The notes below the pieces were generated by a model. The model was not told the DNA's origin. It did no database searches and was given only the letters and a program-made list of their open reading frames with translations. A stretch of DNA of 64,000 nucleotides. It comes from Cordylochernes scorpioides. Lineage: Eukaryota; Arthropoda; Arachnida; Pseudoscorpiones; Chernetidae. Shown piece by piece: positions 1 through 64,000 of the stretch. The DNA lies in contig CP092877.1 in the NCBI GenBank assembly GCA_030710605.1, forward strand, positions 71,895,085 through 71,959,084, written 5' to 3'. The position numbers and the translations under genes were made by a program. The number at the start of each line of letters is the position of its first letter. The first letter of the stretch is position 1.

Positions 1-341
1 CCCGATAAATGTTTTATTCAAACACTATTCGTTACAATTATAAATTGGCGCCGTGGATGTCACTCTTGTGAAACATCCCGCTCCAAACTTTACATGTACA
101 TTAGGTCAGCTGATATTACCTCCCATCTTCACTGCTAGAGGTGCTGCTCGCGAGCTAAGTAGAATAATTTGAATATATAGTTTTAATAATTGATTTATAT
201 ATTTTTTAAAATAGCCTATCGTCTTCCCGTATTTTTTACCTATGTATGGAAATTTTGGTTTGAATTAGTGAACTACTGCGAATTTGTATACCGGACATAC
301 AAACAAACAAACATACAAACATTCATTTTTATATATATAGA
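1..341 (-). mobile_element. Non-autonomous Helitron, 5' part, cut by the window start
   Basis: On the minus strand the element begins TCTATATATATAAAAATG after an A at 342-343 and runs off the left edge. The body (a repeated GTTT stretch, then a conserved block with GTCCGGTATACAAATTCGC) matches 26733-26940 in the left-arm Helitron. The part nearest the edge matches 51130-51290. The family's 3' end, seen in other copies, is a GGGC/GCCC hairpin followed by CTAG, the CTRR ending expected of Helitrons. There is no coding sequence; Rep/helicase would have to come from elsewhere. Confidence 0.72.
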
Positions 342-893
342 TATGCCGAAACCGCTGTAAGGGTTCACCACTGATGAGCCATACCCTCCCTCTTTCAATT
401 TTTAATCATCACAGGATAAGGGGTGTAGAAATAATCTTGATTATATATATTTTGAAAGTAAACTAGCATTAAAAAATAAGAAGTTTATAATTTTCATCAA
501 TAGATGGTGCTAGGTAATGATGCTATTTCAATTAGAACTTACTTTTTGTCACAACAAGTGAATCTCACAATTAAGTCTGTGATTTGAGATTAAAAAATAA
601 GTTTCCAATTTTGTATAAACATAAATTCCATCCAGATGTGAGAGGGGGCTACACCACAGATGTGAACAGAAGTAGGACAACTCCAGCATTATTATTGCAG
701 AGTTTTACCCAAGATTGGAGGAGAGCTGAGTTCTGCCAGGCAGGTGGGGCCGGCCATCAGACATGGTGGTTAGCTATAAGTAGACCAACATTCCCCAATC
801 ATCAAAAGAGTGTGATGAAGCCAGGCCTATAAAAAGCCACAAGCTCAATGACGCTACTGGGGTGATTGGCAAAATTATATGCTGCCATTAAAA
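342..893. other. Repeat remnants, no gene
   Basis: The first 80 bases (ACCGCTGTAAGGGTTCACCACTG and on) are a diverged copy of the short fold-back family seen at 7310-7450 and 8690-8790. The rest is AT-rich. An 82-codon open frame at 584-832 has no recognisable domain and I do not call it a gene. Confidence 0.5.
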
Positions 894-902
894 CTAAGCA
901 GT

Positions 903-1214
903 TTTTTTTTTTTTTTTGCTTATCCCTAGTACACGTGGTACAGGCCATGATAATCATGGTGGGTAGAAGGCGACTGCTTTTACTCTATGTGCACCAAATG
1001 TCTACACATGTGAAAGCAGTTTGACTTTGCACTTACAAATGTGCCAGAGCACCGTTTGGTTACTTTCACTCGCTGGTGGGGTTGGACTTTTGCAAGAATC
1101 AGGGGCTATGGAGCATTTTTTTTTTTAATCAGAAAAAAGTGCCCAATGTGGGAATCGAACCCGGGTCATAGCAGTCGTAAACCAATGGTTTAGACCCATT
1201 CTTCCACCAACCCC
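903..1214 (-). mobile_element. tRNA-derived SINE
   Basis: On the minus strand the copy starts with a tRNA-like head (AGGGGGTTGGTGGAAG) with a weak A box. A perfect PolIII B box, GGTTCGATTCC, lies at 1151-1161. A unique body containing GTGCAAAGTC follows, then an A-rich 3' tail (901-917 read as T on plus). The 9-base duplication CTAAGCAGT flanks it at 894-902 and 1215-1223, showing target-primed insertion. Other copies lie at 8161-8473, 22449-22752, 40001-40845, 46239-47829 and 60591-60900. The partner LINE is not identified. Confidence 0.85.
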
Positions 1215-1223
1215 CTAAGCAGT

Positions 1224-2999
1224 AACAACCAACAGTTGCATCTAAATCCAGGTTGAAGTCCGTAGCCAAGGAGTGTGTTCTCCATGCTAGGAGCAACCTT
1301 AGTCGACAGTAGGTGTCTCAGATTCTTTTTAACAGAGAGAAGACACAGGGACAGCAGTCATGGTGTCCTCATAGTCTTCATGAAAGTTTTTAGGCGCTGG
1401 GGACAAGAAAGAAGATATCTAATATATATAGAGAGGCAAGAAGCAGGGGAGAGCCAATGAATAAAAGGGACACCATATATAAGAAGAAGGGAGCAATCGC
1501 TCAAGATATTTTCATTTTTGTCTTTTTTCTTATGAATACGGATACACTTTTTTTAATTGTCCTTAACCATATAGGATTGGATCCCAGCCCATGTTATAAA
1601 TCAACTCCTCCACCCCCACATATAAAGCGATTACGAGCTATTGACTGAAGCAGTGCTGTATGGAAGGCGGCCCAAGTACAGAGATGAATGGATGCCAAAC
1701 CAGAGATGAGGCTGCCAAGGGACTTTAACCAACCAGGTTAGAAAGATGGTAGCACTGCTGCTACCTACCAAAGAGTCCGGCAGAATTTTACACCATTCCA
1801 ATTTGGTCCTCTACGTTATTAACTCCTGCCAGACTTGCAGGTGACACCACCGCAATGGTAGACAGACCCCACCCAATACACTACCAAGGCCTACAGTGAA
1901 ACCTCCCATCTGATGAGCAACCACCTCCTGGAAAAATCACCCCTCCCTAAGCAACCACGGTTGTAAAAGTAAAAATGACTTGGGTGACTTGACATAACCC
2001 AACCAACCTCCAATGAGAAGCCATCTCCAAGAGAGACCCCCCAAGCAGGTAGTCCAATATAAAATAGCCTCAAACAAAGTGAAGCTACACTAGAAACACC
2101 TATATCTCTCCTGGAGATGGTCTTTTTTTCTTTTTGGAGATTGGGTTTATAGCGTCAGATCAAGTCTGATTTTACAAAGATGGTCACTAAGGGAGGTGGT
2201 CTCTCCCAGGAGGTTCTACAGTACCATCTAAGAAGAGAGAAGGAGAGCTAACCTCGCTGCCAAAACTCACCATTGGACACCAGCTGTTTCAACTTAAAGA
2301 TGAGGTAATTAAGCCTGCAATGGAACTGGGGGTCCCTTAGGTTTCCTTCGCAGGTGAGAACTGTGGTGGCTAGGTCACATGTCTCATCTGCCATACCTGG
2401 AAAAAAAAAAGAAGAGGGAAAGAAATAAAACAACAACAAGGTATTAGGGGACAGGAAGGGAGGGAGGGGGTGAGACACATAAAATGTAGAAAGAAAGGTG
2501 AAATAGGGAATGGATAGAAATTACAAAAGTTGTTGGCTTTGTAGAGAAATAAAGAAGATGGAAGCAGTTCTAAGCCAATATCTTCCTGCGGAGAGAAATG
2601 CACAGCCACAGATGAAGTCCTCTTCTTTACAGCAAGCCCATATTTGATTGAACAAACTCTTTACAACAATCAAGTCTCCAAGGTAGCGTCAATTTTTTTC
2701 ATCATGAAAAATCACAATTTTAAGAAGCATGCTGCTATAATTTCAAAAAACCATTCTATTCCTTCCTAACACTAGAGAGTAAAACCATTCCTGAGCAAAC
2801 TGTCTGATGGCAAACCCATTACCCACTACCTCGACAACCACCTTTATGCAAATCAAAAATGACTTGTTTCAATCACATTCAACCTCCTCCCTCACATTAT
2901 GGGTGTCTTTCATAGGATGTTTCACAGTATTTAAATATACATGGGTGCCTTATTATAACAGCAACTTGGTTATAATATGATCATTGGTCTCAAGTTTTA
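1224..2999. other. Low-complexity and unassigned DNA, no gene supported
   Basis: Open frames here are 60-80 codons, overlap each other on several frames and show no domain. Several short direct-repeat scraps (for example ctcccagg/aaccacct motifs near 1900-2230) suggest old mobile-element debris. I see no exon with convincing splice sites. Confidence 0.45.
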
Positions 3000-3001
3000 T
3001 A

Positions 3002-3167
3002 CAGTACAACCTCCCTGTAGAAGATAACACCTAGTTTCAGAGCCAAAGTGTCTTTAGGGAGAGGTATCCCCTTACCGGAGAGTTACAAAATAGTAAAAAG
3101 GGTAATTCTGGAGATGCAAACTGTCCTCTTTGTAGAGAGGTGTCCTCTCATGGAGGGTGTTCCACTG
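3002..3167. mobile_element. Tigger/pogo-type MITE (CAGTA...ACTG ends)
   Basis: Terminal inverted repeats begin CAGTACAACCTCC and end GTTCCACTG. TA lies on each side at 3000-3001 and 3168-3169, as expected for Tc1/mariner-pogo insertion. The middle (GAGAGGTGTCCTCTC and similar) is shared with the copies at 6584-6737 and 27267-27444. It has no transposase. Confidence 0.65.
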
Positions 3168-4242
3168 TATTATATAACAGAGTTGAGAGAGAAGCAAACA
3201 AATGAAAGAATGTAGAAATGTTGAATAGTTTGAACCATCAATTCTCAAAGGTAACTCAATAAAAACACCATTGCTGCTCGCAGACAATTCGGATGAAGAG
3301 AGACGCGGCAGCCATTGTAATATACCACAAAGTAGTTTATTTCACTACCTACAACTCTCTTAGTAAATTATCATCATTAACTTATAACCATCTGACAAAG
3401 AAAAATTTTTAACGCTATTTTTCTCTCCTTTAAAAAATATATAATTAAAATTATTTCTATGGCCCTTATCATGCAATGATTCAATTTAAATATACATTTC
3501 TAGAGTCCTAGAAGCATATGTCCATAGTTTGTTCAAAACCCTAATTTACTGTATTCAATAGCAAGTACAACATATACATAAGAATTAAGTCCAATACAAT
3601 ATTGAAGCTGTCTGGAGATTAAAAATGGAGAAACTGAGGGTTTACCACTGATGCCCTTCCTCTTTAAATTTTTAATCATTGTAAGATATAGAGAGGGCTG
3701 TAGATATAATTTTTAGGTATATATATATTTTTTTAAAGAAAAATAGCGCTTAACCCTTTAGGTGCCGGCCGTTTTCAAGGTCATTCCTGATTATTGTTAG
3801 CCTTCAAAAGACACATCAAACTATTCTTCAAATTATTATTATTTTAAATAAACGCTTTTATAATTCATACAAACATATGAAACACAATGCAACAGAATAT
3901 ACGCTTTAAAATACAATTAATTAAATGTCATTAGATTATTTTAAGGAGAAAAGGTTACAATCAACACGATCGCATCAAAACGATACATCGTCTTGCCTGG
4001 TACTTAAAGGGTTAAAATATTTATAATTTACAACTCTCTTAGTACTAGAGAGAATTATTTAGAAGAGAGAGGCAGAAATGGCTGCCTCCCTCTTGCAATT
4101 ACCCAATTCAGTGAGAAATTCACAGAAGACTATAACAACATATTTAATAAGTATACATGTGCAAAAAAGTTACCTTTCCCTCCTTTTAAGAGATACATTA
4201 AAGTAACGAATATACTTATTTCCTCAAAGTTGGCTTTGGTTT
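3168..4242. other. AT-rich DNA with fold-back scraps, no gene
   Basis: Contains a diverged copy of the ACCACTGATG fold-back family near 3630-3700. A segment at 3755-4015 is bounded by inverted AACCCTTTAGGTGCC-like and GGTACTTAAAGGGTT ends (piggyBac-like AACCCTTTA termini are possible). No coding exon is recognised. Confidence 0.4.
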
Positions 4243-4425
4243 TTTTTTTTTCATTGATCCGAATACACAAGGCCAAATCCAAATAAATAAATAGTGAGTG
4301 ATATTTCGGTAACAGCATGGTTACCATCATCAGACAAAAGTACTGAATATAATGATGGTAACAATGCTGTCAATGAAACATCACACATTATTTATTAATT
4401 TGGTGTTTCTAATCTATAATCCAAA
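4243..4425. mobile_element. Hammerhead-like fold-back element (main family), diverged
   Basis: Inverted arms contain TTTCGGTAACAGC and GATGGTAACAATGCTGTC around a short loop at 4330-4350. The outer part ends in ATAATCCAAATTGTACC. It is the same family as 8971-9197. It lies in the stretch left of the inverted-repeat arm, so no second allele is visible. Confidence 0.6.
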
Positions 4426-4904
4426 TTGTACCTTTTCATTATTGATCCTTGAATACATTTTAAAAAATATATTTAATAAAAGGGAGAGGTGCCATTTTTT
4501 TTGCACATGTGTTGACTTTGCTTTGACTTTTCAAAGAAACTGATTCCAAGAAGATAGATCAAACATTATTGATTTACAAGAGAAAGAACAAAATAAAATG
4601 TATAGCATAGTAAACAAACTTATCTTCTTAGCATCTATTTACTTGTGATCTTATACACATACTCTGTGGGAACAATTAATTAAACTTAAAATATATATAC
4701 AACAACATAAATATCACACATTATCCTCTTCCCTTAATACACATGTAACAGTATAACCTCTTAATTCATCCGGCTTTAAGTCAACATTCTTTCAAATACT
4801 CAATTCAACCCAAAAATCTGATCCCTTATAGGGTGTTGAATTAAAGAAGTTGGACGACTTGTATATACATATTGTAATAGAGAAGATATCCTTTAGAATC
4901 CTGA

Positions 4905-5190
4905 ATGTATACAGTCAGTCATACCTCAACTCCACCTTGCCGGTCCCAAGTGAAAGATGAAAAAGGAGGAGGGAGGGCAGTAACAAGCTCACTAAAACCT
5001 GGGCTCAGCTGGCCTGGCAGAGAGTACCCTGTAAGGACTCCTGATCCAAGGATACAAGATGAGCTGCGTCTGTACTCCATGTCAGAAGCGGCTGCACATG
5101 GCATCTGTTCCTCATGTCAGAGGCGACCATTTCATATTGAAGTTGGCCTGCTACTGAGTAGCACTCTGTCTTAATGACAAAGACACAACA
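4905..5190 (+). repeat. Dispersed repeat D (about 290 bp), unclassified
   Basis: The block with CTAAAACCTGGGCTCAGCTG, a GTACCCTGTAAGG motif and a GGCACATGGC region recurs at 30240-30480 and 36450-36680, and in part at 29930-30060. Copies differ by about one base in eight. Apparent open frames on both strands are by-products of its GC-rich composition. I see no TIRs and no poly-A, so the class is open (SINE or a fragment of a larger element). Confidence 0.5.
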
Positions 5191-5394
5191 CATTCTACTT
5201 CAGAGATAAGAAATAAGAAGTCATACCCCATAGTTACCTAAGTGGAGGGGCCATATGTAAATTAGAGGGTCACTAAATGAAGATGGAGTATAGCTGCCTG
5301 AAGTACAGTTTCCAATCCTTGCTTCGCTTCTAAAAATGGCTTCACTTTCTTTTACATCCCATCATGTAATGTCTTTATAGGTCACTAGCTGAAT

Positions 5395-5510
5395 GACCTG
5401 GGCAATGCCCGGGTTTTACCTGAGAGTGATTTCACCCTGAGTGTGTATGTATTAGAAAAAGTTATTTTTATTCAAATACTATTCGTTACAATTATAAATT
5501 GTAATCCTGT
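5395..5510 (-). mobile_element. Helitron 3' end
   Basis: On the minus strand the end reads CCCGGGCATTGCCCAGGTC...CTAG. The GGGC-ATT-GCCC hairpin lies about ten bases before CTAG and the next base outside is T, the canonical Helitron 3' structure. The conserved ACTATTCGTTACAATTATAA block follows. The 5' limit of this copy is not resolved. The same insertion is at 63770-63885, so it predates the divergence of the two arms. Confidence 0.68.
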
Positions 5511-5833
5511 TTCACCCAGGATCTTTTCAAGTGAATGTTTGCCCTATGAATGAAAGAAAGAAGAAGATTTTTCCCCTTATCTTCTCTCTTGAAGAGAGGT
5601 GATAATGTTTTATTTGATTTTGTGGCCTTTTTAAAGCTTATACTAATGACAATCTAATGTAAAATGGAATAATACAAGATATTAATAATAGGAACCTGAA
5701 ATATATCCTATTTATATACCCAATCAAGTGTGTACAACTGTGTATTGTAAGCAAAATGTGTTTGCTATACTATACAAATATATTGTGTCTTATCAAATAC
5801 CTGATTATATTAACTAGCTAGATGGATAATACG

Positions 5834-6000
5834 ATAAAGCACAATTTGGATTATAGTAATATATATAATAATATAAAAAATAAAAATATAAATTAAATAT
5901 AAAAATTATTATTTTTTCTGATGATGGTGACAATGCTGTTGCTGAAATGTCACACACTAATAAATTATTTGGATTAGGTCTTATTTTCTTTTATATTAGA
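5834..6000. mobile_element. Hammerhead-like fold-back element, subfamily with GATAAAGCAC end
   Basis: The extended end begins GATAAAGCACAATTTGG. The core reads CTGATGA, a hairpin stem GGTGAC/GTTGCT, then GAAATGTC. The outer arm ends in GGTCTTATTTTC. The loop region is filled with AT repeats. It is shared with the right arm at 63265-63430. Confidence 0.62.
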
Positions 6001-6169
6001 TGGATAATACATTTTATCGACATTTAGATTTTTTGTAAGGAAAATCGTTTCATTAGTTTCCCAAATATCTGTGTATCTAAAGGAAGAATGAAGCGGCTTT
6101 TTATGAAGGAGATAGGCCTCAAATAAAAGTTTGTCGATTGATCCTTTGTTTGTAGATCCATTGATATGT

Positions 6170-6385
6170 CGTTAAAAAACAAAGGGAATTAAGAGAATGG
6201 CATCTCCTGATTGTACACCTAAAAAGTTGCTGATGGCTTGTGCCATCATTTTTTCTTGATTAATCAATAAAGGATTATTTGGCCAATTCTGGAATAATTA
6301 CAAATAAATGATTAGTTTATATTTATTCTGATAGATGGCCATCAGCAACTTTTAATTGCACGATTAATTTATCAACCCAATTCCA
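6170..6385. repeat. Fold-back repeat B (GCATCTCC...CAGCAACTT)
   Basis: Two inverted blocks with GTTGCTGATGGCTTG and GGCCATCAGCAAC surround an AT-rich middle. The outer ends contain GGCATCTCC-TGAT. Sister copies are at 14225-14465, 21505-21660, 24510-24610 and 33725-33925, with right-arm partners. No TSD was resolved and the class is unknown. Confidence 0.55.
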
Positions 6386-6431
6386 GTACAAATTCACTTT
6401 TATACTATTTTTTACAACATATATACATATT

Positions 6432-6521
6432 GAAAATAAAGAAGGCATTTCCTGACCATGAGCACATGTGCTTTTTAGATGGCACATGTGTTCGTGGTCA
6501 GGAAATGCCTTCTTTATTTTT
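6432..6521. repeat. Near-perfect 90-bp hairpin
   Basis: The left half carries AAGAAGGCATTTCCTGACCA and a GAGCACATGTGC run. After a ten-base loop the right half is the exact complement apart from one or two changes. It is preserved at 62510-62600, where the loop is in the opposite orientation. Both strands therefore show a false open frame. Possible cruciform or MITE. Confidence 0.7.
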
Positions 6522-6583
6522 AATATCAACACCTGACCCACTTATCTTTTTTTTTTTTTCTATTATTTTTTCATATATATATA

Positions 6584-6737
6584 CAGTAGAACAACCTCCA
6601 TGACTGTTGTTAGAGGACACCTCTTTACAAAGGACAGTTTTCACTGTCAAATTTTACATTTTTACTTATTAGCAACTCTATGGTAAGAGGACACTTTGAC
6701 TCTACAACTAGGTGTGCTTTATAGAGAGGTTCTACTG
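6584..6737. mobile_element. Tigger/pogo-type MITE
   Basis: Ends are CAGTAGAACAACCTCC and GAGGTTCTACTG, flanked by TA at 6582-6583 and 6738-6739. The right-arm copy is at about 62298-62445. It is related to 3002-3167. No coding capacity. Confidence 0.65.
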
Positions 6738-7089
6738 TATATACTTCTGAATTTTTTTTATTCCTTCCAAAATTAGATGGAATGGGTAAACATTTTGAAG
6801 CTTCATTGTAACAATCTTAAATGGAAAATTTTGGGAGGAAAAAAAAATGGGAACAAGATGTGAAAATCTGGTTTACTGATGAGAATATGGGAATTGGTAG
6901 CCGACTTGCTACTAGACAGTAGACTTTATCACTAATTAATAAACTCTACAACGATAAAGTAGTGAAGAAATTATTTTGTATGTTGACAAACTTGAAAAAT
7001 ATTTTTGTACTAGTTAGTCTTTAAATGCTTTTATTATGATTATTAAAGAATAGAAACACAAGGTTATAAGACATCAAATCCAAAATAAA

Positions 7090-7240
7090 TAATTGTATGA
7101 TGTTTCTCTAACAGAGTGTTGTTACCATCAGAAAATTCACTCAAGACAGTACTTTTGTCTGATGATGGTAACAACGCTGCTATCAAAACGTAACACATTA
7201 TTATTTGGATTAATACATAATCCAAATAGTACCTTTTTAT
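7090..7240. mobile_element. Hammerhead-like fold-back element
   Basis: Contains TTTTGTCTGATGATGGTAAC followed by AACGCTGCTATC and an AAAACGT end. The inverted partner at 7095-7140 includes a degraded GTTACCATCAGA. Right-arm partner at 61850-61990. Confidence 0.55.
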
Positions 7241-7309
7241 ATTGGCAAATAAATATGTTTATTCAATCAAATATATGCCTTTTTGAATATTTGAAACTAT
7301 TATAGACGT

Positions 7310-7450
7310 GTATGATTCTTTTGAAAATTAAACAATTTCTACTGCCCTTACTGCCTGATGAGCCAAGCCCTCCCTTTAATTTCTCCATTGCAGTAAGGGC
7401 AGTAGAAATTGTTTAATTTTCAAAAGAATCATACGTGTCTATAATAGTTT
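7310..7450. repeat. Fold-back repeat C with about 50-bp perfect arms
   Basis: ATGATTCTTTTGAAAATTAA and the following TTTCTACTGCCCTTACTGC recur inverted after a loop holding CTGATGAGCCAAGCCCTCCC. The loop text matches the CACTGATGAG...CCCTCC core seen at 8690-8790, 23050-23110 and 57430-57500. Right-arm partner at 61610-61760. Confidence 0.6.
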
Positions 7451-7479
7451 CGAAATTTTGATAACAGGTGGCACGCTAT

Positions 7480-8150
7480 GCATCATAATATGCCTTTTTA
7501 TTATCAGAATTATTTAAAGAGACCAACTCCTATAAATACTGAATCTCCTGATGAAGGATATTTTTATATCAATAATAGTAATTTCAGCAGTTTGGTCTAT
7601 TTGTGTCAGCAATTGACTCAAAAGGTATAATTATTTGAGAAGAGAGGAACATAGGACTGAACGTGACTCTCACATATAGTCAAACCTTGCTATAACACTG
7701 TTACTTGGGACTCTCATGTCAATATATAAACTTTAATTGGGATTTGACACTTTAGAATGATATAACCAAGATACTTGAGACCTATGATGTCATAACCAAA
7801 GATACTCTTATAAAAGAGGCTCCACAGTACAATGCAAATTAGGTTTTCTAGTGGCTATATATAAAGGAAAAATGATTCTCATCAAAGGTTTTCAATTCCA
7901 GATTGAGAGTTTCAAGACTTGTTGCAGCAACCTGGGTAGTGTTTACTCTTCACCCCTTATCACCAAACTGTCATTAACTTCTAAAAGGTCATCTTTGCAG
8001 AGCTCATGTCCCCTGATGATGTAACTGAACACCAATGATGGCTAGAGTAAACTAAGAATGGTGATTTATCTTTGTTCTTATATATTAACCAAGAGCTTGA
8101 TGATTGAAGTTAACCACATGTTGGTATCTCAACAACTCACTGATCTCTTG
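7480..8150. other. Intervening DNA, no gene
   Basis: Holds a degraded TIR-type repeat at 7676-7830 (GTCAAACCTTGCTATAAC ... GAGGCTCCACAGTAC) and otherwise unassigned sequence, shared with the right arm at about 60910-61600. Confidence 0.4.
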
Positions 8151-8160
8151 GTAAATCAGT

Positions 8161-8473
8161 TTTTTTTTGCTTATCCCTAGTACACGTGGTACAGGCCATG
8201 ATAATCATGGTGGGTAGTTATAGCGACTGCTTTTACTGTAAGTGCACCACATTTCTACACATGTGAAAAGCAGTTCGACTTTGCACTTACAAATGTGCCA
8301 GAGCCCCTGTTTGGTTACTTGCACTCACTGGTGGGGTTGGACTTTTGCAAGAATCGGAGGCCATTGGAGCATTTTTTTTTTATCAGAAAAAAGTGCCCAA
8401 TGCTGGAATCGAACTCCGGGTCATAGTGGTCGAAAACCAACGGTTTAGACTATCCTTCCACCGACCCCCCCGA
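8161..8473 (-). mobile_element. tRNA-derived SINE
   Basis: Minus-strand copy with a tRNA-like head ending at 8473 and a T-run (the A-tail) at 8161-8168. The 9-base duplication TAAATCAGT lies at 8152-8160 and 8474-8482. The B box carries a one-base insertion (ATCGAACTCC). The same insertion with the same duplication is at 60591-60900, so it is shared by both arms. Confidence 0.85.
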
Positions 8474-8970
8474 TAAATCAGTGAAAAGGTATTATGAGGC
8501 TGTAACCTGGATGATATATCCTGTGACAACATTGATGGAAGAATGCCATCTCTCTATATGTAATTCTACTGTCCTAAAAGCTTATGTCCATAGTTTGCTT
8601 AAATATGAAATTCCACCCTTCAATGTAGCATATATAAGCAGTATGATCCAATACAGATGTTAGAGCTCTAAAGAAGCGGTCTGGTAGATTAAATTGGCGA
8701 AACTGCTGGGAGGGTTCACCACTGATGATAAGCTAAGCTCTCCCAATATTTTTTCATCACAGTAAGGACAGTAGAAGTTTGATTGATGTGTTGAATAAAC
8801 ATTTGCGTCTTAATGTTTTCATTTGCTCTATATAGATGGTGCGTTATAGCTTTATAAAAAAACATCAATGGGTCAGTTTTATTCCAGAATAGTAGCAGAA
8901 CTAGAGGTGTCCAGATGGAAGAAATTTTGGGTTTGTTTTAACACAGTGCCTATTGACTAAAAAATATGAC

Positions 8971-9197
8971 GATAAGGCACAATTTGGATTATAGATTATA
9001 AACACAAGGTAATAAGACCAAATACAAATAAATAAATAGTGTGTGACGTTTCGGTAACAGCGTTGTTACCATCTTCAGACAAAAGTACTGAATGATAAGA
9101 CCAAATAAATAAATAGTGTGACGTTTCAGTAACAACGCTGTTACCGAAACGTCACACACTATTTATTTATTTGGATTTGGTCTTATTACCTTGTGTT
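8971..9197 (-). mobile_element. Hammerhead-like fold-back element with 13-bp TSD
   Basis: One end is extended (GATAAGGCACAATTTGG...) and the other short (...ACCTTGTGTTT). The 13-base duplication TAAAAAATATGAC flanks it at 8958-8970 and 9198-9210. Inside are inverted copies of the CTGAAGA-hairpin-GAAACGTC core. A DNA MITE of the Tc1/mariner type would give TA, so this duplication points to retrotransposition. Right-arm partner at about 59880-60098. Confidence 0.75.
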
Positions 9198-9369
9198 TAA
9201 AAAATATGACATTATCATTAGCAATATTAAAATAAATTTGATGTCAAATTCTTACAACCACTAAATGAAAAAAAAAAAATCAGAATTATTGGGATTGGGG
9301 GGAAGAACAATAGATGCTAATTTCACATTTTGTTAAATTTTGATTTCTAAAAGACTCTCCCAGAGTGCT

Positions 9370-9790
9370 GGCTATATAATACTGAATCTACACTTTCAAA
9401 GAACACATTTATAAAATGTGCAGTTCCAACAAGAGCATCATTATGATTCGATTAGACACTTACTGAAGAACTCCCCCATTACCTGCTTAATTGTACAGCC
9501 CTTGATGCAAAGAGGAAGGCCCTATATGAACAAATTAAATGTACCAACACTTCACCCTACGTATTGCTTTCAAAAATATCAGCAGACAAATATAAGGCAA
9601 TAGCTTACTATAATTTTTTCAGATCATCATTATGTAAGGACCAGTAAACAATTGAATGACTTTGAGACAAAGACTAAAGTCAGTTCAATTTCTATGTAAA
9701 TAACACAAGAATGATTATTACCTTACCCAATTGGGAGAATCTGTATGGGGCAAGTCCCTAATAAAGGCTTTTGTGTGTGTGTGTGATTCG
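9370..9790 (+). mobile_element. Non-LTR retrotransposon 3' end with (TG)n tail
   Basis: The C-terminal frame at 9465-9647 is followed by a short 3' UTR with GGGGCAAGTCCCTAATAAAGG and a (TG)n microsatellite tail at about 9773-9786. Similar UTR endings occur at 12560-12650 and 37490-37560, so several members of one LINE group sit here. Right-arm partner, reversed, at about 59290-59700. Confidence 0.68.
9465..9647 (+). pseudogene. LINE reverse-transcriptase C-terminal tail, 5'-truncated
   Basis: This frame gives 60 codons beginning EELPHYLLNC and ending at TAA. The H-Y-L-L-N-C run is the second half (H-X4-C) of the C-terminal zinc knuckle found in many LINE ORF2 proteins; the first half and all catalytic domains are missing. 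Residues such as YNFFRSSLCKDQ form the last part. A different frame of the same stretch looks longer but has no family signature. The copy is dead and shared by both arms, where it is the minus strand at 59460-59640. Confidence 0.6.
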
Positions 9791-10086
9791 ACAGTGAGCA
9801 CTAAACATAAAAGTTATTTGACCCTGTTACTTGTGGTCATCCATAATCCTCGGGAGATTTCCAAATGAGGTGATCAAGGTACATAAAGTTCCAGACACCA
9901 TGAAATTGTTATGAAACATTTATCTGACCCCATTCCCACGGCGGCCTACCTTGATAACCAAAACTAACCTGGTTCTCTGGAAATCTCTACATCTCAATCC
10001 ATCCATTATTCTAGGGCCCCCATTTTGGATAGCCATCTAAGTTTTCTATCACACTTTGAGCATCAATGAAGAGAGAAACAAAATAA

Positions 10087-10231
10087 CAGTTAAACCTCTC
10101 TATACCGCCCGATTTTAAATACGTAGTACGATGCGATTTACATTAAAAGTGACCTGTCTATAGCACCCCCCTCTCTATAGTACTCTATTTTGGTGAGTCC
10201 CAAGAGGGAGTGCTATAGACAGGTTTAACTG
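10087..10231. mobile_element. Tigger/pogo-type MITE (CAGTTAAACC ends)
   Basis: Ends are CAGTTAAACCTCTCTATA and its inverse CTATAGACAGGTTTAACTG, with TA after the right end. The interior reads TATAGCACCC / GTGCTATAG. Partner in the right arm at 58875-59002. The poly-C stretch at 10167-10172 is shorter there. Confidence 0.68.
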
Positions 10232-10239
10232 TACTTGGA

Positions 10240-10590
10240 AGACACAGGGAAAACTATACCCACACAATTATAATGAAGAACTCTCCCCATTGTTGTAATA
10301 TTATTTAAGAATTGGTTGGTTGGCAGTATATCTCACACATGTAATTAACACCTCTATAACAACAAACAGCCATTATTTGAAAGGATGGCAAAAAAACATC
10401 AGTTGTTTATTATCAGGAGAATCACAAACCACAGAGTAACAACATATTAGATAAGAAGGAAGTAAACATTTCTTTTGTTTACTTTCTACCTATCCTCAGC
10501 AGTAGTAGGGCAGCTGAATTTCTATCAAGTAAATTCTCAGTGGGATTGGCTTCATTTAAAAGGTGTAGTATTCTCCCTTTCACTTTATAA
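10240..10590. other. Single-copy spacer between two MITEs, no gene
   Basis: No repeat or exon recognised. The right arm keeps it with few changes (58520-58870). A 78-codon frame there is not open through the left allele. Confidence 0.45.
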
Positions 10591-10595
10591 TAATA

Positions 10596-10756
10596 CAGTT
10601 AAACCTGTCTAAAGCGCCCCCTCTAAATAGCACCTTCCTCTCTATAGCGCCCAATTTTAAACATTAAAATGTTAACATTTTACATTAAAAGTGACCTGTC
10701 TATAGCACCCTATTTTGGAGAGTCCCAAGAGGGGGCGCTATAGACAGGTTTAACTG
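10596..10756. mobile_element. Tigger/pogo-type MITE (CAGTTAAACC ends)
   Basis: Starts CAGTTAAACCTGTCTAAAGC and ends CTATAGACAGGTTTAACTG, flanked by TA at 10594-10595 and 10757-10758. It is the same family as 10087-10231, only 365 bases away. Right-arm partner at 58353-58513. Confidence 0.75.
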
Positions 10757-11800
10757 TATTAGTAATTTAAGGAGAATGAAAACACATGATAATTCTTCTT
10801 ATAAAGATTTTTCAGTGTGTGTGTATATAGATACTTAAACATTTGCTCATTGCACTAATGACTTAGAAATTTGAGGAGATATCAAAACCAAAAATGGTTT
10901 GAAAACTACACATTCTTAGAATGCAATAGCTTTTTACAAAGTTGCTCTCCTTTCCAGAGCACAGATACCTTATACACATGTGTGCAAATTATAAAACCAC
11001 ACCTAAAACCTACATTGTGATGAGCAACAACTACCTCCCTGAGTGGTAAAAAAAATTCAATTATAAAACCCAACTATTCCTGATATAAACCCAACCTCTC
11101 CAATGAGAGATTACCTTCAGAACCAAAGTCAACTGAAATTTATGATCTCTTGGATGTGTTGAATTAAAGAAGATTGTCTATGTTACAATTTGCCTAATCC
11201 TCATTTTTCTTTAATACAACGTTGTCTTAACTTTAAATAATTTTTCATTTTGATTTATAAATTATAATTTAAAAAATGTAAATACAATGAATACAAAGCT
11301 TGTCAATACAATTCTAAAGTAGATCATTAAAACACCAAAGTTGTATATATATTTTACATGTAGTCATAAGTCGGTGGGACGAGTGGGTAACCCCCTCAAT
11401 TCCCGACAGTCATGAACCGGGATTGAATCCCGCGTTAAAATTTTGTTTAATATGTGAATAACCTTCACATATATATATTATTCACTGTTTCAATTATCAT
11501 GAACTAAGTTGCTCTTGCTGAGCGGTACCTATTAATGTGAATTTGAACCAGAGAACATGTAGTCATCAAATTTATTAAATAGAAAGTTTGAGAGAAAATT
11601 ATCAGGGAGCTTTCTGCATATAAGCACAGAGCCACCAGTTAGTAGTCGGCAATCAAGACATGGCAGGAAGGGGGTTTACAAGCCTCACTTGATTCAAAAA
11701 TGTCTTTGGCCTTGATTAATTTGAAGATTATTTAAACTAGATATCACACACCTGCCTAGTTTTAACACAAACTATTTATATTGAGAATGTTACATAGAAA

Positions 11801-11969
11801 CAGTAAAACTCCGCTAAAAAAAAACCTGGCATATAGAGAACCTTCCCTTATAACAAACCTGAAATAATCCACATTTTATAATACAGTGAACTATGGCTAT
11901 AAAAAAAACCATGGCTATAGTGAACCACAGGCTCAGTCCCATTGGTGTTTGCTATAGGGGGTATTACTG
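11801..11969. mobile_element. Internally deleted Tigger-type element
   Basis: Ends are CAGTAAAACTCCGCT and ATAGGGGGTATTACTG. Subterminal blocks (CCTTCCCTTATAACAAAC, GGCTATAGTGAACCACAGGC) match the termini of the 1.3-1.5 kb elements at 38305-39763 and 46296-47576, so this is a short deletion derivative. Partner in the right arm at about 56590-56761. Confidence 0.72.
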
Positions 11970-12210
11970 TATATTGTCAAACTCCGCTACACCACCACCA
12001 CTGTCACAAGAGGGAGATATTTTGTGTTGCTATAACCACAGTTAAAACAATAAAATGGGGACCTTAGAATTGTGATAACCCTGTGGCTAACGAGGTTCCA
12101 CTGAAGTATATAGAGCTTCTATCTGGCACACATACAGTCAACTCCCAATCTACCAGGGTGTGTCATAATCCTTTTAAGCTGCTCCTCTAACACATCTCTT
12201 TGATCTTTGA

Positions 12211-12390
12211 TAAAGCACAATTTGGATTATAGATACAAGAAAATAAGACCTAATCCAAATAATTTAATAATGTGTGACATTTCGGCAACAGCATTGTTCC
12301 CATCATCAGACAAAGGTAACAATGCTGTTGCCGAAATGTCACACACTATTAAATTATTTGGATTAGATTTTATTTTCTTGTACCTACATC
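12211..12390. mobile_element. Hammerhead-like fold-back element, GATAAAGCAC subfamily
   Basis: Starts GATAAAGCACAATTTGG, has inverted TTTCGGCAACAGC and GCTGTTGCCGAAATGTCAC blocks, and ends GATTTTATTTTCTTG. Open frames on both strands are symmetry artefacts. Right-arm partner at 56170-56356. Confidence 0.65.
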
Positions 12391-12884
12391 TCTTCTTTCT
12401 TATCTCCACTCAATCATATTAGGGTATCAATGTTGTGGACCTCAACACATAATACTGTTAAATCACCAAATTGAAGAAAAGTTGACTGACTATAATAATT
12501 TGGGGGGTTTGAACATTTCATAGTAGAATATAAAATGCAGAATGATTACAGCCTCTTATATAAAACAGCAGCAACAGCAAAAAGCAATTATTAAGAACAC
12601 TTGTTCCATACAGGATTCTCCCAGATGGGTAAACATTATGGAGTCTCACAGCCTCCTTTATAACATGGTTAAAACATCACATAATTCTATGTCCCAATTG
12701 TGTTAAGTCTCATTTTAACCGTGGTGTTATAACAACAACATAGTGTGTTATAACAATCTCAAATCTTGGTCCTAAGTGATATTGTTATATATTGCTGTGT
12801 GGTCAGAAATAAATCAGATAATAACAGATAACTTCAGCTATTTTCATCAATGAATATAACAACTGGAGGTCTCAGTTCCATTTT

Positions 12885-13042
12885 GACAAGACACAATTTG
12901 GAATATAGATTATAAACACAAGGTAATAAGACCAAATCCAAATAAATAAATAGTGTATGATGTTTTGGTAACAGCATTGTTACCATCTTCAGACAAAAGT
13001 ACTGAATGATTGCTGAAGGATTGGTCTTATTACCTTGTAGCT
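12885..13042. mobile_element. Hammerhead-like fold-back element, old copy
   Basis: Bounded by a decayed duplication (TTCCATTTTG on the left, CTCCATTTTG on the right). Contains TGTTTTGGTAACAGC, the ATCTTCAGACAAAAG core complement, and a shortened second half. The right-arm partner (55515-55675) keeps the longer second arm, so the left copy has lost part of it. Confidence 0.58.
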
Positions 13043-13305
13043 CCATTTTGTTCACCAACCCTAATCTAGGGTAGAGCATTTACATGATGGGGTTAATTTC
13101 AAGTTTTATGATGAGTTTAGATGGAAATTATAGTAAAATTGGGAGCAACTAGCTCCTTAAAAATTCAAACCATTGACCGAAACCTATTCCTGAAAAATAG
13201 AGGGGGGGGAAAAAGGACAACCAACACATGCTATTGGCATGAGGCAAGCTGTACCTCAAGGATTAAAAAGTTTATCATCGAGAAAGATTTCTTGATGAAA
13301 ATTAT

Positions 13306-14215
13306 ACAGTATACCCTCATTAATTCAACACACAATAATCCAACACTTGCGATAATTCAACCATGCTTTCATGTCCCAACCTATCAAATAACAAATGTTA
13401 ATTCGACCACACAATAATTTAACAGCATCAATAATTCAACCAACTTTTATAAAATAAATTTTCGATAACATTAAATAACTCTTGTTTAAATACAAATTTA
13501 TTGCAAAAAAAATGCAATACGTAGGGCACAGCGACAGAAGTTAGCGTATGTGCACCATGCTTAAAGTGTTTCAGCACATCACATATATCGGCGATGACAT
13601 CGGACGTGATTTTGGTTTATTCCTGTACAATTTAGGCATAACTCAAGTGGTCACTGACATAAACAATGAGGTGTCTTAGAGAGTAACATTCTGCTATTAG
13701 AAATAACATACAGAAAGTGAAAGACATACATGCTTTTTAATGATTGAACTGCTAGAATGTACTCGGGTTCTATCCTAAAAGGCAAGCAGCCATAAAAAGA
13801 TTTCTTTAAAATAAAATGTTTAGCCTTTTCCCTTTTTTTTAAATTTTATTCGCTTTCTCTTGTATTTATTTACTTTAAATAAAATCAAATCTGAAATTTC
13901 TCCCTTGTTTAAATGTATTAATGCTATTTTATCCATCACTAAAAGTTAATCATGAAACACTCGGAAAAAAAAATTGGATAAAAAAAAAGTCCCAATGGTA
14001 TATATCAATTAAAATTATTAATTAAAATATATTACAACAGTATTTCCCAAAAATATTATTTTAATCATATATGTGTTTATATCTCCTATAAAAATGTCCA
14101 TTAGCAGTGAATGTTGTGATAAAATAATCTAACCGACTTTAATTCAACACTTACTTCAATTCAAGCGAAAGTTATGATCCTTTGGGGTGTCGAATTAAAA
14201 AGAGGTGTTAGATCG
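13306..14215. mobile_element. Probable Tigger-type element remnant with transposase scrap
   Basis: Left end ACAGTATACCCTCATTAATT and right end GGTGTCGAATTAAAA...GTGTT are roughly inverted AATTCAACAC-rich termini. The minus strand at 13525-13620 reads KITSDVIADICDVLKHFKHG and onward, looking like coding debris of an unidentified protein. Part of it (13600-13800) recurs at 31120-31310. Right-arm partner at about 54350-55262. Class is tentative. Confidence 0.4.
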
Positions 14216-14224
14216 TAATATTAT

Positions 14225-14465
14225 TTAAATTAGAAAAAGGCAGCTCTCTCCTTATCGTGCAACTTAAAGTTTCTGATGGCGTGCGCCATCTATTGGAATA
14301 AATATAAACTATTCATTGATTTTCAATCATTGATATAATATTTACCTATTAATAGTTAATATTTATTCAAATAGACTTTCAGTTGCACGATAAGGAGATG
14401 ACTTTTTCTTAATTTATGAACCTTATCCCAGTACAATGTCACATTTGTACTTTTTTTTTTCAAGT
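14225..14465. repeat. Fold-back repeat B
   Basis: Inverted CTCCTTATCGTGCAACT and AGTTGCACGATAAGGAG blocks, with GCGCCATCTATTGGAATAAA inside. The CCAGTACAATGTCACATTTG stretch follows on one side. The same copy is at 54090-54330. Confidence 0.6.
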
Positions 14466-14469
14466 AATA

Positions 14470-15860
14470 TTATTTTGTTGTGTGTGTTGTAAGCAACTAT
14501 AAATTGAAATTCAATATGGAGAGGTTAAATGAAGCTTGATGTTATCAAAACTTTAAAGTGGAATTATAAAAGAAAAATGTAAAAAACTTCAACAACCAAA
14601 CTGAAACTAATCCTAAATACTGGAAGAGACAAAATATGGTCCTATATGTAAAATTGATTCAACCCTTATTTTGTTTTTTGAGATTTCATAGAGAATTTCA
14701 GTAATTGATTTATTTGTTATTTTTTTAACACAAAATTTAATAAGTTTAAAGCATTATTTAGAGTTAAAATTTTCAAGGTTTTTTTTTTTTTTAATTGAAA
14801 AATATATTAAAATAACATTAACACAATATTAAAATATTTTAAAAAATAAAACTTGAAATATAGAAAAAATGTATCAATAATAATCCAAGAGAAAATTTGA
14901 AAACCTAAATATCCCTAATATACTAAAATATCTTTTGATAACTTTAAAAAGGCATTTACATGAATATTTGTAAGTAATTAAGTATATATTTTGTTTCAAA
15001 TGATATGACATTAAACTATTTGTATCTAATAAAGGTTTTAAAATATAAACCATTTTGAAACCAAAAGATAAAAAGTATGTGTATTGTCAACACTTTTAAA
15101 AAATACTGTTAAGAGGCGCAAGATGTAAAAATAATAAATAATCAGTATATTAGCATGTCAAATATATAAAACAGTATATATTCAAAGTGTAAGCATAAGA
15201 TGATAATTTTTGAAGAAATATATCTTTTATAGAGTAAATTTTACATGAAATTGTATTTATTTCTTTTAAAAATTAAATATTTTACCATTTAATTGCATCA
15301 AAAATGTTGATATACATTAGGTTTTACTTAGCATAAATAAGCAGATGCAAAATATAAGCTTTGCTGTGTGTGGCAACCAAGTTCTGGTTATATAAATATT
15401 AAAAATTGTAAAATTATTTAAAGTTATAAATAATTTACTGATTTAAAATGCGTATATAATAAATTTTAAAATTTGGCTAAATTTAAGTATTTTCGTTAAT
15501 TTAATATTTTCCCTCAGAATAGGCCCAAGCAAAATAAACAAATGTTTATTTACGATGTCACGACAAAATAAATTTAAAATTCCAGTTAAAATGATTTAAA
15601 GCAACTTTATTTGGCAAAATTTATCTCATTTTAAATTTATTTTAAACTAATTTGTAAATAATTTGACGAATAGGGGGAGTGTATACAAGATATTTAAAAA
15701 GCGCCCCCAATGTTGTTGATCATTAATTAACCGCTTCTGATTCAACTCGAGAAACGTTCGTAAACATTGCCAAACTTGTTTCAGAAGCCTATATTTTACT
15801 CATCGAGTTACTTTTGTAATAAAATTTTAAAAATTGTGAGCGATTTTCGTTAGCGTTAAA
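14470..15860. other. AT-rich single-copy DNA, no gene
   Basis: Very AT-rich with no open frame of note and no repeat I recognise. It is conserved in the other arm (52690-54060), including a short GTGTGTGGCAACCAAG motif. No exon is supported. Confidence 0.5.
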
Positions 15861-15994
15861 CTAAAAAGTCCTCGCTGTGTTAAACGATGATGATGCTTCG
15901 GGTTCTAGATATGATAATGTAGCTTGTGCCATTTTCCTTCGAGTTTAATAGCGCTTTATTGTTAAATCGAATTGTTTCGTTGAAATCATTAACT

Positions 15995-16110
15995 GATATA
16001 GTGTATATTCTTACCTTTACAAAAAGAATTTTCGAGCATAATTTTATTCCCTTGACGTGCGCCATGGAACAATAACAGAATCCGCCATTTGCAATAAGTT
16101 TACTGCGCAT
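15995..16110 (-). promoter_or_regulatory. Candidate 5' exon or promoter with ATGGCGGA motif
   Basis: On the minus strand a CAAATGGCGGATTC motif at 16076-16094 (YY1-like, often near animal start sites) sits in a locally less AT-rich patch. It is followed 65 bases on by a consensus splice donor AAAG|GTAAGA (complement of 16009-16018). The first ATG gives only a 14-codon frame. Both arms keep these features (right arm 52430-52532, plus strand). No downstream exon is found, so this is a weak promoter call. Confidence 0.3.
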
Positions 16111-16728
16111 GTGCATAATAATCAAGTTGAATGACGGGAATTTTATCAAAAGAAAATACGTATTTTGCTCGATAGATGGCAGTAAAAGAGAAACTTTTCA
16201 TAAACATTGGTCGTATTCGAATCATTTATTCAAAGATCAATTAATTATTTCTGTTGAAAAATATCTACCTTAATTTTTTAATTTGATTTTCTATTTCTAC
16301 CTATATTAATATCTCTTTTTATATATTTTTTTAACTGTATTTAAATTTACCAAAATGAAACTCACATGGAAATATTTACATGTAAATTATGAGGTAGATA
16401 AATACAATAAGTTATTTTCATTCTGCACGCATAAAATATTGGCTCCATTTGCACAGCCACCTATTTATGAAACGCTTTAAAAGATTAAAAATATGAAAAA
16501 AATCAGAATAAAAATATAATGAAAGAGTTCTCCAGATGTGCAACTGAAAATTACTAATTACAAAACGTCATCTATCAAAAATTATATCTATTAAGAATGT
16601 TTTTTTTTTTTCTCTAGATATGGTCGTTATAGCCTTTCTCTAATTACCAAGAAAGCCAATCGTGTAGCGTTTTGGGTTGTTAGCCCTCTTAGTTGAAACA
16701 TCGGGAGATATTTTTTTTATTTCACAAC

Positions 16729-17131
16729 CCAGATCTTCTTTTTTACTTTATAACCCTTTTGTAGCTTATTAAGTGTTAAAATCATGATATTTTATATGTT
16801 TTTTAATATAATAGAAGAATAAATTATAAACATAATAGCCCCGCTTAGGGCGTCATTGTTAAAATCGGGATGATTTTATACTTTTACTAACTTTTTCCAG
16901 ATCTCTACATGTCCAAATATTAGGGCGCCAGTGGCTGCAGAAAAGCAGACCAGAAATTTATTCATCTATGGCACATGTAGAGATCTGGAAATAGTTAGTA
17001 AAAGTATAAAATCATCCCGATTTTAACAATGGTGCCCTAAGCGGGGCTATTATGTTTATAATTTCTTCTTCTATTATATTAAAAAATATATAAAATATCA
17101 TGATTTTAACAATGACGCCCAAAGCAGGGCC
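16729..17131. mobile_element. Fold-back insertion with about 130-bp arms, left arm only
   Basis: AATCATGATATTTTATATG and the following CATAATAGCCCCGCTTAGGG block recur inverted at 16975-17110 after a 60-base loop holding AGGGCGCCAGTGGCTGCAG. The other arm goes straight from TTTATTTCACCACCACCCT to CAAAATTTCC (51785-51825, reversed) with only a few different bases at the junction. The target duplication is not resolved. Confidence 0.6.
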
Positions 17132-17572
17132 AAAATTTCCTACACAAAAAATAAGTATTATATAGGACTCCTTGGTTTATCATTAACTTATAACCTGTAC
17201 CAAGACCATTAGTATGAAAACGAGTTTGTGGTTGACACTTATTGTTAATTATAAAGCTTTCTTTACGAAATTCTATTAAAATGATCAAATTTCTTATTTT
17301 ATAATCAAAAGATATTAAAACCATAAAATTACTTGAAAACTTTCTCCATAGATTGTATAAACGATAAGGAAGAGTAAGGAGAAAATATTTTTATTCAATT
17401 AAACTTGTGACAAGCTTTCGGGCAGTCACGCCCTTCAACAGGTAATAAAAAGAACAATTGACTATTAAAATAGGAAACAAACTGAGCTTTAAACAAAAAT
17501 GATACAACTGCAGCCTGGCCGCGAGAAAACGTGAATTCAGGAAAGTAATGTGAGGTGGGGGGAGAGGGGGGT

Positions 17573-17873
17573 CTATCCGGTTTTTAAGTTAATACATATA
17601 TCATGATATTGTTTAGGTAAATCTATATGTCGATTAATACTGTCATTAGAAATGGATAAAATGGCCTCTATGATTAATCTCTGGTGTTTACTGGGAATGT
17701 TATTGTACAAGGTGGTGGGAGAATCTAAATTGAAAGAATGGCCAGTATTATGGGTGTGGTTGTATATGAAGGATCTGCCGTCTTTATTATTGATGCATCT
17801 ACCATGTTCGATCATCCTGATGGCCACGGACCTACCTGTCTCACCTATGTAGGTTGCACTACAATCGTTACAT
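17573..17873 (-). pseudogene. GIY-YIG endonuclease domain of the Penelope-like element, copy 1
   Basis: The reading frame starts upstream of the listed methionine. It includes SVYSVSCNDCSATYIGETG, which holds the GIY-like V-Y-S and Y-I-G motifs with a C-X2-C pair between them, as in the Penelope clade. The R-X3-R...EHGR helix and an H-X3-H region follow. In working elements this nuclease nicks target DNA for priming. It ends at KTG and TAA. It is separated from the reverse-transcriptase frame by a shift near 17970, so the fused protein is not made. Confidence 0.78.
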
Positions 17874-18558
17874 GAGACTGAATAGACCGAGCCACCAGAA
17901 GATCGAACAGTGGTAGGTCTCTGTATGCGGGTAATGGGATGTCTAAGAATGGTGGCCAGACTTCTATTATTTTTAAAATAAGTATTGATACCGTGGGATT
18001 TAAAAGCATGCGGGATATGGTAGCGGATTGTGATGAAAAAGGCAAAATACAGGTATTTCTATGGGCTGTAAGGGGTTTCAACTTAGCAGAGTTGTATTGG
18101 TATTTGTGTATGAAATGGAGAGGGTATTGTGAGAGGGCAAGCTGTTTTTTGATGTTGGAGAATTCTATTGACCTAAATATGGGCAGGGAGCAATGTGTGA
18201 CCAATCTTTTGGTAAGTGTTCTGACTGTATTAATTTTATGGGATAAGGGACAGGAAGAATTGAAATTGGTATAGAAAGTTGGGTTATTTATTTTATGATA
18301 TACTGTTGTGTGGTAGTGTGATGGGGTACAAATAATGAGTATGTCGAGAAAAGGTATAACACCATTAACTTCTGATTCATAACTGAAAGAAATGTCAGGG
18401 TGAAAGGAGTTAAGAACAGATAAAATGCCAACCTCACTATCAGAATCACATATACAAAGGATATCATCAATATACCTCCTCCACATGTGAATGCCCAGTG
18501 TGTATTGGCGTTGGATTCAGTCGTCAAGGGTAGACATAACTATTTCAGCTAAGGGTGA
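17874..18558 (-). pseudogene. Penelope-like reverse transcriptase, C-terminal part, broken
   Basis: Reading on the minus strand from 18558, the frame gives SPLAEIVMSTLDD, an in-frame TGA, then GIHMWRRYIDDILCI with the catalytic Y-I-D-D motif. After it come VIPFLDI and a thumb-like region. Near 17972 the frame shifts by one; the new frame continues NNRSLATILRHPITRIQRP into the GIY-YIG domain. The fingers and first palm motifs are missing because the copy ends at the inverted junction. Family assignment is firm (RT plus GIY-YIG), activity is lost. Confidence 0.75.
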
Positions 18559-18905
18559 TGATAACCACTGTTCGTTCTTCTGGTGGCTCGGTCTATTCAG
18601 TCTCATGTAACGATTGTAGTGCAACCTACATAGGTGAGACAGGTAGGTCCGTGGCCATCAGGATGATCGAACATGGTAGATGCATCAATAATAAAGACGG
18701 CAGATCCTTCATATACAACCACACCCATAATACTGGCCATTCTTTCAATTTAGATTCTCCCACCACCTTGTACAATAACATTCCCAGTAAACACCAGAGA
18801 TTAATCATAAAGGCCATTTTATCCATTTCTAATGACAGTATTAATCGACATATAGATTTACCTAAACAATATCATGATATATGTATTAACTTAAAAACCG
18901 GATAA
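18555..18905 (+). pseudogene. GIY-YIG endonuclease domain, copy 2 (inverted partner)
   Basis: This 116-codon open frame starts MITTVRSSGGSVYSVSC and runs to the same KTG end as copy 1, with one or two substitutions (K for E in the LIIKAIL region). It lacks the reverse transcriptase and starts at the head-to-head junction at about 18535-18570, so the leading ATG is fortuitous. It carries the same YIGETG and HNTGH signatures as copy 1 on the opposite strand. Confidence 0.75.
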
Positions 18906-19139
18906 ACCCCCTCCCCCCCCCCCACCTCACATTACTTTCCTGAATTCACGTTTTCTCGCGGCCAGGCTGCAGTTGTATCATTTTTGTTTGAAGCTCAGTT
19001 TGTTTCCTATTTTAATAGTCAATTGTTCTTTTTATTACCTGTTGAAGGGCGTGACTGCCCGAAAGCTTGTCACAAGTTTAATTGAATAAAAATCTTTTCT
19101 CCTTACTCTTCCTTATCGTTTATATTAAAACCATCTAAA

Positions 19140-19590
19140 TAACTATGCATCAACCTGTAATTACTTTATTATGTGAATATATAAGGGAAAACTTTATTAC
19201 AATTGCGCGCATGTGTTTATTATATTCAATTTCTAATATATTTAGTTTAGAAAGTTCTAAAAGTAAATTTACTTACAATATATAGGTTTTTGAGAGTTCA
19301 GCTTATGTGTGTGTGATAATCATAGTGGGCTTAAGATAATAAAATATAAATGACTATTGACTGTAAATTTTCAACAATTTTTTTTGAATGTTTAAGAATT
19401 TTCAATCAACAAAGTAAATTTATAACTTTTACATTTATTATGTATGTTTTATATATATATAAGAATGTGTAAAATCGTTATTAATTTATATAAAAAATTA
19501 CGAGGGTTGATTACCAACTTAAATCATTATAAAGCAGGCATATAACCAAATGTTAATAAAACACGCATATAACCAAATGTTAATAAAACA
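19140..19590. other. AT-rich DNA, no gene
   Basis: Shared with the right arm at 50700-51066. At 19535-19585 a 28-base segment (CATATAACCAAATGTTAATA and on) is tandemly doubled in this arm but single in the other. Confidence 0.45.
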
Positions 19591-20060
19591 CATACACAAA
19601 GCCTTTATTGAGACACCAGTCTTATACATATTCTCCTCTCTTGTTGATGGCTTGCAATGATATCCCCATGATGATCAATCACCATCTTGTAGTGGAGTAG
19701 AAAACGATTACTCTAAGTTCTTTTTCCTGCTTACTGCTTTGTAAAAGTTCAGAGAGCTCACCCACATTTGCAATAAAGAGTCTGTCATATAGCTATAGAC
19801 TAACCTATATACAACAGATGTCAAGATTATTCAAAAGACTCGCAGCATTTCCCAGATTTCTAATTTCTTTGCTCTACCCTAAACCTCATACTTTGCAACA
19901 TCACATCCACAATATTGACAGGACATGGGTTTGTACAAAAGGATGTTCCAGACATTTAAAAAAGCGACTTCACCTGGTTACACTGAAAAGTAAAAAAAAA
20001 AAGAAAGAAGGTGAGATTTTAGTGGAGACGCTGGGTAGATTAGAGACAACAAACTGAAAA
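19590..20060 (-). mobile_element. Probable LINE 3' end, minus strand
   Basis: Reversed, the end reads GTGTCTCAATAAAGGCTTTG then TGTATGTG, like the AATAAAGG + (TG)n endings of the LINE at 9370-9790. Plus-strand frame 19818-20057 (and its counterpart 50255-50464) has a run of lysines from an A-tract and no domain. I found no clear reverse-transcriptase residues, so the assignment rests on the tail. Confidence 0.4.
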
Positions 20061-21500
20061 TTTCGAGCAGATTTTGAGGCCATGGGTGCTGTCAATTAAA
20101 TTTTCCGCGACTAACTCCAGGATTCAGCCGCCATGTCAAAGTCAATTTTTTTTACATCTGAGGAGAAGAAGTGACAATAGACCTTATATGATAAAAGAAA
20201 AAGGAAAAAGATAATAGAGCAAACTTCCAAGACTCAGAGGAAATCCTTAAAATAATCATATATAAGATCTATATTATTTGCAACAAGATTTGCAAGCTGT
20301 GAGTCACAGCTTCCATAGGAAAAGACCTATGTAGCAATTTTTTTTTTTAATTTTATGTACAGATTAACAATTTTGATCACTATATTTTCTACTTTGTGAA
20401 CTTGCCTCATTGCCTCTTTGGTATTTTATAATCTTGAATTTATTTTGAATCGAATACATTTCCGTGTCATTCTGTTTGTATTTCCTAATTTTCTATCTGA
20501 AAACACATTTTACAAATATTAAAAAAATCATATTTTATACACACATAATTAATATAAATTTATAGTTCATTTTTCAACCTTTTATCATCTTATATGAATG
20601 TTTAAACCTGGGTACCTGGAGTTCAGAAACCTGGGTTATTTAAATAATTGTAAATATATTTTTAAAAGTTCCACTTTTCTCCAAATCTCAAATATAAAAG
20701 GTGAACAATTTTTAAATAAGTTATAAATTGATTAGTAAATTATGAAAAAAAAAAATCTGAAAAACTATATAATTATCTATTATTAAAATTTCATTTTAAA
20801 ACACTGGATGCTTAATTTTTTAAAAGATCTTTTGTGTGTGTGGTGTGTGCTGGAAATATTTTAAAAACCAAATTATTATTCATAGGGGGCGCTAAGGGTA
20901 AAGCTTGTTCATTATCTTGAACCTGAAGTTGCTTTCGATAATTGTTGTCCGTCGTGTATATATTCATAAAATTCATATATATTTATCACAATTCTCATTT
21001 ATAAATGCCTACCATATAACCCAAAAATAACATATGTTGATATAGCAGGTCTAACGATTAAATTGTCGAAACTAATGGGAAGTTTCATCATTTATAAGCC
21101 TATTTATATTTCTTCTACAGTGACAAATATTTCTAACAAAAATCAAAAGACATACTGGAACGTGAATTTTAAATACTTTATGATTTTTCTCTATAATCTT
21201 AAAAGTTTAGAAAATACAGGATAGCTCAAAACTCTTGACTTGATATCATTAAAATATAAGATTGGATTATAACTATGGTTTATATAAATCCTACGCCCAT
21301 TCCGTTCACAGTTCGCCTCGACCACTATAAAATTAAAAATCTTAATTTACTTTTTCAGAAATTCAATTTTAAATTTGTATCTTGAGTCTCTCTTGAGTCT
21401 TTTGATTGAATTATATACAAAAATATATTATTTTGTGTCTGTCCTGCAGAAAAATGAGGGAAGTAACAGGAATATAATTTATTTTAATCAAAACAAAAGT
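20060..21500. other. AT-rich single-copy DNA, no gene
   Basis: No domain-bearing frame. A frame of about 104 codons on the right arm (49047-49361) is broken in this arm by substitutions and indels, so coding is unlikely. A short AGGGGGCGCTAAGGGTAAAG motif at 20883-20902 is kept in both arms. Confidence 0.45.
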
Positions 21501-21504
21501 TTTG

Positions 21505-21665
21505 TGCAAATGATCATTCAACTTAAAGTTGCTGATGACTTATATCATCTGTTAGAATAATTATGACTTAATTGATTTTTAATTATTCCAGAAGAGGCAT
21601 TTTTCTTGATTTATAAATCTGATTCCAGTGTAATTCCATTTTATTTTCAATTAAAAATCGAAATA
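21505..21665. repeat. Fold-back repeat B, degraded
   Basis: CAACTTAAAGTTGCTGATGA and an inverted remnant with ATTATTCCAGAAGAGGCA. The right-arm copy (48620-48790) has the same decay. Confidence 0.45.
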
Positions 21666-21984
21666 TTCTTAGTATTAAATTTACTAAATGATATTTTGTG
21701 GATAAGATAATAATAAATATTCTCTGTTATAAATACATATTTACTTCCCTTTGCGAGCTGTGATCCACAGCTTACAAATTTTGTTGCTACAAACATTGGG
21801 GTTTGAGTATTTCAATCAGGTTTCCCTCAGCATTTTGAAAATGGTCCTTAGTTGTTTTACACCCTTTTTCTTATCAGGCTTTATTGTCATAATATCTATA
21901 GGGACATTGTCTTTTTAAGTGTAAAATCTTTGCTATAATACTGCGGTGGATTCCTAGAATCAGTGATCTTCTTTCTTATCTCCA

Positions 21985-22143
21985 CAAGGTAATGAGACCA
22001 AATCCAAATAAATAAATTCATTTAGTACTTTTGTCTGAAGATGTTAACAATGCTGTTACCGAAACGTCATACACAATTTATTTATTTGGATTTGTTCTTG
22101 TTACCTTGTGTTTATAATCTATAATCCAAATTGTGCCTTATCT
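21985..22143 (+). mobile_element. Hammerhead-like fold-back element
   Basis: Short arm AGGTAATGAGACC, core CTGAAGA with a TTAACAATGCTGTTA hairpin then CCGAAACGTC, and extended arm ending AATTGTGCCTTATC. Direct CTTTCTTATCTCC strings flank it on both sides (21971-21983 and 22142-22154), a 13-base duplication. Right-arm copy at about 48133-48293. Confidence 0.68.
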
Positions 22144-22448
22144 TTCTTATCTCCCCTCAATCATTTACGGTATCAAGTCTGTAGAGCTTGAGATGAGGCA
22201 TTCATAGAAAATTAAGCCACACCACCAATAGCCTCAAGGTCAGCTTTGCAATCTTCAATTTTTCTTTTCAAATCTTCCCAGCATTTCCGCCAAAAGGTCC
22301 CATAAATGAAGGAAAAAACATGTGAGGATGACAGAAACAAAAGGTAACAAGATTAAATCCAAAATTTCATAAGAACAATGTTACTAAAATGTCACAAACA
22401 TTTCAATAATTTGGATTTGTCTTGTTACCTTTTTGTTTCCAATATCTA

Positions 22449-22752
22449 GGGGGTCGGTGGAAGGCTGGTTAAACCGTTTGGTTTCCGACCACTACGACCC
22501 GGGTTCGATTCCCGCATTGGACACTTTTTTCTGTTAAAAAAAAAATGCTCCAATGGCCCCCGATTCTTGCAAAAGTCCAACCCCACGAGCGAGTGCAAGT
22601 AACCAAACGGGGCTCTGGCACATTTGTAAGTGCAAAGTCGAACTGCTTTTCACATGTGTAGACATGTGGTGCGCTTACAGTAAAAGCAGTCGCTAACTAC
22701 CTACCATGATTATCATGGCCTGTACCACGTGTACTAGGGATAAGCAAAAAAA
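22449..22752 (+). mobile_element. tRNA-derived SINE, intact allele
   Basis: Plus-strand head GGGGGTCGGTGGAAGG, perfect B box GGTTCGATTCC at 22502-22512, CACGTGTACTAGGGATAAGC near the 3' end, then an A-tail. The allele in the other arm is split by a Tigger-type insertion. This copy keeps the uninterrupted site GGTAGGTAGTTAGCG (reversed, near 22695-22710). Confidence 0.82.
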
Positions 22753-23136
22753 AAATTGTACCTTATTATGAGGACAATTAATTTTGATCAAAATAATTAA
22801 AAACTTACCCAAAATAAAGAGAACTAAGCTGGCAACAAAATATAAAATTTAATATTCTGTTGATATCAAATAATGAATATTCTGTTACAATATACACTCA
22901 TGGACAAAACTTTAGGAAGTAAACATCTTTGATGTTGCTGGTTATCTATTTTTTTTAAAGGATATAAGCAATTTTGTTCACATTTGGTTATCTTGTGGTC
23001 ACTGTGCATCAAATATCTTTCAAAGTTATAACTCTGAGAAGACTGTCTGGTAAATTAAATTGGTGAAACCGCTGGGAGGGTTCACCACTGATGAGTCAAG
23101 CCTTTCCAATATTTTTTCATTACAGTAAGGACAGTA

Positions 23137-23528
23137 AACACAAGGTAATAAGACCAAATCCAAATAAATAGTGTGTGATGTTTCAGTAACACCGTTGTTA
23201 CCATTTTCAGACAAAAGTACTGAATGATAAGACCAAATCCAAATAAATAAATAGTGTGTGACGTTTCGGTAACATCGTTGTTAGCATCTTCAGACAAAAG
23301 TATTGAATGATAAGACCAAATCCAAATAAATAGTGTGTGACGTTTTGGTAACAACGTTGTTACCATCTTCAGACAAAGTACTGAATGATAAGACCAAATC
23401 CAAATAAATAAATAGTGTGTCACGTTTCGGTAACAGCGTTGTTACCGAAATGTCACACACTATTTATTTTTTTGGATTTGGTCTTATTACCTTGTGTTTA
23501 TAATCTATAATCCAAATTGTGCCTTATC
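23137..23528 (+). mobile_element. Hammerhead-like fold-back element with internal tandem array
   Basis: The 13-base duplication AGTAAGGACAGTA lies at 23124-23136 and 23529-23541. Between the short arm (AACACAAGGTAATAAGACC) and the extended arm (ATTGTGCCTTATC) there are four tandem repeats of about 75-95 bases, each with GTAACA-GTTGTTACC and ATCTTCAGACAAA. The other allele (45654-45853, same duplication) has fewer units. Open frames across it are repeat artefacts. Confidence 0.8.
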
Positions 23529-23639
23529 AGTAAGGACAGTAGAAGTTTGATATATAAAAGAAACATTTGTGCTTTAATACTTTCTTTTCCTTTATATTAA
23601 GTTATGTTATAGTTAAAGTGATGTTGGTTTAGGTTAGGT

Positions 23640-23770
23640 TTATTTAATGTAGCTGCTGTATTGTCCGTGAGGTCAAGAGACGTACGGACCTCTGTGGTGT
23701 TGATCTCTTGGCGGAACGACTTGGAAGTCGGACTCGGGCCCCCCCCACTGCGGGTTGGGTTAGGTTAAGA
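23640..23770. other. GC-rich 120-bp insertion between TTAGGTTAGG strings, left arm only
   Basis: The right arm reads GGTTTAGGTTAGGTAAAGAAGC straight through (reversed, 45530-45560). Here the same flanks are split by a GC-rich segment with GTACGGACCTCTGTGG, GGCGGAACGACTTGGAAG and a C8 run, ending GGGTTGGGTTAGGTTA. I do not recognise the insert. The flanking TTAGG-like strings resemble the arthropod telomere repeat but are too short to be one. Confidence 0.5.
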
Positions 23771-23911
23771 AGCATAAGCAATTACTTATATGCATAGTTA
23801 CATAGTAGTCACAGGAGTTGTATGATTTCAGTGGCCAAGAGAATGAATAATTTACCAATATCTCCTAGGTCTAATATGGATGGTAACAAGACTGATGTAA
23901 CAGGGCATAGT

Positions 23912-24334
23912 TTTTTTTTACTTATCTTTTAGTCTAAATTAGACAAGATCTTGGATGTTGTGCTCATAAAGAAGTTCAAAAACTCTTCTTGGTTCTCTGT
24001 ACAGGGATCTCTTGTCCTTTCTGATACAATTTAGTATATGTTGGGGAGTGGCCTCTTCGGTTTTGCACCTAGTGCACATGGGGAAGCTTTTGGCTCCCTC
24101 TTTATAGACTAGAGGGCGCAGGTGACCAGATTTCCATCTGGCCAACTGTGTCGATTCCCTTCTGTTTAGTTGGAGGGTCTGTTTTTTTGGGGTTTTCTAC
24201 CTGGTACCAAGAATGATGGAAACTATCTCTATGGTTCCTTATCAGTTGTAGTTTTAGTTTGTTAATATGGTCCCTTGCTGAAAGGAAGGTCTCGGAGTTC
24301 ACCGCATCAGGATGTCCAGCTGCTCCTTCCTTTG
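23912..24334 (-). mobile_element. 5'-truncated LINE with poly-A tail, shared by both arms
   Basis: Minus-strand insertion: A-tail at 23912-23919, 3' UTR ending with the stop shortly after, and the 5' truncation at 24334. The 12-base duplication is ACAGGGCATAGT at 23900-23911 and ACAGGGTATAGT at 24335-24346. The same event in the right arm is 44982-45392. The coding part is described separately. Confidence 0.82.
23939..24300 (-). pseudogene. LINE ORF2 C-terminus with zinc knuckle
   Basis: In one frame LNRRESTQLARWKSGH runs into FPMCTRCKTEEATPQHILNC, a C-X2-C-X8-H-X4-C knuckle, and the frame ends ...YEHNIQDLV and a stop. This ending is common behind the RNase H region of arthropod jockey-like LINE proteins. 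Upstream residues (NHRDSFHHSWYQ) are in another frame, separated near a run of seven A's, so the copy is frameshifted. Catalytic RT domains were lost by truncation. A 67-base stub of the same family lies at 29604-29670. Confidence 0.72.
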
Positions 24335-24509
24335 ACAGGGTATAGTCTATAGTCTTATTGAAGATTTTAATTCTGCCAATGAAATGTCACCCTTCAATTA
24401 TGTTTTTGTCTAGTTACCTAATAAGTCTTAAAATAATGAGCTTTAAAAAATTAGTAAAAAAATAGTACAAATTTGAAATTGTACTGAGATAAGTTGAATA
24501 AATTAAAAA

Positions 24510-24615
24510 AATACATCTCCTTATCTGTGCAACTGAAAGTTGTATCAACAGCAGGCCATTAGCAACTTTTAGTTGCATGATAAGGAGATGCCTTTTTTCT
24601 TAATTTAAAAATTAG
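24510..24615. repeat. Fold-back repeat B, short form
   Basis: TCTCCTTATCTGTGCAACTG and AGTTGCATGATAAGGAGATG are inverted around a GGCCATTAGCAAC core. Right-arm copy 44720-44820. Confidence 0.58.
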
Positions 24616-24619
24616 GTTT

Positions 24620-25700
24620 TGTGTGGGTAATCAACTTTTTTTTTTTTGCCTTGAAAATTCAAAATTATTTATTAACGTTTAGTCTATGCTTACACAAAAT
24701 TAAATGAGAGAAATAAACAAAGGATTGATGTTATTTACAATTAGGGATAGAATATTTACATTTCATTAGTTCTCAGTTGATCTTTTTTTTGCCTTGATAT
24801 TATTCTTTTGTCCAACCAGAAACTGGCATTATTCATTGGTGGTTGGTAGGTTATAGTATAAACATGGTAATGAAACCATCTCCAAATTGCCCTTTTTTTT
24901 CCCTTATTTTTAAACACTTCTCTCAATGATTCTTCTCAAATAATTTTCAGAAATAATGAGAAGTTGGGAAGTAAGAAACCCAGTTACTATGAAGTCATTC
25001 TAGCTGGCAAAGACTTCCATAAGCCATTCAGGGAATGAATGTTTTAGATTGGTGGGTGCACTGGAATATGAAGTGATAAACATGACTTTCTGGCCTGAGT
25101 AATCTATCAAGTCAATTTTATTAGGATCTCATGAGAACTAAAACTCTAAACACAATTCCTATCTTTAATTATAAAGCCCAATTTGGATTATAGAAGAAAA
25201 TAAGACCTAATCCAAATAAATTAATATATATATTCATTTTTGTTTTGATTAGGTCTCATTTTCTTGTATCTAATTCCCATCTTTATTTTGATAAAAGGCT
25301 CTGCTTCACGGCCCTATCTGTGATAATAGGATATCAATTCTATTAGCATAATTGACATAGTTGCATATCCAATATGCAAATATGCTGGGGGGGGGGGTGT
25401 CAGCTATCCATCATGAAACTTTATTTCACCTTGTTTTGAGTAATTCTTTCATCTCTTCCTATCTTCTAAAATTCCAAATCATTCTTTGAGATTATTGAAC
25501 AAATCCTACCTTGGTCTACCTTTCCCATCATACTTCAAGGTGTATATTCCACATCAATAGGTGGTCGGAGGATTTTCAAAGTATAAATCCTGAAGACTTG
25601 CAGTGTTTTCATATCAATTACTTCATTTAAAAAATATTAAATTCTTCATTAAATCTTATTAAATATTCCTTGCTACCCTAGCTGTCCATTTGGTACCTTA
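24620..25700. other. Single-copy DNA with one fold-back scrap, no gene
   Basis: A GATAAAGCAC-subfamily fold-back remnant lies at 25170-25268 with its core deleted. A G10 run is at 25387-25397. The rest aligns to 43640-44700 and has no exon I can support. Confidence 0.45.
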
Positions 25701-25717
25701 TTCTTCTACACTAAATG

Positions 25718-25960
25718 TCAAAAGAGTTCAATTTTCCTCACTATTTTGATAATTGAGATTTTTGGTGGTGGTGTCTTGTCCATGGTCATTGTGCTGCTCC
25801 GTGGAATGAAGAGGTGCCATTGCCCTGTTAGCCAGCCACATTTCAGGATTCCCCTGCAGATCCTCAAGGCTACTGTAGCAGCCTGGGGCTCACAAAATCT
25901 ATACCATACTTTCACCTTACAGGACAGTTTCTTACTTGTGCTGCTTCTTCCACCATGAGG
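25718..25960 (-). other. Unrecognised single-copy open frame, possible exon
   Basis: On the minus strand the frame runs ATVALRICRGILKCGWLTGQ then HLFIPRSS and ends IVRKIELF and a stop. The corresponding right-arm frame (plus strand, 43479-43645) is also open with only a few replacements. Upstream, CCTGTAAG|GTAAAG in the right arm looks like a splice donor, and GCCCCAG before GCTGCTACAG like an acceptor. It is not repeated elsewhere in the window. I do not recognise the protein and the evidence for a gene is thin. Confidence 0.25.
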
Positions 25961-26104
25961 GTTGGACTTCTCTGATGGAGTCTGAGATTTTATATATTCA
26001 TATAGAAAACTGATCAAATAGAGGTTTAAGCATATTTTTCTTGTGGTTCCATATTTACATATATCAATGCCAGTCACTATGGCCATTCATCCATATGATT
26101 AATA

Positions 26105-26383
26105 CACCTATCCCCCGATTTACACGGTACTTGTTTTACACGTTTTTCGCTTTTACACGGTTTTCCAAATAAGTTTTTTTTTTGTTTTTATCGCACTATA
26201 CTAAATGCCACTGTGATTGAACACATGCGCTGTGTACACATCTCACGAGGAATCCCGAGCTTATGTGCTGACTACATATTTTAACCTGTCAATGCATTTT
26301 ATTTTTATTTCTGTGTACACCTATCCCACGATTTACACGTTTTTCTCAGGAACGTATCTATCGTGTAAATCGGGGGATAGGTG
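26105..26383. mobile_element. TA-flanked MITE, left arm only
   Basis: Ends are CACCTATCCCCCGATTTACACG and its inverse CGTGTAAATCGGGGGATAGGTG. TA lies at 26103-26104 and 26384-26385. An internal partial repeat (CACCTATCCCACGATTTACACG, about 26319) suggests rearrangement. The right arm has a single TA at the equivalent place (near 42108). This looks like a pogo/Tigger-type non-autonomous element. Confidence 0.78.
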
Positions 26384-26435
26384 TATTCTCAATAGGATGA
26401 CAAATCTGTCAGTAAAATTTTACTAAGTTTCAGAA

Positions 26436-26580
26436 CACAAAGTAATAAGACTAAATTTGAATAAATTGTGTGATGTTTTGGTAATAACGCTGTTACCAAA
26501 TCATCACACACTATTTATTTATTTGAATTTGGTATTACCTTGAGTTTTTAAATTTATATAATCCAAATTGTACTTAATTA
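26436..26580. mobile_element. Hammerhead-like fold-back element, reduced
   Basis: The loop is deleted so the arms meet at GGTAATAACGCTGTTACC. It ends AATCCAAATTGTACTTAAT. Right-arm partner at 41910-42052. Confidence 0.55.
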
Positions 26581-26732
26581 TTTACCAAGTTCCCAAAATT
26601 GTGGATTATAGGTGATATTGTAGGTGGTATTAGGGTTTCAATGGTATGACCTTAATAGTGAGGTGAGACCTTGATAAAAGTGATCATGACTGTAGTAAAT
26701 ATGGAGTGTATCAGAAACTTCAAGAAGAGATA

Positions 26733-27237
26733 TCTTATATATATAAAAATGAATGTTTGTATATTTGTCTGTCTGTTGTATGTCCGGTATACAAATTCGC
26801 AGTAGTTCACTAATTCAAACCAAAATTTCCATACATAGGTAAAAAATATTGGGGATGACGATAGGCAATTTTAAAAAATATATAAATCAATTATTAAAAC
26901 TATATATTCAAATTATTCTACTTAGCTCACGAGCAGCGCCCTCTAGAACGCGGGCGGTTTGATGGCGGCGTGCGCCCATTGGCTGCCGGCGAGCACGTGA
27001 CTTCCCTGCCCCCGGGCCCCCCCCCCCCCCCCTCCGAGAAAATGTGATTGTCCGGCTGCCGGCCGGTTGGCCAGTTCAAGTTCCCACCGCGCGCTGTCCT
27101 GGCGCACGGGGGCAGAGTTGGTGACACAGCTGTGCCAAAAAAGCCTCGAGGGTGACCTCCGGGAACTACGTCCATCTTCCATATGTAAAATACATTTAAT
27201 CGTGTAAACCTGGGCGTTGCCCGGGTCATTCGTCTAG
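26733..27237 (+). mobile_element. Non-autonomous Helitron, left arm only
   Basis: Begins TCTTATATATATAAAAATG and ends CATTCGTCTAG, with a GGGC-GTT-GCCC hairpin 11-13 bases before CTAG. The host bases are A (26732) and T (27238). The right arm shows the unbroken A^T site at 41403-41404. There is no target duplication. This is 5'-TC/CTRR-3' Helitron structure. A CpG-rich segment at 26935-27165, with a 14-C run, contrasts sharply with the AT-rich surroundings. Frames through that segment are compositional, not coding. Confidence 0.88.
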
Positions 27238-27266
27238 TAAATTATAATGGCAAGCCAAATCTATTA

Positions 27267-27444
27267 CAGTAGTACCCTTCATGAGAGGACGCTCCTGCTA
27301 GAGGACACCTCTCTACAAGGACAGTTTTCATCTACAAAATTACCATTTTTACTATTTAGCAACTCTCTGATAAGAGGACACTTCTCTATAAAAGCTACTT
27401 TGACTTTGAAATTAGGAGTTGTCCTTTACAGGGAGGTATTACTC
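27267..27444. mobile_element. Tigger/pogo-type MITE
   Basis: Ends CAGTAGTACCCTTCATG and GGGAGGTATTACTC, with internal AGAGGACACCTCTCTACAAGG. Shared with the right arm at about 41200-41375. The 102-codon frame across it is not conserved. Confidence 0.55.
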
Positions 27445-27588
27445 TATATACATTTATTTATCTTCTTCTTTCTTATCTCACATTTATTTATTAATAGTAT
27501 AATCCCTTTAATTCAACCAATTTCAAATCACAATAATTTCTTTCTTTTTTTTTAAATAGAGCAAAAAAATTTTTTTTTTCTTTTTTAA

Positions 27589-28913
27589 CCCTTAATTACT
27601 CGCGCCTATATTTGTTACGTAAGTACTCGCGTTGAGATCCAGGTCTCACTTTTAAAAAACCAAAATATATGTTAAATTTTAATATTTGGATTGAAAAATA
27701 GTCTGCATTATATTCGTAATTGTGTGTAGTTTATGACACATGTGAATTAAGGCAAAAAATATTTTATATTTATTTATTTTTATTGAAACAATGACTATAG
27801 TAAAAACAATGAATGTTTGACATAGTTTTACAAATAGGCTACTATTAAAAGTTGCAGACGGATATTATTCGCAATCTTCGCAAATATTCGAAGAATGACG
27901 TTGACAGATGTGTCTCCTGCAACGTTCTTGTGACATAATTGCTCTCACAATTTCTACACCTGAGCCATCCACCGCCCATAGCTCTTTATAAGTTAAATGA
28001 GCAGCTCTTTTGACACCTGACATTATCAAAAGTCCAAATAAAGCTAGGATTTCTGTTACAGTAGTTAATTTGGCATCTCTTTCTCTAGAGAAATGTTCTT
28101 TGATATTGCTTATATAAGCATTCGTACAATCTACAATTTTTTGTATCATATCATTATCAATTATTTTTGTAAATGCATCCGATTCAGATTCTATCGATTT
28201 TGCTTCAGATTTAGGCCCTGGCAATTGAGAAATTATATTTACACTTCTTGTACGAATCTGGGTTTTCTGCCACATTGTCTTTTTCCATTTTGTGACACCA
28301 TCCTTTCCAAAATAAAATTCAGAATCATCATTTGGTAATTCTTCATCCGCCTCTGAATTCTGTTCAGAGTCTGTGTCATGATAACTATAAATTTCGGTAT
28401 CAGAAGTATCGGATAAATCACAAATTATTTCATCGCAATCCATGTCGGATTCACTCTGATTCCTCTCAGAAGTACTAGCCATTTTTTATAATATATATTT
28501 TAGGAAATATTTAGTATTAAAATATTGAATAAAAATAAATAAATTCTAAATACCTAAGAGAGACAGAGAGAGAGAATTTAGGATATTTAGGAACAAAAAT
28601 TATACTTAGAAGAAGAACAATAACTTACTGTTTTACGAAGATAGAGCCAGCCGGAAAATGAAACCTAAACCAAAATTATTACGCAAGTACTCGCGTTGAG
28701 ACGTTTGTCTCGGCGGTGGCTTTTTTGTTTTATTTTTCTTCCTTCTAGGGGCCAAGCGATATAACAAATGGTCTAAAATATTTATTTCGATGCTATCTTA
28801 AGCTACAAAAACTTACAAATTATTTGGACTCGAAAATCGTATTTATTTTTTTCGATTAAAATTTTAGGTGAGACCGTGTCCGAGACCTGTGTCTCGACGC
28901 GAGTAATTAAGGG
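27589..28913 (-). mobile_element. piggyBac element, internally deleted, left arm only
   Basis: The 16-bp perfect TIR CCCTTAATTACTCGCG is at both ends, with TTAA on each side (27585-27588 and 28914-28917). The right arm has the single intact TTAA (in TTTTTTAAATTACCGTC, reversed, near 41108-41116). Subterminal TACTCGCGTTGAGA motifs at about 27620 and 28687 repeat in direct orientation. The transposase frame is shortened (separate entry). The clean empty site makes it a recent insertion. Confidence 0.93.
27865..28482 (-). CDS. piggyBac transposase, internal deletion (205 aa)
   Basis: A full piggyBac transposase is roughly 550-600 residues and excises and inserts DNA at TTAA with a three-aspartate catalytic core. 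Here the first 185 or so residues are present: an acidic N-terminus with repeated D/E/S, then DGVTKWKK, a TSLIYISNIKEHFS-type segment with LALFGLLIMSGV (the domain start), and a TYKELWAVDG motif. The frame then jumps to a short end, CRRHICQRHSSNICEDCE, resembling the C-terminal cysteine-rich zinc-binding tail. The catalytic aspartates are therefore deleted although the frame is intact. The start ATG at 28482 is the first in frame. A DNA-binding or dominant-negative product is possible but speculative. Confidence 0.8.
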   Translation of the reverse strand: MASTSERNQSESDMDCDEIICDLSDTSDTEIYSYHDTDSEQNSEADEELPNDDSEFYFGKDGVTKWKKTMWQKTQIRTRSVNIISQLPGPKSEAKSIESESDAFTKIIDNDMIQKIVDCTNAYISNIKEHFSRERDAKLTTVTEILALFGLLIMSGVKRAAHLTYKELWAVDGSGVEIVRAIMSQERCRRHICQRHSSNICEDCE

Positions 28914-29603
28914 TTAAATTACCATCCTTAATTCAACCATTTTTCAAATCCCAATAAACCAATTTACCTTAATTTAACCAGCAATAATTCAATTTAGAAA
29001 AAGTGCGAAACCCTTTCTCACATATGGAAATAAGGTTTCTATAACTTGAATTTTAGTTACTATAAAAGTAGTTAACACAGATCTAAGTTTTAGTAAAAAC
29101 CTGTTGCGTATGCAGTTCTTAATACGAGTCACTTATAGAATCAGTGAAGTATCCATCCTACATTACTCAGCCATAGGTCCCTGAGTGGATGTGGTGCTTA
29201 TCATACGGAGTAATTAGGTGTAGTCCTGTTGATGGGAACATTACACAAAGGTAAGACTTTACCTGTTAAGTGTTACAAAAAAATGACTTAAAAAAAAAGT
29301 CCACTAGGAATGTGAATGTGTGGTGTAAAGATTTAATATTCATCTTAACTGACTATAATTCAACACTGACTTGATTTTAAACCAAAAATTCTGATCCCTT
29401 AGTTAACCGAAGAAGTTAAATTATAATTTATTAATACTTTTGTATGTATTGGTGTGCATTTTTACAGAGCATTGAGACAATTCAATAATGTAAATACATT
29501 TTATTTATTAGCCATTTTTATATCTGTATTTTTGGTATCTCAATATTCTTGGTCATGTGTTACAAGAACAGTTAGCCTGCTTGCTACCATCATGCCTGTG
29601 TAA

Positions 29604-29670
29604 CTTCTTTATGAGCACGACCTCCAAGATCTTGTCTAATTTAGACTAAAAGGAGAAGTAAAAAAAAAAA
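29604..29670 (+). mobile_element. Extremely 5'-truncated LINE (67 bp), left arm only
   Basis: It contains only the last codons (LLYEHDLQDLV, stop), a 20-base UTR and an A-tail. The 12-base duplication ATGCCTGTGTAA is at 29592-29603 and 29671-29682. The right arm has one uninterrupted copy (reversed, near 37068-37079). It is the same family as 23912-24334. Confidence 0.88.
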
Positions 29671-30239
29671 ATGCCTGTGTAAACAAGTGAGAACACACAG
29701 GCTTTGGTTGTTCTACATAGACTTAGCTAGATTATAAACCTGACCAGCCACTCAGCCTCCTCAAGTGCTGTTAGTGTGGTAAGGAGGTGACCCTGTGCAG
29801 GACAATGTCTGAAGTCTTGTACTCTTGGTACCCTAGGCATGAAGGCTGTCTTAATAAACCCAGCTTCTTCTTCTTTCTTATCTCCACTCAATCATATTAG
29901 GATATCAAGTTGTGACCCTTGATGGTGTCTGTTTGACAACCATCATGACTGGGTGAAGTAGAATGTGTCTGCCTTTGTCATTAAGACTGGGAGCACTACT
30001 CAGTGGCAGGCCAACTTAGCTCCAAAAGATATGGCCGCCTCTAACATGAGGAACAGACGCCCAATAAACCCAGCCAAATGTTAACAGGTAAAGTTCTACC
30101 ATTGTGTAATGTTCCCATCAACAGGACTACACCTAATTACTCCGTATGATAAGGAGATAACCACCACATCCACTCAGGGACCTATGGCAGAGTGATGTAG
30201 AATGGATACTTCACTGATTCTATAAGTGACTAGTAATAC

Positions 30240-30535
30240 GAGGAGGGGGAGCAGTAACAAGCTCGCTAAAAAACCTGGGTTCAGCTGGCCCGGCTGATAG
30301 TACCCTGTAAGGGCTCCTAATCCAGGGTTACAGGATGAGCAGCGTTTGTACTCCATGTTAGGAGCAGCTGCACATGGTGTCTGTTCATGTCAGAGGCGGC
30401 CATTTCTTTTGGAGCTAAGTCAGCCTGCCACTAAGTAGTGCTCCCAGTCTTAATGACAAAGGTAGATGCATTTTACTTCACCCAGACCCTAATATGATTG
30501 AGTGGAGATAAGGAAGAAGAAGACTAGTAATAGGA
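30240..30535 (-). repeat. Dispersed repeat D
   Basis: Close to 4905-5190 and 36450-36680. Carries AAAACCTGGGTTCAGCTGG and TACCCTGTAAGGGCTCC. It is followed by CCCTAATATGATTGAGTGGA, a string also found beside other repeats (29880-29905, 56142-56162), suggesting that it belongs to the element. Confidence 0.5.
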
Positions 30536-30896
30536 ACTGCATAGACAACAGGTTTTTACTAAAACTTAGATCCGTGTTAACTACTTTTATAGTAACTAAA
30601 ATTCAAGTTATAGAAACCCTATTTCCATACGTGAGAAAGGGTTTCACACTTTTTCTAAATTGAAATCGGACCTAGCTATTGCATTGCCTAACTTTGACCT
30701 TGCTGAATCCTAGTTACAGGATAATTTGTTAAACTAGGGAACTCACAAAGTTTGTGTACAGATGCTAAACTGTGTGACCCTTTGGTCATCACTTGGTTGG
30801 AAATGTTTGTTTCTGTCAAATTCATACTGTCTAAACTCAAACACTCCAAGGGATCAGTGCTTTCGGTTGAATTCAAGTAAGTGTTGAATTGATACA

Positions 30897-31067
30897 GTTT
30901 GCATTATAGAATAGAAACTAAAGGAACAAGGTCAAATCTAAATAAACAAACAGTGTGTGACATTTCGGTAACAGTGTTGTTACTGAAACGTCACACATTA
31001 TTTATTTATTTGATTTGGTCTTATTACCTTGGGTTTATAATCAATAATCCAAATTGTGCCTTATCAT
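30897..31067 (+). mobile_element. Hammerhead-like fold-back element
   Basis: Arms GACATTTCGGTAACAG and GTTGTTACTGAAACGTCAC meet with almost no loop. The extended arm ends AATTGTGCCTTATCAT. Right-arm copy at 35835-35995. Confidence 0.6.
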
Positions 31068-31074
31068 ATGCTTA

Positions 31075-31312
31075 AATGTATTACAATGCCGAATCACAAA
31101 TACCATCTGCATGCAATTTTTGTTTTCTCCTGTACAATTTAGGCCTAACTTAAGTGGTCACTGACATAAACAATGAGGTGTCTCAGAGAGTAACATTCTG
31201 ATATTTGAAATAACATACAGAAGAGGAAAGACATACATGCCTTTTGTAGATTGATCAGCTAGAATGTACACTAGATAGGGTTCTAGCCTTAAAGCAAACA
31301 ACCCTATAAAAT
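31075..31312. repeat. Dispersed repeat E (shared with 13545-13800)
   Basis: CTGTACAATTTAGGCCTAAC, GTGGTCACTGACATAAACAA and GTAACATTCTGATATT correspond to the same order of motifs at 13620-13740. Probably a fragment of the Tigger-type element there. Right-arm copy 35600-35830. Confidence 0.5.
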
Positions 31313-31543
31313 GATAAGGCACAATTTGGATTATAGATTATAAACACAAGGTAATAAGACCAAATTCCAAATAAATAAAATAGTGTGTGACATTTCGGTA
31401 GCAGCGTTGTTACCATCTTCAGACAAAAGTACTGAATGTACTTCTTGCTGAAAAGCTTCAGTACTTTTGTTTGAAGATGGTAACAACGCTGTTACCGAAA
31501 CATCACACACTATTTATTTATTTGGTCTTATTACCTTGTGTTT
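31313..31543 (-). mobile_element. Hammerhead-like fold-back element at the inner edge of the left arm
   Basis: Starts GATAAGGCACAATTTGG and ends CCTTGTGTTT. Its outer flank AACCCTATAAAAT (31300-31312) equals the 13-base duplication that brackets the allelic copy at 34878-35587. On the inner side the expected duplicate is missing and AGACTGTATATG follows. The element is thus the exact point at which the two arms stop matching. Confidence 0.8.
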
Positions 31544-31825
31544 AGACTGTATATGTATACACAGAAAGAAACTAAATAACATACATCAAATACATTAAAA
31601 TAAATAAATAAGATATATATTGATAAGAGAAAATCAATCCTTATATTGAATTTTGATATTGTAAGGAATATTAGCTGGTTTTATTTCTTCAATAGAGTAG
31701 ATAGTGTTTTTTTCCTTATTTGAAGACAAAACACAAGATTTCAAACACCTTAGTTTCAATCAAAACATATCAATATTCTATTGATTAAACAATAAATACT
31801 TTTGGTCATTGAGGTACAGCCTGCA

Positions 31826-31865
31826 CCATACTGATGAGGGCCAACAGCCTGAAATACATTTGTGG
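31826..31865 (+). ncRNA. Hammerhead-ribozyme-like motif, plus strand
   Basis: Core CTGATGA at 31831-31837, stem II GGGC/GCCT around CAACA, GAA at 31851-31853, a two-pair stem III (AT-AC-AT), U at 31860 as the cleavage-site base, and stem I CCATA/TGTGG including one G-U wobble. This fits the minimal type I hammerhead with a tiny stem III known from Penelope-like elements and animal retrozymes. Stem II has a G-U pair and H17 is U rather than C, so activity is uncertain. Confidence 0.5.
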
Positions 31866-31974
31866 GGTTGGCTTTTCTTGATTTATCATGAAAATGGGTT
31901 GGTCAAATATAATGAACAAGTTAAATCTCTATGTTCTATAGATGGAAATTTTGCTGGAAGGATATTTATCTAAA

Positions 31975-32222
31975 GAGACAAGGGTCGCCTCTCCCGTCAA
32001 AACCAGACACCATCTATTGACTGTTGCCGCAAACTAGCGACCTCGGGTCGGTGACAAAGCCACAACAGCAGCTTTGGCAAACTGCGTCCACCTAGAGACC
32101 ATGGTTTCGGGCTAATGGCCCTCGTCAGCCTAGGAGATCTAATGGAATCTTGACAATCTGCCAAAGAGGTATTTAGCATGATGGCATCTGGTTTTGACGT
32201 CTCTTTGACTTGTCTCTTTAGC
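31975..32222 (-). mobile_element. Small element with hammerhead motif and inverted ends
   Basis: AAGAGACAAG and CGTCAAAACCAGACACCATC on the left match, inverted, GATGGCATCTGGTTTTGACG and CTTGTCTCTTT on the right. About 250 bp long, with the hammerhead on the minus strand in the middle. It is not found elsewhere in the window. A 60-codon open frame overlaps it but shows no domain. Confidence 0.5.
32091..32134 (-). ncRNA. Complete minimal type I hammerhead ribozyme motif, minus strand
   Basis: Reading the minus strand: stem I 5' strand CCTAGG, core CTGACGA (32128-32122), stem II GGGC/GCCC closing CATTA, GAA (32108-32106), stem III ACC-AT-GGT, C17 at 32097, stem I 3' strand TCTAGG (32096-32091). 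Stem I forms six pairs including one U-G, and every conserved core base is present. Cleavage would fall between 32097 and 32096. The very short stem III is typical of Penelope-like/retrozyme hammerheads that act as dimers. Confidence 0.75.
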
Positions 32223-32250
32223 TTTATGCTCTAGTTATAATAAATAATGA

Positions 32251-32256
32251 TTTATT
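32251..32256 (-). terminator. Candidate poly-A signal (AATAAA) of the C345C gene
   Basis: AATAAA on the minus strand (TTTATT on plus) lies 155 bases past the stop codon at 32411. It falls just before the hammerhead-bearing element. A second AATAA-type string is close by. Distance and strand are right; no transcript evidence. Confidence 0.4.
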
Positions 32257-32410
32257 GTCAAAAAAATAGGGTCTACCAAGTGTTTACCAAAAATGTTGTG
32301 TGAAAGCAATATACACAGTATCTAGTAGTTTATTAGGTAGAGTCAAGAGTAAGTAGCATGTTAAGTATTGTGTGATGACAGCTATGATACAACTGGTGGA
32401 GAGATGAGCA

Positions 32411-32694
32411 TTAGGAACAGGAAGTGGCCTGTAGATAGGCCTCCAGCCACCTCATGGACTTCTGGAGCTGCTTCAGACGGTGAGTGGCTGGGTTAGTGGA
32501 CTCCCAGTGGTAGATGGTGGAGGTCTGGTCCAGGAGATAGCGGACCTGGGTGTGTCCCTCCTGTGTCAGCACTCTGGGTCCGTCCCTGCCCATGATCACG
32601 TAGGTCTCCCCTTCTATCAACTCTGACGATTCGCAGTTCTGGTCACTCATGAGGTACCTTCTCTGGCCCTCCACGTCTACCCCATTCTCCAATC
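32411..32694 (-). CDS. Complement C3/C4/C5-like protein, last coding exon (C345C domain)
   Basis: Complement C3-type proteins are secreted thioester proteins whose C-terminus is a netrin-like C345C domain that helps assemble the convertase. The acceptor is CTGTCCATGCAG|GA. The exon then encodes GQRRYLMSDQNC, the ETYVIMGRDG strand (compare the YLMWG-type strand in C3), a RYLLDQTSTIYHW segment in the place of the C3 IIGKDTWVEHW stretch, and SMRWLEAYLQATSCS with a final cysteine and TAA at 32413-32411. Phase 1 matches the exon at 33964-34047. One of the usual domain cysteines (in the WP-X-X-E-C region) seems absent. The upstream gene body is not in the window. Assignment to the C3/C4/C5 family is good, the exact member is open. 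Confidence 0.72.
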
Positions 32695-32699
32695 CTGCA

Positions 32700-33960
32700 T
32701 GGACAGACAGGTTTGAAACTTCCACAGTTTATAGTAAGGATAGAAGAGGAGATTGGTGGTTTAAATTGATTTTTAAAAAGTACCTCCTGATTAAGAAAAA
32801 GAACGTTTCCAAAGCGGCTATTTTTATTTATTCTGATAGATGGTGCAAGTCATGAGCAACCATCAGTTTGAAGGTTTCTTATAACCCTTTGTATGGTGGG
32901 TCTACTGGATTCCAATATACTCATCCTTGGAGATTTCAACATCAATCTTGGGGCTGTTCCCTCAACAACACTGAGGGCTCAGCACCTTCATTAATGACAA
33001 AAACCTCACAATTGTGTCCCATGGTTATTAAAATAAAGAAAGAAGAATAACCCTTTGTGGACCAGTGTGTAGGACATATTTAAATCTTCCAAGACACCAT
33101 ATTTGGACAGCTATTTACCAACAACTGTCCACGTTCCCCATACCTCTTTCACCAACTATATTTCCCTCCATCCTTCTAGCTCATGACTTATTTCCGGTGG
33201 ATTTTTTAAAATAGTTTCTAATGGGCTCTTAAGTCAAGTCGCAATAGGATGTTTCTTTTGAGTTTTATAAATATCAAAGTGTTTTTTCTGGTAATAAAAC
33301 TAATGGATATCTTTATTGTATTGAAAAAATAGAGAATGTTGTTTTGACGCTGTAAATACATGGAGTAAATGTCATGTACATGGGTAAATCCAAAATCATG
33401 ATGAAAATTTAAAAATTCCTCTCTCATGAAAACTCATTCCAGTAGCAATCTTTTAGAATCAGTAATTTCCTCTTATGTAATTGGAACTCATTGATGATAT
33501 GGTACAATTTGGAATATAGGTTAGAAACATAAAAAGGCTAAATCCAAATTAATAAAATGTTTGTGATATTTTGATAACAATTTGTTACCAATATCAGAAA
33601 AAAAAAATACTAAAACACTGTTACCAAAATATCACAAACATTTATTAATTTGGATTTAGTATTGTTACCTTATGTGAAACTTGTTGAGAAGTAAAACATA
33701 TCCTCAGTTATTTCTTTGTGAGGAAAATAGTACAAAAGTGTGAGAAATTGTACTGGGATCATAAATAAAGAGACATCTCCTGATCTAAAAGTGTCTGATA
33801 GCTTGCACCACTGAATCAACTAATCGTTTGCCAATTCTGGAATAATTAAAAATCAACAATTAGTTGATAGTTATTCTGACAGGTGATGGACAGTAACTTT
33901 TAGTTGTATGATCAGGAGATGTCTTAAAATATTTCTTTGGTGTTAAATTCCACTTATTGT
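32700..33960 (-). other. Intron of the C345C gene, filled with repeats
   Basis: Bounded by donor GAAG|GTAACA (33963-33959) and acceptor ATGCAG (32700-32695). It contains fold-back repeat B pieces at 32800-32860 and 33725-33925, and a diverged hammerhead-like fold-back at 33497-33670. It also has a C-poor stretch near 32880-33040 with short frames that I regard as non-coding. Confidence 0.6.
33497..33670. mobile_element. Fold-back element, diverged TTTGTGATATTTTG subfamily
   Basis: Starts GGTACAATTTGGAATATAGG and has inverted TAATAAAATGTTTGTGATAT / ATATCACAAACATTTATTAA arms. It ends GGTATTGTTACC-like. It resembles the copy at 22340-22440. The hammerhead-like core is eroded. Confidence 0.5.
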
Positions 33961-33963
33961 TAC

Positions 33964-34047
33964 CTTCCTTGATGACCTTAGTGATACGGAAGGTCTGGAG
34001 AGCATAACCATTCCTCCTCTTCATGGACATCATGGTTCCCTTCCACA
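33964..34047 (-). CDS. Complement C3/C4/C5-like protein, penultimate coding exon
   Basis: 84 bases between acceptor TGTGTTCCAG|TG (34048) and donor GAAG|GTAACA. In phase it encodes VWKGTMMSMKRRNGY and ALQTFRITKVIKEG. This lines up without gaps with the C3 segment that begins V-Y-K-T and ends T-I-K-E-G, the first strands of the C345C domain. It joins in phase 1 to the last exon (…IKEG then LENGVDVEGQRRY). The next upstream exon, which should carry the domain's first cysteine, is not visible before the gap at 34497. A slightly earlier acceptor (GATGTAG) is possible but would add residues not expected in the family. Confidence 0.7.
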
Positions 34048-34352
34048 CTGGAACACAGATATATACTACATCTTTCATATATTGTAAATGATCAACTCAA
34101 TAATACACAACAATTATAGTGGGTCTCATAGAGCTAAGGGAGGATGGAGAAGTAGATTAGAAACGTTTTAAGTTCCTGAATCTGTTTGATTTATATATAA
34201 TGGGTGGTTGGTATGGTTACATTTTTTAATTGTTACTTTAATATTTTATACATAGGGCCTTAAAAAATATATACCTTTAACCTAACCTGGCTAGATTTAA
34301 ATTAAAATTATTTATTTAAAGACCTTTTAGTTCAGTAAAACTATAACATTTT

Positions 34353-34496
34353 GGTTAACTTGGCTACATCACCCAAGATAGAAAATAACAACAAGGTCTA
34401 CCCCACTTGCCCAAAATGTAGCTTGGCGCCTGCAGCTCCAGAACACATTTTGGCTTGCATTAGATGCGCTAAACAGGACTTTTGGGAGAGGCGCTG
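34353..34496 (+). pseudogene. LINE ORF2 C-terminal zinc-knuckle fragment, cut by the gap
   Basis: VYPTCPKCSLAPAAPEHILA followed by CI gives C-X2-C-X8-H-X4-C, as in the LINE at 23939-24300 but a different subfamily. It continues CAKQDFWERR up to the N run. It lies on the opposite strand to the C345C gene, probably inside an intron. What lies beyond is unknown. Confidence 0.62.
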
Positions 34497-34596
34497 NNNN
34501 NNNNNNNNNNNNNNNNNNNNNNNNNNNNNNNNNNNNNNNNNNNNNNNNNNNNNNNNNNNNNNNNNNNNNNNNNNNNNNNNNNNNNNNNNNNNNNNN
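34497..34596. other. Assembly gap of exactly 100 N
   Basis: A round 100-base N run is the usual placeholder for a scaffold join of unknown length. It is bordered by a LINE fragment on the left and a SINE fragment on the right, the kind of places where contigs end. Confidence 0.97.
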
Positions 34597-34628
34597 CAAT
34601 GTCTACACATATGAAAAGCAGTTCGACT
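34597..34628 (-). mobile_element. SINE fragment at the gap edge
   Basis: TGTCTACACATATGAAAAGC followed by AGTTCGACT matches the body of the SINE family (compare 8252-8280). The rest is either in the gap or was never there; the following AT-rich sequence (34629-34877) has no partner in the window. Confidence 0.6.
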
Positions 34629-34877
34629 ATATATTTTTAATTAATATTATGAATTGGGCCTCATTTTTTTATTTAATTAACTTAGAAATTTTCATGACTT
34701 TTAGAGAGGATCACAAAATTGCTTTAATACATATTTTTATACATGAAAAAAAATTGCAAATACTTTTTATTATAAGTGAATAGTTGCAGTGAGAAGAGAA
34801 AGTGAATAAATTAGGAAAATAAAGCTAAAATTGTATTTACAGAAGTATGATGTTTTAAATAAATATTTTATAGGGTT

Positions 34878-35587
34878 ATAAACACAAGGTAATAAGACCA
34901 AATCCAAATAAATAAATAGTGTGTGACGTTTCGGTAACAGCGTTGTTACCATCTTCAGACAAAAGTACTAAAGCTTTTCAGTAGTAGTAGCTTTTCATCA
35001 AGAAGTACATTCAGTACTTTTGTCTGAAGATGGTAACAACGCTGCTACCGAAACGTCACACACTATTTTATTTATTTGGAATTTGGTCTTATTACCTTGT
35101 GTTTATAATCTACTAGCTGAATGACCCGGGCAACGCCCGTGTTTTAATTTAGACACGTGGACCTGTTGGATCATTAACGCCCGTGTTTTACCCAATTGAA
35201 TGTTTTTATTCAAATACTATTTGTTACAATTATAAATTTGAGCCTTAAATAAATGCATATATAGTTAATAACTGTAGCCTATGTGCTTTATCTGTCTATG
35301 TACTGTTGGCTTCCGTAGGCGTCTCTTACTGGGAAAAAGAAAGGGAGGATTCCATTTAGTTATTAACTAATATATGCATTTATTTAAGGAGCGACCTGCT
35401 CCAACACAATAGTTACAAAAAGCGAGTGGGGGGGCAAAGTCAAAAACAAAGTGTCTCGCGCATTGGCGGCGCAATCGTAGCGAACCAATAGGAGAGCGCC
35501 ATTCCAAAAAAAAAGCAAACGGTGACAGAGATGAAGAACGCATGACGCTCGTAACTGTATATAGAATAATCCAAATTGTGCCTTATC
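34878..35587 (+). mobile_element. Hammerhead-like fold-back element with 13-bp TSD, right-arm inner edge
   Basis: Short arm ATAAACACAAGG, two GTAACA hairpin cores, extended arm ending TGTGCCTTATC. The 13-base duplication ATTTTATAGGGTT is at 34865-34877 and 35588-35600. It is interrupted by the Helitron at 35113-35566. The allele at 31313-31543 has the duplication on one side only. Confidence 0.82.
35113..35566 (-). mobile_element. Non-autonomous Helitron inside a fold-back element, right arm only
   Basis: The 3' end (minus strand) is CGGGTCATTCAGCTAG with a GGGC-GTT-GCCC hairpin. The 5' end is TCTATATACAG at 35565-35555. It splits the host string AATCTATAATCC between A and T; the intact string is seen in other fold-back copies and in the left allele near 31330. 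Contains a CpG-rich core (35400-35550). The body matches 51130-51190. Confidence 0.85.
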
Positions 35588-36129
35588 ATTTTATAGGGTT
35601 GTTTGCTTTTAGGCTAGAACCCTATCTAGTGTACATTCTAGCTGATCATCAAATCTTTAAATGGCATGCATGTCTTTCCTCTTCTGTATGTTATCTTAAA
35701 TATCAGAATGTTACTCTCTGAGACACCTCATTATGTCAGTGACCACTTAAGTTAGGCCTAAATTGTACAGGAGAAAACAAAAATAGCATGCAGATGGTAT
35801 TTGTGATTCGGCATTGTAATACATTTAAGCATATGATAAGGCACAATTTGAATTATAGATTATAAACCCAAGGTAATAAGACCCAATCAAATAAATAAAT
35901 AATGTGTGGCGTTTCAGTAAAAACGCTGTAACCAAAATGTCACACACTATTTGTTTATTTAGATTTGACCTTGTTCCTTTAGTTTCTATTCTATAATGCA
36001 AACTGTATCAATTCAACACTTACTTTAATTCAACTGAAAGCACTGATCCCTTGGAGTGTTTGAGTTTAGACAGTATGAATTTAACAGAAACAAACATTTC
36101 CAACCAAGTGATGACCAAAGGGTCACACA

Positions 36130-37080
36130 GTTTAGCATCTCTCTCTCTCTCTCTCTGTACAGTAAACTTTGTGAGTTTCCTAGTTTAACAAATTATCCTG
36201 TAACTAGGGTTCAGCAAGGTCAAAGTTAGGTAATGCAATAGCTAGGTCCGATTTCAATTTAGAAAAAGTGTGAAACACTTTCTCACATATGGAAATAGGG
36301 TTTCTATAACTTGAATTTTAGTTACTATAAAAGTAGTTAACACGGATCTAAGTTTTAGTAAAAACCTGTTGTGTATGCAGTTCCTATTACTAGTCTTCTT
36401 CTTCTTCCTTATCTCCACTCAATCATATTAGGGTCTGGATGAAGTAAAATGCATCTACCTTTGTCATTAAGACTGGGAGCACTACTTAGTGGCAGGCTGA
36501 CTTAGCTTCAAAAGAAATGGCCGCCTCTGACATGAGGAACAGACGCCATGTGCAGCTGCTCCTAACATGGAGTACAAACGCTGCTCATCCTGTGACCCTG
36601 GATTAGGAACCCTTACAGGGTACTATCAGCCCGGCCAGCTGAACCCAGGTTTTTTAGTGAGCTTGTTACTGCTCCCCCTCCTCGTATTACTAGTCACTTA
36701 TAGAATCAGTGAAGTATCCATTCTACATCACTCTGCCATAGGTCCCTGAGTGGATGTGGTGCTTATCTCCTTATCATACAGAGTAATTAGGTGTGTGTCC
36801 TGTTGATGGGAACATTACACAAAGGTAGGACTTTACCTGTTAACATTTAGCTGGGTTTATTAGGACAGCCTTCATGCCTAGGATACCAGGAGTACAAGAC
36901 TTCAGACATTGTCCTGCACAGGGTCACCTCCCTACCACACTAACTGCACTTGAGGCTGAGTGGCTGTTATTATTGACACCACATGGATAGAATTAGATGC
37001 TGGTCAGGTTTCTAATCTAGCTAAGTCTAGGATGAACAACAACCAAAGCCTGTCTGTTCTCACTTGTTTACACAGGCATG
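36130..37080. repeat. Right-arm copy of the local inverted duplication with repeat D
   Basis: Counterpart of 29690-30780. Contains a (CT)n run at 36140-36157 absent from the left arm, and repeat D at 36450-36680 with a 60-codon frame that is also open in the left copy but has no domain. Confidence 0.5.
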
Positions 37081-37191
37081 ATGGTGGCAAGCAGGCCAAC
37101 TGTTCTTGTAACACATGACCAAGAATATTGAGATACCAAAAATACAGATATAAAAATGGTTAAATAAATAAATAAAATGTATTTACAGGAA

Positions 37192-37337
37192 TGATAAGGC
37201 ACAATTTGGATTATAGATTATAAACACAAGGTAATAAGACCAAATCCAAATAAATAGTGTGTGACATTTCGGTAACAGCGTTGTTACCGAAACGTCACAC
37301 ACTATTTATTTATTTGGATTTGATCTTATTACCGTGT
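37192..37337 (-). mobile_element. Hammerhead-like fold-back element with 13-bp TSD, right arm only
   Basis: The duplication GTATTTACAGGAA lies at 37179-37191 and 37338-37350. Extended arm TGATAAGGCACAATTTGG, arms meeting at CGGTAACAGCGTTGTTACCG, short arm TCTTATTACCGTGT. The left arm lacks it (near 29490, AATGTAAATACATTTT). A recent insertion that fixes the ends of the family. Confidence 0.87.
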
Positions 37338-37724
37338 GTATTTACAGGAAGTTATTGAATTGTCTCAATGCTCTGTAAAAATGCACACCAATACATACAA
37401 AATTGTTAATAAATTATAATTTAACTTCTTCGGTCAACTAAGGGATCAGAATTTTTGGTTTAAAATCAAGTCAGTGTTGAATTATAGTCAACAACAACAA
37501 CAAAAAAGCCTTTATTTAGGGTCACTGACCCTATACAGGATTCACCAGAGGTATGCATAAGAACAAAGCAGTGAGACAAAGGAAATAACGATATATACAG
37601 AGTAGAAAGAGAAAAAGAAAAAAAAACAAGAAAAGGAAAAAAAAATAATAATAATAATAAGAAAGAGGGAAGCAAGAAATCAACACAAAAAGAGTAGCAG
37701 TAAGAAAGTGAGGAGTGAGTATCA

Positions 37725-38302
37725 CTTGGCCTTCTTCTGAGATATGGACTTGTGGAAACCATAAAATGCCGTAGCAATATACTTATTCTGGGTCATATTG
37801 TCAATTATTGATGGAAGTGAAGCACAAGAGTTGCCCAGTTTTGAGCATAAGGGTTCTTCTTTCAGAGCAGAGCAATCAAAAATATAGTGAGTGATTTCAT
37901 TTTTTAGTTTTGAATTACAGAAGGTACAAGTCGGGTCCTCACCGCAGAGCATCTTGGTGTGGTTTTCTCTAAAAAAACTTGAAAGTATTCTAACTTGTGC
38001 GAGTAGTCTTACAACCGGGAAAGGAAAATCCCCTAAAAGGTATCCCTCCGTCATGAAAGATATGTGAATGTCTTTGAAGTGAGAGTATAGCTTAGATTTA
38101 TCCATTCTTGTAAGGTCGTTTTGTATAGATTGGTCTGCCGCTGTTTTTAAGAGCCCTGTAATCGCGCTCCTCAGCGTTTCAGGGTCATCACAGGAAACAA
38201 GTGCAGGGGATCCATTATTTTTAAACAGATTGGTGAGCTTTTTAATGAAAGCGATGGGTGTGCCCGAAGCATTAGACAGTTCCCGTGTTCTATTAAAACA
38301 TA
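37725..38302 (-). pseudogene. LINE ORF2 C-terminal region
   Basis: An open frame of about 190 codons begins after the nested element with NRTRELSNASG. It carries a helical region and the knuckle CTFCNSKLKNEITHYIFDC (C-X2-C-X8-H-X4-C), then a serine/lysine-rich end ISQKKAK and stop. The preceding piece, on the far side of the nested element (39766-39826), reads LKYWLRVLNMSSDRLP in a frame one base off, so the source copy was already broken or the join is imperfect. The reverse-transcriptase catalytic part was never copied. The tail and UTR suggest the group of 9370-9790. Confidence 0.7.
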
Positions 38303-38304
38303 TA

Positions 38305-39763
38305 CAGTAAAACCCCTCTATAGTGAACCCCAATGGGACAGAGCTTTTGGTTCACTATAGCCACGGTTCACTATAGCCACAGTTTGGCCATTTTTTTTCA
38401 ACTTTTCTAAATTTTTAGACCATATGAATAAAAAACAGCCAAACAAAAAGGAAAAGGCAGCTACTTAATAATGGTCACTTTGTTTTAATTCCCTAAATTG
38501 ACCTATTTCTTTACAGTAATGCTGAATATCAAAAGAAGTCTTTTGATAATAGGTTATTCTTATCATTAGCATACATGTTTATATATAAACCTATGTATTA
38601 TTTTAAAATTATGCCAAATCCCCTAGGCAAAACATTATTAATTATATATTTAAAAGTATTTTAGAACATCTTTCTCAAATAATATAATACTAAATTTATT
38701 TGAAAAAATGCCTCTAATACCTTGTTGTTTGAAAGGGAAAAGTAAAATTAGAAAATCAGAATTGTCTTAAAATATCGTTATTTCCATCAAAGGAATAAAG
38801 CTCCGTGTATTCTGAATCAATTGAGGATGAATCAAAAGTATCCAATTCAGAAAAATCGGACGCGAAACATGTTGATACGATAGCGCGATCGGTAAAATTG
38901 CGAATAAAAAAACGCCAATTTGCAAACACCAAATCGGTAGGGAAACGGCTGGCCAGGGTGAATATCCGCGAACCCTGAATGAGCAATATACCTAAAAAGA
39001 ATTCCATTCTAAAAATAGAACTGTAGTGGTAGTTTTTGAGACTTTATATGTCGATTTGTTTGTGGCCCATGAGACACGGGTTGGGGGAAATGTTTTTTTT
39101 TTTTTTTCTTCTTCTTCTTCCAATTCCAGTTTCCACATATTCTTCTGAAGTGTATATTAAATTTTATTTTTAACCTCTTATTAAAACCATTTCTGGCTTT
39201 AAAATTATTTGAAATTATTTTTTAGCCTAGATTGAACTTGATATAGAATGCTTCTAAAAGCCACTGTTTTTTTTTTTTTTTTTTTTTTAGAACGCCATTC
39301 TTTGTTTCTTTTCTTTATTTTGGAAGCCATTTGCATTTTTCTTCTATTTCAAAATTGTCGAATGCAAAGATATTCTATTAAATAAAAGTATAATGTGTAA
39401 AAATTTACACAACATACAGCAAAAATAGAATGGAAATGAAAACAATCAATGCCGCTAATTTTTTGTTTTGAAATCGCGATCCGTGAAATCGCGATCCGTG
39501 ATCTGAAACATGCTCAAAATTTTGTTGTTTAATTTTTTTTTTTAAATCACAATTTTAAGTTCGTTATAAACATAGTATTTTTAATAGATTTTATCATTTT
39601 GGGACCGAAAATAGGTTCGTTATAGGGGTAGTTCGTTATTTTAAAAATCGCAAAGTTCGTTATAACGATGGTATTTTCAATGGAATGGAATCGGGAATCG
39701 CCGTGGGTTCGTTATAAGGGAAGGTTCGCTATATCCAGGGTTCGTATTAGCGGGGTTTTACTG
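38305..39763 (-). mobile_element. Tigger/pogo-type element nested in the LINE
   Basis: Ends are CAGTAAAACCCCTCTATAG and, inverted, CAGTAAAACCCCGCTAATAC. TA lies at 38303-38304 and 39764-39765. A minus-strand 83-codon frame (38756-39007) has an acidic C-terminal half (SELDTFDSSSIDSEY...), loosely like the acidic tails of pogo-type transposases, but no DDE residues. It shares both ends and much of the interior with 46296-47576, in opposite orientation. Confidence 0.8.
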
Positions 39764-40071
39764 TACGTGGCAATCTGTCACTGCTCATATTCAACACCCG
39801 CAGCCAATACTTCAGGGTTAATTTTAGTTGAATTATAGTCGGTTAAGATGATTAATAAATCTTCACACCACACATTCACACTCCTAGTGGACTTTTTAAG
39901 TCATTTTTTGTAACACTTAACAGGTAAAGTCTTACCTTTGTGTAGTGTTCCCATCAACAGGACACACACCTAATTACTCTGTATGATAAGGAGATAAGCA
40001 GGGGGTCGGTAAAAGGATGGTCTAAACCGTTGGTTTTTGACCGCTACGACCCGGGTTCGATTCCCGCATTG

Positions 40072-40587
40072 CAGTGTTGGGCATTAAAAAATTATTTTTC
40101 AATTAAATTGAAGTGCAATTAACAATTAATTAATTGTTAATTAGAAAAGTGCAATTAACAATTAATCAATTGTTAATTGTGAAAATTACAATTAACAATT
40201 AATCAATTGTTAATCTTTAATAAATCATTTTAATTAATATTTGCCCAACACTGCCTGAGATAAAAAGTGTTTTTATTAAATACAACACACCTTTACCATC
40301 GTCAGCTGCAGTTGAACGCCTTTTTTCTTTTGCGACAATGATAAATCTGCCAAAGAGTCATAAATTGTCGGACAGCATGTTCGAGAAGAGAGTGGTACTG
40401 AAATGCAGTGTTGGGCATTAAAAAATTATTTTTCAATTAAATTGAAGTGCAATTAACAATTAATTAATTGTTAATTAGAAAAGTGCAATTAACAATTGAT
40501 TAATTGTTAATTGTGAAAATTACAATTAACAATTAATCAATTGTTAATCTTTAATAAATCATTTTAATTAATATTTGCCCAACACTG
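40072..40587 (+). mobile_element. hAT composite: two 182-bp palindromic units around a transposase scrap
   Basis: An 8-base duplication CCGCATTG (40064-40071 and 40588-40595) flanks a 516-bp insertion. Each end is a 182-bp unit (40072-40253 and 40406-40587) that itself starts CAGTGTTGGGCA and ends TGCCCAACACTG. The units are nearly identical and each holds three TTAACAATTAAT-type palindromes. The 152 bases between them encode a piece of hAT transposase. The single outer duplication shows the whole composite moved as one. Confidence 0.88.
40263..40405 (+). pseudogene. hAT transposase C-terminal dimerisation segment
   Basis: Reads YNTPLPSSAAVERLFSFATM then INLPKSHKLSDSMFEKRVVL, the characteristic hAT C-terminal block (P-S-S-A-x-V-E-R-L-F-S followed by R/K-x-x-L-S-D-x-x-F-E-K). 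Only about 47 codons remain. DDE residues and the BED finger are absent. It is bounded directly by the two terminal units. Confidence 0.85.
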
Positions 40588-41459
40588 CCGCATTGGACAC
40601 TTTTTTTTCTAATTAAAAAAAAAAAAAAAAAAAAAAATGCTCCAATGGCCCCCCGATTCTTGCAAAAGTCCAACCCCACTTGCGAGTGCAAGTAACCAAA
40701 CAGAGCTCTGGCACATCTGTAAGTGCAAAGACGAACTGCTTTTCACATGTATAGACATTTGGTACACTTACAATAAAAGCAGTCGCCTACCTCTACCCAC
40801 CATGATTATCATGTCCTGTACCATGTGTACTAGGGATAAACAAAAAAGGAGATAAGCACCACATCCACTCAGGGACCTATGGCTGGGTAATGTAGGATGG
40901 ATACTTCACTGATAAGTGGCTTGTATTAAGAACTCCATACACAACAGGTTTTTACCAAAACTTAGATCTGTGTTAACTACTTTTATAGTAACTAAAATTC
41001 TAGTTATAGAAACCTTATTTCCATATGTGAAAGAGGGTGAAACCCTTTCTGGTTAAATTAAGGTAAATTGGTTTATTGGGATTTGAAAAAGTGTTGAATT
41101 AAGGACGGTAATTTAAAAAAGAAATTCTTGTGATTTGAAAAATAGGTTGAATTAAAGGGATTATACTATTAATTAATAAATCTGAGATAAGAACGAATAT
41201 GAATAAATGTATGTAGAGTAATACCTCCCTGTAAAGGACAACTCCTAATTTCAAAGTCAAAGTGTCTTTTATAGAGAGGTGTCCTCTTATCAGAGAGTTG
41301 CTAAATAGTAAAAAAGGCAATTTTGTAAATGAAAACTATTCTTCTAGAGAGGCGTCCTCTCATGAAGGGTACTGTAATAGATTCGGCTTGCCATTATGAT
41401 TCATATCTCTTCTTGAAATTTCTTATATACTAAATGTTTATATTACAATATAATGCTGT

Positions 41460-41740
41460 TTATGATTGTAGAACAACATTTGAAAATTATCTCGCATGAA
41501 CGAAAAAATTGAAATCTATTTTAAGGAGAAATAACGATTATTTCTAACCTTATATGGAAATTCCCATCCCTGGACACTTTTATTTTCCGTTTATCATTAC
41601 TTTTCACAATTCATCCTTTCATATTTCATCCCTAAGGTTAGAAATAATCGCTATTTCTCCTTAAAATAAATTTCGATTTTTCATTCAAAAGAAACACATG
41701 CGGGATAATTTTTCTAATGTCGTTCTACAATACTCCATGC
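41460..41740. repeat. Fold-back around GAAATAACGATTATTTC, right arm only
   Basis: GAAATCTATTTTAAGGAGAA and TTCTCCTTAAAATAAATTTC are inverted about 120 bases apart. The left arm near 26690 has no equivalent. Edges are not defined. Confidence 0.45.
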
Positions 41741-42195
41741 TTACTACAGTCATGACCACTTTTATCAAGGTCTCACCTAACTATTAAGGTCACACCATTG
41801 AAACCCTAATAGAGAAGCCTCAGTGTAGTTTAAATATGTGGAGACTTGTGCTATCATTCACTTACAATATCACCTATAATCCACAATTATGGGAACTTGG
41901 TAAATAATTAAGTACAATTTGGATTATAAATTTAAAAACACTAAGTAATACCAAATTCAAATAAGTAGTGTCTGACGTTTCAGTAACAGCATTATTACTG
42001 AAACGTCGCATTATTTATTTATTTAGATTTGGTCTTATTACCTTGTGTTCTGAAACTTGGTAAAATTTTACTTATAGATTTGTGTCATCCTATTGAGTAC
42101 AACTTGAGAATATAAATTATATGGATGAATGATATATGTAAATATGGAACTTCAAGAAAAAGATGTTTAAACCTCTATTTAATCAGTTTTCTATA

Positions 42196-43363
42196 TCTAC
42201 TTATATAATTGCCTTATTCTGAAGCTCACGGATAGAATGCGCGCCCATTGGCTGCCGGCGAACACGTGTCCTCCCTGCCCCCCTCTAGACAACCCTGTTA
42301 TCAGCTGTGTGATACATACACCTGTCTAAAGCGGCCATTCCAGACAACCCTGTTATCAGCAGTGTGATACATCCACCTGTCTATACAGACCACCCTGTCT
42401 ATAGCGACCACTGACCACCCTGCCTATAGCGACCACTCTAGACAACCCTGTTATCAGCTGTGTGATACATCCACCTGTCTATACAGACCACCCTGTATAT
42501 AGCGGCCATTCCAGATAACCCTGTTATCAGCTGTGTGATACATATACCTGTCTATAGCGGCCACTCTAGACAACCCTGTTATCAGCTGTGTGATACATCC
42601 ACCTGTCTATACAGACCACCCTGTCTATAGCGGTCACCTCAGGCAACCCTGTTATCAGCAGTGTGTTACATTCACCTGTCTATAGCGGCCACTCTAGACA
42701 ACCCTGTTATCAGCTGTGTGATACATCCACCTGTCTATACAGACCACCCTGTCTATAGCGGTCACCTCAGGCAACCCTGTTATCAGCTGTGTGTTACATT
42801 CACCTGTCTATAGCGGCCACTCTAGACAACCCTGTTATCAGCTGTGTGATACATCCACCTGTCTATACAGACCACCCTGTATATAGCGGCCATTCCAGAT
42901 AACCCTGTTATCAGCTGTGTGATACATATACCTGTCTATAGCGGCCATTCTAGACAACCCTGTTATCAGCTGTGTGATACATCCACCTGTCTATACAGAC
43001 CACCCTGTCTATAGCGGTCACCTCAGGCAACCCTGTTATCAGCTGTGTGTTACATTCACCTGTCTATAGCGGCCACTCTAGACAACCCTGTTATCAGCTG
43101 TGTGATACATCCACCTGTCTATACAGACCAACCTGTCTATAGCGGCCACTCTAGACAACCCTGTTATCAGCTGTGTGATACATCCACCTGTCTATACAGA
43201 CCACCCTGACTATAGCGGCCACTAGACAACCCTGTTATCAGCTGTGTGTTACATTCACCTGTCTATACAGACCACCCTGTCTATAGCGACCACCCAAGAC
43301 AACGTTTTAAAAACATATCCGCACTCGGGTAAAACTCGGGCGTTGCCCGGGCCATTCGTCTAG
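42196..43363 (+). mobile_element. Non-autonomous Helitron carrying a minisatellite, right arm only
   Basis: Begins TCTACTTATATAATTGCC, ends GGGCGTTGCCCGGGCCATTC then GTCTAG, between host A (42195) and T (43364). The left arm has the intact TATA^TGAATA site (reversed, near 25998-26004). The 5' part shares GCGCCCATTGGCTGCCGGCG with 26733-27237. A 1 kb tandem array fills the middle. No Rep/helicase. Confidence 0.88.
42287..43306 (+). repeat. Minisatellite, 15 copies of a CCCTGTTATCAGC unit
   Basis: Each unit contains AACCCTGTTATCAGC[T/A]GTGTG, then ATACATCCACCTGTCTAT. An optional ACAGACCACCCTGTCTATAG block makes long (about 70-83 bp) and short (about 55 bp) units, which tend to alternate. I count 15 occurrences of CCCTGTTATCAGC. 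CTGTCTATAGCG also resembles the CAGTTAAACCTGTCTATAGC end of the Tigger MITEs. Internal minisatellites are common in non-autonomous Helitrons. Confidence 0.9.
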
Positions 43364-44981
43364 TGAATATATAAAATCCTAGACTCCATTGAGAAGTCCA
43401 ACCCCTCCATGGTGGAAGAAGCAGCCCAAGTAGGAAACTGTCCTGTAAGGTAAAGTATGGTAGAGATTTTGTGAGCCCCAGGCTGCTACAGTAGCCTTGA
43501 GGGTCTGCAGGGGAATCCTGAAATATAGCTGGCTAACAGGGCAATGGCACCTCTTCATTCCACGGAGCAGCACAATGACCATGGACAAGACACCACCACC
43601 AAAAATCTCAATTATCAAAATAGTGAGGAAAATTGAACTCTTTTGACATTTAGTGTAGAAGAATAAGGTACCAAATGGACAGCTAGGGTAGCAAAGAAGT
43701 TTTAAGATTTAATGATGAATATATTCTCTTTTAAATGAAGTAATATTGATAGGAGAACTGTAAGTTTTCAGGATTTATACTTTGAAAATCCTCCTACCAC
43801 CTATTGATGTGAAATATACACTTTGGACTATGTGAAGGGAGAGGTAGACCAAGGAAAGATTTGTTCAATAATCTACAATAATATCTCAAAGATAGGAAGA
43901 GATGAACAGAATTACTCAGAACAGGGTGAAAAGTTTCATGATGGATATGCAACTATGTTACGTCGATTATGCTAATAGAATTGATATCCTATTATCACAG
44001 ATAGGGCCGTGAAGCAGAGCCTTTTATCAAAATAAAGATAGGATTAGATACAATAAAATAAGACCTAATCCAAATAAATGTATATACAGTATTATTTGGA
44101 TTGGGTCTTATTTTCTTGTATCTATAATCCAAATTGTGCTTTATCATTAAAAATAGGAATTGTGTTAAAGTTTTAGGTCTCATGAGATCCTAATAAAATT
44201 GACTTGATAGATTATACTCAGGCCAGAAATTCATGTTTATTACCCCATCTTCCAGCCCACCCACCAATCTAAAACATTCATTCCTTAAATGGCTTATGGA
44301 AGTCTTTATCAGTTAGAATGACTTCATGGTATCTGTGTTTCTAACTTCCCAACTTCTCATTATTTCTGAAAATTATTTGAGAAGAATCATTGAGAGAAGT
44401 GTTTAAAAAAAAGAAAAAAAAAAAAGGGGCAATTTGGAGATGTTTCATTACCATGTTTATACTATAACCTCCCCACCACCAATGAATAATGCCAGTTTCT
44501 GGTTAGACCAAAGAATAATATCAAGGCAAAAAAGAGAGAACAACTGAGAACTAATGAACTAAATATTCTATCCCAATTATAAATATAATCAATCCTTTAT
44601 TTATTTCTCTCATTTGATTTTGTGTAAACATAGACTAAACGTTAATAAATAATTTTGAATTTTCAAGGCAAAAAAAAAAAAGTTGATTACCCACACTAAA
44701 CCTAATTTTTAAATTAAGAAAAAAGGCATCTCTTTATCGTGCAACTAAAAGTTGCTAATGGCCTGCTGTTGATGCAACTTTCAGTTGCACGATAAGGAGA
44801 TGCCTTTTTTTAATTTATTCACCTTATCTTAGTACAATTTCATATTTGTACTATTTTTTTCACCAATTTTTAAAGCTCATTATTTTAAGATTTATTAGAT
44901 AACTAGACAAAAACATAATTGAAGGGTGACATTTCATTGGCAGAATTAAAATCTTCAATAAGACTATAGACTATGCCCTGT

Positions 44982-45392
44982 CAAAGGAAGGAGCAGCTGG
45001 ACATCCTGATGCGGTGAACTCGGAGACCTTCCTTTCAGCAAGGAACCATATTAACAAACTAAAACTACAACTGATAAGGAACCATAGAGATAGTTTCCAT
45101 CATTCTTGGTACCAGGTAGAAAACCCCAAAAAAATAGACCCTCCAACTAAACAGAAGGGAATCGACACAGTTGGCCAGATGGAAATCTGGTCTATAAAGA
45201 GGGAGCCAAAAGCTTCCCCATGTGCACTAGGTGCAAAACCGAAGAGGCCACTCCCCAACATATACTAAATTGTATTGGAAAGGACAAGAGATCCCTGTAC
45301 AGAGAACCAAGAAGAGTTCTTGAATTTCTTTATGAGCACGACCTCCAAGATCTTGTCTAATTTAGACTAAAAGGATAAGTTAAATAAAAAAA
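44982..45392 (+). mobile_element. 5'-truncated LINE, right-arm allele of 23912-24334
   Basis: Duplication ACTATGCCCTGT at 44970-44981 and 45393-45404, A-tail before the second. The coding part (NHRDSFHHSWYQ and on) is frameshifted as in the other arm and has an additional small deletion after GGAAATCTGGTC (the CACCTGCGCCCTCTA segment is lost). Confidence 0.8.
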
Positions 45393-45653
45393 ACTATGCC
45401 CTGTTACATCAGTCTTGTTACCATCCATATTAGACCTAGGAGATATTGGTAAATTATTCACTCTCTTGGCCACTGAAATCATTCAACTCCTGTGACTACT
45501 ATGTAACTATGCATATAAGTAATTGGGCCTGCTTATGCTTCTTTACCTAACCTAAACCAACATCACCTTAACTATAACATAACCTAATATAAAGGAAATG
45601 AAAGTATTAAAGCATGAATGTTTCTTTTATATCAAACTTCTACTGTCCTTACT

Positions 45654-45853
45654 GATAAGGCACAATTTGGATTATAGACACAAGGTAATAAGACCAAATC
45701 CAAATAAATAAGCATTGTTACCGAAACGTCACACACTATTTATTTATTTGGATTTGGTCTTATCATTCAATACTTTTGTCTGAAGATGGTAACAACGCTG
45801 TTACTGAAACGTCACACACTATTTATTTGGATTTGGTCTTATTACCTTGTGTT
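45654..45853 (-). mobile_element. Hammerhead-like fold-back element, shorter allele
   Basis: The duplication TACTGTCCTTACT is at 45641-45653 and 45854-45866, the complement of that in the left arm. It has roughly half as many internal units as 23137-23528. Confidence 0.8.
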
Positions 45854-46238
45854 TACTGTCCTTACTGTAATGAAAAAATATTGGAAAGGCTTGGCTCATC
45901 AGTGGTGAACCCTCCCAGCAGTTTCGCCAATTTAATCTACCAGACCGCTTCTCAGAGTTATAACTTTGAAAGATATTTGATACACAGTGACCACAAGATA
46001 ACCAAATGTGAACAAAATTGCTTATATCCTTTAAAAAAAAAATAGATAACCAGCAACATCAAAGATGTTTACTTCCTAAAGTTTTGTCCATGAGTGTATA
46101 TTGTAACAGAATATTTATTATTTGATATCAACAGAATATTAAATTTTATATTTTGTTGCCAGCTTAGTTCTCTTTATTTTGGGTAAGTTTTTAATTATTT
46201 TTATCAAAATTAATTGTCATCCTCATAATAAGGTACAA

Positions 46239-47829
46239 TTTTTTTTTGCTTATCCCTAATACACGTGGTACAGGCCATGATAATCATGGTAGGTACAGTA
46301 AAACCCCGCTATAACGAACCATGGATATAACGAACCTTCCCTTATAACGAACCCACGCCGATTCCCAATTCCATTCCATTGAAAATACCATCGTTATAAC
46401 GAACTTTGCGATTTTTAGAATAACGAACTACCCCTATAACGAACCTATTTCGGGTCCCAAAATGATAAAATCTATTAAAAATACTATGCTTATAACGAAC
46501 TTAGAATTGTAATTTAAAAAAAAATTAAAAAACAAAATTTTGAGCATGTTTAAAGCTCGCGGATCGCGATTTCAAAACAATAAATTTAGCGGCATTGTTT
46601 GTTTGATTTTTGCACTTTATTTTTGCTGTATGTTGTATAAATTTTTACACATTATACTTTTTATTAATTAGAATATCTTTGCATCCATTAAATTTGAAAT
46701 ATAAAAAATGCAAATGGCTTCCAAAATGAAGAAAACAAAGGCATTTTAAAAACAAAAGCATTATTTCATTAAAAAAAAAAAGGCCATTTTCAGAACTTTT
46801 CAAAGTGAAACAACATAGGCAAAATGTTAAGAACATATTAAAATAAGAGAATATAACTTTTCTATTATAAAAGATAAAATATAAAGTTATTAAAAATTGT
46901 TACAAAGAGGAATCAACTTCAACTTTTGCCGCGATCGCGATCGTACGTTTTAGAACTTAAAAAAAAAAAAAAGTCCAAATAAACGGTCCCGTGATGAAAC
47001 AAAAATTATTTTTATGCCATTAACTATGGTGATTTTAAAGTCAGCAATGTTTTGCATGGCAGGTTAAAAAAAAAACGAAATCTAGACCTAGAAGAATATG
47101 GGGAAACATGAAATGGAAGAAAAACACTAACTTTATTTGAATGGTGCAATGCTTGGAAGAATGCTTTGAAACAACAAGGTATTAGAGCCATTTTTTTCAA
47201 GTAAAAATTGTATTATATAATGTGATAATGATGTTTTAAAATCATTTCATATCTTTGAATATATATTTAATAAAACTTTGCCTAGGATTTGTCTTGATTT
47301 TTAACTTAGACATAGAGGTACATGTATGTTAATCATAAGAAGAACCTATTATCTAATGATTTCTATTATTATTCAGTATTAATATAAGGAAATTAGTCAA
47401 TTAAGGGAATTAAAATAAAGTGACCACTATTAAGAGGCAGCCTCTTCTTGTGTGTATGGCTGTTTTTTAATTATACGATCTAAAATTTTTGAAAAGTAAA
47501 AAAAAATAGCCAAACCGTGGCTATAGTGAACCAAAAGCTCTGTCCCATTGGGGTTCACTATAGAGGGGTTTTACTGTAGTTAGCGACTGCTTTTACTGTA
47601 AGCACACCACATGTCTACACATGTGAAAAGCAGTTCGACTTTGCACTTACAAATGTGCCAGAGCCCCGTTTGGTTACTTGCACTTGCTGGTGGGGTTGGA
47701 CTTTTGCAAGAATCGGGGGCCATTGGAGCATTTTTTTTTTTAACAGAAAAAAAGTGTCCAATGCGGGAATCGAACCCGGGTCGTAGTGGTCGGAAACCAA
47801 ACGGTTTAACCAGCCTTCCACCGACCCCC
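46239..47829 (-). mobile_element. SINE split by a Tigger-type element
   Basis: The 3' part (46239-46295, T-run and CTTATCCCTAATACACGTGG) and the head part (47577-47829, ending CCACCGACCCCC) together equal the intact allele at 22449-22752. B box complement GGAATCGAACC is at about 47766-47776. Confidence 0.83.
46296..47576 (+). mobile_element. Tigger/pogo-type element, right arm only
   Basis: Ends CAGTAAAACCCCGCTATAAC and, inverted, CAGTAAAACCCCTCTATAG. TA at 46294-46295 and 47577-47578. The left SINE keeps one TA. Subterminal direct repeats (TATAACGAACC three to four times) sit at one end, GGTTCACTATAG at the other. There is no transposase frame above 63 codons, so it is non-autonomous. Confidence 0.85.
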
Positions 47830-48299
47830 TAGATATTGGAAACAAAAAGGTAACAAGACAAATCCAAATTATTGATATGTTTGTGACATTTTAGTAACAT
47901 TGTTTTTATGAAATTTTGGATTTAATCTTGTTACCTTTTGTTTCTGTCATCCTCACATGTTTTTCCTTCATTTATGGGACCTTTTGGTGGAAATGCTGGG
48001 AAGATTTGAAAATAAAAATTGAAGATTGCAAAGCTGACCTTGAGGCTATTGGTGGTGTGGCCTAATTTTCTATGAATGCCTCATCTCAAGCTCAACAGAC
48101 TTTATACCGTAAATGATTGAGGGGAGATAAGAAAGATAAGGCACAATTTGGATTATAGATTATAAACACAAGGTAACAAGACCAAATCCAAATAAATAAA
48201 TAGTGTGTAATGTTTTGGTAACAGCGTTGTTACCATTTTCAGACAAAAGTACTGAATGAATTTATTTATTTGAATTTGGTCTTATTACCTTGTGGAGAT

Positions 48300-50250
48300 A
48301 AGAAAGAAGATCACTGATTCCAGGAATCCACCGCAGTATTATAGCAAAGATTTTACACTTAAAAAGACAATGTCCCTATAGATATTATGACAATAAAGAC
48401 TGACAAGAAAAAGGGTGTAAACAAGTAAGGACCATTTTCAAAACGCTGAGGGAAACCTTGATTGAAATACTTAAACCCCAATGTTTGTAGCAACAAAATT
48501 TGTAAGCTGTGGATCACAGCTCGCAAAGGGAAGTAAATATGTATTTATAACAGAGAATATTTATTATTATCTTATCCAAAATATCATTTAGTAAATTTAA
48601 TACTAAGAATATTTCGATTTTTAATTGAAAATAAAATGGAATTACACTGGAATCAGATTTATAAATCAAGAAAAATGCCTCTTCTGGAATAATTAAAAAT
48701 CAATTAAGTCATAATTATTCTAACAGATGATATAAGTCATCAGCAACTTTAAGTTGAATGATCATTTGCACAAAACTTTTTTTTGATTAAAATAAATTAT
48801 ATTCCTGTTACTTCCCTCATTTTTCTGCAGGACAGACACAAAATAATATTTTTTTTTTTTTGTATATAATTCAATCAAAAGACCCAGGATTACAATTTAA
48901 AAATTGAATTTCTGAAAAAGTAAATTAAGATTTTTAATTTTATAGTGGTCAAGGCGAACAGTGAAAGGAATGGGCGTAGGATTTATATAAACCATAGTTA
49001 TAATCCAAATCTTATATTTTAATGGTATTAAGTCAAGAGTTTTGAGCTATCCTGTATTTTCTAAACTTTTAAGATTATAGGGAAAAATCATAAAGTATTT
49101 AAAATTCACGTTCCAGTATGTCTTTTGATTTTTGTTAGAAATATTTGTCACTGTAGAAGAAATATAAATAGGCTTATAAATGATGAAACTTCCCATTAGT
49201 TTCGACAATTTAATCGTTAGACCTGCTATATCAACATATGTTATTTTTTGGGTTATATGGTAGGCATTTATAAATGTGAATTGTGATAAATATATATGAA
49301 ACAACATTTTATGAATATATATACGACGAACAACAATTATCGAGAGAAACTTCAGGTTCAAGATAATGAACGAGCTTTACTCTTAGCGCCCCCTATGAAT
49401 AATAATTTGGTTTTTAAAATATTTCCAGCACACACCACACACACAAAAGATATTTTAAAAAATTAAGCATCCATTGTTTTAAAATGAAATTTTAATAATA
49501 GATAATTATATAGTTTTCAGTTTTTTTTTCATATAATTTACTAATCAATTTATAACTTATTTAAAAATTGTTCACCTTTTATATTTGAGATTTGGAGAAA
49601 AGTGGAACTTTTAAAAATGTATTTACAATTATCTAAATAACCCAGGTTTCTGAACTCCAGGTACCCAGGTTTAAACATTCATATAAGATGATAAAAGGTT
49701 GAAAAAATGAACAATAAATTTATATTAATTATATGTGTATAAAATATGATTTTTTTAATATTTGTAAAATGTGTTTTCAGATAGAAAATTAGGAAATACA
49801 AACAGAATGACACGGAAATGTATTCGATTCAAAATAAATTCAAATTTATAAAATACCAAAGAGGCAATGAGGCAAGTTCACAAAGTAGAAAATATAGTGA
49901 TCAAAATTGTTAATTGTACATAAAATTAAAAAAAAAAATTGCTACATAGGTATTTTCCTTTGGAAGCTGTGACTCAGAGCTTGCAAATCTTGTTGCAAAT
50001 AATATAGATCTTATATAGGATTATTTTAAGGATTTCCTCTGAGTCTTGGAAGTTTGCTCAATTATCTTTTTCCTTTTTCTTTTATCATATAATGTCTATT
50101 GTCACTTCTTCTCCTCAGATGTAAAAAAAAATCGACTTTGACATGGCGGCTGAATCCTGGAGTTAGTCGCGGAAAATTTAATTGACAGCACCCATGGCCT
50201 CAAAATCTGCTCAAAATTTTCAGTTTGTGGTCTCTAATCTACCCAGCGTC
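48300..50250. other. AT-rich DNA matching 20060-21980, no gene
   Basis: A 104-codon frame at 49047-49361 is not open in the left arm. No domain is visible. Confidence 0.45.
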
Positions 50251-51082
50251 TCCACTAAAATCTCACCCTCTTTCTTTTTTTTTTTTTTTTACTTTTCAGT
50301 GTGACCAGGTGAAGTCGCTTTTTTAAATGTCTGCAACATCGTTTTGTACAAACCCATGTCCTGTCAATATTGTGGATGTGATGTTGCAAAGTATGAGGCT
50401 TAGGGTAGAGCAAAGAAATTAGAAATCTGGGAAATGCTGCGACTCTTTTGAATAATCTTGACATCTGTTGTATATAGGTTAGTCTATAGCTATATGACAG
50501 ACTCTTTATTGCAAATGTGGGTGAGCTCTCTGAACGTTTACAAAGCAGTAAGCAGGAAAAAGAACTTAGAGTAATCGTTTTCTACTCCACTACAAGATGG
50601 TGATTGATCATCATGGGGATATCATTGCAAGCCATCAACAAGAGAGGAGAATATGTATAAGACTGGTGTCTCAATAAAGGCTTTGTGTATGTGTTTTATT
50701 AACATTTAGTTATATGCCTGCTTTATAATGATTTAAGTTGGTAATCAACCCTCGTAATATTTATATAAATTAATAACGATTTTACACATTCTTATATATA
50801 TATAAAACATACCTAATGAATGTAGAAGTTATAAATTTACTTTGTTAATTGAAAATTCTTAATCATTCAAAAAAATTTGTTGAAAATTTACAGTCAATAG
50901 TCATTTATATTTTATTATCTTAAGCCCACTATGATTATCACACACACATAAGCTGAACTCTCAAAAACCTATATATTGTAAGTAAATTTACTTTTAGAAC
51001 TTTCTAAACTAAATATATTAGAAATTGAATATAATAAACACATGCGCCCAATTGCAATAAAGTTTTCCCTTATATATTCACA

Positions 51083-51577
51083 CTAGACGAATGACCCGGA
51101 GAAGACTTTACAAAAGAAAATCCCTCCCAAAAATTTCTGTGTTTTACCCGATTGAATGTTTTTATTCCAATACTATTTGTTACAATTATAAATTGGAGCC
51201 GTGGATGTCACTCTTGTGAAACGTTCCGCTCCAAACTTTACATGTACATTAGGTCAGCTGGTATTATCCCTCATTTTCACCGCTAGAGGCGCGAGCGAAT
51301 TGACTTTTTGTAAATATACATAATTATAAAGATAGAAGCTTCTATAGAAGATAATGATCATAATGATGATTTCCCGCGCATCCGTGACATGAGGAATTGA
51401 GGAATTGAGGAAAGATGGTCGTGACTATATATATTAATAATAAAATAATAATATAATAATAATAATAATAATTATTATTATTATCATTAGATAATGATAA
51501 TGATCATAATGATGATGCGCGCGCATCGTGACATGAGGAATTGAGGAAAGACGGTCGTGACTATATATATATTCACA
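51083..51577 (-). mobile_element. Helitron-type insertion with internal duplication, right arm only
   Basis: The 3' end on the minus strand is CGGGTCATTCGTCTAG (51098-51083) but the hairpin is broken (TCTCCGGGTC). The body matches 1-130. The other end (51300-51577) holds two copies of GATAATGATCATAATGATGA ... GAGGAAAGA-GGTCGTGAC around an (ATA/ATT)n tract. The left arm reads TTATGTGAATATATAAGG without it (19170-19187). The 5' boundary is ambiguous because TATATTCACA occurs on both sides. Confidence 0.62.
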
Positions 51578-52429
51578 TAATAAAGTAATTACAGGTTGAT
51601 GCATAGTTATTTAGATGGTTTTAATATCTTTTGATTATAAAAAAGAAATTTGATCATTTTAATAGAATTTCGTAAAGAAAGCTTCATAATTAACAATAAG
51701 TGTCAACCACAAACTCGTTTTCATACTAATGGTCTTGGTACAGGTTATAAGTTAATGATTAACCAAGGAGTCCTATATAATACTTATTTTTTGTTTAGGA
51801 AATTTTGGAGGGTGGTGGTGAAATAAAAAAAATATCTCCCGATGGTTCAACTAAGAGGGCTAACAACCCAAAACGCTACACGATTGGCTTTTCTTGGTAA
51901 TTAGAGAAAGGGTATAACGACCATATCTAGAAAAAAAAAAACACTCTTAATTGATATAATTTTTGATAGATGACGTTTTGTAATTAGTAATTTTCAGTTG
52001 CACATCTGGAGAACTCTTCCATTATATTTTTATTCTGATTTTTTTCATATTTTAATCTTTTAAAGCGTTTTATAAATAGGTGGCTGTGCAAATGGAGCCA
52101 ATATTTTATGCGTGCAGAATGAAAATAACTTATTGTATTTATCTACCTCATAATTCACATGTAAATATTTCCATGTGAGTTTCATTTTGGTAAATTTAAA
52201 TACAGTTAAAAATATATATAAAAAGAGATATTTAATATAGTAGAAATAGAAAATCAAATTAAAAAATTAAGGTAAATATTTTTCAACAGAAATAATTAAT
52301 TTATCTTTGAATAAATGATTCGAATACGACCAATGTTTATGAAAAGTTTCTCTTTTACTGCCATCTATCGAGCAAAATATGTATTTTCTTTTGATAAAAT
52401 TCCCGTCATTCAACTTGATTATTATGCAC

Positions 52430-52532
52430 ATGCGCAGTAAACTTATTGCAAATGGCGGATTCTGTTATTGTTCCATGGCGCACGTCAAGGGAATAAAATT
52501 ATGCTCGAAAATTCTTTTTGTAAAGGTAAGAA
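52430..52532 (+). promoter_or_regulatory. Candidate 5' exon or promoter, right-arm allele of 15995-16110
   Basis: CAAATGGCGGATTC at 52450-52463 and donor AAAG|GTAAGA with GT at 52526. The two alleles differ by about one base per hundred here, less than in the nearby AT-rich spacer. Confidence 0.3.
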
Positions 52533-55500
52533 TATACACTATATCAGTTAATGATTTCAACGAAACAATTCGATTTAACAATAAAGCGCTATTAAACTCG
52601 AAGGAAAATGGCACAAGCTACATTATCATATCTAGAACCCGAAGCATCATCATCGTTTAACACAGCGAGGACTTTTTAGTTTAACGCTAACCAAAATCGC
52701 TCACAATTTTTAAAATTTTATTACAAAAGTAACTCGATGAGTAAAATATAAGCTTCTGAAACAAGTTTGGCAATGTTTACGAACGTTTCTCGAGTTGAAT
52801 CAGAAGCGGTTAATTAATGATCAACAACATTGGGGGCGCTTTTTAAATATCTTGTATACACTCCCCCTATTCGTCAAATTATTTACAAATTAGTTTAAAA
52901 TAAATTTAAAATGCGATAAATTTTGCCAAATAAAGTTGCTTTAAATCATTTTAACTGGAATTTTAAATTTATTTTGTCGTGACATCGTAAATAAACATTT
53001 GTTTATTTTGCTTGGGCCTATTCTGAGGGAAAATATTAAATTAACGAAAATACTTAAATTTAGCCAAATTTTAAAATTTATTATATACGCATTTTAAATC
53101 AGTAAATTATTTATAACTTTAAATAATTTTACAATTTTTAATATTTATATAACCAGAACTTGGTTGCCACACACAGCAAAGCTTATATTTTGCATCTGCT
53201 TATTTATGCTAAGTAAAACCTAATGTATATCAACATTTTTGATGCAATTAAATGGTAAAATATTTAATTTTTAAAAGAAATAAATACAAATTCATGTAAA
53301 ATTTACTCTATAAAAGATATATTTCTTCAAAAATTATCATCTTATGCTTACACTTTGAATATATACTGTTTTATATATTTGACATGCTAATATACTGATT
53401 ATTTATTATTTTTACATCTTCTCTCTTGCCTCTTAACAGTATTTTTTAAAAGTGTTGACAATACACATACTTTTTATCTTTTGGTTTCAAAATGGTTTAT
53501 ATTTTAAAACCTTTATTAGATACAAATAGTTTAATGTCATATCATTTGAAACAAAATATATACTTAATTACTTACAAATATTCATGTAAATGCCTTTTTA
53601 AAGTTATCAGAAGATATTTTAGTATATTAGGGATATTTAGGTTTTCAAATTTTCTCTTGGATTATTATTGATACATTTTTTCTATATTTCAAGTTTTATT
53701 TTTTAAATATTTTAATATTGTGTTAATGTTATTTTAGTATATTTTTTCACAATTAAAAAAAAAAAAAGACCTTGAAAATTTTAACTTTAAATAATGCTTT
53801 AAACTTATTAAATTTTGTGTTCAAAAAATAGCAAATAAATCAATCACGGAAATTCTCTATGAAATGTCAAAAAACAAAATAAGGGTTGAATCATAAGAAT
53901 TTTACATATAGGGGCCATATTTTGTCTCTTCCACTGTTTAGGATTAGTTTCAGTTTGTTTATTGTTTTTTTTTTACATTTTTCTTTTATAATTCCACTTT
54001 AAAGTTTTGATAACATCAAGCTTCATTTAACCTCTCCATATTGAATTTAAATTTATAGTTGCTTACAACACACAACAAAATAATATTACTTAAAAAAAAA
54101 ATAGTACAAATGTGACATTGTATTGGGATAAGGTTCATAAATTAAGAAAAAGTCATCTCCTTATCGTGCAACTGAAAGTCTATTTGAATAAATGTCAACT
54201 ATTAATAGGTAAATATTATATCAATGATTGAAAATCAACGAGAATAGTTGATATTTATTCCAATAGATGGCGCAAGCCATCAGAAACTTTGAGTTGCATG
54301 ATAAGGAGATGTCTTTTTCTTCATTTATATAATATTACGTTCTAACCTCGTTTTAATTCGACACCCCAAAGGATCATAACTTTAGCTTGAATTGAAGTAA
54401 GTGTTGAATTAAAGTCGGTTAGATGATTTTATCATAATATTCACTGCTAATGGACATTTTTATAGGAGATATAAACACATATATAATAATATTTTTGGGA
54501 AATACTATTGTAATATATTTTAATTAATAATTTTAATTGATATATACCATTGGGACTTTTTTTTTTATCCAATTTTTTTTCCGAATGTTTCATGATTAAC
54601 TTTTAGTGATGGATAAAATAGCATTAATACATTTAAACAAGGGAGAAATTTCAGATTTGATTTTATTTAAAATAAATAAATACAATGGGAAGAGAAAGCG
54701 AATAAAATTTTAAAAATAAGGAAAAGGCTAAACATTTTATTTTAAAGAAATCTTTTTATGGCTGCTTGCCTTTTAGGATAGAACCCGAGTATATTCTAGC
54801 AGTTCAATCATTAAAAAGCATGTATGTCTTTCACTTTCTGTATGTTATTTCTAATAGCAGAATGTTACTCTCTAAGACACCTCATTGTTTATGTCAGTGA
54901 CCACTTGAGTTATGCCTAAATTGTACAGGAATAAACCAAAATCGCGTCCGATGTCATCGCCGATATATGTGATGTGCTGAAACACTTTAAGCATGGTGCA
55001 CATACGCTAACTTCTGTCGCTGTGCCCTACATGCCTAGTATTGCATTTTTTTTGCAATAAATTTGTATTTAAACAAGAGTTATTTAATGTTATCGAAAAT
55101 TTATTTTATAAAAGTTGGTTGAATTATTGATGCTGTTAAATTATTGTGTGGTCGAATTAACGTTTGTTATTTGATAGGTTGGGACATGAAAGCATGGTTG
55201 AATTATCGCAAGTGTTGGATTATTATGTGTTGAATTAATGAGGGTATACTGTATAATTTTCATCAAGAAATCTTTCTCGATGATAAACTTTTTAATCCTT
55301 GAGGTACAGCTTGCCTCATGCCAATAGCATGTGTTGGTTGTCCTTCCCCCCCCCCCTCTATTTTTCAGGAATAGGTTTCGGTCAATGGTTTGAATTTTTA
55401 AGGAGCTAGTTGCTCCCAATTTTACTATAATTTCCATCTAAACTCATCATAAAACTTGAAATTAACCCCATCATGTAAATGCTCTACCCTAGATTAGGGT

Positions 55501-56843
55501 TGGTAAACAAAATGGAGCTACAAGGTAATAAGACCAATCCTTCAGCAATCATTCAGTACTTTTGTCTGAAGATGGTAACAATGCTGTTACCAAAACATCA
55601 TACACTTATTTATTTATTTGGATTTGGTCTTATTACCTTGTGTTTATAATCTATATTCCAAATTGTGTCTTGTCAAAATGGAACTGAGACCTCCAGTTGT
55701 TATATTCATTGATGAAAATAGCTGAAGTTATCTGTTATTATCTGATTTATTTCTGACCACACAGCAATATATAACAATATCACTTAGGACCAAGATTTGA
55801 GATTGTTATAACACACTATGTTGTTGTTATAACACCACGGTTAAAATGAGACTTAACACAATTGGGACATAGAATTATGTGATGTTTTAACCATGTTATA
55901 AAGGAGGCTGTGAGACTCCATAATGTTTACCCATCTGGGAGAATCATGTATGGGACAAGTGTACTTAATAATTGCTTTTTGCTGTTGCTGCTGCTGTTTT
56001 ATATAAGAGGCTGTAATCATTCTACATTTTATATTCTACTATGAAATGTTCAAACCCCCAAATTATTATAGTCAGTCAACTTTTCTTCAATTTGGTGATT
56101 TAACAGTATTATGTGTTGAGGTCCACAACATTGATACCCTAATATGATTGAGTGGAGATAAGAAAGAAGAGATGTAGGTACAAGAAAATAAAATCTAATC
56201 CAAATAATTTAATAGTGTGTGACATTTCGGCAACAGCATTGTTACCTTTGTCTGATGATGGGAACAATGCTGTTGCCGAAATGTCACACATTATTAAATT
56301 ATTTGGATTAGGTCTTATTTTCTTGTATCTATAATCCAAATTGTGCTTTATCAAAGATCAAAGAGATGTGTTAGAGGAGCAGCTTAAAAGGATTATGACA
56401 CACCCTGGTAGATTGGGAGTTGACTGTATGTGTGCCAGATAGAAGCTCTATATACTTCAGTGGAACCTCGTTAGCCACAGGGTTATCACAATTCTAAGGT
56501 CCCATTTTATTGTTTTAACTGTGGTTATAGCAACACAAAATATCTCCCTCTTGTGACAGTGGTGGTGGTGTAGCGGAGTTTGACAATATACAGTAATACC
56601 CCCTATAGCAAACACCAATGGGACTGAGCCTGTGGTTCACTATAGCTATAGTTTTTTTTTATAGCCATAGTTCACTGTATTATAAAATGTGGATTATTTC
56701 AGGATTGTTATAAGGGAAGGTTCTCTATATGCCAGGTTTGTTTTAGCGGAGTTTTACTGTTTCTATGTAACATTCTCAATATAAATAGTTTGTGTTAAAA
56801 CTAGGCAGGTGTGTGATATCTAGTTTAAACAATCTTCAAATTA

Positions 56844-57120
56844 TGATAAAGCACAATTTGTATAATAGATTATAATAAAAGAAAATAAGACCTAATCCAA
56901 ATAATTTATTAGTGTGTGACGTTTCGGCAACAACATTGTCACCATCATCAGACAAAAGAATAAAAATGGTTAGTGTGTGACGTTTCGGCAACAACATTGT
57001 CACCATCATCAGACAAAAGAATAAAATTTTATTCTTTTGTCTGATGATGGTGACAATGTTGTTGCCGAAACGTCACACACTAATAAATTATTTGGATTAG
57101 GTCTTATTTTCTTTTATTAT
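56844..57120 (-). mobile_element. Hammerhead-like fold-back element with 13-bp TSD, right arm only
   Basis: The duplication AATCTTCAAATTA is at 56831-56843 and 57121-57133. The left arm has one copy (TAATTTGAAGATT, 11717-11729). It is of the GATAAAGCAC subfamily. One internal segment (TTAGTGTGTGACGTTTCGG to AGACAAAAGAATAAAA) is tandemly doubled. Confidence 0.88.
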
Positions 57121-57359
57121 AATCTTCAAATTAATCAAGGCCAAAGACACTTTTGAATCAAGTGAGGCTTGTAAACCCCCTTCCTGCCATGTCTTGATTG
57201 CCGACTACTAACTGGTGGCTCTGTGCTTATATGCAGAAAGCTCCCTGATAATTTTTTCTCAAACTTTCTATCTAATAACTTTGCTGTCTACATGTAAAAT
57301 ATATATACAACTTTAGTGTTTTAATGATATACTTTAGAATTGTATTGACAAGCATTTAT

Positions 57360-57830
57360 TTATTGTCAAAATTGAAACTATTTTAAAGGCGTAAGATTCT
57401 TTTTGGTATTAAACAATTTCTACTGCCCTTACTGCAATGGAAAAATTAATGAGAGGGCCTGGCTTATCAGTGGTGAACCCTCCCAGCGATTTCGCCAGTT
57501 CAATCTACCATACCGCTGTTATATTGCATTTTTCCAATCTTCCTTTTATAGTGATACTGATGCTAGACTCTTGGAATGGGTATTTTAGAAGAACTATGGA
57601 CATAAGCTTTGTGAGGACAGTAGAATTACATACATTTATAAATATATAATATAATATGCTTCGAGCAATCGCTCTTCCGCAAATATCAAATTGTTTCTTT
57701 TATTAGAACATTTAAGTAAAGGCAGTAGAAATTGTTTAATATCAAAAAGAATCTTACGCCTTTAAAATAGTTTCAAATTTTGATAACAGATGGCGCGCTA
57801 GTGCATCATATTTATTTATTGTATTTACAT
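57360..57830. repeat. Fold-back repeat C, long form
   Basis: TTTAAAGGCGTAAGATTC and GAATCTTACGCCTTTAAA bound a 400-base segment with CTACTGCCCTTACTGCAATG near one end and its complement near the other. AGTGGTGAACCCTCCCAGCG lies inside. The left arm around 11300-11500 lacks it, with a GACGAGTGGGTAACCCCC stretch instead. Confidence 0.5.
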
Positions 57831-60590
57831 TTTTTTAAAATTATAATTTATAAATAAAAATGAAAAATTATTTAAAGTTAAGACAACGTTATATTACAGA
57901 AAAATAAGGATATAGGCAAATTGTAACATAGACAGTCTTCTTTAATTCAACACATCCAAGAGATCATAAATTTCAGTTGACTTTGGTTCTGAAGGTAATC
58001 TCTCATTGGAGAGGTTGGGTTTATATCAGGAACAGTTGGGTTTTATAATTGAATTTTTTTTACCACTCAGGGAGGTAGTTGTTGCTCATCACAATGTAGG
58101 TTTTAGGTGTGGTTTTATAATTTGCACACATGTGTATAAGGTATTTGTGCTTTGGAAAGGAGAGCAACTTTGTAAAAAGCTGTTGCATTCTAAGAATGCA
58201 GAGTTTTCAAACCATTTTTGGTTTTGATATCTCCTCAAATTTCTAAGTCATTAGTGCAATGAGCAAATGTTTAAGTATCTATATATACACACACTGAAAA
58301 ATCTTTATAAGGAGAATTATCATGTGTTTTCATTCTCCTTAAATTACTAATACAGTTAAACCTGTCTATAGCGCCCCCTCTTGGGACTCTCCAAAATAGG
58401 GTGCTATAGACAGGTCACTTTTAATGTAAAATGTTAACATTTTAATGTTTAAAATTGGGCGCTATAGAGAGGAAGGTGCTATTTAGAGGGGGCGCTTTAG
58501 ACAGGTTTAACTGTATTATTATAAAGTGAAAGGGAGAATACTACACCTTTTAAATGAAGCCAATCCCACTGAATTTATTTGATAGAAATTCAGCTGCCCT
58601 ACTGCTGCAGAGGATAGGTAGAAAGTAAACAAAAGAAATGTTTACATCCTTCTTATCTAATATGTTGTTACTCTGTGGTTTGTGATTCTCCTGATAATAA
58701 ACAACTGATGTTTTTTGCCATCCTTTCAAATAATGGCTGTTTGTTGTTATAGAGGTGTTCATTGCATGTGTGAGATATACTGCCAACCAACCAATTCTTA
58801 AATAATATTACAACAATGGGGAGAGTTCTTCATTATAATTGTGTGGGTATAGTTTTCCCTGTGTCTTCCAAGTACAGTTAAACCTGTCTATAGCACTCCC
58901 TCTTGGGACTCACCAAAATAGAGTACTATAGACAGGTCACTTTTAATGTAAATCACATCGTACTACGTATTTAAAATCGGGCGGTATAGAGAAGTTTAAC
59001 TGTAATTTTGTTTCTCTCTTCATTGATGCTCAAAGTGTGATAGAAAACTTAGATGGCTATCCAAAAATGGGGGCCCTAGAATAATGGATGGATTGAGATG
59101 TAGAGATTTCCAGAGAACCAGGTTAGTTTTGGTTATCAAGGTAGGCCGCCGTGGGAATGGGGTCAGATAAATGTTTCATAACAATTTCATGGTGTCTGGA
59201 ACTTTATGTACCTTGATCACCTCATTTGGAAATCGCCCGAGGATTATGGATGACCACAAGTAACAGGGTCAAATAACTTTGTTTAGTGCTCACCGTCGAA
59301 TCACGCACACACACACAAAAGCCTTTATTAGGGACTTACCCCATACAGATTCTCCCAATTGGGTAAGGTAATAATAATCTTGTGTTATTTACATAGAAAT
59401 TGGACTGGCTTTACTCTTTGTCTCAAAGTCATTCACTTGTTGACTGGTCCTTACATAATGATGATCTAAAAAAGTTATAGTAAGCTATTGCCTTAGATTT
59501 GTTTGCTGATATTTTTGAAAGAAATACGTAGGGTGAAGTGTTGGTACATTTAATTTGTTGATATAGGGCCTTCCTCTCTGCATCAAGGGCTGTACAATTA
59601 AGCAGGTAATGGGGGAGTTCTTCAGTAAACGTCGAATCGAATCATAATGATGCTCTTGTTGGAACTGAACATTTATAAATGTGTTCTTTTGAAAGTGTAG
59701 ATTCAGTATTATATAGCCAGCACTCTGGGAGAGTCCTTTAGAAATTTAACAAAATGTGAAATTAGCATCTATTGTTCTTCCCCCAATCCCAATAATTCAG
59801 ATTTTTTTTTTCATTTAGTGGTTGTAAGAATTTGACATCAAATTTATTTTAATATTGCTAATGATAATGTCATATTTTTTAAACACAAGGTAATAAGACC
59901 AAATAAATAAATAGTGTGTGACGTTTCAGTAACAGCGTTGTTACCATCTTCAGACAAAAGTACTGAATGATAAGACCAAATAAATAAATTGTGTGTGACG
60001 TTTCGGTAACAGCGTTGTTACCGAAATGTCACACACTATTTATTTGTATTTGGTCTTATTACCTTGTGTTTATAATCTATAATCCAAATTGTGCCTTATC
60101 GTCATATTTTCAAGTCATTAGGACTGTGTTCAAACAACCCCAAAATTTCTTCCATCTGGACACCTCTAGTTCTGCCACTATTCTGGAATAAAACTGACCC
60201 ATTGATGTTTTTTATAAAGCTATAATGTGCCATCTATATATAGCAAATGGAAACATTAAGATGCTAATGTTTATTTCACAAATAAATCAAACTTCTACTG
60301 CCCTTACTGTGATGAAAATATATTGGGAGGGCTTGGTTTATCAGTGGTGAACCCTCCCAGCGGTTTCGCTAATTTAATCTACCAGACCGCTTCATTAGAG
60401 TTCTAATACTGTATTGGATCATTCTGCTTATATATGCTACATTGAAGGGTGGAATTTCATATTTAAACAAACTATGGACATAAGCTTTTAGGACAGTAGA
60501 ATTACATATAGAGAGATGGCATTCTTCCATCAATGTTGTCACAGGATATATCATCCGGTTACAGCCTCATAATACCTTTTCACTGATTTA

Positions 60591-60900
60591 TGGGGGGGGT
60601 CGGTGGAAGGATGGTCTAAACCGTTGGTTTTCGACCACTATGACCGAAGTTCGATTCCCACATTGGGCACTTTTTTCATATAAAAAAAAAAATGCTCCAA
60701 TGGCCTCCGATTCTTGCAAAAGTCCAACCCCACCAGTGAGTGCAAGTAACCAAACAGGGCTCTGGCACATTTGTAAGTGCAAAGTCGAATTTCTTTTCAC
60801 ATGTGTAGACATGTGGTGCACTTACAGAAAAAGCAGTCACTAACTACCCACCATGATTATCATGGCCTGTACCACATGTACTAGGGATTAGCAAAAAAAA
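60591..60900 (+). mobile_element. tRNA-derived SINE, right-arm allele of 8161-8473
   Basis: The duplication ACTGATTTA is at 60582-60590 and 60901-60909. The head has a G8 run. The B box is changed to AGTTCGATTCC. Confidence 0.8.
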
Positions 60901-62973
60901 ACTGATTTATCAAGAGGTCAGTGAGTTATTGAGATACCAACAACATGTGGTTAGCTTCAATCATCAAGTTCTCGTTAGTATATAAGAACAAAGATAAATG
61001 ACTTAGCTTACTCTAGCCATCATTGATGTTTAGTTACGTCATCAGAGGACATGAGCTCTGCAGAGATGACCTTTTAGAAGTTAATGACAGTTTGGTGATA
61101 AGGGGTGAAGAGTAAACACTACCCAGGTTGCTGCAACAAGTCTTGAAACTCTCAATCTGGAATTGAAACCCTTTGATGAGAATCATTTTTCCTTATATAT
61201 ATCCACTAGGAACCTAATTTGAATTGTACCGTGGAGCCTCTTTTATAACAGTATCTTTGGTTATGGCATCATAGGTCTCAAGTATCTTGGTTATATCATT
61301 CTAAAGTGTCAAATCCCAATTAAAGTTTATATATTGACATGAGAGTCCCAAGTAACAGTGTTATAGCAAGGTTTGACTATATGTGAGAGTCACGTTCAGT
61401 CCTATGTTCCTCTCTTCTCAAATAATTATACCTTTTGAGTCAATTGCTGACACAAATAGACCAAACTGCTGAAATTACTATTATTGATATAAAAATATCC
61501 TTCATCAGGAGATTCAGTATTTATAGGAGTTGGTCTCTTTAAATAATTCGATAATAAAAAGGCATATTATGATGCATAGCGCATATCTGTTATGAATATT
61601 CGAAACTATTATAGATGCGTATGATTCTTTTGAAAATTAAACAATTTCTACTGCCCTTACTGCAATGGAAAAATTAATGGGAGGGTCTGGCTCATCAGGC
61701 AGTAAGGGCAGTAGAAATTATTTAATTTTAAAAAGAATCATACACGTCTATAATAGTTTCGAATATTCAAAAAGGCATATATTTGGATTGAATAAAAATA
61801 TTTATTTGCCAATATAAAATGGTACTATTTGGATTATGTATTAATCCAAATAAATAAATGTGTTACGTTTTGGTAGCAGCGTTGTTACCATCATCAGACA
61901 AAAGTACTGTCTTGAGTGAATTTTCTGATGGTAACAACATTCTGTTAGAGAAACATCATACAATTATTTATTTATTTTGATTTGATGTCTAATTACCTTT
62001 CTATTCTATAGTAATAATAAAAATCATTTAAAGAATAAATATTTTTCAAGTTTGTCAACCTACAAAATAATTTCTCCACTACTTTATCGTTCTAGAGTTT
62101 ATTATTTAGTGATAAAGTCTACTGTCTAGTAGCAAGTCGGCTACCAATACCATATCCTCATCAGTAAACCAGATTTTCATTTCTTGTTCTCATTTTTTTT
62201 CCTCCCAAAATTTTCCATTTAAGATTGTTACAAAGAAGCTTCAAACCCACTCCATCTAATTCTGGAAGGGATAAAAAAAATTCAGAAGTATATACAGTAG
62301 AACCTCTCTATAAAGCAGTTGTAGAGTCAAAGTGTCCTCTTACTGTAGAGTTGCTAATTAGTACAAATGTGAAATTTGACAGTGAAAACTGTCCTTTGTA
62401 GAGAGGTGTCCTCTAACGACAGTCATGGAGGTTTTTCTACTGTATATATATATATATATGAAAAAATAATAGAAAAAAATAAAAGATAAGTGGGTCAGGT
62501 GTTGATATTAAAAATAAAGAAGGCATTTCCTGACCATGAGCACATGTGCCATCTAAAAAGCACATGTGCTCGTGGTCAGGAAATGCCTTCTTTATTTTTA
62601 ATATGTATATATGTTGTAAAAATAGTATAAAAGTGAATTTGTACTGGAATCAGGTTGATAAATTAATCGTGCAATTAAAAGTTGCTGATGGCCATCTATC
62701 AGAATAAATATAAACTAATCATTTATTTGTAATTATATCAGAATTGGCCAAATAATCCTTTATTGATTAATCAAGAAAAAATGATGGCGCAAGCCATCAG
62801 CAACTTTTAGGTGTACAATCAGGAGATGCCATTCTCTTAATTCCCTTTTTTTTTTTTTTTTAACGACATATCAATGGATCTACAAACAAAGGATCAATCG
62901 ACAAACTTTTATTTGAGGTCTATCTCCTTCATAAAAAGCCGCTTCATTCTTCCTTTAGGTACACAGATAATAT

Positions 62974-63181
62974 TAAGTAGGTTGAAATCCTCTGAAGAAT
63001 ATAAATAATAGAATCAAAGCATGTGAGGATGCGTATCTTATGAGTTTTAATAAAGGCGAGCTTTCGGGTCAATAACCCTTCTTCATGTACATGATGTCCT
63101 GAAGAAGGGTTATTGACCCGAAAGCTCGCCTTTATTAAAACTCATAAGATACGCATCCTCACATGCTTTGATTCTATTATT
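62974..63181. mobile_element. Palindrome of Penelope-type terminal repeats, right arm only
   Basis: The 14-base duplication TACACAGATAATAT is at 62960-62973 and 63182-63195. Two arms of about 80 bases (AATAATAGAATCAAAGCATG through GGGTCAATAACCCTTCTTCA) are inverted around CATGTACATGATGTC. Each arm carries CTGAAGAAGGGTTATTGACC then CGAAAGCTCGCC, like the TGCCCGAAAGCTTG hairpin of the Penelope-like element at 17325-19121. The left arm has one TACACAGATAT (reversed, about 6065-6075). It has no coding capacity. Confidence 0.8.
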
Positions 63182-64000
63182 TACACAGATAATATATTTG
63201 GGAAACTATAATGAAACGATTTTCCTTACAAAAAATCTAAATGTCGATAAAATGTATTATCCATCTAATATAAAAGAAAATAAGACCTAATCCAAATAAT
63301 TTATTAGTGTGTGACGTTTCAGCAACAGCATTGTCACCATCATCAGAAAAAAGAATAATTTTTATATTTAATTTATATTTTTATTTTTTATATTATTATA
63401 TATTACTATAATCCAAATTGTGCTTTATCGTATTATCCATCTAGTTAGTTAATATAATCAGGTATTTGATAAGGCACAATATATTTGTATAGTATAGCAA
63501 ACACATTTTGCTTACAATACACTCGTTGTACACACTTGATTGGGTATATAAATAGGATATATTTCAGGTTCCAATTATTAATATCTTATATTATTCCATT
63601 TTACATTCGATTGCCATTAGTATAAGCTTTAAAATTAAAAAGACCACAAAATCAAATAAAACATTATCACCTCTCTTCAAGAGCGAAGATAAGGGGTAAA
63701 AAATGTTCTTCCTTCTTTCATTCATAGAGCAAACATTCACTTGAAAAGATCCTGGGTGAAACAGGATTACAATTTATAATTGTAACGAATAGTATTTGAA
63801 TAAAAATAACTTTTTTAATACATACACACTCAGCGTGAAATCACTCTCGGGTAAAACCCGGGCATTGCCCAGGTCATTCAGCTAGTGACCTATAAAGACA
63901 TTACATGATGGGATGTAAAAGAAAGTGAAGCCATTTTTAGAAGCGAAGCAAGGATTGGAAACTGTACTTCAGGCAGCTATACTCCATCTTCATTTAGTGA

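Follow-up and report, generated by a model that had tools for sequence, protein, structure and literature searches.

The window, a stretch of 64,000 nucleotides from the 2.62 Gb genome (24 contigs) of the pseudoscorpion Cordylochernes scorpioides, contains many copies of a fold-back repeat: blastn with the five copies named in the initial annotation yielded 38 merged stretches, 28 of them longer than 100 bases. As the initial annotation had reported, these five copies (Table 1) are flanked by target-site duplications (TSDs) of five different sequences, which we read as 12–13 bases long, the shortest extending to 14 bases if two more bases, which also fit the end of the element, are included. 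An imperfect inverted duplication occupies positions 5270–64000, centred on a 100-N gap at 34497–34596, and in a self-alignment of the window its pieces of at least 300 bases, 76–97% identical, account for about 39 of the 64 kb. Either the assembly has joined two haplotypes head to head, or the palindrome is real. Because of this duplication many fold-back copies come in pairs, although the five named copies still represent five different sites, and empty sites become available for comparison. The opposite duplication arm lacks the 56844 copy and has a single AATCTTCAAATTA, and it likewise lacks the Penelope-like element (PLE) at 17325 and has a single ATATTAAAACCAT. The fold-backs at 37192 and 62974 are also absent from the opposite arm, where the sites without insertion differ by a few bases, those at the 37192 site being missing. 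The tail of the 34878 copy is interrupted by another repeat, which its counterpart at ~31313–31543 does not have; a repeat (CTAG..GAATGACCCGGG...) lies at the same tail position in several fold-backs (~35113–35560, L012/L013 and L032).

Table 1. Fold-back copies, a Penelope-like element and their target duplications in the window
Feature	Position	Strand	Target duplication (length)	Remarks
Fold-back	5833..5996		TAGATGGATAATAC (14)	further copy
TSD, left	8958..8970		TAAAAAATATGAC (13)	of copy 8971..9197
Fold-back	8971..9197			named copy; tail arm left, short arm right; extra tandem ribozyme unit of the rare 80-nt type
29-nt tail	8971..8999	minus		on one arm of copy 8971..9197 only; between two putative RT start sites
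Hammerhead-like block	9045..9078	minus		in copy 8971..9197; CTGAAGA-T-stem II-GAAACGTC
TSD, right	9198..9210		TAAAAAATATGAC (13)	of copy 8971..9197
PLE, second family	17325..19121	minus (RT and GIY-YIG frames)	ATATTAAAACCAT	
Fold-back	21983..22140		TCTTTCTTATCTC (13)	further copy
Fold-back	23137..23528		AGTAAGGACAGTA, 23124-23136/23529-23541	named copy; tandem ribozyme units
Fold-back	34878..35587		ATTTTATAGGGTT, 34865-34877/35588-35600	named copy
Fold-back	37192..37338		TATTTACAGGAA, 37180-37191/37339-37350	shortest named copy
Fold-back	56844..57120		AATCTTCAAATTA, 56831-56843/57121-57133	named copy; second subfamily (CTGATGA...)
Fold-back	62974..63182		ACACAGATAATAT	belongs to a different hammerhead-like family (CTGAAGAAGGG...CCCGAAA)

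On the ribozyme strand, the repeat unit consists of CTGAAGA, a single T, stem II and GAAACGTC, followed after ~45–50 nt by the end of the short arm (..CCTTGTGTTT) and then by the 29-nt tail (..GCCTTATC). The motif GAAACGTC occurs 19 times in the window against 0.50 expected and the pattern CTGANGA...CGAAA 14 times against 0.36, with none of 100 shuffles reaching either count. The block corresponds to a hammerhead core with stem II and one extra nucleotide ahead of it; a viroid hammerhead also carries an extra nucleotide at this place. By eye, a putative stem I comprises about 3 pairs and a putative stem III could form only if two units pair (ACGU), while cleavage of the block at 9045 is predicted after its last C. 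No hammerhead was matched by Rfam at the gathering cut-off over the whole window, nor by a permissive search of 34860–35120, which covers one copy. This permissive search returned mir-2513 first, on both strands (E 8e-16 and 3e-15) and under its cut-off; since mir-2513 and the fold-back share GUCUGAAGAUGGU, a PLE fold-back may underlie this miRNA family, too. Similar cores with other complementary stems, belonging to other families of the window, lie at 32105–32128 (GGGCCATTAGCCC) and 63099–63123 (GGGTTATTGACCC), and the PLE of the window has the stem GGGCGTGACTGCCC next to the core CTGTTGA, one letter off. The initial annotation had placed such a block in every arm, which holds as far as the presence of hammerhead-like blocks is concerned but not for the copy at 37192, whose arms meet within stem II.

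For the characterization of ends, clusters were read in 78 loci as well as the window, 118 in all, and 68 fold-backs passed the duplicate filter. Both ends could be read in 50 of them, and 43 were mixed, with one short and one tailed end, while four were short/short and three tail/tail; after two second readings were dropped (L098, which lies within the L019 stretch, and L004, the counterpart of L001), mixed ends were found in 41 of 48 distinct fold-backs, in agreement with the one short and one extended arm described initially. All seven non-mixed calls were kept in these denominators, although inspection by eye leaves at most three exceptions. Among the automatic short/short calls the tail is repeat-interrupted in L012 and L032 and diverged in L007, L100 being ambiguous; among the tail/tail calls L028 represents two merged copies and L031 is doubtful, while L023 stands with two tails. 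Loci L001–L008 were chosen by similarity to the copy at 8971 and L009–L058 for matching the tail exactly, a choice that under-represents short/short copies. The 20 ribozyme-anchored loci L089–L108 (22 clusters, some overlapping earlier loci) gave 9 distinct mixed fold-backs, one short/short and no tail/tail; everything else there was incomplete, a duplicate or no fold-back at all. The two borders of an insertion usually differ in position, one lying at each of two points ~29 nt apart.

TSDs of at least 11 bases, with one mismatch allowed from 13 bases up, were found in 27 of the 68 fold-backs compared with 1 of 243 mismatched-flank controls, and 21 of them are 13 or 14 bases long (11 bases, 1; 12, 2; 13, 11; 14, 10; 15, 2; 16, 1), as the initial annotation had anticipated; the other 41 fold-backs showed no TSD under these settings. 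Tabulating the longest exact border repeat without any floor gave 13 or 14 bases in 17 of 68 fold-backs and 9–14 bases in 27. Repeats of at least 9 bases occurred in 27 of 68 fold-backs versus 3 of 672 mismatched-flank controls, the excess extending over 9–14 bases with peaks at 13 and 14, whereas repeats of 3–8 bases showed no excess over controls in these 68 fold-backs. Where readable, the duplication is ~13–14 bases long. The 27 target sites appear AT-rich, with a weak, roughly symmetric tendency towards AAA(C/T)-[13]-GTT in the flanks.

The unit, comprising the hammerhead-like hairpin, the short-arm end and the 29-nt tail, is the pseudo-LTR (pLTR) of an autonomous-type PLE, as follows from its fixed distance after the PLE frame and from the layout of the two loci L114 and L116. 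At L014 and L048, a frame for part of the reverse transcriptase (RT) and a GIY-YIG endonuclease (EN) ends ~150 nt upstream of the unit. Searching the genome with their EN region gave 34,750 loose candidates, the best 150 of which, when scored, were all at least 96% identical and included open frames of up to 897 amino acids. In five of five loci (L109–L113) the unit lies at an equal distance from the partner PLE frame, with L109 being the place of L014 and L110 and L112 looking like one insertion seen twice. Both L114 and L116 have the order short arm plus tail, ORF, ribozyme, short arm. In L114 the sequence of short arm and tail overlaps the start of the frame, which has 897 codons from stop to stop and 883 from the first ATG and reads past the stop of other copies; L116, with an 860-codon frame, repeats directly in tandem at a period of 2,824 bp. 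By eye, 5 nt separate the 5' end of the right arm of L114 (C9:58465600-58469400; CTATTTATTTATT) from the predicted ribozyme cut, as though trimming of the template had occurred at that point.

An RT in this ORF is supported at the level of the predicted protein: it shares 28% protein identity with a second PLE family, with alignment of YVDD/YIDD and DKG, which we take to be the RT motifs of these names, and its best PDB match is a group II intron RT (E 0.00095), while a Pfam search of the ORF returned no RT match and nothing useful. The GIY-YIG endonuclease lies C-terminal to the RT, with IYEVKC..CYVGQT in the ORF aligned to the second family, where alone the PF01541 profile matched, weakly and under its cut-off (E 0.018–0.024). 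An autonomous-type element with the same ends, which would have counted against the initial annotation if it were a DNA transposon, thus exists, and it is a PLE; the Penelope-type insertion proposed initially is supported.

Direct or inverted pLTRs are present in L114, L116 and the PLE pairs. Among the 150 scored places, 22 of 23 neighbouring PLEs within 6 kb face outwards and one is direct, and in the second family all 11 close pairs are outward, two of which on C9 (spacings 823 and 822) are perhaps one duplicated insertion. Insertions of inverted PLE twins carry 13–16-base duplications, such as AACAACAAATGTA (13 bases, by eye) for the twin L109+L115 and a 16-base border repeat, AATTTTAAATTAAATT, for L113. 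Thirteen of the 30 second-family loci showed matching ends left and right, two of them reaching the edge of the locus, and 8 of these 13 have TSDs of 13–15 bases. Nine of 11 testable twins were mixed, with the right end of one (L082) resting on its overlapping neighbour L083, and the short/short exceptions are L084, with a 14-base TSD, and L065, with none. The second-family element in the window has an inverted GIY-YIG copy on its right, an extended left end and a short right end. Taken together, the insertions are bordered on either side by the PLE 3' end, the two ends being inverted relative to each other.

Genome-wide counts were obtained with patterns on both strands, each with a reversed-pattern control of 0; diverged copies are missed, and as pattern lengths and mismatch limits differ, ratios between counts are approximate. 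The short-arm 23-mer was found 136,303 times and the 22-mer of the tail end 111,201 times (both ≤2 mismatches), in line with the very high copy number predicted initially. With ≤3 mismatches, the 34-mer of short arm plus tail gave 64,942 matches (48% of the short-arm count), the ribozyme block 80,252, the 41-mer from the ribozyme 3' half to the short arm 59,797 and the passage from PLE 3' UTR into the ribozyme 18,168, while the stem II fold-back junction, a pattern that is its own reverse complement, was counted as 9,636 places. At the same limit, the tail-to-ribozyme junction of 125-nt tandem units occurred 546 times and the 80-nt tandem junction 63 times. About half of the listed places with the 125-nt junction lie on contig C8; these arrays of ~125-bp units (ribozyme, short arm, tail) and that of L006, where tails are arrayed in tandem within an insertion bearing a 15-base TSD, have the classical retrozyme-like arrangement. 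Six of the 63 matches of the 80-nt junction fall within the window (8971–9197, 23137–23528 and their counterparts), the copies at 8971 and 23137 being of this rarest tandem type. Viral contigs contained no exact match to a 30-mer.

Comparison of 86 inverted-to-direct transitions, overlapping loci included, revealed junctions that vary from copy to copy and are concentrated at self-complementary positions, above all in ribozyme stem II. When overlapping or duplicated loci are set aside, junctions resemble each other at stem II and at one CTGAA spot (L029/L031/L035), and weakly in L024/L040 and between L038 and both L031 and L099. Copying of the fold-back as a unit was rejected, since junctions reappear nowhere but at stem II, at the CTGAA spot, in overlapping or duplicated loci and in two weak pairs (L024/L040 and L038/L099). 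Of 338 aligned stretches, 221 end 20–59 nt upstream of the predicted cleavage site, the full range extending from ~1,070 nt upstream to ~60 nt downstream of it, positions that are blurred by partial alignments. The arms extend into the PLE 3' UTR and some into the EN and RT coding region.

We therefore propose, with a probability of roughly 0.8, that the fold-backs are mainly short 5'-truncated products of one abundant PLE, formed by two-sided target-primed reverse transcription. The PLE enzyme would cut both target strands ~13 bases apart, and each cut end would prime reverse transcription of PLE RNA from one of two internal start sites, leaving a tailed arm at one border and a short arm at the other. 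The two minus-strand cDNAs would then be joined where they are able to pair; since they are identical strands, such pairing is expected at self-complementary sequence, e.g. stem II. For Anolis, the accessible part of a biochemical study (PMC11167929) describes a PLE protein which cuts and extends both strands, with RT starting at two internal sites, one on each side of the tail, and the genomic record fits a two-sided version of this reaction. The Anolis element PAc, a Penelope/Poseidon-type PLE, also resembles the one described here in having RT and GIY-YIG, a pLTR, an optional tail (30–40 nt between the RT start sites there, 29 nt on one end here) and, read from the RNA printed in the methods of that study, a hammerhead of the form CUGANGA-U-stem II-GAAACGUC with the extra nucleotide ahead of stem II. 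Unlike for PAc, as far as that part of the study covers it, the record here is dominated by very short inverted twins with 13–14-base duplications, and across the genome the two borders tend to use one start site each, while start sites did not differ between strands in vitro (PMC11167929). Counterexamples are L023, with L100 and L031 as doubtful cases, and, in the second family, L084 and L065 for the use of one start site per border, and the direct tandem L116 for the inverted-twin rule. Also weighing against the proposal are the 41 of 68 fold-backs in which no TSD was seen and the searches that matched no hammerhead in Rfam and no RT in Pfam.

Anolis PLE ribozyme mutants still inserted in vitro according to the same source (PMC11167929). 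The hammerhead would trim tandem PLE transcripts, with cutting probably not needed for insertion. Only tentatively, we extend two-sided insertion to a general scheme in which PLE integration would normally involve a dimeric enzyme that primes both strands and uses each RNA start site once per event, the ribozyme hairpin serving, in a second role, as the place where the cDNAs anneal. If this were true, the ribozyme would be retained for joining, either in addition to cutting or in place of it.

An alternative origin of both arms from a single cDNA, by snap-back self-priming and perhaps on an antisense template, was proposed for inverted pLTRs in the rotifer Adineta vaga, where, in the part of the report available, it is argued from palindromic inverted junctions (PMC3846280). 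The Penelope families of this rotifer resemble the present element in these junctions, in inverted pLTRs of which one carries a 31-bp tail, in solo pLTRs and in an empty allelic site, but differ in their low copy number and 8–10-base duplications as well as in the explanation given (PMC3846280). Palindromic junctions are common here as well, and no clear mixing of two subfamilies between arms was found among 63 fold-backs, the two flagged by the test lying at its error limit and appearing unmixed by eye. However, self-priming does not account for borders that fall at the two RT start sites, one at each, a tendency that is better explained by two primed strands, and many junctions lie away from the stem II hairpin. 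In addition, minor variants are not shared between the arms of one fold-back beyond chance (9 versus 10.4 expected for random pairs), in a weak test on 35 fold-backs that include two or more second readings. As to whether one RNA or two serve an insertion, these two comparisons point in different directions or lack power. We regard self-priming as an unlikely source of these copies.

The initial annotation had favoured a tiny non-autonomous, ribozyme-bearing Penelope satellite. In this rival reading, a separate, retrozyme-like satellite would be transcribed independently, cleave itself by its hammerhead and be inserted in trans by PLE enzymes. Tandem forms with 125-nt (546 junctions) and 80-nt units (63) do exist, one of them within the insertion with the 15-base TSD at L006, and metazoan retrozymes are thought to depend on PLEs, as stated in the portion of PMC7229834 available. 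With these the present repeats share a Type I hammerhead-like motif, low GC and some tandem arrays, whereas metazoan retrozymes are tandem repeats of ~170–400 nt without coding capacity (PMC7229834), while the unit described here is a PLE pLTR with rare tandem junctions, whose monomers would be 80 or 125 nt long. Arms that extend past the ribozyme on its upstream side run into the PLE 3' UTR much more frequently (18,168), some reaching EN or RT, and the unit belongs to an autonomous-type PLE. An independent satellite as the main source was rejected on this genome-wide comparison of junctions, as was assignment of the main population to the metazoan retrozymes, and this part of the initial proposal appears improbable. 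The reading as a MITE, a fold-back DNA transposon ending in terminal inverted repeats, is suggested by short, inverted ends and very many copies but can practically be dismissed, as the initial annotation had considered probable: the ends are unequal, duplications are mostly 13–14 bases instead of fixed and short, internal junctions are variable in place of a conserved interior, and the same ends occur on an RT-encoding element.

The mechanism of PLE insertion is still debated between the self-priming view of 2013 (PMC3846280) and the 2024 biochemistry with both strands and two start sites (PMC11167929), as presented in the accessible parts of both papers. PLEs are a poorly understood class of jumping gene, and this genome preserves an extensive natural archive of their insertion, with tens of thousands of matches to the products of one PLE, some of them polymorphic between the duplication arms. 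Since duplications, tails, junctions and empty sites are readable, competing insertion models become directly testable. Our search of the open PMC library found no description of a PLE fold-back population of this size or of the one-border-per-start-site tendency. It should be noted that hairpins in animal genomes which resemble MITEs, miRNA precursors or retrozymes can be truncated PLE insertions.

Two further features of the window lie outside the fold-backs. A tandem array at 42282–43303 is composed of 128-, 73- and 55-bp units based on CCTGTCTATAGCGGCCAC, and a minus-strand frame at 27865–28485 matches DDE_Tnp_1_7 (E 5.9e-13) and is presumably a fragment of a piggyBac-type transposase.
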